IMG/VR virus record: IMGVR_UViG_3300032294_000205
Location: 1 to 37,890 of that record
Direction: 5' to 3' (one strand)
DNA length: 37,890 nucleotides
Source: a virus
Position 1 is the first letter of the stretch; the number at the start of each line of letters is the position of its first letter. The notes beneath the pieces were generated by a model. It worked only from the letters and a program-made list of their open reading frames with translations. It did no database searches and was not told where the DNA came from. The position numbers were made by a program, and so were the translations under genes. Positions 1-37,890 of the stretch are shown piece by piece.

Positions 1-480
1 AGCCTGAGGAGCGTACTGCGTAAACCAGTTCGTCTGGTTGGAAGAATCAAGGGGTTGCACTCGCTCGTAGTACAAAACCTCGAAGGCGTAATCGTCGTCT
101 GGTGTGGGGGCTACCAACCAGTGGGTGTAGTCGTAGTCACAGTAAAATTTAGGTACATCTGTCTGAGCAGGGTCTGGCCAGTACTCACGCACGTACTCGT
201 ACCTGCGGTTAAAGACTGGCTGACGTTTACCAGCGACTGTGACGTTAATTGAGACCGTTTTGTGCCACCGAGCTGGCTTGGCGATGATGTTGTCGCCAAT
301 CACCATGTTGCTGGTGTTGACAGTCATGTTGCCCAAGAACTTGATTTGAGAGGCGATAACCTGCTCAGCAAGCATGATAAACAGAGGGATTTTCTCGATT
401 GTGGCAGGGTCTGTACGCTCCAGATAGGACTGGATGTTTTCGACCAAGCTGTCATAGGTCATAACACTTGCGGTCGTCAT
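1..480 (-). CDS. Phage head-tail adaptor protein, 3' end cut by window edge
   Basis: The reading frame starts at ATG 480 and stays open to base 1, giving the first 160 residues. The C-terminus is missing. The N-terminus has an amphipathic helix (MTYDSLVENIQSYLER). A beta-rich part follows with the pattern 'P-KFYCDYDYTHWLVAPTP', then 'EVLYYERVQPLD' and 'TNWFT'. These are typical of the adaptor family that joins portal to tail in SU10-like podoviruses. The start has a strong Shine-Dalgarno (GAGGTGAAC) and overlaps the stop of a tiny upstream ORF (ATGA). The family call is from pattern memory; the frame itself is certain. Confidence 0.75.
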   Translation of the reverse strand, partial: MTTASVMTYDSLVENIQSYLERTDPATIEKIPLFIMLAEQVIASQIKFLGNMTVNTSNMVIGDNIIAKPARWHKTVSINVTVAGKRQPVFNRRYEYVREYWPDPAQTDVPKFYCDYDYTHWLVAPTPDDDYAFEVLYYERVQPLDSSNQTNWFTQYAPQA

Positions 481-509
481 GCGTTCACCTCGTAGATTCG
501 TTGGGACAT
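477..509 (-). other. 10-codon mini-ORF coupled to the adaptor gene
   Basis: ATG at 509 has AAAGG about nine bases upstream. It reads MSQRIYEVNA and stops in an ATGA overlap with the adaptor start at 480. It could be a leader peptide, the remnant of a longer gene, or chance. Only the RBS-like spacing and the exact stop-start overlap support it. Confidence 0.2.
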
Positions 510-521
510 TTTAGTATGCCT

Positions 522-998
522 TTAAGATAAAAACAACGCCCGTTCGTCGATACGCCGCTTTTGCAAGCCCTTGAGGATCTTCCCACCAGCCATGCAGTAC
601 TTCAGGAGCTCCTCAGCCGCACCCTCCATGTCCCCACGAAGCACCTTCTGGCGCAGGGTTGACCTCTGGAGCGTACCCAAACCTACATTGAAAGCAAAAG
701 ATACCAGTGCGTCAAACTGTCCTTGAGTAAGAGCAACAGGACAATAAGTAGCCACGCCTTTCTCAAACCTAGCAAGGTCTGCCCTAAGTATTGCATCGAC
801 TTCCTCCATTGAGTGTTTACGCATGGCCTCTGGCGGGGGCACAAAGGCGTCCCGCTGGTCTATCTTAAGTTTGCCCTGCTCTGGGAACATAACGTGCCCA
901 ACCCCCACCGTCCACAGCTTGGCTGGGCATTTGTAGGGATTCTGCCTCACGCCCTCGTGATGGCGAATCATGTGCAGGCACTTGGCTGAGATGTTCAT
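522..998 (-). CDS. Endolysin, T4-type lysozyme (GH24 muramidase)
   Basis: A 158-aa enzyme predicted to cleave the MurNAc-GlcNAc bond of peptidoglycan at the end of infection. The catalytic signature E-8aa-(D/C)-5aa-T is complete: E15 (HHEG), C24 and T30 (WTVGVGH). Cysteine takes the place of the T4 aspartate, as allowed in this family. The C-terminal half has the usual 'LTQGQFDALVSFAFNVG' and 'RRIDERALF' blocks. No signal peptide or signal-anchor segment is visible, so it should depend on a holin. Its ATG overlaps the stop of the holin candidate (ATGA), forming a holin-lysin pair. Confidence 0.93.
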   Translation of the reverse strand: MNISAKCLHMIRHHEGVRQNPYKCPAKLWTVGVGHVMFPEQGKLKIDQRDAFVPPPEAMRKHSMEEVDAILRADLARFEKGVATYCPVALTQGQFDALVSFAFNVGLGTLQRSTLRQKVLRGDMEGAAEELLKYCMAGGKILKGLQKRRIDERALFLS

Positions 999-1510
999 TT
1001 GCCAAACGCCCGACCGCCAAAGTGGAAAGCAATGATACTGGCAAACAACGCTTGGGTTTCAGGATCCCACAGCATCTCGGCCAACTCAGAGAACGGTACA
1101 CCACGGCTCCAGCCATAGGCAAACAGGCCCACATCTACAAACACTAACAGGAAGAAAAAGCCGTATGTGATGACTGGACGAACGCTGGCGCGAAGGTTTT
1201 TCATCCATGGGGATGTTCCCTCGTTCAAGGCTGTATCGTGAGCGTAGATGGCCTGCATCTCAGCCTGTTGAGCACCAATCAGAACCTGTGTCGTGTTAGC
1301 CGCGCTCTCAGTGGCCAGTTGCTCTGACTTGATATGCTCAATCCGCTCTTGGGCTTCAAACCCTGCTTTACGCAGTTCTAGCTCACGGGTGATCTGCATC
1401 TGGGCTAGGTCTAGCTCATGCCTCTTATCCGCACGGTCTTGGAAGAAGTCAAGAATCTTGGGCAATCCGCCCATTAGGAAGGAGATCAGGGTTGAGAGTA
1501 GTGTCAGCAT
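995..1510 (-). CDS. Putative holin, GTA-type 3-TM family
   Basis: A 171-aa membrane protein. It has a short hydrophobic N-terminus ('LLSTLISFLMGG'), a charged helical stretch (about residues 25-100), a clear membrane segment at about 112-133 ('VITYGFFFLLVFVDVGLFAYGW') and a hydrophobic C-terminal segment ending 'HFGGRAFGK'. This layout and the C-terminal glycine motif fit the three-TM holin family first described for gene-transfer-agent release. It lies directly before the lysozyme, with which it shares an ATGA overlap. Function is inferred from topology and neighbourhood. Confidence 0.75.
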   Translation of the reverse strand: MLTLLSTLISFLMGGLPKILDFFQDRADKRHELDLAQMQITRELELRKAGFEAQERIEHIKSEQLATESAANTTQVLIGAQQAEMQAIYAHDTALNEGTSPWMKNLRASVRPVITYGFFFLLVFVDVGLFAYGWSRGVPFSELAEMLWDPETQALFASIIAFHFGGRAFGK

Positions 1511-1660
1511 TTAAAGTCCAATCATTCCAAGAAGTTTATCTACGATTTTGCCTGCAAGCTCATCAGGAAGATACTGGAGCAGGCCAAGCACCCACCAAGC
1601 AATACACAGCCTGACAAAGACTTTGAGGAAGAGGTCAAACTGTTTCTGGTACTCATTCAC
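1511..1660 (-). CDS. Small one-TM protein of the lysis region, GTG start
   Basis: A 49-aa protein with a hydrophobic centre ('FLKVFVRLCIAWWVLGLL') and an amphipathic C-terminus. Upstream in-frame starts exist but would read through the end of the neighbouring gene. GTG 1660 is chosen because it forms a GTGA overlap with that gene's stop and has AAGG upstream. The stop TAA directly abuts the ATG of the holin gene. It could be an accessory holin, antiholin or spanin component; no family is recognised. Confidence 0.6.
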   Translation of the reverse strand: MNEYQKQFDLFLKVFVRLCIAWWVLGLLQYLPDELAGKIVDKLLGMIGL

Positions 1661-2157
1661 CGCCCACACCTTGACTTGGCACAGAAATCTTGTATCTCGG
1701 CAATGCCCCATCCAACTGCACCAAGGAGCATCACAATCACAACAGTACCAATCGCCCACGCCATCTGCTCTTGTTCTTCTTCTTTGCGCTTCTTCTCTTC
1801 AGCCTTTAACTCTGCTATCTCTTTGGCCTCGTCCCTGTCCATCTCAGCTTGACGGGCTTTGGCCGCATTCCATACGTCTATTCGGCCAGCTTGCATGAAG
1901 AGCATCTTTAACTGCTCCTCAAACCGCTTGGCCTCATCCAAGGCCATCTCAATCTGTAGCGCCGCACCAAGGTTGGATTTACCGCCTGTACGCTTGGCCT
2001 GTAGCATCGCTTTGGTAGCGGTGCTCTTGGCATCGAAAAGCCGCGAAATGGATGGAGCTAAGCCTGCTAGATCACTTGCAACCTTGCTGGCCTTCTTGAC
2101 TACGCTGATTGCGGTTTGTAGTCCTTCTAACGCTGTTATGGGGTCGATTGGGATCAT
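1657..2157 (-). CDS. Unknown protein with coiled coil and C-terminal membrane segment
   Basis: A 166-aa protein. Residues about 10-60 are alanine- and lysine-rich helix. Residues about 80-135 are highly charged and likely coiled coil ('AKEIAELKAEEKKRKEEE'). Then comes one membrane segment ('MAWAIGTVVIVMLLGAVGWGIA') and a short cysteine-containing tail. ATG 2157 is preferred over an in-frame TTG 12 bases upstream, which lacks a Shine-Dalgarno. Its position before the holin-lysin pair would suit a lysis or virion-internal role, but the family is not recognised. The coiled-coil/TM order is opposite to a usual i-spanin (TM first). Confidence 0.7.
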   Translation of the reverse strand: MIPIDPITALEGLQTAISVVKKASKVASDLAGLAPSISRLFDAKSTATKAMLQAKRTGGKSNLGAALQIEMALDEAKRFEEQLKMLFMQAGRIDVWNAAKARQAEMDRDEAKEIAELKAEEKKRKEEEQEQMAWAIGTVVIVMLLGAVGWGIAEIQDFCAKSRCGR

Positions 2158-2195
2158 GACTAAATCCAAAAAACTGAACTGCTTTTAGTCGAAAA

Positions 2196-2390
2196 CTAGA
2201 GCCCCAAGATCTTCTTAACAAGCTCGCCAGCAACGCCGGGGCCAAACAGCACGCACACAATCACCCCATACAAGAGGTACTCGATCTTGGTCATGCGCTT
2301 GTCCCCATCGCGCAGGGATCGGTCGATACTGTTGTATCGTTCTGTGCAAATTGCTTCGTGTACAGCCAATTTTGTTTCGACCGATTCCAT
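2196..2390 (-). CDS. Small tail-anchored membrane protein
   Basis: A 64-aa protein: a charged helical N-terminus ('ETKLAVHEAICTERYNSIDRS') and a single C-terminal membrane segment ('YLLYGVIVCVLFGPGVAGEL'). ATG 2390 is chosen over an upstream in-frame GTG because AAGGA lies seven bases before it. Such small helical TM proteins are common near phage lysis genes, sometimes annotated as class II holin-like; no firm function. Confidence 0.65.
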   Translation of the reverse strand: MESVETKLAVHEAICTERYNSIDRSLRDGDKRMTKIEYLLYGVIVCVLFGPGVAGELVKKILGL

Positions 2391-2405
2391 AAAATTCCTT
2401 AAAGA

Positions 2406-2423
2406 AGCCACCCGTAGGTGGCT
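2406..2423 (-). terminator. Hairpin between late genes, terminator-like on both strands
   Basis: A perfect 7-bp stem (AGCCACC/GGTGGCT) with a 4-base loop lies between the stop at 2429 and the start at 2390. On the minus strand it is followed by TCTTT; on the plus strand by AATTTTTA, which is the better U-tract. Confidence 0.55.
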
Positions 2424-2428
2424 AATTT

Positions 2429-2638
2429 TTACTCGGCAGGTTTTGCCAGAGCCTGCTTTAACATCTCAAAGAAAGCGTTCCTGCCTACTTGGAGCTGGTC
2501 AACGTTAAATCTTGCTGAGTCCAATTTGCGATCAAGATCTGCGACATGGTTGACAAGGGTCTGTTGATCCTTGGTCATGTCTTCAAAATGATACTCAACT
2601 CCGTCAATTGTCAGTGGGGTTTTTGTGTTGTTGCCCAT
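2429..2638 (-). CDS. DUF6447-like small protein
   Basis: A 69-aa protein with an N-terminal 'TPLTIDGVEYHFEDMTKDQQTLVNHV' block and a helical C-terminus ending 'NAFFEMLKQAL'. The order (short strand with T-I-D-G-V-E-Y, acidic linker, two helices) matches the DUF6447 family, found in many phages and without a known role. AAAGGAAAATC precedes the ATG. Identification is from motif memory. Confidence 0.7.
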   Translation of the reverse strand: MGNNTKTPLTIDGVEYHFEDMTKDQQTLVNHVADLDRKLDSARFNVDQLQVGRNAFFEMLKQALAKPAE

Positions 2639-2654
2639 GATTTTCCTTTAGTGT

Positions 2655-2676
2655 GCCATCAAGATCGAGTGATGGC
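2655..2676 (-). terminator. Hairpin between late genes
   Basis: A perfect 7-bp stem (GCCATCA/TGATGGC) with an 8-base loop sits between the stop at 2683 and the start at 2638. There is no clear U-tract on the minus strand, so it may stabilise or process mRNA rather than terminate. Confidence 0.4.
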
Positions 2677-2682
2677 TTCTCG

Positions 2683-2943
2683 TTAAACTGTTGGTGATGG
2701 TGGGCTAGAATCATATGGCTGTGGAGATGTTTGACTCCAAGCGTAAGTGGCGATGTTGGCGTAATATGCCTCATCCAGCACTGTGGATGCTGTTGGATCA
2801 TTTGGCACGAGGACGCAACGCCAGTAGGTTGATGAAATGACTTTGCCATCCTTTAGGACATCGGTTGTTTTGCGAACACCAATACACCCATTTGGTTGGA
2901 TGTTGAACTCGCTGATATAAGTGATTTCGGTAAATGTTGACAT
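2683..2943 (-). CDS. Unknown small protein after tail fibres
   Basis: An 86-aa protein with 'EFNIQPNGCIGVRKTTDVLKDGKVISSTYWRCVLVPND', a beta-strand-rich pattern, and a proline-rich tail. TAAGGA precedes the ATG at a normal distance. Short proteins of this look follow tail-fibre genes in related environmental phages; assembly chaperone or fibre-associated roles are possible but unsupported. No TM segment. Confidence 0.65.
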   Translation of the reverse strand: MSTFTEITYISEFNIQPNGCIGVRKTTDVLKDGKVISSTYWRCVLVPNDPTASTVLDEAYYANIATYAWSQTSPQPYDSSPPSPTV

Positions 2944-2988
2944 GATTTTTTCCTTAAATGTTTGTTACATTAGTTTAAAAATGTTTCG

Positions 2989-3606
2989 TTACACAGCATA
3001 AACAACTGTGCCACAATAAAGTCCAAGCACCAATGTACTGTTATTGTCATATCTTCTAAAGTTAAAAGTAGTTGCTGAACCATTCACTTGTGCGACCCAC
3101 AAAATCCCCGTGTTTAAATATTCCCTTGCCACTCCGCAGTTGTTCGTAGTGCTGGCGCTGGTAAACGGAAGCCCACTTATGACACTTATACTACCCGCAC
3201 TGTTACATTCAAATGCAAAAGAACAAATAACTCTGTTTCCAACTTTTGTGTATGTTCCAGAAACGGCAGTGATTGTCCCAGTTCCGCTAAATACTGCGGG
3301 AGTCCAAGTCCCCTCCTCATAGTCATCTAGCGTGTTTACGTCAGATGATGCTGATTGAGTTGCGGGAAAGGTGATGCCAGCACCAGAGGTCGATGGAGTA
3401 GCGTTACCAACGCTGATAGTTCCCAACGTCTGTAGATTGCCCGACGAGTTAAATCTTGCAACCTCAGTGCCTCCTTCTGCAAAAGCAATCGTGTCAGCCG
3501 CAGGGAAGAACATACCTGTGTTGGCATCAGTGCCTCTGATGGCAGGGGTCGCGGCAGAACCGTCAACATCGGATAGGCCGTCTGTTCCCGATAAAATTAA
3601 ACTCAT
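2989..3606 (-). CDS. Tail-fibre/receptor-binding protein
   Basis: A 205-aa protein. The N-terminal part carries 'PAIRGTDANTGMFFPAADTIAF' and 'GGTEVARFNSSGNL', a module recurrent in phage fibres. 'LDDYEEGTWTPAV' then opens a beta-rich C-terminal domain (about residues 90-205) that is probably the receptor-contact tip. It follows the S74-containing fibre with a two-base gap, so the two are likely co-translated. Fibre identity is strong; the receptor is unknown. Confidence 0.8.
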   Translation of the reverse strand: MSLILSGTDGLSDVDGSAATPAIRGTDANTGMFFPAADTIAFAEGGTEVARFNSSGNLQTLGTISVGNATPSTSGAGITFPATQSASSDVNTLDDYEEGTWTPAVFSGTGTITAVSGTYTKVGNRVICSFAFECNSAGSISVISGLPFTSASTTNNCGVAREYLNTGILWVAQVNGSATTFNFRRYDNNSTLVLGLYCGTVVYAV

Positions 3607-3608
3607 GC

Positions 3609-4790
3609 TTATGCTCCTTTGAGTGCGGCTACATCAGCCTGTAATTGAGTGATTAAAGCTTGTTGTTCTTGGATGCACTTCATCAATGCGTATTGCATAT
3701 CTGTTTGGTATATAGATAGGCGCATTTTTGAGCCATCTTTTTCTTCTGACCAATCAGATTCAACCACCAATTCAGGCGCAACAGCTTGAACATCTTGGGC
3801 CACCACGCCTAGCGTTAGGCCATCATCTTCTTCAAGGTTTTGGTCAATGTAGTTGTAAGTCTGCACAGGAATTGCACAGATTTTGGCGAGGTAATCACCC
3901 GCTGGTGAAAAGTTTGTTTTCTCTCTGCGGTCAGACAAATTGCTGTTGTTTGCGGAGTAGTTGTAAATGCCACCATTAGTTTTTACTTGAAAGCGAACTG
4001 TTGTGCTATCACCAAAATTTATTGCGTTTGTTGTGTTATTGGGTGAGTACCCTGTGTACGCAATGTTAAATGCATCTGGGCCTCCTGATGTAGCAGTGTT
4101 GGTAATTCTAAAACCGTTTATTCCGTCCCCGCTAAACTGGAGCACTTGTTTGTAAGAGATGTTTGAAGTAGTCCCTACCAGAAAGCTACCGCCTGAGTCT
4201 ATACGGGCACGTTCTGTGCCGCCACCCGTTGCAAAACCAATAGCCCCATTAGAACGAAGATATGGAACAGCGGAGTCAGATGACAGTGCCGAGCCAGCAC
4301 CCATCAGCATTGTGGAAGTGCCATCACCAACTGTTAAATATCCAGTTGAAGAACTACCAAGAACTTCTAAACGTGCAGACGGGCTGGTCTGTCCAATACC
4401 AAGCCGCCCACTAGCATCCAGAGTCATTGCTTGGGTGAACGTTATTGCGTTACCTGCTGTTCCAGAGGGGGCTGTTGCCCAAAAATGGGCTCCGTTATAT
4501 TGATAGTAGCGAGATGCAAAACCTGTGTTTATATAAATGTCCGCTGTTTCAGATGCATTTAATGTTGAGTTTGCATACAAAACAAAAGGTGTTGTTGTTG
4601 CGCCGCAAATGTTGCGTTTTACAAAAAACGAGCCAGATGGGCTTGCACTAGGAGTAGCACCAACACCTACATTCTGACTTGCGTCAATAGTGAGCGCCGT
4701 AGTGTTGGCTGTTTGTAGTTGCAGTATTCCGCTAGTGTCGGCAGTGTTAATTAAGCCTGCGCTCGTTGATGCGTTCAAAGTTACGGCCAT
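3609..4790 (-). CDS. Tail fibre with C-terminal peptidase S74 intramolecular chaperone
   Basis: A 393-aa fibre protein. Residues 1-270 are Thr/Ser/Gly/Asn-rich beta repeats ('LTIDASQNVGVGATP', 'MTLDASGRLGIGQTSP', 'ERARIDSGGSFLVGTT'). The C-terminal about 110 residues are an S74 domain: 'NLSDRREKTNF' with the predicted Ser-Lys dyad S286 and K291, 'GLTLGVVAQDVQAVAPELV', and a terminal coiled coil ('IQEQQALITQLQADVAAL'). S74 domains guide trimer folding and then cleave themselves off. The start overlaps the previous stop (TAATG). Confidence 0.92.
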   Translation of the reverse strand: MAVTLNASTSAGLINTADTSGILQLQTANTTALTIDASQNVGVGATPSASPSGSFFVKRNICGATTTPFVLYANSTLNASETADIYINTGFASRYYQYNGAHFWATAPSGTAGNAITFTQAMTLDASGRLGIGQTSPSARLEVLGSSSTGYLTVGDGTSTMLMGAGSALSSDSAVPYLRSNGAIGFATGGGTERARIDSGGSFLVGTTSNISYKQVLQFSGDGINGFRITNTATSGGPDAFNIAYTGYSPNNTTNAINFGDSTTVRFQVKTNGGIYNYSANNSNLSDRREKTNFSPAGDYLAKICAIPVQTYNYIDQNLEEDDGLTLGVVAQDVQAVAPELVVESDWSEEKDGSKMRLSIYQTDMQYALMKCIQEQQALITQLQADVAALKGA

Positions 4791-4957
4791 TATGTGTTCT
4801 CCTCATCTGCGGGGATTGGTGTGTTGCCTTCTTCAAGCCATTCCTGAAACTCAGGATAATCAGCCGTGCAAGTTAGACAGCATTTTCCGTCGTCGTCAAT
4901 ACGGGCAAAAATTTGCGTATCTTCGGGATTCAATTTTGTCAACATTTTGTAAATCAT
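4790..4957 (-). CDS. Small acidic protein inside fibre cassette
   Basis: A 55-aa protein with 'MLTKLNPEDTQIFARIDDDGKCCLTCTADYPEFQEWLEEGNTP'. ATG 4957 is chosen because it makes an ATGA overlap with the preceding fibre gene; an upstream in-frame ATG would overlap by 19 bases. It ends in a TAATG overlap with the next fibre gene. The 'DYPEFQEWLEEGNTP' part resembles proteins carried beside fibres in other phages, where tail-fibre assembly is suspected. No proven role. Confidence 0.65.
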   Translation of the reverse strand: MIYKMLTKLNPEDTQIFARIDDDGKCCLTCTADYPEFQEWLEEGNTPIPADEENT

Positions 4958-6174
4958 AATTCTGCACTCCATGCAAGAAAAGCGGTGTTTGCATTCCTCT
5001 CAACCATAATTCCATTTCCGCCAGTAAGGCCGCTTGCAACAGTAAAATTGACGGCTCCACCATTTTTCTGAGCGTTAGCAAACGATGGAACGTCTGTACA
5101 GGTTGCCGCCGTAGTGAGATAAGCCACTTTATAGTCTGATGCAGTACCTGTTTGCTCAACTGCAACGGGGTCAATCCGCATTTCGACAGCAAATGGCACA
5201 AAGATTCGAGCACGCGTTGCATCGTTTGCAAAACCAGCGCCAAATGTAGCATTGCTTGCCGTAGTAGCTACTTTGAAGTAGTAACGCTGACACAACTGCA
5301 ACTCAGTGGTATACGGTCTGTAGTCAAAGCTTGTTGCTGTTGCGCCCTTCTCTAGCTGTACGCCTGTTACTTGCCATGTTGCTCCGTTGGTGCCAGACAC
5401 ATTGACCTGTCCTGTTGGTGCAATCAATACAGATGTACCCCAAGAACCCGAAGTGCCTTGCAAAGAAGCCCCAGCGCCCAATGAAAAAGATACGTTTAAT
5501 CCAATGCCATTTGTTGTATTCCAAACACCACTAGTTTCGCCAGTGATTGTTACGGTTTTAAACTCCCAAGTATTTGCCGCACTGATTGAGTAAGAGAAAA
5601 CATAAAACCTAGTATCGGTAGCATTCCAAACTCCCCCGCCAAAAGTCCCAGTCAGCGAACTGCGAACCCAAAACGAAAGAGTTACTGGTTTGGCGTTGGC
5701 AGTACCCCACCCAAAATCAGCTATGTTAAAACCCTCTATTGGTTGTCTAAACTGAAACGCATCTGACGACCCAATTGAATAAGACGAAAGAGACGTAACA
5801 AGCATTGAATTAACAAACCCATCAGGAGCTACAGAACTTCTTTGAAATGAAATTTTTGATGCGGCAGAGCCAGTAAAAACACGATAAGCCCATCTATCAA
5901 CAAGATAGATTTGGGCGCTGGTGTTTGAGGCGGTAACTGTCCCAGAACTCCTCTGGTCAATCACCATTGCACCGTTGATGATGCGGTTCTTGAAGCCGTT
6001 ATAACCAATTGATGTTCCTGTGCCACCAGAAGCTTCAGGCAACACACTGGTAGATGTAGGCAACACAGCCATCGTGCCTGATGTGGCAGGCAGATCAATG
6101 ACCGTGCTCCCAGCAACGGCTGGCTCTTGTAGCGTGACGCTTCCGCTTGATGATCCAAGTAAAACAATGCTCAT
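4954..6174 (-). CDS. Tail fibre / receptor-binding protein
   Basis: A 406-aa protein. The N-terminus ('GSVTLQEPAVAGSTVIDLPATSGT') is a beta-repeat attachment module. 'GFKNRIINGAMVIDQR' and 'YLVDRWAYR' then begin a carbohydrate-binding-like beta-sandwich region seen in many phage fibres (about residues 60-280). 'QLEKGATATSFDYRPYTTELQLCQRYYFK' starts the tip domain. It overlaps the next small gene by four bases. The domain order is typical of receptor-binding fibres of short-tailed environmental phages. Confidence 0.87.
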   Translation of the reverse strand: MSIVLLGSSSGSVTLQEPAVAGSTVIDLPATSGTMAVLPTSTSVLPEASGGTGTSIGYNGFKNRIINGAMVIDQRSSGTVTASNTSAQIYLVDRWAYRVFTGSAASKISFQRSSVAPDGFVNSMLVTSLSSYSIGSSDAFQFRQPIEGFNIADFGWGTANAKPVTLSFWVRSSLTGTFGGGVWNATDTRFYVFSYSISAANTWEFKTVTITGETSGVWNTTNGIGLNVSFSLGAGASLQGTSGSWGTSVLIAPTGQVNVSGTNGATWQVTGVQLEKGATATSFDYRPYTTELQLCQRYYFKVATTASNATFGAGFANDATRARIFVPFAVEMRIDPVAVEQTGTASDYKVAYLTTAATCTDVPSFANAQKNGGAVNFTVASGLTGGNGIMVERNANTAFLAWSAEL

Positions 6175-6184
6175 GTTATATCCT

Positions 6185-6928
6185 TTACAAAACTACCCAG
6201 CGTGAGCCAGAGCTAACCGTAACCACGACACCACCACTGAGCGTAACTGGCCCAGATGACATCGCGCTTTGACCCGCCGCAATCGTGTAACTTGTCGCTA
6301 CAGTTTGGCTGTTCACAACAATACCGTTACTTGCTACCAATGCAGAAGCTTGCAACTCGCCTGTAGAAGGCTTGTACAAGAACTTAGCGTTCGATGTGTA
6401 GACCGTTGCGGCAGTTCCAGATGTTGCCGCCGCAGAGATCGGGTAAATGTTTGATGATGTCGAAACGTCGTTGACAATTGCCGCACCACCCACAGATGCC
6501 CATGCAGTGCCGTTATAGCCCTCAAACTCGGTCGTTGTGGTGTTAAAGCGCAACATACCGCTTGTAGGCGTAGGACGCTGTCCAGTCGTTCCCTTGCTGA
6601 TCGTTAGCGCACCAGTCGATGTGAAGCTTGAGTCAGACGAAGCTGTAAACCCTGTCGTTCCCAGAACCGTGCCGCTCCAAGTTAGAGAGCCAGAAGCACC
6701 GAAGGAGCCTGCGTTATTGAACTGGATCTGTGTGTTAGAGCCTGCCGCAATACCTGCACCACCAGCACCAGCCAACAGAGTAACTGTCCCGCTATTGTTC
6801 TTGAAGTAAAGCTTGCCGTCAGTGATGTTGATCGCCAACTCACCGTTTGCAAGGTTTCCTGAAGTTGGTACAGCCGCCGCAGTGGTGCTGAAATAAAGCT
6901 GAATTGGTGTAAAGCCTGCTTGTGCCAT
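6185..6928 (-). CDS. Tail fibre protein
   Basis: A 247-aa protein beginning 'MAQAGFTPIQLYFSTTAA', followed by 'NLANGELAINITDGKLYFKNNSGTV', a frequent N-terminal module of phage fibre proteins. 'TSGMLRFNTTTTEFEGYNGTAW' in the middle recurs, in diverged form, in the 761-aa fibre to the right ('SNGQFRFNSDTGTFDGYASGTW'). This shows module sharing within the cassette. A short Ser/Gly/Val-rich C-terminus ends 'SGSRWVVL'. Probably a structural fibre segment. Confidence 0.82.
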   Translation of the reverse strand: MAQAGFTPIQLYFSTTAAAVPTSGNLANGELAINITDGKLYFKNNSGTVTLLAGAGGAGIAAGSNTQIQFNNAGSFGASGSLTWSGTVLGTTGFTASSDSSFTSTGALTISKGTTGQRPTPTSGMLRFNTTTTEFEGYNGTAWASVGGAAIVNDVSTSSNIYPISAAATSGTAATVYTSNAKFLYKPSTGELQASALVASNGIVVNSQTVATSYTIAAGQSAMSSGPVTLSGGVVVTVSSGSRWVVL

Positions 6929-6939
6929 TTTCTATTTCC

Positions 6940-9225
6940 TCAGAATGTTCCGCCAGAGATGCCCGACCACACTGGTGCACTTGCTCCCGCCGATGTTAAT
7001 ACCTGTCCAGCCGTTCCTGCCGCAGTAAAAGCATAAGCAGTTCCAGTTCCATAAGCCGAGCCGCCAGCAGTAGGTGTAGCGGTTGAATTCGTACCACCAT
7101 TTGCAATCGGTAGTGTACCTGTTACGCCTGTTGTCAGGGGCAGTCCAGTAGCATTTGTCAGGGTTACTGATGTTGGTGTTCCAAGCACTGGAGTGACCAG
7201 TGTTGGGCTAGTCGCAAACACCAAAGCACCAGAGCCAGTCTCATCCGTCACAGCCGCCGCTAAGTTAGCGCTAGAAGGTGTGGCCAAGAACGTTGCTACA
7301 CCAGCACCCAAACCAGTGATAGATCCAACCGCTGGAGTTATTGTGGTGCTTCCTGCTAAGGTCAACTGACCCTGAGCGTTGACAGTAAAAGTACCAACCT
7401 GTGTGGCAGATCCGTACGCGCCAGCGGTTACCGCTGTGTTGCTGATGCTGAACTGCGTACCTGTTAAGGTTAGACCAGTGCCAGCAGAGTAAATCTGCGT
7501 TGCAGAGATTTGGACGAACGTAATGTTGGTCGTGCCAAAGGTGATCACGCCAGCCGTGTTGCAGGTGTAGGTTTCGCCAGCACCAGTTGTGCCTTGCTGA
7601 ACAAAGAAAGTTGAACCCTCGCCTAGCGTTGTTGGACTAACAAGCCCGTAAGTATCGGTGTCGGTCGAACGAGTCAGAATCCAGTTTGTCGAGCCAGAAC
7701 CCACGTTTGTCACAACGTACACACCGTTTTGGGTTTGGTTTGTTTGCGTGTAAATCAACACGCGGTCGTTGACCGAAAGGGTAACGCCATCAATCACCAA
7801 AGCGGCTTGCGTGCCTGCGTTGGTCAAAGTTGCACCAACACCAGACGCGCCGTTGTTGTAGGTTGCATTCAGTGGGGTTGGAGACTCAACACGAACTGGC
7901 GTATGAAAGTGAATGCCAGAAGACACCAAAGTGTCAACATACTGCTTAGTCGCCAAGTCAAGCGCCGCTACTGGGTTTTGAGTCACAGTAACGCTTGTCA
8001 GTCCAGCAGGGGTCAATGATGTCCCACCAAGAGCGATATTAGTTGTACCTAGAGTAATCTGGCTGTTTGTCAAACTTGCGTTGGCAATGTTGGTCAGCGT
8101 GTTGTTATTGCCACTGATCGTTTTATTGGTCAGCGTCTGTGTACCAGTCAAGGTAGCAACAGTCGAATCAATAGCAATGGTGACTGGGACTGATCCGTTG
8201 TAAGACGATCCAGACAAACCAGTTCCGATGATCAAAGCATTAGATGCTGTAGCTGTAACGGTGACAGAGCCACCAAGGCTTACAGAAGATCCGTTGATCG
8301 TGATTGCGCTGTTTGTCAGCCCAGCATTAGGAATGGTTGCAAAAGAAGTAGCTGGGCTTGCTCCATTGGCAAACAGGTAACCTGTCAAAGAACTTGCGCC
8401 CGTACCACCGTTTGCTGGATTCAATATGCCAGACAGCGTAATAGCACCAGTGGTGGCCGCGGAAGGGGCTAGACCAGTTGTGCCAGCGCTGAAAGAGATA
8501 ACGCCACCAGCAAGAGAGAACTGTCTCCAAGTGCCAGAGGCGTAGCCGTCAAAGGTTCCAGTATCAGAGTTAAAGCGGAACTGACCGTTTGAGCCTGCGG
8601 GTTGTTGAGCTGTTGTGCCGATGGGGATGGTCATGGCGCCAACCCCCGGCATCACCGCATTGTTCGCCAAACTAATCGTTGGGTTACCACCAGAAGCATT
8701 TCCGTTGGCCACATCAATCTGATTAGCAATTCCGATGATGCTCACGCTACCTGCCGTAGCTCCATTGACCACATTGATCAATCCACTTCCACTCACGCTT
8801 GCAAGCGCGGCTGATAGGCCTGACAAGGCAACAGTTGGGTTACCTGCTACACCATCACCATTGGTAACGCTTAAACCGCTTCCAGAGGCTGTAATCGTGC
8901 GTGGGACGACTACCCCACTAGCCTTGGCGATAATCCCGTTACCAGCCGCCTCAAGGCTTCCTGACGTACCGTTTAGGAAAACAGTGAACGGGTTCTGTGC
9001 GCCATTATTGGTTAACCCAATACCTGTGCCAGCAGATATGTAGCGGCTGTTTGGCAGTTGGGGGGTTTGGATGGTGGTTAGGTACTGATACGTCTGGCTA
9101 GGAGAAGCCGAGATAGCACCAGTCGTAGTCTGTACGGTTTGACCATTCTGAACGATAGGAACAGCTTCAGTCCCTGTAATCGCGCCAGCTTGTGGTAGTT
9201 GGGTAATCGTTACTTGTGCGGACAT
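6940..9225 (-). CDS. Large tail fibre protein
   Basis: A 761-aa protein, the largest of the fibre set. The N-terminus ('VTITQLPQAGAITGTEAVPIVQNGQTVQTTT') is a recognised fibre attachment module. Long Gly/Thr/Ser/Ala/Asn-rich beta repeats follow. A distinct insert at about 425-575 contains 'LDLATKQYVDTLVSSGIHFHTPVRV', 'VLIYTQTNQTQNGVYVVTNVGSG' and 'TFFVQQGTTGAGETYTC', a pattern common in phage shaft proteins. The C-terminal repeats use 'GVTGTLPIANGGTNS'. It probably forms the shaft that carries the shorter fibres encoded downstream. Confidence 0.87.
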   Translation of the reverse strand: MSAQVTITQLPQAGAITGTEAVPIVQNGQTVQTTTGAISASPSQTYQYLTTIQTPQLPNSRYISAGTGIGLTNNGAQNPFTVFLNGTSGSLEAAGNGIIAKASGVVVPRTITASGSGLSVTNGDGVAGNPTVALSGLSAALASVSGSGLINVVNGATAGSVSIIGIANQIDVANGNASGGNPTISLANNAVMPGVGAMTIPIGTTAQQPAGSNGQFRFNSDTGTFDGYASGTWRQFSLAGGVISFSAGTTGLAPSAATTGAITLSGILNPANGGTGASSLTGYLFANGASPATSFATIPNAGLTNSAITINGSSVSLGGSVTVTATASNALIIGTGLSGSSYNGSVPVTIAIDSTVATLTGTQTLTNKTISGNNNTLTNIANASLTNSQITLGTTNIALGGTSLTPAGLTSVTVTQNPVAALDLATKQYVDTLVSSGIHFHTPVRVESPTPLNATYNNGASGVGATLTNAGTQAALVIDGVTLSVNDRVLIYTQTNQTQNGVYVVTNVGSGSTNWILTRSTDTDTYGLVSPTTLGEGSTFFVQQGTTGAGETYTCNTAGVITFGTTNITFVQISATQIYSAGTGLTLTGTQFSISNTAVTAGAYGSATQVGTFTVNAQGQLTLAGSTTITPAVGSITGLGAGVATFLATPSSANLAAAVTDETGSGALVFATSPTLVTPVLGTPTSVTLTNATGLPLTTGVTGTLPIANGGTNSTATPTAGGSAYGTGTAYAFTAAGTAGQVLTSAGASAPVWSGISGGTF

Positions 9226-9226
9226 A

Positions 9227-9574
9227 TTATGGGCTCAGTTGGTCAAGGTTACCGTTGTTCTCAGGATCCTGAGTATTCCCCTCTGTCGAGATGATAAAGC
9301 TACCACCAGTGATACCGTTTTGGGTCGTAACAAGGTTGTTGTCATTGGCGGCGACGCTCACGTCAGGACGTGGGAATCTGATCGTTATTCTCTCAGTTTT
9401 ACGGGCTGGAAGTCTATAGGGATCTTTCTCGTCGGCACATCCTTGGCCACAGACTTGGAGGCCGGGGAAGTTGGGGTCAGGCCTCATCTGGTCGTAATCG
9501 CGCTTCATCTTGCACCGATCGCACACCGCTATCGATAAAGTAGCATTTCCACGAGTGTCCAGAAAGATTGGCAT
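9227..9574 (-). CDS. Putative zinc-finger virion-region protein
   Basis: A 115-aa protein. The N-terminal part has two cysteine pairs, C18-x2-C21 and C42-x3-C46 ('CDRCKMKR', 'CGQGC'), likely one zinc-binding knuckle. 'DPYRLPARKTERITIRFPRPD' follows, then a Ser/Thr/Asn-rich acidic tail. Similar short zinc-ribbon proteins sit among tail genes in other environmental phages, with unknown function. Its ATG overlaps the endonuclease stop (TAATG), so translation probably depends on the upstream gene. Confidence 0.72.
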   Translation of the reverse strand: MPIFLDTRGNATLSIAVCDRCKMKRDYDQMRPDPNFPGLQVCGQGCADEKDPYRLPARKTERITIRFPRPDVSVAANDNNLVTTQNGITGGSFIISTEGNTQDPENNGNLDQLSP

Positions 9575-10101
9575 TAGTGAGTTCTCCCTTGCGCGGCAAG
9601 AGTAGCGCGACGAGAGGCAACACGTTTGGCAATCTGCTCTGGCGTCTGTTTGCCGCCTTTTTTCTTAGCTGATAATTTTGCTCGTGTTTCTGCCGAAACG
9701 GGCATACCAGCGTTTGCAGGAGTTCTTCCAATCATCCATGGCGTCTCACGTGATACACCCTTCAAAGGACTTACGTAATCTTCGCCGCGAAACTTAGCGA
9801 CTGGTGGCTTACCACCACCCATAACTAAATTCCAGCCAATGCTGTCCGTTGGGCGCAACTTACGCTCAAGGTCATAGCAGTAATCTTCGTCAGCAACAAC
9901 AAGAACAGTTTTAATCAAATTGTCCCAGCCATGTTTGGAAATGGCATTTGCAAGTCGTGGGTTGTCATGACGGCCTTTGCGATGTGACCAGCTATGACCA
10001 TATAGCCAGCGCTTTTGTGCGTTTTTGGACACGCCAACATACCCTTCCAACATCATGTCGGAATGGTGAGGGGCTCTAATCCAATAAACTTGTGCGCTCA
10101 T
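9574..10101 (-). CDS. Free-standing GIY-YIG homing endonuclease with NUMOD3-like motifs
   Basis: A 175-aa protein. A GIY-YIG-type core is visible: 'VYWI' then, ten residues on, 'GYVGVS', a conserved arginine in 'AQKRWLYGH', an acidic residue in 'YDLERKLRP' and 'GWNLVMGGG'. The C-terminus has NUMOD3-type DNA-binding pieces ('GMPVSAETRAKLSAKKKGG', 'TPEQIAKRVASRRA'). It lies between two virion genes, with four-base (ATGA) and five-base (TAATG) overlaps, so it interrupts the operon without breaking translation. It resembles Seg-type mobile endonucleases, which spread themselves by cutting related genomes. Confidence 0.88.
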   Translation of the reverse strand: MSAQVYWIRAPHHSDMMLEGYVGVSKNAQKRWLYGHSWSHRKGRHDNPRLANAISKHGWDNLIKTVLVVADEDYCYDLERKLRPTDSIGWNLVMGGGKPPVAKFRGEDYVSPLKGVSRETPWMIGRTPANAGMPVSAETRAKLSAKKKGGKQTPEQIAKRVASRRATLAAQGRTH

Positions 10102-11168
10102 CGTGTGTACGGACTTATGTTAGGGGCGAAGTAGATCGGAGACTTGTCACGCTCTTCCTGCTCGACTTCATTGAGATACTTCTCGGCTTGGCCTTCAAGG
10201 TATTGGATGCGCTGGAGATCAACGCCGGGCAACTCCAGAGCCATCCTATGGGACAGCATCATCAAAGTCGCCTCGTACCAGCGTGTTGGGATGTATAGCT
10301 CGTCAGTTAGAGCACCTACATCCATGATCTGTTTGCTGTACCACACGGTGATCTGCACGAACGGATCGCTAGGAACTGGCCACAAGTACAGCGTAGGCAG
10401 AGGAATTGTGCGGTCAAACCAGAATTGGAAAGGTTGGTTCGCTGTGAAGTTCTTGTTTGGCAAGTTGGTGTAGTCGTCTCGGTTTAGGCGAGACATGGTG
10501 ATCTCGGTGGAGTTGTTACCCACAAAAAACTCACGCAAAGCCAGAGTCGTACCGTTAGATGCACGAACTCGGTAGTACTGAACGTCTTGCCCCGGGTTTA
10601 TATCAGTCCAAATCCACTGGTTGTCGGTGACAGACACCGTCCCTAAGCTTTCCAGCGTCGTCCAAGTGATGTTATCTGTCGAATACTCGAGGGTCAGCGT
10701 CCAAAGTGCGCTTCCACCACCTGCCACATAGGGCAAGATACCAATAGAGCCAGCATAGATTGGGTTGTTTGTCCCAAAGTTGGCTGAAATGTTGCCATTT
10801 GCGCTGGTCTGTTGGCAGAACGTATCCACGTCGTTGTCACCAACATTACCAACCACACCACCAGCGGAGCTTGAGTAACTGCAAGAAGGGCGGCTCATCT
10901 TGCGATAGAGCACGTTTAGAGCGTCGTTTGCACCTGCGGGTAGGCTGTATATGTAATTGTTCGCAGAAACGCCCAAAACGACCTTATCGATGGCGAAATA
11001 CTGTATCCCAATGTTGATCAAGCGTTGGAGCAAGAAGCCAAGTGACTGGCGAGCAGAGACGAGTTGCTCAGAGGTCAACTCCTCAGCGAGTTTGCCTGCA
11101 CGTCTTGCACCATGGTCAATCAGGGTTTGGACGTTGACTGTCTGACCGTATGTATCTGAGTACGCCAT
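10098..11168 (-). CDS. Podovirus-type tail accessory / DNA-stabilisation protein
   Basis: A 356-aa protein. The helical N-terminus ('LIDHGARRAGKLAEELTSEQLVSARQSLGFLLQRL') and C-terminus ('IPTRWYEATLMMLSHRMALELPGV', 'YLEGQAEKYLNEVEQEERD') resemble gp4/gp11-like proteins that plug onto the portal in short-tailed phages. Between them (about residues 100-220) lies a beta-sandwich-like insert ('WTLTLEYSTDNITWTTLESLG', 'QWIWTDI', 'VQYYRVRASNGTTLALREFFVGN') resembling an F5/8 C-type (discoidin) domain. That insert could bind sugars at the virion surface. Structural role is likely; the insert call is inferred. Confidence 0.75.
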   Translation of the reverse strand: MAYSDTYGQTVNVQTLIDHGARRAGKLAEELTSEQLVSARQSLGFLLQRLINIGIQYFAIDKVVLGVSANNYIYSLPAGANDALNVLYRKMSRPSCSYSSSAGGVVGNVGDNDVDTFCQQTSANGNISANFGTNNPIYAGSIGILPYVAGGGSALWTLTLEYSTDNITWTTLESLGTVSVTDNQWIWTDINPGQDVQYYRVRASNGTTLALREFFVGNNSTEITMSRLNRDDYTNLPNKNFTANQPFQFWFDRTIPLPTLYLWPVPSDPFVQITVWYSKQIMDVGALTDELYIPTRWYEATLMMLSHRMALELPGVDLQRIQYLEGQAEKYLNEVEQEERDKSPIYFAPNISPYTR

Positions 11169-11177
11169 TTGTGTTCC

Positions 11178-11585
11178 TTACCAGCCGGGGCAATTCCACC
11201 GTTGCATCGATGCACGCGCTCGACTGCCCTTTTCGCTCTTCTCTGCCACAGGCCCCATCCTAGCGCAGAACGAGTCCCTACGAGCCCCTCCTTGGGGCTG
11301 TGGAGCCTTTAAATTTGATCCTGTCTCACGGTTGTACTTGGCACGACCTTTTGCTGTCAGACCAGCGCCTTGTTTAGCAGGTAGCTTCTCACCACGACCG
11401 ATGGCCAAGCTTGGGCCACCATCCTTGTACTTCTTCTCAATGAACATCTTGTCAACCATCTTCATGCGCTGAGGCTTGGTTGTGACGTCATTGATGATAT
11501 TGAGTCGCTCAGACTTCTTTTTGCCTGCTTCATAGAAGCCAGCTTTCTTCAAAGACTTAGCTATTGATGAGTTGTTTTTTGCCAT
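11178..11585 (-). CDS. DUF6321-like basic protein
   Basis: A 135-aa lysine-rich protein. The C-terminal half holds 'GAGLTAKGRAKYNRETGSNLKAPQP' and 'SFCARMGPV', ending 'RARASMQRWNCPGW', the recognisable core of DUF6321, a family common in environmental phages with no known activity. ATG 11585 is chosen over an in-frame TTG 12 bases upstream because it lies just after the previous stop, as is usual in this operon. The high basic charge would suit nucleic-acid contact inside the virion, but that is speculation. Confidence 0.75.
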   Translation of the reverse strand: MAKNNSSIAKSLKKAGFYEAGKKKSERLNIINDVTTKPQRMKMVDKMFIEKKYKDGGPSLAIGRGEKLPAKQGAGLTAKGRAKYNRETGSNLKAPQPQGGARRDSFCARMGPVAEKSEKGSRARASMQRWNCPGW

Positions 11586-11587
11586 GA

Positions 11588-11881
11588 TTACCAGCAAGAC
11601 TTAGTCATGCCGCCGTTCTTCATTTTGGCTGTTTTGGCTGACTCTTTGAAGGCTTTAGCTGTTGGAGCGCCTGCCGAGCCCGGCTTACGCATCTTCTCGC
11701 CAGAGCCTTCAGCGATTCTTTGCTGTTTTGCATGAATGTTGGCATAGAGACCGCCTCCTTTAAGACCCTTGTCAGCTTTGACAAATTCTTTGCCAACCTT
11801 CTGAGGGACACCACCAAAGCCACCTTTTGTATGGGCGGCGGCTTGCATCAAATTGTGTTGGGCTGGTGATTTGCTTGGCAT
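11588..11881 (-). CDS. Small basic virion-region protein with GG motif
   Basis: A 97-aa protein starting 'MPSKSPAQHNLMQAAAHTKGGFGGVP', then 'GLYANIHAKQQRIAEGSGEKMRKPGSAGAPTAKAF', and ending 'MKNGGMTKSCW'. The middle block is widespread among environmental phage genomes and unannotated. The C-terminal K-N-G-G-M fits the GG motif seen in several late proteins here. It is spaced two bases from the DUF6321 gene, so the two are probably produced together. No catalytic residues stand out. Confidence 0.72.
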   Translation of the reverse strand: MPSKSPAQHNLMQAAAHTKGGFGGVPQKVGKEFVKADKGLKGGGLYANIHAKQQRIAEGSGEKMRKPGSAGAPTAKAFKESAKTAKMKNGGMTKSCW

Positions 11882-11883
11882 GA

Positions 11884-12288
11884 TTAGGCGTATGACTTAA
11901 CCATCTCAAGAACGATGGTGTATTCATCTCCCGCAGATGCGTCTGAGGTGCTAAACAAGATGTCTCCATTCTTACCTGCTCCAGCATTGTTAGTCAATCC
12001 ACCAAACTTTTCGTAGTCTAAGGTGTACGTAGTATTTTGCGGAATGGTTTGAATGACAACATCTGTTGTTGCATCCCAATACATCAACACCTCCATACCG
12101 TGAGTAGATGCATGAATTTTAGTGATCGTGACACCGTCACATGCACCACCAGCGTTACTGGGGTTCAAGGCTGACACGTCCACTTTCAATACCTTGTTTT
12201 CACCAGTGCCGTCAGAAAGGTTGGTGAATTTCATAATTGCCACGCGCTCACCATCAAAGAGCGTTTGACTTGCGACTGCATCAGCCAT
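11884..12288 (-). CDS. Putative virion structural protein
   Basis: A 134-aa protein rich in beta-strand patterns: 'ERVAIMKFTNLSDGTGENKVLKVDVSAL', 'ITKIHASTHGMEVLMYWDATTDVVI', 'DEYTIVLEMVKSYA'. No membrane segment or catalytic motif. It has a strong RBS (AAGGAATAAATT before ATG) and its own leader behind a terminator, which suggests separately tuned expression as for an abundant virion protein. Similar ORFs sit between capsid and tail genes in uncultured phages; a head-completion or decoration role is possible but not shown. Confidence 0.7.
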   Translation of the reverse strand: MADAVASQTLFDGERVAIMKFTNLSDGTGENKVLKVDVSALNPSNAGGACDGVTITKIHASTHGMEVLMYWDATTDVVIQTIPQNTTYTLDYEKFGGLTNNAGAGKNGDILFSTSDASAGDEYTIVLEMVKSYA

Positions 12289-12307
12289 AATTTATTCCTT
12301 AAATTAA

Positions 12308-12331
12308 AAGTGGGAGCCGAAGCCCCCACTT
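12308..12331 (-). terminator. Rho-independent terminator with UUCG tetraloop
   Basis: A 10-bp stem on the minus strand (AAGTGGGGGC/GCTCCCACTT, one G-U pair) is closed by a C(UUCG)G loop and followed by TTTAATTT. It lies between the stop at 12336 and the start at 12288. It probably reduces readthrough from the capsid genes into the tail genes. Confidence 0.8.
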
Positions 12332-12335
12332 AGGT

Positions 12336-13400
12336 TCAGCACTTTACTGATCCACCACGTTTCTTCGCAGGGGTTACTGTCACGGACTTCTCAGTCTTGG
12401 TGACAGAGCCTTCAGGCTTTTCCTTGCTCGTAAACAAGCTCTTCGCACCCTCATACAGCTTGCGTGGGACGCTACGGATGGCTTTGGCCATGTCCATCTC
12501 TTCCTCACTTGGGCCGATTGATTTGTCGTAAGCGCCTTTTGATAGGTCGGTTACTTTCCCGCCTTCTTTGTACTTCAGGTTGCTCTGGGCTTTCGCTTGC
12601 TTCATCGCTGTAGCATTCTCAGCCTTGAAGGCAGATTGCTCTTTCTTCTGGGCTGGGGTCACACTGCCACCTGTTTTAAAGGTTCCAGATTGACGATCAT
12701 TGCTGACGGGAGCAGATGGCTTCTTAGCAGGATATGCTACGGCGTGGCCGCTGTTATTAACAGCTCCCCCCGTAGCGTAGTGCTTTTTTGCCGCACCGCC
12801 TTTTTTGTAACCACCAGCGTTACCCATCTTCACATCACCTGTTGGGGCGCTGTTAGTGTCAGGATGAGCTGTGACCATCTTGGTGTTGCGATATGCGCCG
12901 CCTTGGCCTTCAGTGTTGATGATGCCGCTCTTAGCGATAGCACCGCCCTTTTTGAAGCCGCCTTGACCATTGACTACGCCGCCAGTTGCATAAGCACCGG
13001 GCTTCGTGGACTTGGTCACGCCACCAGTAGCGCAAGCCGTACCACCAGACTTCAGACCTTTATGGCCCTTGCTGGCAGGCTTAGACTCGTGAGACTTCAG
13101 CTCTTTTTCAAGACCCTTCATCTTCGACATCTCAGCCTTGTGGGTAGCCTTAGACTCGCCACCTTCCTTCATGCCGCCTTGCATACCCTTCATGCCCAAC
13201 ATAGCCGCACGACGTGCCGCCATAGTAGGACGCTTAGGACGAGCAACGGGCATCATGCCTCCGCGAGCAGGCATAGCAGAACCCATGGGCGCACCCATAG
13301 ATCCGCCCATAGCCTTCTTCACGGATCCGCCTTTTTTGAGCTTTAACTCAATTGAAGGCTCTGTGGTCTCCATTTTGACCATTGGCTTGAATTGACCCAT
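12336..13400 (-). CDS. Basic, repetitive GG-motif protein of the capsid region
   Basis: A 354-aa low-complexity protein rich in Lys, Gly, Ala, Met and Ser. It carries at least nine copies of a short motif with a basic or small residue, GG and a small or aliphatic residue: KKGGSVKK, ATGGVTKS, ATGGVVNG, KKGGAIAK, KKGGAAKK, ATGGAVNN, KTGGSVTP, KEGGKVTD and the C-terminal KRGGSVKC. No folded domain is evident. The net charge is strongly positive, so DNA contact within the head is possible. Related motifs occur in other late proteins here. Unknown function; the long opposite-strand frame is a shadow of its biased composition. Confidence 0.72.
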   Translation of the reverse strand: MGQFKPMVKMETTEPSIELKLKKGGSVKKAMGGSMGAPMGSAMPARGGMMPVARPKRPTMAARRAAMLGMKGMQGGMKEGGESKATHKAEMSKMKGLEKELKSHESKPASKGHKGLKSGGTACATGGVTKSTKPGAYATGGVVNGQGGFKKGGAIAKSGIINTEGQGGAYRNTKMVTAHPDTNSAPTGDVKMGNAGGYKKGGAAKKHYATGGAVNNSGHAVAYPAKKPSAPVSNDRQSGTFKTGGSVTPAQKKEQSAFKAENATAMKQAKAQSNLKYKEGGKVTDLSKGAYDKSIGPSEEEMDMAKAIRSVPRKLYEGAKSLFTSKEKPEGSVTKTEKSVTVTPAKKRGGSVKC

Positions 13401-13411
13401 GATTGTGCTCC

Positions 13412-13861
13412 TTAAACTTTCTGAGCATACACAACGGTCAGGCGAATAACGCCTTGAGTTGTGCTGATCGTGCCATCTGGATCAAGCGTAACGACGACAG
13501 AGGTATTGCTACCAATGTCACTCATTGCTAGCAACTGTGCGGCTGTAAAGGTTAGAGCGATGCGACCACCAGCGAAGACATCAGTCGAGGACACATATTG
13601 TGTGCCAGCGGCGGCTGTTCCGATAGTCATTGCAATTGCTGTAGCTGTACCGCCACCCACCGCTTCGTTCACAACCATGTCAGCAAAAAAGCTGATAATT
13701 TGTGAGGAAGCAGGGAGAGTCAGAGTTGCGCTAGTAGCGGTGCCTGCGGCGGCGGTTGTGACAGTGGTTGTCTGAGACATGACGACGAAACCACCATCAA
13801 CAGTGTCAGTCAAAGTACCAGAACCTGCACGCAGGGTAGAACCAAAATAGGTTTGTGCCAT
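13412..13861 (-). CDS. Putative head fibre / decoration protein
   Basis: A 149-aa protein made of alternating hydrophobic and Thr/Ser residues ('TTTVTTAAAGTATSATLTLPASSQIISFF', 'SNTSVVVTLDPDGTISTTQGVIRLTVVYAQ'), a beta-sandwich-like pattern. It lies directly after the major capsid gene, behind a strong hairpin, and has a good RBS (AAGGAG). This place and composition fit head decoration proteins of other phages; no family motif proves it. Confidence 0.68.
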   Translation of the reverse strand: MAQTYFGSTLRAGSGTLTDTVDGGFVVMSQTTTVTTAAAGTATSATLTLPASSQIISFFADMVVNEAVGGGTATAIAMTIGTAAAGTQYVSSTDVFAGGRIALTFTAAQLLAMSDIGSNTSVVVTLDPDGTISTTQGVIRLTVVYAQKV

Positions 13862-13880
13862 TGTCTTTTCTCCTTAAAGC

Positions 13881-13900
13881 GCGGGGGGCGAACCCCCCAC
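13881..13900 (-). terminator. Very stable GC hairpin after the major capsid gene
   Basis: A 6-bp G/C stem (GGGGGG/CCCCCC), extended by a wobble and a G-C pair, with a UUCG loop, lies between the capsid stop and the next start. There is no U-tract, so it is more likely to protect the 3' end of capsid mRNA or cause partial termination. Confidence 0.55.
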
Positions 13901-13907
13901 TTTGGGT

Positions 13908-14825
13908 TTAGACGCCGGGTGTACCGTACATCGCACGAGGATCAGTGAAGCCCACGTCGTAACGCTCTGTCGCCTTGTAGCGCATAGAGTCAGTCTCGAA
14001 GTCACCTTCCATAGTCTTCTCGAGCTTACGACGCATCATCAGCTTCATGCCTTCAGGAGCGTCGGTTTGCACCCAGAATGCTGAGGCGTTAGTCAAACGT
14101 GACAACACAGCCGCGCCTTCATCCAACAGACCGATGGACTTAACAGGGTTGATGTCGTTGTTTGCATTGCCTGCACGCAAGACGGATTTCAAGAGAACTT
14201 CAGCTTGGAAGACGTTCCCGGGGGCCACCACCAATTGGCGGGGCACAAGGCGGATCTTCTTACCGTTGTTGTCCACAGCTTGACGAATCTGGATCAACAT
14301 CTGCTCAAGCGATGTCTGTGACAGATTGGCGGCTGTGCTCAACAAGTTGCTGAATGTACCGTTCACGATTGGGTGTGAAGCGCTGTTCAAAGCCACGCCG
14401 TCGCCACCTGCTGTAGCACCGCCAGTGAAGGCGTTGTTCAACACGTTAGCAGACAAAGTCTCTTTGGTCTCAATCAATGACTGAGCCAAGTGACGTGCGT
14501 ACACTTGACCGATACGGATGTGGTCACCGTCTTCAACCAAAACTTTGGTCAAAGCAAATGCCAAACCGTACACGCTGTACACGTAGCGTTTCAGGAACAA
14601 CACGCCACCTTGCTGATAGGACACAGGAGTGCCATCAGGAAGCTGGGGAGCGGCGCCGAAACCGTACAGAACGGGTTCTTCGTGGTAGTTGCGGGGAATG
14701 CCTTCTTGTTCCGTGAAAACACGAGACCATTCATCGGCACGTTGGTCGTAGACACCGTCGAAACATTCATTCAAGATAGGTTCGACGATGCTACGAAAGT
14801 CGGTACTGCGCATTGGAGCGGCCAT
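13908..14825 (-). CDS. Major capsid protein
   Basis: A 305-aa protein. The N-terminal helices ('STDFRSIVEPILNECFDGVYDQ') lead to 'VLYGFGAAPQLPDG'. A central spine-like helix carries 'YARHLAQSLIETKETLSANVLNNAFTGG'. 'NSASHPIVNGTFSNLL', 'IRLVPRQLVVAPGNVFQAEVLLKS' and 'SAFWVQTD' follow in the order known from gpT-like and other HK97-fold capsid proteins. It sits after scaffold and before decoration genes, as expected. The RBS is AGGAGG. It should be the most abundant virion protein. Confidence 0.92.
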   Translation of the reverse strand: MAAPMRSTDFRSIVEPILNECFDGVYDQRADEWSRVFTEQEGIPRNYHEEPVLYGFGAAPQLPDGTPVSYQQGGVLFLKRYVYSVYGLAFALTKVLVEDGDHIRIGQVYARHLAQSLIETKETLSANVLNNAFTGGATAGGDGVALNSASHPIVNGTFSNLLSTAANLSQTSLEQMLIQIRQAVDNNGKKIRLVPRQLVVAPGNVFQAEVLLKSVLRAGNANNDINPVKSIGLLDEGAAVLSRLTNASAFWVQTDAPEGMKLMMRRKLEKTMEGDFETDSMRYKATERYDVGFTDPRAMYGTPGV

Positions 14826-14841
14826 GGTTCATGTCCTCCTA

Positions 14842-15432
14842 TTAGATAGCTACGGGGTAACCACCACCAGACGCGATCTGGGCATATTGATGCTTAGCCA
14901 CAGTTGCGCGAACGATAGTGAAAGAGTCTCCCCAAGCATTGCCGGGGTACGGGGCGAGGTTGATGATTCGCATCTGAGCACCAGAACCAGCGGCAACAAC
15001 CGAGGTGCTGATAGTGCACTGTGACAAACCAGTGGTCGTTGAACCAGCAGTAGTCGCACTCAAATCCGATTCAGCACCGATAGAAGTCTGAGCCAATGAA
15101 CCATCAGCTTGGATTTCATAAACGATGTTGGGATCATCATAGTAATACGCAATGCATGAACCAGTCTGGTATGCAGTGTTTGCAGGCCAGTAGTTCGACA
15201 CACGGCGACGACCAGTGGTGTCAGTGAATTCGACACCAGAGAATGCGCCAACAAACGCATCACCAGCGGCGGCAACTTGGATCACTCCAGTTGTAGCCAA
15301 CTTGACGGGTTGACCCTTCAAGATGTCGGTCGAATAAGTCGAGAGAATACCGTCAGCCAACGCAGTTGCGCGATCCAACCCAGATGGGTGGTACGCAGGA
15401 CGCAAACCGAACGGAGCATTTGTAGCAGACAT
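14842..15432 (-). CDS. Putative capsid decoration / head surface protein
   Basis: A 196-aa protein beginning 'MSATNAPFGLRPAYHPSG', then 'YSTDILKGQPVKLATTGVIQVAAAGDAFVGAFSGVEF', 'YDDPNIVYEIQADGS' and a C-terminus 'AKHQYAQIASGGGYPVAI'. This family sits beside the major capsid gene in very many environmental phages and is generally taken to be a head decoration protein. Beta-rich, no TM segment. Good Shine-Dalgarno (AAGGAGTAAG). Function is inferred from gene order. Confidence 0.72.
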   Translation of the reverse strand: MSATNAPFGLRPAYHPSGLDRATALADGILSTYSTDILKGQPVKLATTGVIQVAAAGDAFVGAFSGVEFTDTTGRRRVSNYWPANTAYQTGSCIAYYYDDPNIVYEIQADGSLAQTSIGAESDLSATTAGSTTTGLSQCTISTSVVAAGSGAQMRIINLAPYPGNAWGDSFTIVRATVAKHQYAQIASGGGYPVAI

Positions 15433-15450
15433 AGTCTTACTCCTTAGAGG

Positions 15451-16002
15451 TTAGCCCTCAAAAATGGGGGCACGATTAGATTGAGATTGGTCAAACCTAC
15501 CCATACCTTCGCCTTCCAACCGTACCAGCGACTTGCCGCTACTGTCACGCTGACCTTGAAGATTCTCAAGCTGAACGCGGACTTTGTCCTGTTCTTCAAG
15601 AGGAGCTTCGTAGTGCAGTTGCGCCATAACGTCTTGGTAGACATCCATGGGCAATTTGAACAGCAACATCTCGTTGCATGATATGTAGCCAACGTGTTCG
15701 CCTGCCTTGACTTTGTAGTTGTCGAACCCAGCCATCTCGTCCGCTTTCACGGGAATGTAGCCAAGTCGCATCCTTTTATCAATGGTGTCGTATGCGTTGG
15801 TGGTTGAGAGCCAAATGAGGTGCCAGCCCGGCATCTCTGGTACTTTTGGCAGTGCTGATTGGTTCCATTCATCACTCCACATCTTTCGACGTTCCTGTGA
15901 GCTTACGAACTTTGTTTCTGGAGCGGCGCGACTGACGTCCTCGCTTGCGCGATCATTGCGTCCACCTGCGTTCAGAGATTTTTTCAAACGTGATTCGGTC
16001 AT
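15451..16002 (-). CDS. Conserved unknown protein between scaffold and decoration genes
   Basis: A 183-aa protein. ATG 16002 is preferred because AAGGA lies just upstream and an earlier start would intrude into the scaffold gene. A basic, disordered N-terminus leads to 'VPEMPGWHLIWLSTTNAYDTIDKRMRLGYIPVKADEM' and 'VGYISCNEMLLFKLPMDVYQDVM', then a charged helical tail. The 'PGWHLIWLSTTN' core is found in many uncultured phages next to scaffold genes. It may take part in prohead assembly. Cytosolic, no catalytic motif. Confidence 0.75.
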   Translation of the reverse strand: MTESRLKKSLNAGGRNDRASEDVSRAAPETKFVSSQERRKMWSDEWNQSALPKVPEMPGWHLIWLSTTNAYDTIDKRMRLGYIPVKADEMAGFDNYKVKAGEHVGYISCNEMLLFKLPMDVYQDVMAQLHYEAPLEEQDKVRVQLENLQGQRDSSGKSLVRLEGEGMGRFDQSQSNRAPIFEG

Positions 16003-16012
16003 ACTTGTTTCC

Positions 16013-16972
16013 TTAGTAAGAGTTGTTTCTAGCTTCTTGCGCATATCGCTTAATCATCTTGGATCGCTTCTCGGGATCATCCCAAAAGCCTGCATCCTTC
16101 ATGGCACGCACTTGTTCTGGTTTCAAAACAAATGTATTCCTGTTGGTGCTTCCGTTGACGCTTTCGCGACCAGAACTTGTTACAACACTCCTTGGTCTCT
16201 TAGTAGACGAACGTACGTCCGTGGTGTCATTGTACTTGTGTGGCAAGTACTTATGCAAGCGATTGTCGAGTTCATTCCAATAATCAGGCGAAGTTGGATC
16301 CCAACCCTCTGAAACTAGACCCTCGTCAATCTGCTTTGCAATCTTGGAATCGGTATCCCGACCGTTCGGGTCATACCATTCATTTCGTTCCATCCAGTTC
16401 GCCGCCAGACGTTGCAGGCGAGGATCTGGGACGTTTCCTTGGGTTTGGCGGGGTTGGACAGCCGCCTTCTTGAAGTTGGTCAGGGCTTCCATCTGACGAC
16501 GTGCGTCATACATGATTTCCTGAGCTTCAGCCATGGCGTGACCATCAGAGGCACTTGCCGCCTCAGAGATCTTCATCTTGGCGTACTGTAGGCGTAGCTC
16601 TTGGTCTTCGATAGCCTTGTCGATACGAGCTAAGTCAGCAGAGTGGGTCTTACGCTCTACAACGGACAGGCGCTCCATCAGTTCTTGGTTCTTGCGCTCC
16701 AAGTGCTGAAGTTTCATGTCCTTCTCGACGCCAGTCTTCTTGGCTAGCTCTCGCTTGGCGCGGCGCTTCTCACGCCTTGCACGCTGGTACTCGGTCTCGT
16801 CTTCAGGCGCTACGTCATCGTCGTGAGCGTCATCAGCAGAGCCGCCAGCGGACATGCCGCGGTCGTCATCCTGCTCGTCAGGGGATTCGATGCTGTCAGG
16901 AAGGTCAATAACGGCTGAGCCGTCTGCTTCTTCCGTGACTTTGATCTTGTCAAGTTCGTTTTCTGTGGTCAT
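16013..16972 (-). CDS. Scaffolding protein
   Basis: A 319-aa, mostly helical protein. The first about 65 residues are acidic and disordered ('ESPDEQDDDRGMSAGG'). Next comes a long charged coiled coil (about 65-165: 'RREKRRAKRELAKKTGVEKD', 'LERKNQELMERLSVVERK'), then a Pro/Asn-rich region, and a basic C-terminus ('KRSKMIKRYAQEARNNSY'). This profile, and the position between portal and capsid genes, is that of scaffolding proteins that template prohead assembly and then leave. Its start overlaps the co-chaperonin stop by four bases. Confidence 0.85.
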   Translation of the reverse strand: MTTENELDKIKVTEEADGSAVIDLPDSIESPDEQDDDRGMSAGGSADDAHDDDVAPEDETEYQRARREKRRAKRELAKKTGVEKDMKLQHLERKNQELMERLSVVERKTHSADLARIDKAIEDQELRLQYAKMKISEAASASDGHAMAEAQEIMYDARRQMEALTNFKKAAVQPRQTQGNVPDPRLQRLAANWMERNEWYDPNGRDTDSKIAKQIDEGLVSEGWDPTSPDYWNELDNRLHKYLPHKYNDTTDVRSSTKRPRSVVTSSGRESVNGSTNRNTFVLKPEQVRAMKDAGFWDDPEKRSKMIKRYAQEARNNSY

Positions 16973-17403
16973 AAGAATGCTTTCATTGCTAAGGGATCAC
17001 CAGTGACTTTGGCGATGATTTCATGGTCGTTTAGGATCATGAACAAGGCTGGATCTTCGTGATCGTCTTGTCCTTCAACCTTAACTTCCCAACGATCTCC
17101 GCCCCATTTAGGGACTCGGATGTAATCACCGACCTCGCACCATGAGCCTTCAGGCCAGCCTTGCATGGTGTCACGGTTTTTGAATGCGAGAGGGCCAACT
17201 TCGATGACTTTTGCCACCATGTTGTTCCACTTCTCGGTCTCTTTGGTCTCTTCCACCAAAATGATCCCTGCGCTTGTCGTTTTCTGCTTTGTGCGACGTA
17301 ATTGCACCAAAATTCGACCACCTAATGGCTTAGCACCCGGGTTCACAGCGGGGAATGCCCACTTCACTTCAGCGTTTTCCAACACTTCGGGGTTATCGCT
17401 CAT
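16969..17403 (-). CDS. Phage GroES-like co-chaperonin
   Basis: A 144-aa protein. A Cpn10 core begins 'PLGGRILVQLRRTK'. 'KTTSAGIILVEETKETE' matches the GroES mobile-loop region with its conserved G-I-I-L. 'AKVIEVGPLAF', 'CEVGDYIRVPKWGG' and the terminal 'DPALFMILNDHEIIAKVTG' follow (GroES: EVLAVG, VKVGDIV, EVLIMSESDILAIV). It presumably caps the host GroEL and helps fold the capsid protein, as T4 gp31 does. Its location between portal and scaffold supports a head role. Longer than GroES (97 aa) through N-terminal and internal insertions. Confidence 0.86.
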   Translation of the reverse strand: MSDNPEVLENAEVKWAFPAVNPGAKPLGGRILVQLRRTKQKTTSAGIILVEETKETEKWNNMVAKVIEVGPLAFKNRDTMQGWPEGSWCEVGDYIRVPKWGGDRWEVKVEGQDDHEDPALFMILNDHEIIAKVTGDPLAMKAFL

Positions 17404-17581
17404 CTTCTTCTTCTTTCTTTAACATATTGTTAATAATGTCCAAGGAATCTTGTAGACCTTGGTACTGCCCGACCATGCGCTGGTAGGATTCGATATTGAC
17501 AGCGTTTCCCAACGCTAACGAGAGGCGTATTTCAGCCATCCGTACCTCAATTGCGCCGATCAGATCTCTTACGGAGAACAT
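17393..17581 (-). CDS. Small helical protein of the head operon
   Basis: A 62-aa protein predicted to be all helix: 'VRDLIGAIEVRMAEIRLSLALGNAVNIESYQRMVGQYQGLQDSLDII', with an acidic tail. Short helical proteins with a 'YQRMVGQYQGL' core occur next to portal genes in many phages; no role is known. It starts two bases after the preceding stop and overlaps the co-chaperonin gene by 11 bases, so it is embedded in the operon. Confidence 0.7.
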   Translation of the reverse strand: MFSVRDLIGAIEVRMAEIRLSLALGNAVNIESYQRMVGQYQGLQDSLDIINNMLKKEEEDER

Positions 17582-17583
17582 GA

Positions 17584-17739
17584 TTATTTTTTCTTAGCTT
17601 GCGATAGGGCGCCTCCTTGTTTTTTAGCTGGCTGTTGACCGCCAGAGGACTTCAAAGACGTGCCATCAAGCTTCTCGCCTGCGGCAATACGCTTGTGCAT
17701 GGGCACTGCTTCGTTGTGATAAGGGTTAGATGTAGCCAT
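17584..17739 (-). CDS. 51-aa basic protein between portal and head genes
   Basis: ATG 17739 has a perfect AGGAGG eight bases upstream, lying inside the last codons of the portal gene, and follows the portal stop by one base. The product begins 'MATSNPYHNEAVPMHKRIAAGEKLDG' and ends in a basic 'KKQGGALSQAKKK'. That tail resembles the GG motif of other late proteins here. The 'NPYH-EA-P-HKRIAAG' pattern recurs in environmental phages. No function is known. The RBS and exact packing make it a confident gene despite its size. Confidence 0.75.
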   Translation of the reverse strand: MATSNPYHNEAVPMHKRIAAGEKLDGTSLKSSGGQQPAKKQGGALSQAKKK

Positions 17740-17740
17740 T

Positions 17741-20290
17741 TCAGCCTCCTAGGAATGATTGCGCTTCGTTTTGAAGCATGGATGCAGTTTTTACCTGCTC
17801 TTGTTGCAGTTTTGCCGCGTCTCGCGTCAACCTTGCAGACTCTATGCGCTCTTGCGTGAGGTTTTTCTCTGTTTCCATCGCCGCTTTGAGCTGTTGTTCG
17901 TCGCTGAACTGCTGTTGGTTCAATTGAAGCTTGGCAGTATCGAGTTGTTGTTGGTTTTGGAGCTTCTGACCCTGCAACTGGACGTCTGCTTGGTCTTTGG
18001 CTGTCAGTCGTTGGGTCTCTGCCATGCTTGTTTGTAGCAAAACCTGAGCCTCTGGGGTCATTGGAGGTGTCTGTTGTTGCTTCAACTGCTGTAACTGCTG
18101 AGCCATCTGTTGCATTATTGGTACAACCTTGGCAAAAACCTTGGAAGTATCGATCGTAACGTTCTGAGAAGCACCTGCATACAGCTTGTCAGCCATAGGC
18201 GTGATCTTGGGATCGTCGTAGTCTGTAGGTCTGCGGCCCAAAGACTTCTCGACATAGCCATTCATGCGGTTCAAGTACCACAAAGACAAGTGTTGCTTGA
18301 TGTGCTCCATCATCTGGGGCAGGATAACTGGCTGAATCGTTGGGTTTGAGCCAAAGATTGGGTCTTGGTAGAACTCCAAATGGCTCTGGATGTGCGACAA
18401 GTGGTCTTGCTCAATGTAAGCAAAGGCCGCTTGCCCTAACATCATGGCCACGTTCTCATTAGCGGCGTCTCTCTTCTCAGGAGATGGGACGTCTTTCATC
18501 AGCTCGTTGATCGCAGGAACCTTGATCTGCTTCAAGAACCGCTCAATCACCACCTTGCGATTGAACAGGTCTGGGTTTTTCTCCATGATCTGCATCACAG
18601 CCTGACTCTGAGCCATACGTTGGGTCTCAGAGAAGATGTGTGGATCAGACACTGGGATCACATCAGTGTTAGATGCGAAGTCTTCCTTGCGAATATCAAG
18701 GTCAGCGACCACTTCACCCTTGCGTTGCTCTTCCAAGTACCAGCGGTTTAGGCGACCAAGGATCTTCAGGACGCGGCCTTGGCTGTCGTGCAGGCGTGAG
18801 TGGATGGCAGAGAACACTGCGGCGCCCTGCTCGATCAAAGCCTGAGTTGTGCCAACAGGGGTGTTGGAGTTGACGTCAGCGATCTTTTCCTCTGCGGTGG
18901 TCACTACCCCCTTGGCCGCACCATCTAACCAGCCTAGAAGCTGGAATAGCACTGGGGAAGGAGGGTTGAAGGGCATAGGCATGGCGATCTTGCGGATGTC
19001 ATCGACGCCGGGGGCCCCTTCGATCTCACAAACCTGCGTCACATCCACCTGTTGGGACTGACCAGAAATCTTCGCTCCCTTGAGCTTGAGCATGGTTGCC
19101 GCATTGTTGATATGAGCAGAGTCCAATAAAGCGCGTAGAGAGCCTGTAAGGGCCGCTGAGAGGCCTCCAATGAGCTGTGGCAAGCCAATAGCGTATGCAC
19201 CACGCCATGGAATGAACTTGAACTCCACAAGCCAATCAAGCTTGGTCTGAGTGTCGTCGCCCTCTTCCCAGTTACGGTACAAGCCAACGCACTCGTTTTC
19301 GTGCTCGTCAACCATCAGGATGTAAGGGGCTGACTCACCCTTGGTCAGGGGATCGTCCTCAAGCTCTAGCCATGTGTAGATGTGATAGACCTTGCGCAGG
19401 CCATCTTCGTTGTCTTCCCACTTACGGCCTTCAATCTTGTTGTTGGCCTTCTCAGAGTGGGTCTCTTCAGGTTCGGCACTGACACGGATTAAGTCAATGT
19501 CGCGGTACAGGCCTGAGCGGATACGGTTCTTGAACTCCCACTCAGTGATGGTCTGCATCTCAGTAACGCGCTGGGCTGTGTAGAAGTTAGCCGCGGCAAA
19601 GGGTAGCAGGATGTTGTCGATAGGCATGAACTCAGCACAGGGACGCTTCTTCTTCTCGTCGTACCAGAGCTTCATGTATTGAGAACCACCTAATGGAAGC
19701 TGAGTCAATAGCTGTTCCTGCTCATCGCGGAACTCTTCAATCTGCTCAGTCAACTGCCAGTTCATGTAGTCGCGCTTGCGCTCAGCCTTTTGGATTTTCT
19801 CCTCATCCACGTCGCCAAGGATTTTGGTGCGGGTTGGGCCGTCTGGTGGGAACATTTCCTTGATAGCGCGGGAGGCGAAGTCAACGCAGGCTTCGGCCAT
19901 GGCTGGGTGGACGACCTTGCTGGCGCCCATGAAGGTTGCACCGCCGGGGGCATCATTCCCCATACCCGTACGCTTCAAACCCTCTTCGTACTTCTTATCA
20001 CGCTCTTCACGGGACTTTTTGTCGTTCTCGACCAAGTCCATGTACCGTAGAGCAATCTTGTTCAGGTCGTAAGGATCGATCTCTTCAGCCAAGTTAGCGT
20101 AGAAGTCTGCGTCCTCCATCGGGCCGCTAGTCTCCATGCGAACAATCGCAGAACCGTCAGGAAGCTCCTCAACGTCTGCGTCATCAGTTGGCATCTCAAA
20201 CTCCATGCCCTCGTCAGCACTAGCCTGTTGGTCTGCTTGACCGTCAATGAAACGACCAGCGTTTGGGTCTTGTGGGAATGGGATTGCCAT
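17741..20290 (-). CDS. Portal protein
   Basis: An 849-aa protein, long as in P22- or SU10-type podoviruses. Acidic N-terminus; the body holds 'GATFMGASKVVHPAMAEACVDFASRAIKEMFPPDGPTRTKI', 'QLTEQIEEFRDEQEQLLTQLPLGGSQYMKLWYDEKKKRP' and 'WLVEFKFIPWRGAYAIGLPQLIGGLSAALTGSLRALLDSAHINN', followed by 'EEKIADVNSNTPVGTTQALIEQ', all typical of the clip, wing and stem. The last about 150 residues are Gln-rich coiled coil, plausibly a barrel. It forms the dodecameric DNA channel at one capsid vertex and binds terminase during packaging. Confidence 0.92.
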   Translation of the reverse strand: MAIPFPQDPNAGRFIDGQADQQASADEGMEFEMPTDDADVEELPDGSAIVRMETSGPMEDADFYANLAEEIDPYDLNKIALRYMDLVENDKKSREERDKKYEEGLKRTGMGNDAPGGATFMGASKVVHPAMAEACVDFASRAIKEMFPPDGPTRTKILGDVDEEKIQKAERKRDYMNWQLTEQIEEFRDEQEQLLTQLPLGGSQYMKLWYDEKKKRPCAEFMPIDNILLPFAAANFYTAQRVTEMQTITEWEFKNRIRSGLYRDIDLIRVSAEPEETHSEKANNKIEGRKWEDNEDGLRKVYHIYTWLELEDDPLTKGESAPYILMVDEHENECVGLYRNWEEGDDTQTKLDWLVEFKFIPWRGAYAIGLPQLIGGLSAALTGSLRALLDSAHINNAATMLKLKGAKISGQSQQVDVTQVCEIEGAPGVDDIRKIAMPMPFNPPSPVLFQLLGWLDGAAKGVVTTAEEKIADVNSNTPVGTTQALIEQGAAVFSAIHSRLHDSQGRVLKILGRLNRWYLEEQRKGEVVADLDIRKEDFASNTDVIPVSDPHIFSETQRMAQSQAVMQIMEKNPDLFNRKVVIERFLKQIKVPAINELMKDVPSPEKRDAANENVAMMLGQAAFAYIEQDHLSHIQSHLEFYQDPIFGSNPTIQPVILPQMMEHIKQHLSLWYLNRMNGYVEKSLGRRPTDYDDPKITPMADKLYAGASQNVTIDTSKVFAKVVPIMQQMAQQLQQLKQQQTPPMTPEAQVLLQTSMAETQRLTAKDQADVQLQGQKLQNQQQLDTAKLQLNQQQFSDEQQLKAAMETEKNLTQERIESARLTRDAAKLQQEQVKTASMLQNEAQSFLGG

Positions 20291-20293
20291 AAC

Positions 20294-22537
20294 TTATTTC
20301 CTTTTGAGCTTCTTGTTGCTCAGTTCCAAAAACATGGTATCGCGGTTGGTAGTCATATTGACTTTACCTCCACGTTTAAATGGAGCACCCTGCATGATAC
20401 GCTCTCCATCAGTCATATCAGGTACTGTGTTGTAATTTATTGCTCCGCCATCAGCCTTTTTAACTTCAGGTTGTGATGCTTCGGCTCGTGCCTTCATGCG
20501 TGCGATCTCTGCCTCGATCTCTGTGTTAGTCAGAGAGTTAGGAGTGACGTCGCGCAAGTACTTGTTCTCATCTCTAGCAATCAAAGCCTTAACTGCTTCA
20601 GCCCGTGGAGTCATCTCTTCTTTAAGCTTAGCAAGCTTAGCCAATGCGGCCATCTTTGCAACTGATCCGCCAGTAGCTAAGCCTGACTCTTCTTCTGGCT
20701 CAAGCATCTGGGATGCCGCACCAGCGCCAGCAGTTGGGATGCCGATCTGTTGGTACAGGGGTAAGCCCTTCTGCTTGATGGACTCACGCATCTGGGGCGT
20801 GATGGGGAAGTTGTGTAGGGGGATCATTCGGCTGGCATTAGCTTCCTTGACCTCATTAAGCAATTGAACTCTTTCCTGTTGCGGAAGGTTTGCATATTGC
20901 TCATCAGTCAACCCACGCTGGCGCAATAGTTCTGCAAGGTCACTGATGCCTTTGTTGGGCTTGGGGTTTGCTATGTCAAACGTTCCCACCTGCGCACCGT
21001 ATGGTTTGCCAAAGTTATTCAGGTAGTCAGGGAGAATCTTGTCGTAGAAGCCCATCATGCCTTCGCCACCAACCTGTAGGTCAAGATTCTCAAGCCTGCC
21101 GCGAGTTAACTTGCCAGAGTCAAACAGTGGGTCATTTGCAAACTGACCAACACCATTGACAATCCGATTGGCAACTTCTTTGCCGACCGTGTCCTCTAGC
21201 TCTTGTTCGGTCAGACCCTTTTTTATGATTGGTCTACCTTCTACGGTGTCAGCTTCAATCCCATACAAACCATTACTTTGTTTGTTCCAGCTTATTGTGT
21301 TGATATGCTTGCTTAAATCGAAACGCTTAGCTTGCTCCGCACCGGGGGTGATGGCGATGCTGTCATAGCCGTTATCAGCCGCGTAGTTCAGCAGGCGCTT
21401 CATAGCCAACTCGTGCCAGTTCTTTTTAAACGGGGCGTCGGGTATGCCTTCTACGGCATCACTCTTACCTTCGACGGCTCTTGCTTGAGCTTGTTCACGA
21501 CTACCATAACCGCCTGAAAATGTGCCGTCTTCCCAAGTAACTTTGTATTCAGGGGCAAAGCCAAACTCACTTGTTTGCTCTTCTACTGTGCCCTTTAATC
21601 GTTTTGTTTCTGGCTTTGCGTAGCCCTTTTTACGCCCCTCTTGATGCCAGTCAGATTGGATCTCTTCGACTTGCAACACCTTTCTTGGCGGAACCTTGCG
21701 CTCACCCTGAGCCATGGTCACGTTATTTCGGATGCTCTCAGGCAAAGTCTGAACGTAAGCCTGCAACTCTTCAGGGGTGTCAAACATAGCTGACTGTCTG
21801 CCAGACGTGTTGTTGACCACGTAGAAGCCCTTCTGCGGAGGCTGAGGGATCATCCTGTCCTGCACACGTATATGGGCTAGGACGTTGGGATCATCCCAGT
21901 GGCTAGATCTGTAACCACCTTGTGTTGTTTTGGCAACATCAAGCTCAAGCTCTGCCATTTGCATACGCGCATAGTTTTGCTGAGTAGGATCGGCTTCGTA
22001 TTTAGACTGGGCTAGCTTGAGGTTTTGTTCTGCCTGTTTAGCTTTTGCTGACTCTTGAGGCAACTTCAGTAGGATCTCGCGGTAGTTGCTACCACCTTTG
22101 CTTACATAGTCAGGGTCGTTGTATTTAACGGCATCAGCATCAATCTCTTCGTGCCACTGCGTCATGCGCTCTCTTGGGACTTCGTTGTACCTGTCGTACC
22201 CATAGCGCATCATATTGTCGTCAATCATCTCCTGACGCTCTTTGTCAGTGAGGTCTTGAAGCACACGCTCTTGGATATTTGGAGGGGGATTGTCGGCAAG
22301 GACTTGCTGAGCCTCTTGCTTGGTCATCTTGCCTTTGGCTTTGAACGCTTGCTCAAGCTTTCGGTCAGCCAGCTCACTAGGTTTAATATTTTTTGTATTT
22401 TTAAGCTCAGAAAAAAACTCGGCGCCTGTACCTTTGTTGCGCTTTAGGTTAGCCAATGCCTCATCCACTGCGGAGTAGAAGGGGGCAGTCTTGGCGGCTT
22501 TAGCGCCAGCTTGAGTCAACGCTCCTATAAGCTTCAT
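20294..22537 (-). CDS. Large polyvalent-type protein 2 (unknown, virion-associated?)
   Basis: A 747-aa protein. Charged helices fill the first about 290 residues. A conserved but uncharacterised phage domain follows, with 'VLQVEEIQSDWHQEGRKKGY' (about 287-306), 'PFKKNWHELAMKRLLNYAADNGYDSIAITPGAEQAKRFDLS' (about 367-407) and 'GFYDKILPDYLNNFGKPYGAQV' (about 490-512). Similar blocks occur in very large phage polyvalent proteins. The C-terminus has GG motifs (ATGGSVAK, KADGGAIN) and ends with KRGGKVN and an 'RDTMFLEL' tail, shared with the upstream giant protein. It overlaps that gene by ATGA. Injection with the DNA is a hypothesis. Confidence 0.72.
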   Translation of the reverse strand: MKLIGALTQAGAKAAKTAPFYSAVDEALANLKRNKGTGAEFFSELKNTKNIKPSELADRKLEQAFKAKGKMTKQEAQQVLADNPPPNIQERVLQDLTDKERQEMIDDNMMRYGYDRYNEVPRERMTQWHEEIDADAVKYNDPDYVSKGGSNYREILLKLPQESAKAKQAEQNLKLAQSKYEADPTQQNYARMQMAELELDVAKTTQGGYRSSHWDDPNVLAHIRVQDRMIPQPPQKGFYVVNNTSGRQSAMFDTPEELQAYVQTLPESIRNNVTMAQGERKVPPRKVLQVEEIQSDWHQEGRKKGYAKPETKRLKGTVEEQTSEFGFAPEYKVTWEDGTFSGGYGSREQAQARAVEGKSDAVEGIPDAPFKKNWHELAMKRLLNYAADNGYDSIAITPGAEQAKRFDLSKHINTISWNKQSNGLYGIEADTVEGRPIIKKGLTEQELEDTVGKEVANRIVNGVGQFANDPLFDSGKLTRGRLENLDLQVGGEGMMGFYDKILPDYLNNFGKPYGAQVGTFDIANPKPNKGISDLAELLRQRGLTDEQYANLPQQERVQLLNEVKEANASRMIPLHNFPITPQMRESIKQKGLPLYQQIGIPTAGAGAASQMLEPEEESGLATGGSVAKMAALAKLAKLKEEMTPRAEAVKALIARDENKYLRDVTPNSLTNTEIEAEIARMKARAEASQPEVKKADGGAINYNTVPDMTDGERIMQGAPFKRGGKVNMTTNRDTMFLELSNKKLKRK

Positions 22538-25500
22538 AGTGGTCTCTCTTCAATGATCAGGTCATCACCAGTGATCTCGCCACCAGCGGCTTTCTTGACA
22601 GCTCCGCCCTCTTTGAGGCCAAGCTTTTGCATCTCGGTCAGGATGTCTTCGGTGATTATCTGTGACGGAGGATGGCCACGGGTGAAGTCCATGTAGCCGG
22701 GTTTTCTGCCCTTCTCGCGCATTGTCTTCTCAATGAAGTCCCTCATCAAGAGTTCTTTAGCCACTGGGCTGAAGCTCAATCCTAAGTCCTCGCCCTGCAA
22801 GATCGTAGGGAACGCTGGGTGCAAGTCTGGTCGGTCAATGATGCCACCACTTAGCGTGAACAAGCGGTTGCCCAGTGAACCAGCGGGAACATCAATCAGC
22901 GCAGGGTCTGTTGTCTCGCGGATGATCTTGTCGTAGTCAATGATCTGACCCTTCTTACCACCCACCTGTACGCCGCCCATCAAGTGGCCAGCAATAGATC
23001 GCCTGTCAAACGTGTTGGCAATGTTCTTAAAGTTCTTGTCCATGATGTCAACATCAGATGGAAACACTGGGTTGCCCTCTTTGTCCACAGCTCTTATGAG
23101 GCGGTCGTTGATCTTGTCACGTAGCTCAGTTGGCAGTCCACCCTTTTTGGCGGCTTTCTTGAAGTCACCGTATAGCTTATCGAACACCATCTGGTTTGAC
23201 TGGTGCTGGGTAGGTGAGCCGATCATGGTGGTATAGACAGGGTTGTCGCCTGCCTTCTTGCCGCCGCCTAGGATCATCTTGGCAACGCCGGGAGTCTTAA
23301 CGCCCCATGCCGCTTCAGCCGCACGGTACTCAGGCTCTGTCAGTTGCAGGCTTGAGAAGCCGGGGCCACCCAAGAAGCCTTCGCCGACCTTGGTGCGGTC
23401 AGACTGGGTGATCACCAGTGGGCGCCCTTCAATCCTGCCTAAAGCCTCAGAGGCTTTCATAGCTTCAGGCTTAGCCGCCTGCAAACCCTTCTTGATGATA
23501 GCCTTGCCACCAGCATAAGCAGGCTCACCGTTCTTCATCTTCTGGTTGTTCAGCTCCAGCATCATGGCGTCTGGGTTGTTGGAGATGACCACACCTCCAC
23601 GCTTCATGCCTTCGGCTGGTGGTACTTTAGGTAAGCCAGTGTTGTAGTCGTTACCTGTCTGCAACTCATACAACTTACCAGCCAAGTCATCTTTCTCAGC
23701 AGTCGTCAGATACTTAGGAACTTTATACCCAGCCTGCTCGAGTGCCTTGACATCTTCAGCCATAAAGATGCCTTGAGGGCCAGTCGTGCGCCATTCAAGT
23801 CCAGTGTTTTGAAAGTCGCGCACATCAGACCAGTTACCGCCTTGTACAAAGTCCCGCACGAATGGCAGGTATTCGGCTTTGGGCTTGGCGTTCTGCTTGC
23901 CCTTGATCTGCGTGATCGTGTAATCACCTTCCGGTTTCTTCTGCGCCATCAACTGCGCTTTTAGCTCTTGGTATCGCTTATCAACAAACTTTTCCCTTTC
24001 AGCAAAAGTCTTAAAGTTTTGCGCGTCAGCCTCTCGATCCGCTTGCATCTGAAGCGGTTGCAATTCATCGTAGTTTGATCGGAGATCGGGGGCTTTGGTC
24101 TCGATGGTTACATGTGGCTCGCCCTTGGCGTCAACCAATGAGTAGACCTTGGCTCTTCCGCTTTTGATCCCTTCCCATCCGCCATAACCGTAACCGAGAT
24201 GCCCCTCTTCGCCAGAACCCTTCACCCAATCGGGATGGCCTTGTGGTGGCTCGTAGCCACGGACTGAGTGCCCCATGGCGTCTGACTCAGCGGCAAAATC
24301 TCCGGGGCGGTTCAGCTCCACCCACTTTAGCCCTTCTGGGTATTCTTTGTAGACAGGCAACTCAGCACGAGAGGTCATGCGAGCCTCGTTCATCTTACGT
24401 GCCAGCTCTTGGTCGTACTCAAAGGTGCGGCGTACTGCCTGCTCCATGCTGACCTTGCTTAATTGCTCAGGGCGAATGCGTCCAGCGGCTACGTCTTCAC
24501 GTAGTACGTCAACAATGTGGTCAAAGCCTAAGTTGTACACTGATCCTGAATACAGCCTTGTCTCTGGGTCAAGCTTAGAGACGAACGGATTGAGTTCACC
24601 AGCTCGCTTCTCAAACCCCTGCTCTCTTGCCATCAATTGATACAAATTTTCTTTAAGCTCTTTGTACTTTGTGTCACCTAAAATCTCTGCCTTTTGAATC
24701 TCTGGCATTCGCATAAGTATCTCAGCTTCTTTAGAGCTGAAATCTTTGTTGCCTACATGTTCACCCATACGAGCAAGGAAGTTTTTATCAAGCTCTTTTG
24801 TGTAAGCGTCTATCTCCATTCTGGCTTGCAATACCCTGTCGGAAATATCTGCCGCCTCTTGTATCTTGCCAGCCTTGGTAACTCTAATTGAATCATCGGC
24901 TAAGTTCTCCCACTGTTTAGCAAGTGGTGACTGTGCCATGCCCTCAGCAGGAAAGCCCTCTTCCTTACGTACGGCTTTAAGATAAGCCATGCGATCTAGG
25001 TCATCACGTAGCGGCATGTGGGTAATGCCCTGTTCAGCCAGCTTGCGTACTGGGTCGTCAGGCGTTCCCATTTCTTTCTTGATGTAATTCTTCAGGTTGC
25101 TATCAATCCAATTGTTGACGGCTCGATTACTTACATAAAACGGATCAGACATGAGCACCCGAAGCTCTTCCTCAGTCATTGGTCTTCCATATTCAGGGCC
25201 AACAGCTTGTCCTTGCTCATTGATATGGGTGAGCCTTGGTTCAGTTGAACCTTTTAACCTGCGCAGGTCGTTCTCAGGGATGCCCAACTGCTCACCGCCA
25301 CCCAACCAATTGCCACCGTAGGGCTTGACCACGTTGGACTGCGTGTTAGCGCCCATCGCCATAGCCATCTCACGAGGTAGACCACCTTGCTCTAAGGCGC
25401 CCCTAACCACTGGCTCCATGCCACGCTCCATCGCCCTGCCAGCCTGCTCTGCGCCTCTGCCTGCCGCTCTCGTGGCTTGGGATGTGGCTGGGCCTGTCAG

Positions 25501-26004
25501 GAACTGCAACGCTACAGCTTCGGGTAGCACTGGAGGGATCTTGTACTCAGTCTCGAGCTTCTCAAGGAAGTCGCCAATGTCACCAGCGTACTCATAAGCC
25601 AAGGGTTGCTCAGGCTTGTAGATGCGCTCTTGGATGAACTTGTCAGCCGCTTCGTCGCCTTTGAAGAGACGTGTAGGGGCTGAGTTGATGGCTTGAGTCA
25701 GGGCTGAACCTATGAACCTTCCAGCCTGTAAGCCACCAGCAAGCTTCTCAGGGATAGACCTATCAGCCTGTACTTGACGCATGAGGTCAGCATCACGTTG
25801 GCTGATACGCCTGTTCAGCTCTCGGTTTTCTTTGGTGGGGATGCTTAAGTCAACCCTGCCCAAGCCCCTGATGTTCTCGCTGTACTGCGGAAGCTCCATC
25901 GCACGTTCGTCATCAATGAACGGCATTGGCTTAGCCGATCTGAAGTTCTTTGCCTTGATGTTCCCAACTCGTGGGTAGAACGCTGGTTTGTTTTCGTCAG
26001 CCAT
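22534..26004 (-). CDS. Giant polyvalent-type protein 1 with PcfJ-like segment
   Basis: A 1156-aa protein, the largest in the window. Residues 1-250 are basic and Ala/Gly-rich. About 556-645 hold 'EGLKWVELNRPGDF', 'SDAMGHSVRGYEPP', 'GRAKVYSLVDAKGEPHVTIE' and, at about 688, 'YTITQIKGKQNAKP', resembling the PcfJ-like domain of mobile elements. About 800-826 carry a GG motif with 'NPDAMMLEL'. About 840-1115 form another uncharacterised phage domain ('KVGEGFLGGPGFSSLQLTEPEYRAAEAAWGV', 'NTFDRRSIAGHLMGGVQVGGKKGQI', 'RKPGYMDFTRGHPP'). Lying between TerL and portal suggests a virion or ejected protein. Enzymatic function unknown. Confidence 0.72.
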   Translation of the reverse strand: MADENKPAFYPRVGNIKAKNFRSAKPMPFIDDERAMELPQYSENIRGLGRVDLSIPTKENRELNRRISQRDADLMRQVQADRSIPEKLAGGLQAGRFIGSALTQAINSAPTRLFKGDEAADKFIQERIYKPEQPLAYEYAGDIGDFLEKLETEYKIPPVLPEAVALQFLTGPATSQATRAAGRGAEQAGRAMERGMEPVVRGALEQGGLPREMAMAMGANTQSNVVKPYGGNWLGGGEQLGIPENDLRRLKGSTEPRLTHINEQGQAVGPEYGRPMTEEELRVLMSDPFYVSNRAVNNWIDSNLKNYIKKEMGTPDDPVRKLAEQGITHMPLRDDLDRMAYLKAVRKEEGFPAEGMAQSPLAKQWENLADDSIRVTKAGKIQEAADISDRVLQARMEIDAYTKELDKNFLARMGEHVGNKDFSSKEAEILMRMPEIQKAEILGDTKYKELKENLYQLMAREQGFEKRAGELNPFVSKLDPETRLYSGSVYNLGFDHIVDVLREDVAAGRIRPEQLSKVSMEQAVRRTFEYDQELARKMNEARMTSRAELPVYKEYPEGLKWVELNRPGDFAAESDAMGHSVRGYEPPQGHPDWVKGSGEEGHLGYGYGGWEGIKSGRAKVYSLVDAKGEPHVTIETKAPDLRSNYDELQPLQMQADREADAQNFKTFAEREKFVDKRYQELKAQLMAQKKPEGDYTITQIKGKQNAKPKAEYLPFVRDFVQGGNWSDVRDFQNTGLEWRTTGPQGIFMAEDVKALEQAGYKVPKYLTTAEKDDLAGKLYELQTGNDYNTGLPKVPPAEGMKRGGVVISNNPDAMMLELNNQKMKNGEPAYAGGKAIIKKGLQAAKPEAMKASEALGRIEGRPLVITQSDRTKVGEGFLGGPGFSSLQLTEPEYRAAEAAWGVKTPGVAKMILGGGKKAGDNPVYTTMIGSPTQHQSNQMVFDKLYGDFKKAAKKGGLPTELRDKINDRLIRAVDKEGNPVFPSDVDIMDKNFKNIANTFDRRSIAGHLMGGVQVGGKKGQIIDYDKIIRETTDPALIDVPAGSLGNRLFTLSGGIIDRPDLHPAFPTILQGEDLGLSFSPVAKELLMRDFIEKTMREKGRKPGYMDFTRGHPPSQIITEDILTEMQKLGLKEGGAVKKAAGGEITGDDLIIEERPL

Positions 26005-26063
26005 GGCTTATCCTGCTGAGTTGCTGTTGCCCCAATGATACCTTGGGTGTTGGCATCCGTCCA

Positions 26064-27497
26064 TCATGCCGCGTATGGGTTCTCAAGCTTACGCTGGCCA
26101 CTGTCCACATAGTCGTCCATGTCGTAGTCGTCCCGCGGTGCTCCATCAATGTCAAGCCAACCAGCATCACGCAGGAAGCGTAGCCCTTGGGTGCAGGCGT
26201 CCACGAAGTCATCATGGGTTGAGTCAGGGAAGCTACAGATCTGGGACACAAAGCCCTCAGCCCAGTCCTTGACGTAGCCCTTTCTCACACTGCTCTCAGG
26301 GATCCATACACGGCCTGCGGCGATGATGTTGGACACAATGTTCAGGCGCTGGATCTTGTCAGCTCTGCCGGGGTTATATGCGCGTACGGGTAGATGGCCA
26401 CGACGTAAGTCTTGGATCAAAGCTATGCCTGCGCTCTTGTCTTCCACTAGGATCAGGTCTACGCGCTTCTTGTCCTTGCCCTCACCGTAGACCACGTCGT
26501 ACTCCTCGATCACCTTGGGGCGTAGGTCTGGGTATTGGAGCCTGTCTTGCCAGCAGTCGATGATCATGGCCGACATTGGGCCGTCTAGTGGCTTGAACAC
26601 GCCGAACGTGATGGCCGCTGTCGGATCGTTGACAGTCTTCTCTGAGCTGGCGCAGTCATAGCTTTGGATGATGTACTCGAACTTAGGGAACTCCTTGTTA
26701 GGCGCCCATAGCTTGAACATGTCGCGCTTGACGATACCTGACTCCTCAGGGTCGATCAGCTCAGCGTGGATCTCCTGCCTACCGATCTTAGTACCTTCGT
26801 ATGCAAGGATCTGCTTTTGAAAGCTTGGAGCAAGGTTGGCTAGGTTCACATAGGTCGAGGCGGTGGTGATGGCCACGTCGTCCCCTTCCCTGCCTAACAG
26901 CTCTACGATCAGGTCTTTGGGTCTAGGTGTGGTGGTGGCGATCACCTGAGTCCTGCCATCAGCCTTCTTAAGACGAACAGCGAACTGGATGTTGTACCAA
27001 GCTTCGTCGAGGTAGTCCCATGCGGCTAACTCGTCCAGCCATGCGCCATGGTACTGACCACCACGGAAGCGATCAGGCTCAGAGGCTGAGATGCCTTTGA
27101 TCAGGCTACCGTTGACCAGCGTGATCTCATGCAGGGCTTTGTTGTAGTCAGCGATCAGAATCTCAGGGATCACAGCAATCAGTCCCGACTCACCCTCGAA
27201 GCATGTACCGCGTACGTCCATCGATGTTGGAGCGGACACCAGCCAGCGGGTCTTTGGGTTCTCCCATGCCCACCACCAGAGCTGTTCAGCCGCTGTGCGG
27301 GTTTTGCCTGCACCACGCCCGGCTAACATTAGCCAAATACTCCACCACTCACCTTGGGGTAGCTTCTGGTGATTAAACGCCCCAGAGAGCCATTTAATGC
27401 GTGTGGCGTATGCGGCTCCATGATAGGGGCCAAGCTTGCTCAGGAGATCCTTGTCTTGCAGGATGTCCAAGACATCTTGTTCAATGACTACGCTCAT
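26064..27497 (-). CDS. terL: Terminase large subunit
   Basis: A 477-aa packaging motor. The ATPase part has Walker A 'AGRGAGKT' (59-66) and Walker B with catalytic acid 'GAWLDELAAW' (D155, E156), then the coupling region 'TQVIATTTPRP'. The nuclease part has 'QSYDCASSEKT', 'LILVEDKSAGIALIQDL' and 'DSTHDDFVDACTQGL', supplying the acidic metal ligands. It cuts concatemeric DNA and pumps it through the portal. It overlaps TerS by four bases (ATGA). A 59-base gap separates it from the giant gene downstream. Confidence 0.95.
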   Translation of the reverse strand: MSVVIEQDVLDILQDKDLLSKLGPYHGAAYATRIKWLSGAFNHQKLPQGEWWSIWLMLAGRGAGKTRTAAEQLWWWAWENPKTRWLVSAPTSMDVRGTCFEGESGLIAVIPEILIADYNKALHEITLVNGSLIKGISASEPDRFRGGQYHGAWLDELAAWDYLDEAWYNIQFAVRLKKADGRTQVIATTTPRPKDLIVELLGREGDDVAITTASTYVNLANLAPSFQKQILAYEGTKIGRQEIHAELIDPEESGIVKRDMFKLWAPNKEFPKFEYIIQSYDCASSEKTVNDPTAAITFGVFKPLDGPMSAMIIDCWQDRLQYPDLRPKVIEEYDVVYGEGKDKKRVDLILVEDKSAGIALIQDLRRGHLPVRAYNPGRADKIQRLNIVSNIIAAGRVWIPESSVRKGYVKDWAEGFVSQICSFPDSTHDDFVDACTQGLRFLRDAGWLDIDGAPRDDYDMDDYVDSGQRKLENPYAA

Positions 27498-28063
27498 TCA
27501 GCGATCCGAATCAGTTCGAGACGTTTGACGGCCACGTCCATGAGATCCCTTACCGACACATCAATGACAGTCGGGTCGATCTTCTCTTCGGGGGCTTTGT
27601 AGTCACCATAGCGCTTGGGATTGAACTTGGCTAACAGCTTGAGGCGCGTCTCGATCTGGAGCTTACGGTGGCCAAGCATGTCCTCCTCAGTCACGGTCAT
27701 GCTGTCCTCACCCTCCTCAGCACCAGAGCTGTAGACCTTCTTGGTTCCTATGTGGAGGTTGTCGGCAATCCACAAGCACTCCTCGGCCATCTTATCGTAG
27801 CCAATGTCGCGTGCGCGGGCGATGGCTGTGGATAACTGCTCATTCCTCCACATCCAATCGTAGACCGTCCTCCATGCAGGCATACCTTCTTGTCTGCATA
27901 TCTCTCTGAGCGGCATACCTTCGCTTAACTGCTCACAGATCTTGAGTGCTATCTCTTCCGAGTACTTGGAAGGGCGCCCTCTGTTTGTCACTTCTTTTGT
28001 TTGCGGCTCACCTGTCACGTCGGCGACAGTGTCGCTGGGAAGACTCTTTGGTTTCTTTGCCAT
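27494..28063 (-). CDS. terS: Terminase small subunit
   Basis: A 189-aa DNA-recognition subunit. An N-terminal helix-turn-helix, 'GRPSKYSEEIALKICEQLSEGMPLREICRQEGMPAWRTVYDWM', is typical of this family. The central region 'ARARDIGYDKMAEECLWIADN' and 'RKLQIETRLKLLAKFNPKRYGD' should form the oligomerisation ring. The C-terminus 'IDVSVRDLMDVAVKRLELIRIAE' likely contacts TerL. AAAAGGAG precedes the ATG. It is the first gene of the late block, and a candidate promoter lies in the 56-base gap upstream. Confidence 0.92.
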   Translation of the reverse strand: MAKKPKSLPSDTVADVTGEPQTKEVTNRGRPSKYSEEIALKICEQLSEGMPLREICRQEGMPAWRTVYDWMWRNEQLSTAIARARDIGYDKMAEECLWIADNLHIGTKKVYSSGAEEGEDSMTVTEEDMLGHRKLQIETRLKLLAKFNPKRYGDYKAPEEKIDPTVIDVSVRDLMDVAVKRLELIRIAE

Positions 28064-28079
28064 TGCTGGAACTCCTTTT

Positions 28080-28116
28080 AACGTGAAGTTTAACGCACGT
28101 TTGGTTTTGTTTGCAA
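28080..28116 (-). promoter_or_regulatory. Candidate promoter for the packaging/head block
   Basis: On the minus strand TTGCAA (28116-28111) is 17 bases from TTAAAC, or 18 from TAAACT. A relaxed version of the TTAA inverted repeat (TTAACGTGAAGTTTAA on the plus strand, 28078-28093, 16 bases instead of 15) overlaps the -10 position. It is the only gap of any size before terS. Weak match; placement is inferred. Confidence 0.35.
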
Positions 28117-28119
28117 TGG

Positions 28120-28332
28120 TTAGTCTTTCAATCCCCTCATGATTCTTCTGTCCATGTCTTTGATGGTGAGCTTGAACTCTTTGTTTTGGCTTTCTAGTTT
28201 GGCGATTTTGTTGTTTGCGTGTTTCAGCTTTGACTCTAGCTCCTGTACCTGCGTCTGTAGCTCTGTGATGGCTTTGTTCGCTAGCTCAGGGTTCTCGCTG
28301 ATCCAGTCTGCTTCCCATATCTGCTCTGTCAT
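28120..28332 (-). CDS. Small coiled-coil protein before terS
   Basis: A 70-aa protein. The start 'MTEQIWEADWISENPELANKAITELQ' runs into a heptad coiled coil ('TQVQELESKLKHANNKIAKLESQNKEF') and a basic end. It overlaps its upstream neighbour by ATGA. No family is recognised. It may be a small regulatory or assembly helper. Confidence 0.7.
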   Translation of the reverse strand: MTEQIWEADWISENPELANKAITELQTQVQELESKLKHANNKIAKLESQNKEFKLTIKDMDRRIMRGLKD

Positions 28333-28562
28333 TGCTTCATACCCCTTACGAATGCCGCGAAGGATGCCGCCGTGTCCCCGAAGTTGGTCATCTTGTCGAA
28401 CTCGAGCGCTACCTCTTCCAGCACCTTATTGCGTTGTGATGGGGACACAAAAAGATCGTAGTGGTATGGCTGTCCCAGCTCACGCAGGATTTGCTTGCCA
28501 AGGTTACTGTGCTTTTCAACATCGTTGAAGGCTTCGTCCTCTTCTTGTGTCCAGTCGGTCAT
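28329..28562 (-). CDS. Unknown 77-aa protein
   Basis: An acidic protein: 'MTDWTQEEDEAFNDVEKHSNLGKQILRELGQPYHYDLFVSPSQRNKVLEEVALEFDKMTNFGD'. The 'W-EEDEAF-' start and 'EFDKM' pattern resemble small phage proteins of unknown role. ATGA overlaps link it on both sides, so its expression is tied to the whole operon. Its RBS is supplied by the end of the upstream gene (AAGGAGAAG). Confidence 0.7.
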   Translation of the reverse strand: MTDWTQEEDEAFNDVEKHSNLGKQILRELGQPYHYDLFVSPSQRNKVLEEVALEFDKMTNFGDTAASFAAFVRGMKQ

Positions 28563-28581
28563 GTGTTCTTCTCCTTGAGTT
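28559..28581 (-). repeat. 23-bp direct repeat, copy 1 (gene-junction RBS)
   Basis: Identical to 29349-29371. It encodes the terminal LKEKNT of one gene, the AAGGAGAA ribosome binding site and the ATGA start of the next. A third junction at 29588 is related but shorter. Confidence 0.9.
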
Positions 28582-29227
28582 GATAGTCTTTAAAAACAGT
28601 TCCTTTGCTTGCATCACCTTTCCAACATTCACTCACCCAACCGCGCTTTCCTGATTTGTAAGTGCGCCAATGTCCACGCACTTGATGGCGGCGTGGCGTT
28701 GCGTGTGTACCACCTTGCGGGTCATTCTTTTGTTTTGGCGGCTCTATCACTACGGTGTGCCAATCAAATGTCAAGGCTGGTTTTCCTTTTGACTGGCGCT
28801 TTTGGTTGATGAATGTGCGTTGGGGTGTAGGTTTGTAGCCCTCAGACTGCATGGCCAACTTGGTCACCACAGCAAGCACCATGCGATGCACTGGCTTGAT
28901 GTCCTCTAGGGTGATTTCTTCACCTTTGCGGTAAACCTTAAAGCCATCTGGCGTTACGATGTATGCGTATGGCGCAAAGTATTTGCCACCATGCCACATT
29001 GAACACCCTCCAACGGCAACAGAACCATCACCCTTTGTAAGCCACAGGGCAAAATCTTTTCCGCCTGTGTCAAGTCCAACAATGCCAGTTCTTTTTGATG
29101 GCAAGTTCATTAAGTAATCAGCAGGAACTTTCATTGCGGGAGTTGTATTCATCTGACCAACATCAAACCACAGTGCTGTTTCTGGCTCTGGCGCGAACTT
29201 AACGGCTTTACAAACTAATGGAGTCAT
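28559..29227 (-). CDS. Conserved phage protein with RGHWR C-terminal motif
   Basis: A 222-aa protein. The N-terminal half is beta-rich ('FALWLTKGDGSVAVGGCSMWHGGKYFAPYAYIV'). The C-terminal third has 'FDWHTVVIEPPK', 'THATPRRHQVRGHWRTYKSGKRGWVSECWKGD' and 'GTVFKDYQL', a motif set recognisable in many phages and never assigned a function. H/C-rich spacing could bind metal. It ends 'LKEKNT', encoded by a 23-base sequence also present at the end of another gene here. Confidence 0.72.
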   Translation of the reverse strand: MTPLVCKAVKFAPEPETALWFDVGQMNTTPAMKVPADYLMNLPSKRTGIVGLDTGGKDFALWLTKGDGSVAVGGCSMWHGGKYFAPYAYIVTPDGFKVYRKGEEITLEDIKPVHRMVLAVVTKLAMQSEGYKPTPQRTFINQKRQSKGKPALTFDWHTVVIEPPKQKNDPQGGTHATPRRHQVRGHWRTYKSGKRGWVSECWKGDASKGTVFKDYQLKEKNT

Positions 29228-29352
29228 TGTGGTTTCTCCTCGTCTGCAAAATCCATTTCTTGCGGATGCAATATATCGTCATGCACAATGACCCCGTGTT
29301 CGTTTGCCAACAAAAACCTGCCGCACACTACGCAGTAATAGCCATCACTCAT
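29224..29352 (-). CDS. 42-aa putative zinc-knuckle protein
   Basis: ATG 29352 overlaps the previous stop (ATGA) and has the AAGGAGAAG RBS of the repeated junction. The stop again overlaps the next start (ATGA). The product begins 'MSDGYYCVVCGRFLLANEHG' and has a C7-x2-C10 pair and several histidines (H19, H24, H29), which would suit a small metal-binding protein. The acidic end is 'DFADEEKPQ'. No family is recognised. Exact packing on both sides makes it a likely gene. Confidence 0.68.
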   Translation of the reverse strand: MSDGYYCVVCGRFLLANEHGVIVHDDILHPQEMDFADEEKPQ

Positions 29353-29371
29353 GTGTTCTTCTCCTTGAGTT
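29349..29371 (-). repeat. 23-bp direct repeat, copy 2 (gene-junction RBS)
   Basis: Identical to 28559-28581; it again provides the LKEKNT terminus, the AAGGAGAA RBS and the ATGA overlap. The flanking sequences on both sides are unrelated. Confidence 0.9.
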
Positions 29372-29591
29372 TGGCTTCAATGGCTCTGGCAAAATGAGTG
29401 TCCGTGTGCTTATGAGAAGCCGCACACTCAGCCGAAATCAAAACGATCTCATCATCAGTTAGCCCCACCCATGTGCGCTGTTGTTGTAAAGCCTCCATCA
29501 TTTGTGGCGTAATGCCGCACATCCAACCGTTGTCAGAAGGCCAAAAGCGCAAGACGTAACCACCAATCAAAAGTTCTTTAAATGCAGTCAT
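29349..29591 (-). CDS. Small 'LTDDEI' family protein A
   Basis: An 80-aa protein. ATG 29591 is chosen for its ATGA overlap and GGAG upstream. The C-terminal half 'WVGLTDDEIVLISAECAASHKHTDTHFARAIEAKLKEKNT' is a common phage small-protein pattern (L-T-D-E-E-I ... F-A-R-A-I-E-A-L). It is paralogous to the next gene to the right: same LTD-E-I block and same ending. Unknown function. The N-terminus ('ELLIGGYVLRFWPSDNGW') differs, so the pair has diverged. Confidence 0.7.
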   Translation of the reverse strand: MTAFKELLIGGYVLRFWPSDNGWMCGITPQMMEALQQQRTWVGLTDDEIVLISAECAASHKHTDTHFARAIEAKLKEKNT

Positions 29592-29755
29592 GTGTTTTTC
29601 TCCAGCAAGGCGGCTTCTATCTTCTTCGCCCACTCGAGCACCATGATCATGTTCCAGTTGGAGCTCTCAGCAGTTACGCCTAAAGCTTTCTGAATCTCCT
29701 CGTCCGTTAACCTCTTCCAAGGGCGAACGTAGTCTTGAATATCGTCGTCATCCAT
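29588..29755 (-). CDS. Small 'LTDEEI' family protein B
   Basis: A 55-aa protein starting 'MDDDDIQDYVRPWKRLTDEEIQKALG' and ending 'EWAKKIEAALLEKNT'. It is a paralogue of the neighbouring 80-aa protein. ATG 29755 has AAAGGAG upstream inside the preceding gene, which it overlaps by eight bases. The stop overlaps the next ATG. Short and easily missed; RBS and homology to its neighbour support it. Function unknown. Confidence 0.7.
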   Translation of the reverse strand: MDDDDIQDYVRPWKRLTDEEIQKALGVTAESSNWNMIMVLEWAKKIEAALLEKNT

Positions 29756-29993
29756 TGCTTACTCCTTTTGGTCTTGGGCAGTCAGTTGGGGGGATAACAG
29801 CACACCAGACAGCTTTGTACTGCCCTCTTGGCGCCACTTCCCATCGATCTATGTATACGTCTGGCATGTTCTTTAAAACCTTCCTGACGTTGGTCTTTGG
29901 TCTGTTAAGCAAATCCGATAGTTCTTCTAAGGTCATGCCATCAGGTATTCCGCGGAGCGCAACTCGTACGCTCTTGATCACAGCCATGCTCAT
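29748..29993 (-). CDS. Small helix-turn-helix protein
   Basis: An 81-aa protein. 'GMTLEELSDLLNRPKTNVRKVLKNMPDVYIDRWEV' looks like a winged-helix/HTH (helix 'LEELSDLLN', turn, recognition helix 'KTNVRKVLKNM', wing 'YIDRWEVAPRGQYKAVW'). It could bind DNA as a small regulator. The start at 29993 is fixed by an ATGA overlap. No close family is recognised. Confidence 0.68.
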   Translation of the reverse strand: MSMAVIKSVRVALRGIPDGMTLEELSDLLNRPKTNVRKVLKNMPDVYIDRWEVAPRGQYKAVWCAVIPPTDCPRPKGVSNG

Positions 29994-30169
29994 GGAGCCC
30001 CTTTATCGGGCTTTTGAGCCGTTTTCTGGTCGAGTTGAGGGTCAAGGTGCTTGATGAGCTGATCGAGGCTTATAGGCCCGATTTTTTCCAAGCGTTGTAT
30101 TTCAGTCAAAACGCAGTTCACACCTGCGTCGAATCCTTTGATGTAGTCACTCATGATTGTTTCGCTCAT
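29990..30169 (-). CDS. 59-aa unknown protein
   Basis: Reads 'MSETIMSDYIKGFDAGVNCV' then 'LTEIQRLEKIGPISLDQLIKHL' and ends 'TAQKPDKGAP'. It is linked by ATGA overlaps on both sides. 'DYIKGFDAGVNCVLTEI' is a typical start of small phage proteins. The last codons share a 19-base identical sequence with the SSB-like gene on the other strand (36245-36263). No function known. Confidence 0.66.
   Translation of the reverse strand: MSETIMSDYIKGFDAGVNCVLTEIQRLEKIGPISLDQLIKHLDPQLDQKTAQKPDKGAP
30001..30019 (-). repeat. 19-bp repeat, copy 1 (inverted relative to 36245)
   Basis: On the minus strand it reads GCTCAAAAGCCCGATAAAG and encodes AQKPDK near the C-terminus of the 59-aa protein. The identical sequence lies on the plus strand at 36245-36263 in the same reading frame. 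Confidence 0.85.
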
Positions 30170-30345
30170 TTGCCAAGGACGGTTTGTAGGTTTTCAAGCA
30201 GTTGCTCAGCCTCTGCACGGGTAAGAGGTACGCCCATACTGGCACGGCGGCCTTGCAGGGACAGCCATACGCCGTCGTCATACTGGTCAACGCTGAGGCG
30301 AACCTCCGCCTCTGTGTTGAATGATGTTTCGATTTCGGTAATCAT
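30166..30345 (-). CDS. 59-aa unknown protein
   Basis: ATG 30345 lies three bases after the preceding stop. The product has 'AEVRLSVDQYDDGVWLSLQGRRASMGVPLTRAEAEQLLENLQTVLGK': a short beta-hairpin followed by an acidic helix. The 'LTRAEAEQLLENL' helix is common in small phage proteins. The stop overlaps the next ATG (ATGA). Its operon position and coding-like composition support it. Function unknown. Confidence 0.66.
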   Translation of the reverse strand: MITEIETSFNTEAEVRLSVDQYDDGVWLSLQGRRASMGVPLTRAEAEQLLENLQTVLGK

Positions 30346-30348
30346 GAT

Positions 30349-30633
30349 TTAGCCGTTCCAATATTCGTTGAATGTCATGGGTTGCACAAAAGAGTTCCAT
30401 GCGTCAAGGTTGGGGAAGACGGCGTAGATGTCTATCCAGTTGGTTGATTGACCAATCTCCAACACGCGACCATCGGACAGCTTGAAGCATTTGCTTCTGT
30501 TGTCCCAAACACGATTTCCAAGGACTGGCTCAGCACCAGTCATGTCAGGGCGAGAGACTGGGTACTCTGGCTTTACCACGTTGGGGTTCTTGGCCTTCCA
30601 GTTGGCCAAGTATGACTCGTATGCGTTGCTCAT
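30349..30633 (-). CDS. Unknown 94-aa protein, first gene behind promoter B
   Basis: Product 'MSNAYESYLANWKAKNPNVVKPEYP...', with 'WDNRSKCFKLSDGRVLEIGQSTNWIDIYAVFPNLDAW' and a tryptophan-rich end. No domain is recognised. It is preceded by a complete promoter-hairpin unit and a weak Shine-Dalgarno (GAAAGAAAA), so translation may depend on the leader structure. It heads the small-gene cluster running leftward. Confidence 0.68.
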   Translation of the reverse strand: MSNAYESYLANWKAKNPNVVKPEYPVSRPDMTGAEPVLGNRVWDNRSKCFKLSDGRVLEIGQSTNWIDIYAVFPNLDAWNSFVQPMTFNEYWNG

Positions 30634-30651
30634 AATTTTCTTTCAAGTAAC

Positions 30652-30664
30652 CGCCTTATTGGCG
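30652..30664 (-). promoter_or_regulatory. 5' hairpin B, predicted at the very start of the mRNA
   Basis: On the minus strand CGCC-AATAA-GGCG: 4-bp stem, 5-base loop. Seven bases separate it from the -10, so it should be at or within one base of the 5' end of the RNA. It matches hairpin C in loop and position but has different, compensating stem bases. Confidence 0.65.
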
Positions 30665-30700
30665 TGGATGCATCTTAACATGAAATTAAAGCGGAATAGG
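30665..30700 (-). promoter_or_regulatory. Promoter B (extended -10)
   Basis: Minus strand: TGTTAAGAT at 30680-30672, an extended -10 (TG-T-TAAGAT) preceded by TTTAATTTCA. The -35 is poor. Predicted start is near 30665. The same block, including GATGCATCC downstream, is found at 31360-31390. It drives the 30349-30633 gene. Confidence 0.6.
30675..30689. promoter_or_regulatory. Candidate operator B
   Basis: TTAACATGAAATTAA: TTAA half-sites separated by seven bases, overlapping the -10 of promoter B. It is one of four such sites in the window. Confidence 0.5.
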
Positions 30701-30721
30701 AGTAGGGATATACCCTACCCC
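30699..30721 (-). terminator. Hairpin upstream of promoter B
   Basis: A 6-bp core stem (GTAGGG/CCCTAC, 5-base loop) extended to nine pairs with one wobble on the minus strand. It lies after the stop at 30729 and ahead of promoter B. No clear U-tract on the minus strand; on the plus strand TTTTTT follows. It probably insulates the promoter from upstream transcription. Confidence 0.45.
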
Positions 30722-30728
30722 TACTTTT

Positions 30729-30998
30729 TTATCCAATCAACAGAGCCACGTCTTTGACGTCTTCCATATTGGCAAGGCGCCCGTGGTTGCTGATGCTGTA
30801 CTCGATCTGCTCAATGGTAGGTGTCATCAGCAAAGAGTAGTCAACGCCTTGAATGCACTGGTTAGTGCCTTCGTACCAAGTCAGGGTAACCATGAAACCT
30901 TCAACGCTCTCAACGGTACGCACTTGGGCTTCTGGGCTGTTGCTGGTGACCACGAGTTGACCAGCGTAGATGTTTTGCAGTTTGATTTTCTTGCTCAT
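30729..30998 (-). CDS. Unknown 89-aa protein
   Basis: A protein with 'IKLQNIYAGQLVVTSNSPEAQVRTVESVEGFMVTLTWYEGTNQCIQGVDYSLLMTPTIEQIEYSI': an SH3-like series of beta strands followed by a short helix. Good RBS (AAGGAGATC before ATG). It is transcribed with the 104-aa gene upstream, separated by ten bases. No family is recognised. Confidence 0.7.
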   Translation of the reverse strand: MSKKIKLQNIYAGQLVVTSNSPEAQVRTVESVEGFMVTLTWYEGTNQCIQGVDYSLLMTPTIEQIEYSISNHGRLANMEDVKDVALLIG

Positions 30999-31008
30999 GT
31001 TGATCTCC

Positions 31009-31323
31009 TTACTTAGCTGGTGTTACGCGGATGTCAGCACGGCTTGCCTTGCGGAAGGTAGCCAAGACTTCGTCGCCGATACCGTAAGAGACGCAAAGCT
31101 TTTTGTAGTCAACAGTGCCAGAGACTTGAACCAACTGGACAGTCACGCTGTGCAACTCGCCTTTGTGTTCGCCTTCGCCATACTTGTTGGCAATTGATTC
31201 TTTGAGAGCTTTGACTTGGTCAGCCAATGCTTTGGCTTGTTGGTCGAGCACGTAAAGTGCGTCAATGTCAGAAGTGATTGTGGAGATCAGAGCTTCTGTC
31301 TGGATCTGTGTTGCTGTTGTCAT
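31009..31323 (-). CDS. Conserved phage protein near recombination genes
   Basis: A 104-aa protein. The N-terminal half is helical ('QTEALISTITSDIDALYVLDQQAKALADQVKALKESIANKYGEG'). The C-terminal half has 'GELHSVTVQLVQVSGTVDYKKLCVSYGI' and 'FRKASRADIRVTP', the signature of a common phage family of unknown function that tends to lie with recombination genes. ATG 31323 is chosen because AAGGA lies just upstream. It is the first gene behind promoter C. Confidence 0.75.
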   Translation of the reverse strand: MTTATQIQTEALISTITSDIDALYVLDQQAKALADQVKALKESIANKYGEGEHKGELHSVTVQLVQVSGTVDYKKLCVSYGIGDEVLATFRKASRADIRVTPAK

Positions 31324-31346
31324 GATGACTTCCTTTTTCAAGTAAC

Positions 31347-31359
31347 CTGCTTATTGCAG
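31347..31359 (-). promoter_or_regulatory. 5' hairpin C, predicted at the very start of the mRNA
   Basis: Minus strand CTGC-AATAA-GCAG: 4-bp stem with the same AATAA loop as hairpin B and the same distance from the -10. Three of the four stem pairs are kept while two pairs differ in base identity, which argues for selection on pairing. Confidence 0.65.
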
Positions 31360-31418
31360 TGGATGCATCTTAACATCAAGTTAAAACGGTTTGGAAGTCT
31401 TTTTAAAATATTTTTATT
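31360..31418 (-). promoter_or_regulatory. Promoter C with AT-rich upstream element
   Basis: Minus strand TGTTAAGAT at 31375-31367, preceded by GTTTTAACTTGA. An AT-only tract at about 31400-31418 lies where an UP element would be. Predicted start near 31360. It shares at least 30 bases of layout with promoter B, including GATGCATCCAC. It drives the 104-aa gene and those after it. Confidence 0.62.
31370..31384. promoter_or_regulatory. Candidate operator C
   Basis: TTAACATCAAGTTAA, the most symmetrical copy of the inverted repeat (TTAAC/GTTAA, 5-base centre), overlapping the -10 of promoter C. Confidence 0.55.
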
Positions 31419-31428
31419 AGGACAAACC

Positions 31429-31701
31429 CTAACGTCGCATCAACAGCTCCATCACCCTTTGGATCGTCACGTTCAAGGCGTCGATCTCCTCCATCTTGGC
31501 TATAGCCCACGCCCTACGCTCCCCGTGCCAGCCCATCTTGCTCCCTTGATGGCAGGATTTGCACAGGGCGATCACGGTGTACTGCCTATGCTGTTTGACG
31601 TGGTGTGCGTCGCTGGGGCCCTCTTGGTCGCACACAGAGCAGGGGAGCTCCTTCACCAGCCCGACGTAGGCTTTTTCTTTTGCGCTTAGGTTGTTGTTCA
31701 C
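31429..31701 (-). CDS. HNH-type nuclease, possibly RecA-dependent (Ref-like)
   Basis: A 90-aa protein starting at GTG 31701 (GTGA overlap). Metal-binding pattern 'LPCSVCDQEGPSDAHHVKQHRQYTVIALCKSCHQGSK', with C21/C24, H33/H34 and C47/C50/H51, is a beta-beta-alpha-metal HNH core like those of phage Ref-type recombination nucleases. The small size suggests a minimal enzyme. Location near RusA-like and SSB-like genes supports a role in recombination. Substrate not known. Confidence 0.68.
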   Translation of the reverse strand: MNNNLSAKEKAYVGLVKELPCSVCDQEGPSDAHHVKQHRQYTVIALCKSCHQGSKMGWHGERRAWAIAKMEEIDALNVTIQRVMELLMRR

Positions 31702-32051
31702 AGGGTAGCCTTCTCAACGTGGCGATTAGAAGCCTCCATAGAGCGCCATACGGCGATTCTTTCCTGACAGGCTATGAGGAGCCACCGAAGGCGTTCGCGC
31801 TCCTGTACGGCCTGTCTAAGGGCTTCTAGGTGTGCTTTGTAGCGTGGGGAGGCGTAGGCTTCGCGTTCTTGCATGGCGGCAGTCTTGTATTCGCCGTTAC
31901 CGTAGGCTTCAGCGTTCTTCATTTCCTCAGCCTTAATCGTCTTACGTAGCTCCTCCATGAACACCTTGTTAGCCTCAGCCTCGGCGTACTTGGCTGAGTG
32001 GGCAATCATGAAATCTATTGCGTCATTCGGATCAATCATCTTCTCGCTCAT
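31698..32051 (-). CDS. Conserved phage protein of unknown function
   Basis: A 117-aa helical protein: 'AKYAEAEANKVFMEELRKTIKAEEMK', 'TAAMQEREAYASPRYKAHLEALRQAVQERERLRWLLIACQERIAVWRSMEASNR'. The closing 'LRWLL-ACQ-RI-VWRS-EASNR' is a signature shared by many phages of Proteobacteria, often next to resolvase or recombination genes. No enzymatic motif. It overlaps the RusA-like gene by ATGA. Confidence 0.75.
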   Translation of the reverse strand: MSEKMIDPNDAIDFMIAHSAKYAEAEANKVFMEELRKTIKAEEMKNAEAYGNGEYKTAAMQEREAYASPRYKAHLEALRQAVQERERLRWLLIACQERIAVWRSMEASNRHVEKATL

Positions 32052-32407
32052 GTCAGCTCCTCAATGTCTACGATAAGTTTGCCGGGCTTCTTTCCCTCCA
32101 CCCTGTAAATCAGGATCGGCTGGAAGAGCTGGTCATTCAAAAACAGCGCGTCTGCCAACCCATCGAGGGCGCCCTTAGCGGCGGCTAAGCAGTTGTCTGC
32201 GTCTCGCTTTCGTTTGTCAGGCATCTCGAAGGTGATCGTCAGCTTAATGTTCCCGCCTTGGTGTTTCCAGCCATTGATCTGGTGCTTAGCAAGCCACGTA
32301 CTGCTGTCGCGATAGTCCGAGCGGAGTTTGTACAGCTTGCCCCAATGCGTACCCTTGGCACGGTTAGGGAACAGCTCCGCAGGGGGAAAGTCCAGCTCAA
32401 TCCGCAC
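32048..32407 (-). CDS. RusA-like Holliday junction resolvase, GTG start
   Basis: A 119-aa protein, the usual RusA length. GTG 32407 is chosen because AAGGA lies six bases before it; an upstream ATG would overlap the neighbour by about 85 bases. Features: 'LDFPPAELFPNRAKGTHWGK' at the N-terminus and 'KRKRDADNCLAAAKGALDGLADALFLND', with D69, D71 and D92 as metal ligands (E. coli RusA D70, D72, D91). It would cut four-way junctions, clearing replication or recombination intermediates before packaging. Confidence 0.88.
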   Translation of the reverse strand: MRIELDFPPAELFPNRAKGTHWGKLYKLRSDYRDSSTWLAKHQINGWKHQGGNIKLTITFEMPDKRKRDADNCLAAAKGALDGLADALFLNDQLFQPILIYRVEGKKPGKLIVDIEELT

Positions 32408-32645
32408 GGTGCATCCTTGTTCGGATAGCGTGTGCCAGCTCGTCAAAGCCTGCCTGTAGTGCAATCTGTGCGCAAGCTTCACGCTCGATGCCGATGGCTT
32501 GCTTCGTGGTTTGTATCGCTACAGCCATGATTTCAGCCTTGGCTTGTGCCATGCCCTCTTCAAATTCTTTTGCTGTGAACAATTGCTGTCCTGTGCCCTG
32601 TGCAAAGAACTTACGCTGGAAGTCACTGAGTTCTACTTTTGCCAT
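32397..32645 (-). CDS. Small protein with EREACA helix
   Basis: An 82-aa helical protein: 'FQRKFFAQGTGQQLFTAKEFEEGMAQAKAEIMAVAIQTTKQAIGIEREACAQIALQAGFDELAHAIRTR'. 'EREACA ... A-AIR-R' is a common signature of short phage proteins; the same signature occurs in the gene at 33132-33365. RBS AGGAGC lies inside the preceding gene. Function unknown. Confidence 0.7.
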   Translation of the reverse strand: MAKVELSDFQRKFFAQGTGQQLFTAKEFEEGMAQAKAEIMAVAIQTTKQAIGIEREACAQIALQAGFDELAHAIRTRMHRAD

Positions 32646-32877
32646 TTTCTCGCTCCTGTTTCATACGGTTTACTAGGTCTAGCATGGCTTCGGTTCCACG
32701 CCTCTTCTCGATGTCACTCTTTACTTTTGCCCACCACAATTGCGCGCTCCCTGAGCCTAGCTCGATAGCCTTCTTCGAGTAGCGGCTGATCCACTCTCTC
32801 GCTTCGCACTGCTTCATGTGTTCCAAGGTCTCCTGTGAGATAGAGACATTCGATGGCGCAAGCCTCGGTGTAGGCAT
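32623..32877 (-). CDS. Small phage protein overlapping its neighbour in another frame
   Basis: An 84-aa protein from ATG 32877 (several in-frame ATGs are possible; 32817 would also work). 'MKQCEAREWISRYSKKAIELGSGSAQLWWAKVKSDIEKRRGTEAMLDLVNRMKQE' has the 'CEAR-W ... V---I-KRRG--A---L---M' pattern of small proteins common in phages of Betaproteobacteria. It overlaps the 72-aa gene by about 160 bases in a different frame, so either its start is further in or both are expressed. Confidence 0.6.
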   Translation of the reverse strand: MPTPRLAPSNVSISQETLEHMKQCEAREWISRYSKKAIELGSGSAQLWWAKVKSDIEKRRGTEAMLDLVNRMKQERENGKSRTQ

Positions 32878-32932
32878 GACCATACCCTTCGCGGATTTGG
32901 TCAAGGATTTTTTGGGCATCATCTTTTGTCAT
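32714..32932 (-). CDS. Small phage protein overlapping its neighbour in another frame
   Basis: A 72-aa protein from ATG 32932, which overlaps the preceding stop (ATGA) and has AAGGA upstream. 'MTKDDAQKILDQIREGYGHAYTEACAIECLYLTGDLG' looks like a normal small phage protein ('...ALxxTGDL'). The C-terminal half is read in the same DNA as the 84-aa gene and may be non-functional tail. Start evidence is better than for its partner. Confidence 0.58.
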   Translation of the reverse strand: MTKDDAQKILDQIREGYGHAYTEACAIECLYLTGDLGTHEAVRSERVDQPLLEEGYRARLRERAIVVGKSKE

Positions 32933-33135
32933 CCTTGTTCCTTGACTTTGGCTACCCTCACGCGGATGTTGCCCTCGCTCATGTGATGCATGAGAAGGTG
33001 AACAAACGTTTGGCTCATGTCCTTGGTTTCGATCTCGATGTAGGCTTCTTTGCACACCACTAAGCCATCGCTGATGAGCGTAGGGTTCTCATGCGTGATG
33101 GTCTTTCCTTGAACGCTGAATGTTGGGATGGTCAT
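32929..33135 (-). CDS. Unknown 68-aa protein
   Basis: Begins 'MTIPTFSVQGKTITHENPTL' and continues with 'GLVVCKEAYIEIETKDMSQTFVHLLMHHMSEGNIRVRVAKVKEQ', which alternates beta strands and one helix. ATG 33135 is fixed by an ATGA overlap and a GGGGAAAAG leader. No family is recognised. Histidines cluster at 'HLLMHHM'. Confidence 0.68.
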   Translation of the reverse strand: MTIPTFSVQGKTITHENPTLISDGLVVCKEAYIEIETKDMSQTFVHLLMHHMSEGNIRVRVAKVKEQG

Positions 33136-33365
33136 GCTTTTCCCCTTACTCGGATAATGTTGGCGCAATCAGCGGGTGTAGGCCATTTTTCGTCGGGCAC
33201 AAGAAGTTTTTCGCACTGCTCCTCAAGCGAATCACAAACCTTGGCACACGCTTCACGCTCATGCTGAGCCACAAGGTTGGCAAAACGTACTAGACCATCC
33301 TCATCAAACTTCAGACCATGGATGGTGTGTTCTATCGCCAAGCGAATGATGTCTTCGTGTTTCAT
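33132..33365 (-). CDS. Small protein with EREACA helix
   Basis: A 77-aa protein: 'MKHEDIIRLAIEHTIHGLKFDEDGLVRFANLVAQHEREACAKVC' followed by 'PTPADCANIIRVRGK'. 'EREACAKVC ... AxxIRxRG' is a widespread small-phage-protein signature without function. It is a distant relative of the 82-aa protein at 32397-32645. ATGA overlaps on both sides. Confidence 0.7.
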   Translation of the reverse strand: MKHEDIIRLAIEHTIHGLKFDEDGLVRFANLVAQHEREACAKVCDSLEEQCEKLLVPDEKWPTPADCANIIRVRGKA

Positions 33366-33784
33366 GATTTCCTCTTTGCTAAGCCTGCACGGATAGCCAG
33401 CTCATTGCGCAGGCGGTACTCGTACTTTGTTTTTCGGATCTTCTCGTGGTCAGTGGGTTGGAGCTCTGGCTCGTTGTCGAACAGGGCGGCAAACTCTTGC
33501 CACTTGGGTGGGTAGCCATTGGTCGCTGATCCCCAAGAGATCATGTCGATCTGCATGACTTCATTGATCGCAAGACGAATCTTTTCGCAGTCACGCAGGG
33601 CTTGAGTCACTCGTGGCCACATGTCTGACGTGGCTTGATGGTGGTAGGCACAGACCCAGTTGCTACCAGTAGAGATCCCACCAGCCATAGGGCAACCGTT
33701 GGCAAAGCAGTTGTGGTTGACAGGCTGGCTTTCAATCTCTGTTGTTTTTTCAGCGTAACGCTGTTTTGCTTGTGTGTAACTCAT
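33362..33784 (-). CDS. Conserved zinc-finger-like phage protein
   Basis: A 140-aa protein. The N-terminal 'HNCFANGCPMAGGISTGSNWVCAYHHQA' has C-x4-C ... C-x2-H, a likely zinc site, and the whole 'CPMAGGISTG--WVCAYH' core recurs in phages of Proteobacteria. The remainder is helical ('WPRVTQALRDCEKIRLAINEV', 'YEYRLRNELAIRAGLAKRK'). It follows the replication gene by ATGA overlap, hinting at a replication role. Function unknown. Confidence 0.74.
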   Translation of the reverse strand: MSYTQAKQRYAEKTTEIESQPVNHNCFANGCPMAGGISTGSNWVCAYHHQATSDMWPRVTQALRDCEKIRLAINEVMQIDMISWGSATNGYPPKWQEFAALFDNEPELQPTDHEKIRKTKYEYRLRNELAIRAGLAKRKS

Positions 33785-34521
33785 TTTTGCTCCTTGTGGT
33801 ATGTGCCTTCGACGATTCTCGGAAACTTGCTTGCGTTGAACAGGAAGTCCATGTCAGCCTTCCAGTCCTTTGATTTGCCTGTCAGGAACTTGGATGACTT
33901 GACCATCTCAAAGTACCAGCGGAAAAAATCCAAACCACCTTGTCGATCAAGTTTGTCAGCAGTGACAACCTCTCTCCATCGAGCACTGATAGCCCGCTTT
34001 CTGGATTCGTTGACAACAACCACCTGAGGTAGCTCTGGCAAGATTGTGTTGAACATCTCCACAATTTCCTGAATCGGTGCAGATGGCACTGACTTCGGCT
34101 TGCCGAGGTCAGGAGAAGCTTTAGCTTCTATTTGTGTATCGGGTATTGGGTTATGGGTATTGGGAGCATTGCTTTCGGATTGCGTTGGCAATGCGTTCGC
34201 ATTAGAAGCCTTATTCCATCGGGCTTTGGCGGAAGCCGAGGCCTTCTCTTTCTTGACTCCAACGGCCTCAATCTCCTTGATCACACGCTCTGAAATCCAT
34301 CCGCTTTCTGTGCGGACGAAGTACTCTTGCAATACGAGCGTAATGCTATCGCTATGCGAACGCATACGGATCTGACGTGCAATATCCTCTACCTCAAGCG
34401 GCAAAGGTTTCTCGTGAAGGTAGCACCAGTCAAGAAGACGGCGGTATGCCAAGTCTTCTGTGTCTGACAGATGCGAAGTGTGACTCTGATAGTCACCAAT
34501 GTTGAATTGGTAATAGTACAT
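33781..34521 (-). CDS. DUF1376-type replication protein
   Basis: A 246-aa protein. N-terminal 'YYYQFNIGDYQSHTSHLSDTEDLAYRRLLDWCYLHEKPLPLEVEDIARQI' is the DUF1376 domain, found at the front of phage replication initiators. A Lys/Ala/Ser-rich and Pro/Asn-rich linker follows (about 95-145). The C-terminus ('RKRAISARWREVV', 'FFRWYFEMVKSSKFLTGKSKDWKADMDFLFNASKFPRIVEG') resembles the replisome-organiser type that recruits host helicase. ATG 34521 is preferred over TTG 34533. A likely origin-binding protein, although no iterons were noticed. Confidence 0.8.
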   Translation of the reverse strand: MYYYQFNIGDYQSHTSHLSDTEDLAYRRLLDWCYLHEKPLPLEVEDIARQIRMRSHSDSITLVLQEYFVRTESGWISERVIKEIEAVGVKKEKASASAKARWNKASNANALPTQSESNAPNTHNPIPDTQIEAKASPDLGKPKSVPSAPIQEIVEMFNTILPELPQVVVVNESRKRAISARWREVVTADKLDRQGGLDFFRWYFEMVKSSKFLTGKSKDWKADMDFLFNASKFPRIVEGTYHKEQK

Positions 34522-34581
34522 TTCCAGCCCCAAAAATACACCCCTAAAGAAACTGCGGCAGGCGGGGGTGGATCGCTTTTC

Positions 34582-34604
34582 GGTTCAGGGAGCTACCCCA
34601 AACC
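34582..34604 (-). promoter_or_regulatory. Leader hairpin ahead of replication gene
   Basis: On the minus strand a 9-pair stem (GGTTTGGGG with TCCCTGAACC, two G-U pairs) and 5-base loop lie in the 103-base gap between the YdaS-like gene and the replication gene. No U-tract follows. It may be an attenuator or mRNA stabiliser. The pairing is weaker on the plus strand, so the RNA form on the minus strand is favoured. Confidence 0.4.
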
Positions 34605-34624
34605 TAGCCGTGTTTCAAATCATG

Positions 34625-34828
34625 TTACACGAAAAACAGATCTGGACGCAAGTCTTTTCTTGTGACCAGCCCTTGTGTTGCTTTTTCGATCTTGACGGCC
34701 AGTGCGGCAGACGCAGTTCTACGCTCGTGGATGAGCAGTGACATCCATGTCAGGCTGATGCCTAAATACTCAGCCATCTCACCACGTGCGCCCAACGGCT
34801 CCGTCTCAAAATACTCTCGCAGTTTCAT
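34625..34828 (-). CDS. Cro/YdaS-like DNA-binding regulator
   Basis: A 67-aa protein. 'KLREYFETEPLGARGEMAEYLGISLTWMSLLIHERRTASAALAVKIEKATQGLVTRKDLRPDLFF' contains a helix-turn-helix ('GEMAEYLGISLTWMSLLIHER') and the closing 'R-D-LRPDLF' typical of YdaS/Cro-like regulators. GAGGA precedes the ATG. It is the first leftward gene of the divergent control region. It is the obvious candidate to bind the TTAA-N7-TTAA sites, including one in front of itself; this is inferred. Confidence 0.84.
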   Translation of the reverse strand: MKLREYFETEPLGARGEMAEYLGISLTWMSLLIHERRTASAALAVKIEKATQGLVTRKDLRPDLFFV

Positions 34829-34843
34829 CGTGTCCTCAATTGG

Positions 34844-34938
34844 TTGTTGATGGATGAGTGCGTTCAGGGCTTATTGATTCCTCGCATCTCGACTTCATGA
34901 TCCCGTTACATCGCGTCATGCCCGAAGTCCACCAACAA
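34844..34938 (-). promoter_or_regulatory. Candidate structured 5' leader (three-way junction RNA)
   Basis: On the minus strand, an 11-bp closing helix pairs 34938-34928 with 34854-34844 (one G-U). Inside, one arm pairs CTT...CATGA with TCATG...AAG. The other pairs GAG-A-TGCG (34890-34883) with CGCACTC (34862-34856), with one bulged A. The arms are separated by two bases and nearly abut the closing helix, giving a compact three-way junction. The predicted transcript start (about 34937) coincides with the 5' strand. Pairing was done by eye. Confidence 0.5.
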
Positions 34939-34970
34939 ATCAGAGTATACATTAACTTTGAATTAAAAGA
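34937..34970 (-). promoter_or_regulatory. Leftward promoter of the control region
   Basis: Minus strand: TATACT at 34949-34944 (one mismatch to TATAAT); the -35 region 17-18 bases upstream is weak (TTTCTT-like). An inverted repeat overlaps the spacer. Predicted start at about 34937. It would drive the YdaS-like regulator and the leftward early genes. Confidence 0.55.
34952..34966. promoter_or_regulatory. Candidate operator E
   Basis: TTAACTTTGAATTAA, the TTAA-N7-TTAA inverted repeat, lies within the spacer of the leftward promoter. The exact 15-base length is the same as in sites B, C and D. Confidence 0.5.
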
Positions 34971-34996
34971 AACCCTAGAATTTAGTCAACTTTGTA

Positions 34997-35031
34997 TTGT
35001 GGGTTTTTAATATCGTGTTAAGATTCGTGCA
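34997..35031 (+). promoter_or_regulatory. Rightward promoter D (extended -10)
   Basis: TTGTGG (34997-35002), 16 bases, TAAGAT (35019-35024), with TG at 35016-35017 making TG-T-TAAGAT as in promoters B and C. Predicted start about 35031. It drives the rightward operon with the SSB-like and exonuclease genes. Confidence 0.62.
35007..35021. promoter_or_regulatory. Candidate operator D
   Basis: TTAATATCGTGTTAA: TTAA half-sites seven bases apart, overlapping the -10 of promoter D in the same register as in B and C. Confidence 0.5.
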
Positions 35032-35044
35032 CGCCGATACGGCG
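35032..35044 (+). promoter_or_regulatory. 5' hairpin D
   Basis: CGCCG-ATA-CGGCG: a 5-bp stem with a 3-base loop, starting seven bases after the -10, exactly as hairpins B and C do. The outer four pairs equal those of hairpin B; the loop differs. Confidence 0.6.
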
Positions 35045-35059
35045 GTTATGGAGAATCAA

Positions 35060-35278
35060 ATGGAAAAACACCTTCCCTTCACGACCAAGTCTGGTCTTCG
35101 CATTGGCTGTATGTACAGCCCTCCCCCACAGAACCACATGAGCCAAGATGCTGAACGCATTCAGATGGCTTTGCTTGGCATTGAGCCTGAGTTCTCAGAG
35201 CGCCGAGTTTTTGGTTTTGTTGCCTACATCATCTTCTTGATGGTGTTGGGCACAATTCTTTTTACATTGGAGCTGTGA
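35060..35278 (+). CDS. Small tail-anchored membrane protein
   Basis: A 72-aa protein. ATG 35060 has GGAG seven bases before it; an in-frame ATG at 35048 would lie too close to the 5' hairpin and lacks an RBS. A soluble N-terminus ('MEKHLPFTTKSGLRIGCMYSPPPQNH') is followed by one C-terminal membrane segment ('VFGFVAYIIFLMVLGTILFTL'). Its function may be membrane-related, such as superinfection exclusion or a replication-membrane link; neither is supported. First gene of the rightward operon. Confidence 0.68.
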   Translation: MEKHLPFTTKSGLRIGCMYSPPPQNHMSQDAERIQMALLGIEPEFSERRVFGFVAYIIFLMVLGTILFTLEL

Positions 35279-35487
35279 TGAACTTACAAGACGTAATCTG
35301 GCTCGACACCAGCAAAGGTCGCATCGGTGTGATCATGGTGCTTGATTGGCACACAGAGACGCTCCACTACTTTTTAGGTTTAGCTAGTGGCATGAACGAG
35401 AGCATTGACATCAACCACATTTACAACGGAGGAGCAAAGCTTCCTGACTACGTAGGTATGGGTTTCTTCTTTGGAGATTGGGAATGA
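35278..35487 (+). CDS. Unknown 69-aa protein
   Basis: Starts ATG 35278 in a TGATG overlap with the previous gene, with GGAG upstream. 'MNLQDVIWLDTSKGRIGVIMVLDWHTETLHYFLGLASGMNESIDINHIYNGGAKLPDYVGMGFFFGDW': compact and beta-rich. No family is recognised. The stop overlaps the next ATG. Confidence 0.66.
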   Translation: MNLQDVIWLDTSKGRIGVIMVLDWHTETLHYFLGLASGMNESIDINHIYNGGAKLPDYVGMGFFFGDWE

Positions 35488-35657
35488 TCACCATGTCAAC
35501 GCACGGAGAATACGAGCAGTGGAAAAACGACCCTGTTGCACAACAGGAATACAGTCAATATTTACTTGAGGAAGCCAAAAAAACAGAACCAAACACCATT
35601 GAATTTATTAACCAATTTACTCGAAACTTTAACGAAATCTTTAAGGAAAAATCATGA
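35484..35657 (+). CDS. 57-aa acidic helical protein
   Basis: ATG 35484 overlaps the preceding stop (ATGA); a second in-frame ATG at 35493 is possible. Reads 'MITMSTHGEYEQWKNDPVAQ' then 'QEYSQYLLEEAKKTEPNTIEFINQFTRNFNEIFKEKS'. The TAAGGA RBS for the next gene lies in its last codons, and its stop overlaps that gene's ATG. Helical, charged. Unknown function. Confidence 0.66.
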   Translation: MITMSTHGEYEQWKNDPVAQQEYSQYLLEEAKKTEPNTIEFINQFTRNFNEIFKEKS

Positions 35658-36310
35658 GCTTTATCGTAGAAAACACATCCTCTAGCAGTGAATTCACACC
35701 TGTACCCGCAGGCCTTCACTTGGCGCGTTGCTACCGCATCGTTGACCTAGGAACCCAAGCAACAGAGTACATGGGCGAAACAAAGCACCAGCGCAAGATC
35801 ATGCTTGGTTGGGAGCTCCATGGAAAAGACGACGAAGGCAATGAGCTGGTGACCAACAACGGTAACCCCTTGGCCATCTTCAAGAACTACACGCTGAGCT
35901 GGAATGACAAGGCCAACCTGCGCATTGATCTACAGGGCTGGAGGAACAAGCCCTTCTCAGAAGAAGAGATGAGACGCTTTGACATCTCCTCAGTCCTAGG
36001 GGCGTGGTGTATGTTGAACGTGGTGCAGAGACCGGGCAAAAACGGCAAGATGTTCTCCAACGTTGGAAGCATTGCGCCTGTCCCGTCTGTTGTTAAGCAA
36101 GCAGGTCTACCACCTGCGGTGAACCCTAACCAGCTCTTCCGTTTGGCAGAACCTGATGTCGAGTTATTCGAGACGTTTGGTAAAGGCCTCAAGGAGAAGA
36201 TTCAGTCCTCACCTGAGTGGCAGGCCTTCCAGAACAGAAAAGGCGCTCAAAAGCCCGATAAAGCCCCTTCTAGCGGCTTTGATGACATGGACGACGACTT
36301 GCCCTTCTGA
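35654..36310 (+). CDS. SSB-like phage replication/recombination protein
   Basis: A 218-aa protein. The core, 'PAGLHLARCYRIVDLGTQATEYMGETKHQRKIMLGWELHGKDDEGNELV', 'IFKNYTLSWNDKANLRIDLQGWR' and 'FDISSVLGAWCMLNVVQ', is a beta-rich phage family. The C-terminus is a disordered linker ending 'DDMDDDLPF', almost the same as the E. coli SSB acidic tip (DDDIPF) that recruits partner proteins. It probably binds single-stranded DNA and works with the exonuclease downstream. TAAGGA precedes the ATG. Confidence 0.77.
   Translation: MSFIVENTSSSSEFTPVPAGLHLARCYRIVDLGTQATEYMGETKHQRKIMLGWELHGKDDEGNELVTNNGNPLAIFKNYTLSWNDKANLRIDLQGWRNKPFSEEEMRRFDISSVLGAWCMLNVVQRPGKNGKMFSNVGSIAPVPSVVKQAGLPPAVNPNQLFRLAEPDVELFETFGKGLKEKIQSSPEWQAFQNRKGAQKPDKAPSSGFDDMDDDLPF
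36245..36263 (+). repeat. 19-bp repeat, copy 2 (inverted relative to 30001)
   Basis: Same 19 bases as 30001-30019 on the opposite strand; encodes AQKPDK in the disordered linker just before the acidic tip of the SSB-like protein. Confidence 0.85.
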
Positions 36311-36312
36311 TC

Positions 36313-36669
36313 ATGAAGCACCCTACAGACAACTCAACGTTTGACATGTTCGGTTTTTACGAAAGCAAGGGTCATGAGATGGCTAGGCTTTCGTCAGACC
36401 GAGCTGATAGGGAGCTAGGCGACTGGTCAAAGAGGGCATACAACCTTTTGATGCAGTTCGCTCGGCTACATCACAACCCATTCTTGGTGGAAGAGGCAAG
36501 GGCTTACGCTGAGCTGTATGGGTTAGAGGCTCCTCCAGATGGAAGGGCGTGGGGGCACATCGTGCAGTCTGCTAGGCGTGCCCAACAAATTGTCTCTTGT
36601 GGCTATGGCATTGCCAAGTCATCTAATGGATCACCAAAAGTGCTTTGGAAATTAAAGGAAACTGCATGA
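36313..36669 (+). CDS. Conserved phage protein, winged-helix-like
   Basis: A 118-aa protein. 'WSKRAYNLLMQFARLHHNPFLVEEARAYAELYGLEAPPDGRAWGHIVQSARRAQQIVSCGYGIAKSSNGSPKVLWKL' follows a helical pattern ending in a winged-helix-like strand ('GSPKVLW'). The 'APPDGRAWG' and 'S-HG-P--LW' elements recur in phages. It may bind DNA in the recombination module. No clear RBS, so it is probably coupled to the gene two bases before it. It overlaps the exonuclease by ATGA. Confidence 0.72.
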   Translation: MKHPTDNSTFDMFGFYESKGHEMARLSSDRADRELGDWSKRAYNLLMQFARLHHNPFLVEEARAYAELYGLEAPPDGRAWGHIVQSARRAQQIVSCGYGIAKSSNGSPKVLWKLKETA

Positions 36670-37427
36670 CGATAACTGTACGCGCAAGTGAGAGTAGCCA
36701 CTGGTATACCAGAGAGGGTGTACCAAAGTACACTGTCGAGGCCAAGAACGGCAACCTGCGAAACACCACGTTGGCTGATGCACGCAAACTAAATCTCGTT
36801 CCCTCTGTAACGACGATCATTGGTTGTGCCGCGAAGCCGGGGCTCGAGGCGTGGAAGCTCAACCAAATGATGCTCGCCTCCATGACCCTCCCAAGGGCTC
36901 CTGACGAGCCTGAAGACCTCTACGTCCAACGAGTGATCAAAGACTCCAAGGAACACGCTCGTGCCGCCGCTCAAAGGGGTACAGAGGTTCACACAGCCTT
37001 GGAGAACTGGTTTGAAGGCGTGATGGTCGCCAATATGGTCGAGTATCAGCTCGGCGTAGGTGAAGAGGTCAAGAAGATCTTTGGTGAGCCAGAGTGGATC
37101 TCTGAGAAGTCATTCGCCAATGAGCTGGGCTTTGGTGGGAAGCTAGACCTTTGCACCTTTGATGGCGATGGGATCGTGATCGACTTTAAAACCAAGGAGT
37201 TCACAGATCCAGCCAAGGTGGATGCTTATGACGAGCACCTGATGCAACTAGCCGCCTATCGGTTGGGGCTTGATCTCCCAAAGGCGAGGTGTGCGAATGT
37301 CTTTGTCTCGGTCACGGAGCCGGGGCTCGTCGTCACCAAAGAATGGTCTCAAGAAGACCTCGAACGTGGGGAGGAGATGTTCTATCACCTCCTCAAATAC
37401 TGGCAAGCTAAAAACAAACACTCGTGA
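36666..37427 (+). CDS. PD-(D/E)XK recombination exonuclease (RecB/Cas4-like)
   Basis: A 253-aa nuclease. ATG 36666 has AAAGGAA upstream and overlaps the previous stop. Motifs in order: 'RGTEVHTALENWF' (H109), 'GFGGKLDLCTFDGDGIVIDFKTK' (D161, D173, K175) and 'HLMQLAAYRLGL' (Q194, Y198), the classic RecB/YqaJ nuclease series. It would resect DNA ends during phage recombination and replication, probably with the SSB-like protein just upstream. Confidence 0.87.
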   Translation: MTITVRASESSHWYTREGVPKYTVEAKNGNLRNTTLADARKLNLVPSVTTIIGCAAKPGLEAWKLNQMMLASMTLPRAPDEPEDLYVQRVIKDSKEHARAAAQRGTEVHTALENWFEGVMVANMVEYQLGVGEEVKKIFGEPEWISEKSFANELGFGGKLDLCTFDGDGIVIDFKTKEFTDPAKVDAYDEHLMQLAAYRLGLDLPKARCANVFVSVTEPGLVVTKEWSQEDLERGEEMFYHLLKYWQAKNKHS

Positions 37428-37434
37428 GGACAAC

Positions 37435-37782
37435 ATGGAACACATGCAACAAGTAGCTTTTAAACGTGCACTCAATGCCTTAAACGCGCTCAAGTGCCAA
37501 TTTGCCATCATCACACCTGAAGGCGCGAAGTTTGGTGAGCTGGAAGTCACAAAACCAACAGTCAAAAGACGATACAAAAAAGGTGAGCTAAAAAATTACG
37601 TTCATCAATTTTTGACGCCTGTTAAGGTTGGCGAGAATTTCACAGTTCCATGTGGCGACTACGAAATGGATGCAATCGCAACAAGCGTTTCACGTTGGTT
37701 TTATGTAAATTATGGCGCTGGATCTTTGAGCTATCAAAGCGATAAGCAAGCCCACGCTATTCACGGCTTTCGCTCTAACTAA
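37435..37782 (+). CDS. Conserved phage protein, likely DNA-associated
   Basis: A 115-aa protein. ATG 37435 has GAGGAC upstream, seven bases after the exonuclease stop. Reads 'MEHMQQVAFKRALNALNALKCQFAIITPEGAKFGELEV', then 'VHQFLTPVKVGENFTVPCGDYEMDAIATSVSRWFYVNYGAGSLSYQS'. This is a widespread small phage family with an N-terminal helix and a C-terminal HTH-like half ('IATSVSRWFYVNYG...SYQS'). It may be a regulator; no experiment is known to me. Confidence 0.72.
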   Translation: MEHMQQVAFKRALNALNALKCQFAIITPEGAKFGELEVTKPTVKRRYKKGELKNYVHQFLTPVKVGENFTVPCGDYEMDAIATSVSRWFYVNYGAGSLSYQSDKQAHAIHGFRSN

Positions 37783-37790
37783 GGAATAAC

Positions 37791-37890
37791 ATGGACGAAC
37801 TTTTACCTTTAATCTTGGTGGTCTGGCTGATTGGATCTTGGCTCACGCACGTCATTGTTTGCATTCAGACAATGTCTTGGGGCTTCCTAA
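37791..37890 (+). CDS. Membrane protein, cut by window edge
   Basis: ATG 37791 has AAGGA upstream, overlapping the previous stop codon. The 33 visible residues begin 'MDELLPLILVVWLIGSWLTH' and continue with 'VIVCIQTMSWGF': an N-terminal membrane segment, then a short hydrophilic stretch. The frame is open at the edge. Function cannot be assigned. Confidence 0.6.
   Translation, partial: MDELLPLILVVWLIGSWLTHVIVCIQTMSWGFL

Follow-up and report, generated by a model that had tools for sequence, protein, structure and literature searches.

Stem-loops that protect the 5′ ends of mRNAs are already known, as are repeated phage promoter elements with inverted repeats (ESAS). In the first type, represented by ompA, papA and the hairpins added to bla (PMC3997798), a stem lies at or near the 5′ end with an open ribosome site downstream, and 5′ entry by RppH and RNase E, which require single-stranded 5′ ends, is expected to be blocked; bla mRNA is stabilised by its added hairpin, but rpsO and T7-transcribed lacZ mRNAs are not stabilised by sequestering of the 5′ end (PMC3997798), so that protection by a 5′ hairpin is not to be taken for granted. 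The RppH of B. subtilis requires at least 2 unpaired 5′ nucleotides (PMC4227774). The ESAS of cluster K mycobacteriophages are 17-bp, sequence-conserved inverted repeats which contain the promoter and are often accompanied by a 13-bp start-codon motif, SAS (PMC3203893, PMC11373665). Cluster EG Microbacterium phages also have recurrent inverted repeats, 18 bp long and placed 14-22 bp before start codons; these follow one consensus, GATCAACCNNGGTTGATC, in all three genomes (PMC7302621), and so look more like a site for a protein than like a hairpin that covaries.

The locus reported here shares features with both types. The window, by which we mean the whole 37,890-nt stretch analysed, is a 37.9 kb linear virus record with a lambda-like layout, and it contains three units in which an extended -10, TGTTAAGAT, is followed by seven bases and then by a 13-base hairpin (coordinates in the table), exactly as a preliminary description of this DNA had reported. 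The stem at the predicted 5′ end and the open ribosome site resemble ompA and papA; those, however, are known from single genes, whereas here a promoter-coupled module, in which the stem is fused to the predicted start base, stands before many unrelated phage genes. As with ESAS, a repeated sigma-A-like promoter is combined with an inverted repeat at several genes per phage, but here the stem, of 4-6 bp, has no set sequence, lies downstream of the -10 and keeps a constant place at the predicted transcript start. Identity with ESAS was rejected: in place of a 17-bp sequence-conserved repeat there are 4-6 bp stems of at least 20 sequences, and in place of SAS there are ordinary ribosome sites at variable distance. 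A literature search, with most subscription journals outside its reach, found no covarying, start-fused hairpin across a phage regulon.

Table. Features of the three units and of the genes around them, in window coordinates.
Feature	Position	Strand	Basis or remark
Unit B operator-like inverted repeat TTAAT-N5-GTTAA	30675..30689	-	overlaps -10
Unit B extended -10 TGTTAAGAT	30672..30680	-	
Unit B predicted transcript start A, preceded by C	30665	-	-10 spacing; A adjoining stem conserved in relatives
Unit B 5′ hairpin CGCC(AATAA)GGCG	30652..30664	-	covariance-model search, covariation
Unit A operator-like inverted repeat TTAAC-N5-GTTAA	31370..31384	-	
Unit A extended -10 TGTTAAGAT	31367..31375	-	
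Unit A predicted transcript start A	31360	-	A adjoining stem conserved in relatives
Unit A 5′ hairpin CTGC(AATAA)GCAG	31347..31359	-	covariance-model search, covariation
Unit C operator-like inverted repeat TTAAT-N5-GTTAA	35007..35021	+	
Unit C extended -10 TGTTAAGAT	35016..35024	+	
Unit C predicted transcript start A	35031	+	A adjoining stem conserved in relatives
Unit C 5′ hairpin CGCCG(ATA)CGGCG	35032..35044	+	covariance-model search, covariation
Gene B, 94 aa	30349..30633	-	first after unit B; the genes behind it lead on to terminase and structural genes; belongs to no known family
Gene A, 104 aa	31009..31323	-	at least 131 viral stretches encode relatives; no family scored above cut-off
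Gene C, 72 aa	35060..35278	+	first gene of rightward operon containing exonuclease
Exonuclease	36645-37427		in rightward operon started by unit C
YdaS/Cro-like HTH regulator	34625..34828	-	PF15943, E 1.8e-12
O-like replication gene	33781-34533	-	
Inverted repeat TTAATTCAAAGTTAA then TGTATACT	34952..34966	-	upstream of YdaS-like gene, without 5′ hairpin module

We reject a chance origin of the units: a pattern taken from the three units themselves, TGTTAAGATNNRTSCACNNCNATANGNNGGTTA, matched three times in the window and 0 times in 100 shuffles with 3 mismatches allowed, and an unfiltered covariance-model search of the window returned the three units only (59.7, 58.0 and 46.8 bits; next best 10.5). 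By itself, TGTTAAGAT with one mismatch allowed did not occur significantly in the window. The unit proved larger than first described, with a TTTAAY-N5-GTTAA inverted repeat upstream and GGTTA downstream also conserved, and the block common to the three reads TTTAAY-N5-GTTAAGAT, five variable bases, CA, the 13-base hairpin and GGTTA. Units A and B share a strand and are separated by about 700 bp, within which a terminator-like hairpin was flagged at 30702-30718 (+ strand); the separate operons proposed earlier are therefore likely rather than established. None of the units was flagged in a terminator scan of the window; an intrinsic terminator or attenuator was rejected, the stem being followed by GGTT(T)A instead of a T run. 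An Rfam search gave no match at the units.

The module recurs in dozens of related phage contigs: a TAAY-N5-GTTA inverted repeat overlaps the extended -10, 7-8 bases ending in the predicted start A follow, and the hairpin (4-6 bp stem, loop of 3-8) leads into GTT(T)A, a ribosome site and the start codon. The -10 is conserved chiefly as TAxxxT with variable inner bases, which is a sigma-70 pattern. The exact unit pattern matched 54 stretches in IMG/VR, and a promoter-blind search with the gene A protein gave 80 loci, almost all of which, where the upstream region was present, carried the unit, with letters of stem, loop and -10 altered among relatives. The covariance-model search of related phages that the preliminary description had put forward found 1-6 units in each of 35/35 whole related viral records and matched 20/20 others, of which three gave only weak matches (E 6e-4 to 5e-3). 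Different stems, often 2-4, occur in one phage, and the loops differ too; one record carries CCAC/GACGAT, CTGC/ACTGA and CGGTC/ACTT as stem/loop pairs. The units precede recombination, late and many uncharacterised genes, and it is this presence of differing stems before unrelated genes that leads us to reject simple duplication and to uphold the earlier view of a regulon.

Between units A and B, compensating changes at stem pairs 2 and 3 are real, and the claim of selection on pairing that had been built on them is strengthened by further compensating changes in relatives. Because structure-fitted alignments lean towards structure, we anchored the two arms by flanking sequence alone; in this pairing-blind test 124 of 136 distinct promoters were fully complementary in their 4-base arms (shuffled mean 55, maximum 67, the shuffles correcting for relatedness only in part), and gene A promoters, picked by protein homology, were complementary in 47 of 53 cases (shuffled mean 33, maximum 40). 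When distinct arm pairs only were counted, 9/19 were complementary among all promoters (shuffled mean 1.5, maximum 7) and 5/8 in the gene A set, a level reached by 54 of 20,000 shuffles; the signal is weaker here because some arms are mis-anchored. In alignment A1, made by MAFFT alone with no structure, 93% of cells pair and the covariation score is 0.595, against 0.147 when shuffled and at most 0.09 with slid partners, while the structure-fitted alignments A2 and A3 are 98.7% and 100% paired and contain 74 and 48 double-change cells. Compensating swaps are seen directly among orthologs of a 215-aa gene (GGTC/GACC, GATC/GATC and GTTC/GAAC); one unit has a stem mismatch (CTCC/GGCG). The number of different stems makes an artefact of shared ancestry unlikely; mapped onto the gene A tree, the stem label has to change at least 17 times, in many cases on weakly supported branches. 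RNA structure of the hairpin is thus well supported by sequence comparison, and evolution appears to keep its shape while the letters change freely; the covariation also agrees with what is expected of 5′ stabilising stem-loops, in which pairing matters and not stem sequence.

The stem arms might instead be DNA half-sites for a dimeric regulator, as an inverted repeat close to a promoter would allow; wobble pairs are rare (8/750), although the finder penalised them. We find this scarcely credible and reject it: the arm sequences differ within one phage and their spacing ranges from 3 to 8 bases, which a dimer would not tolerate, and the operator role is already fitted by the separate conserved inverted repeat.

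The position of the hairpin is tied to the predicted start base. In 109 of 127 distinct units the base adjoining the stem on its 5′ side is an A, which almost always follows a C or T, and most of the remaining units have the A paired inside the stem. An A in this place is seen at a spacing of 7 nt (79 units) and of 8 nt (25/25), which argues that the hairpin keeps its position relative to the predicted RNA 5′ end rather than to the -10, and so bears out its earlier placement at the predicted mRNA 5′ end. Its distance from the start codon varies (mostly about 15-25 nt) while that from the -10 is fixed at 7-8. Folding predictions for the leaders gave -3.2 to -8.1 kcal/mol, with z of about -0.4 to -2.4, and mostly left the ribosome site and start codon unpaired; the single 4-5 bp stems are predicted to be of modest stability only.

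We propose, with a probability of roughly 0.6, that the module places a 5′-terminal mRNA hairpin on a sigma-70 extended -10 promoter, and that this hairpin most likely blocks 5′-dependent decay by RppH and RNase E. RNA polymerase would start at the conserved A, 7-8 bases past the -10, so that the mRNA would begin with pppA and enter the 4-6 bp stem at once, leaving 0-1 unpaired 5′ bases; GUU(U)A and the ribosome site would come after the stem, with the start codon about 15-25 bases downstream. Such a folded 5′ end would deny access to RppH and then to RNase E (assuming that the host has both), and the blocked access would give longer-lived phage mRNAs whose ribosome site stays open. Protection from decay is favoured because the two enzymes need single-stranded 5′ ends and only 0-1 unpaired bases are predicted here. 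A role in translation, the hairpin keeping the leader open or aiding ribosome loading, would suit the short leaders and the closeness of the stem to the start codons, but the start-codon distance varies where the -10 distance does not and the ribosome site is not part of the stem; we consider this reading highly improbable.

Shielding alone does not explain the G that directly follows the stem in 109/109 A-flanked units, nor the TT(T/A) after it, and this conserved sequence could accommodate a binding factor. An RNA-binding factor of phage or host origin could use the hairpin as a site to mark or regulate phage mRNAs (in translation, processing or antitermination), perhaps recognising shape together with the flanking A...GUU; the conserved start A, the loops that often begin with AA (86/127 distinct units) and the presence or absence of the module as a whole are in keeping with this. 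However, stems and loops vary within one phage, unlike those of boxB or coat-protein operators, which keep their loop, and we hold such a binding site to be rather unlikely; because the stems and loops differ between units of the same phage, a sequence-specific phage protein suits the data less well than 5′ protection does. The lambda nut boxB and HK022 put RNAs form small hairpins close to where early phage transcripts begin; they lie past the first bases and keep a conserved loop or two-stem sequence, a constancy that is not seen here. We rejected identity with lambda nut (boxA/boxB), since loops mostly of 3-8 nt in about 45 sequences stand in place of a GNRA-like pentaloop, and identity with put, an RNA of about 65 nt with two stems, since the hairpin is single and 13-16 nt long in the window and in most relatives; a second hairpin occurs before one gene family only. 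It is possible, though unlikely, that the hairpin is a shape-only 5′ tag set by the promoter, through which a phage factor or decay machinery altered by the phage would treat phage mRNAs apart from those of the host; if so, structure would do the work of a cap for an entire phage regulon.

Promoters of the same kind also occur without the hairpin. Hairpin-blind, promoter-only scans of IMG/VR found the hairpin in 44 of 65 distinct stretches in the first scan and, among the matches listed, in 60 of 112 in the second; shuffled downstream sequence gave 3-4%. A few stretches scored as lacking it do bear a hairpin just below the score cut-off, such as CGGTC(AACGA)GATCG. Many of the remaining hairpin-free matches resemble chance matches inside genes, and some, followed by a ribosome site and start codon, look like genuine promoters; these lie mostly before YdaS-like regulators and the M(D/E)xLEEFHYF (‘EEFHYF’) family, and the ‘RLxTEEE’ gene family has members both with and without the module. 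Both flanking anchors are present in only 2 of 36 hairpin-free promoters, which suggests that the module tends to come or go whole. Promoters kept without a stem, the finding that the preliminary description had named as damaging to it, thus do exist, but they are mostly whole gene classes lacking the module and not decaying stems. Their occurrence before particular genes argues that the hairpin is not needed for promoter recognition, and counts against the earlier suggestion that it is part of the promoter DNA. We also noted the hairpin-free promoters of this type against a protective role.

The hairpin could also act in early transcription, folding at the RNA exit channel to affect promoter escape, initial pausing or put/Q-like antitermination. 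Its fixed position at the predicted transcript start, the location of unit B upstream of the late region and the inverted repeat immediately upstream of the -10, a position that Q-type proteins can occupy, would all accommodate this. We nevertheless judge it improbable, as the same promoter and operator stand without a hairpin before other genes, units are found before recombination genes as well as before late genes, loop and length are variable, and neither a put-like two-stem RNA nor an Rfam match is found at the units. An N4-type hairpin promoter, in which the hairpin lies upstream of the start and is read by a giant virion RNA polymerase, was rejected as well: here the hairpin is downstream of a sigma-70-like -10, and the longest ORF is of 1156 aa.

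In this large family of uncultivated phages, a hairpin of the protective type thus seems to have become part of a promoter module that recurs from gene to gene, and phage messages may in this way carry their own shield or tag. The promoter-hairpin variants, well over 100 in number, and the promoters of the same phages that lack the hairpin and can serve as controls make up a natural series for testing the effect of 5′ structure on mRNA lifetime during infection and the idea that phages protect their messages from decay by the host. The module might also serve as an expression-design part and as a sensitive marker for related phages in metagenomes.

As to hosts, no isolated phage with a named host was found to carry the units, and a 71-base unit query gave no match in the phage collection; the covariance model found no unit in a 3.8 Mb MAG. 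A gene A relative with 69% identity lies in a beta-proteobacterial MAG contig (L144) that is without the unit. MW202545, a siphovirus record from a spring that is annotated as a complete circular genome, carries three units; this environmental record, without a host, is the sole annotated relative.

Homology searches with genes B and C gave few relatives, and the AlphaFold model of gene A is poor (pLDDT 65). The YdaS/Cro-like and O-like genes run leftwards, towards units A and B, terminase and the structural genes. The TAAY-N5-GTTA inverted repeat is probably a phage operator, and the YdaS-like protein, whose own gene has the same inverted repeat upstream (see table), is possibly its reader.

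The inverted repeat of the promoter-hairpin units recurs upstream of the gene for the YdaS/Cro-like regulator, on the same strand, where the -10 is shifted (TATACT) and the 5′ hairpin module is absent. This placement of the repeat before the regulator's own gene suggests, from sequence, that the YdaS-like gene could be autoregulated. Between this gene and the O-like replication gene lies a sub-threshold match to the Rfam int-alpA RNA (RF02996; 29.9 bits, gathering score 35.8). An exact palindrome, TTAAC-N5-GTTAA, stands in the structural gene region and may be a chance occurrence.

Features and their positions in the window
Feature	Position	Strand
Gene A (104-aa protein)	31009-31323	-
int-alpA-like RNA match	34541-34614	-
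Repeat and -10 of YdaS-like gene	34944-34966	-
TTAAC-N5-GTTAA	17419-17433	
TAGG...CCTA hairpin upstream of unit A	31415-31432	
TAGG...CCTA hairpin upstream of unit B	30702-30718	
Match to phage DSL-LC05	29348-29393	

At the nucleotide level, window 28000-37890 gave no match in the phage collection besides a 46-base stretch (96% identity) of phage DSL-LC05 (OR003940). The gene A protein has numerous invariant residues, and 131 or more viral stretches encode a relative of it; the family search returned none above cut-off, with a weak YbaB/EbfC resemblance, and its AlphaFold model is poor.

Close upstream of units A and B there is a second hairpin, probably the preceding operon's terminator, whose position is kept in relatives while its loops have changed (GGGTTTGTCC, GGGAAAGTCCC, GGGTTTATCCC). 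In the related records L150 (around 2536, minus strand), L154, L232 and L268, the unit hairpin is found in leaders of a gene for a 213-220 aa protein (N-terminus MSFIVEDxGG), most of which add a second hairpin, GTCC(NNNN)GGAC, shortly after it.
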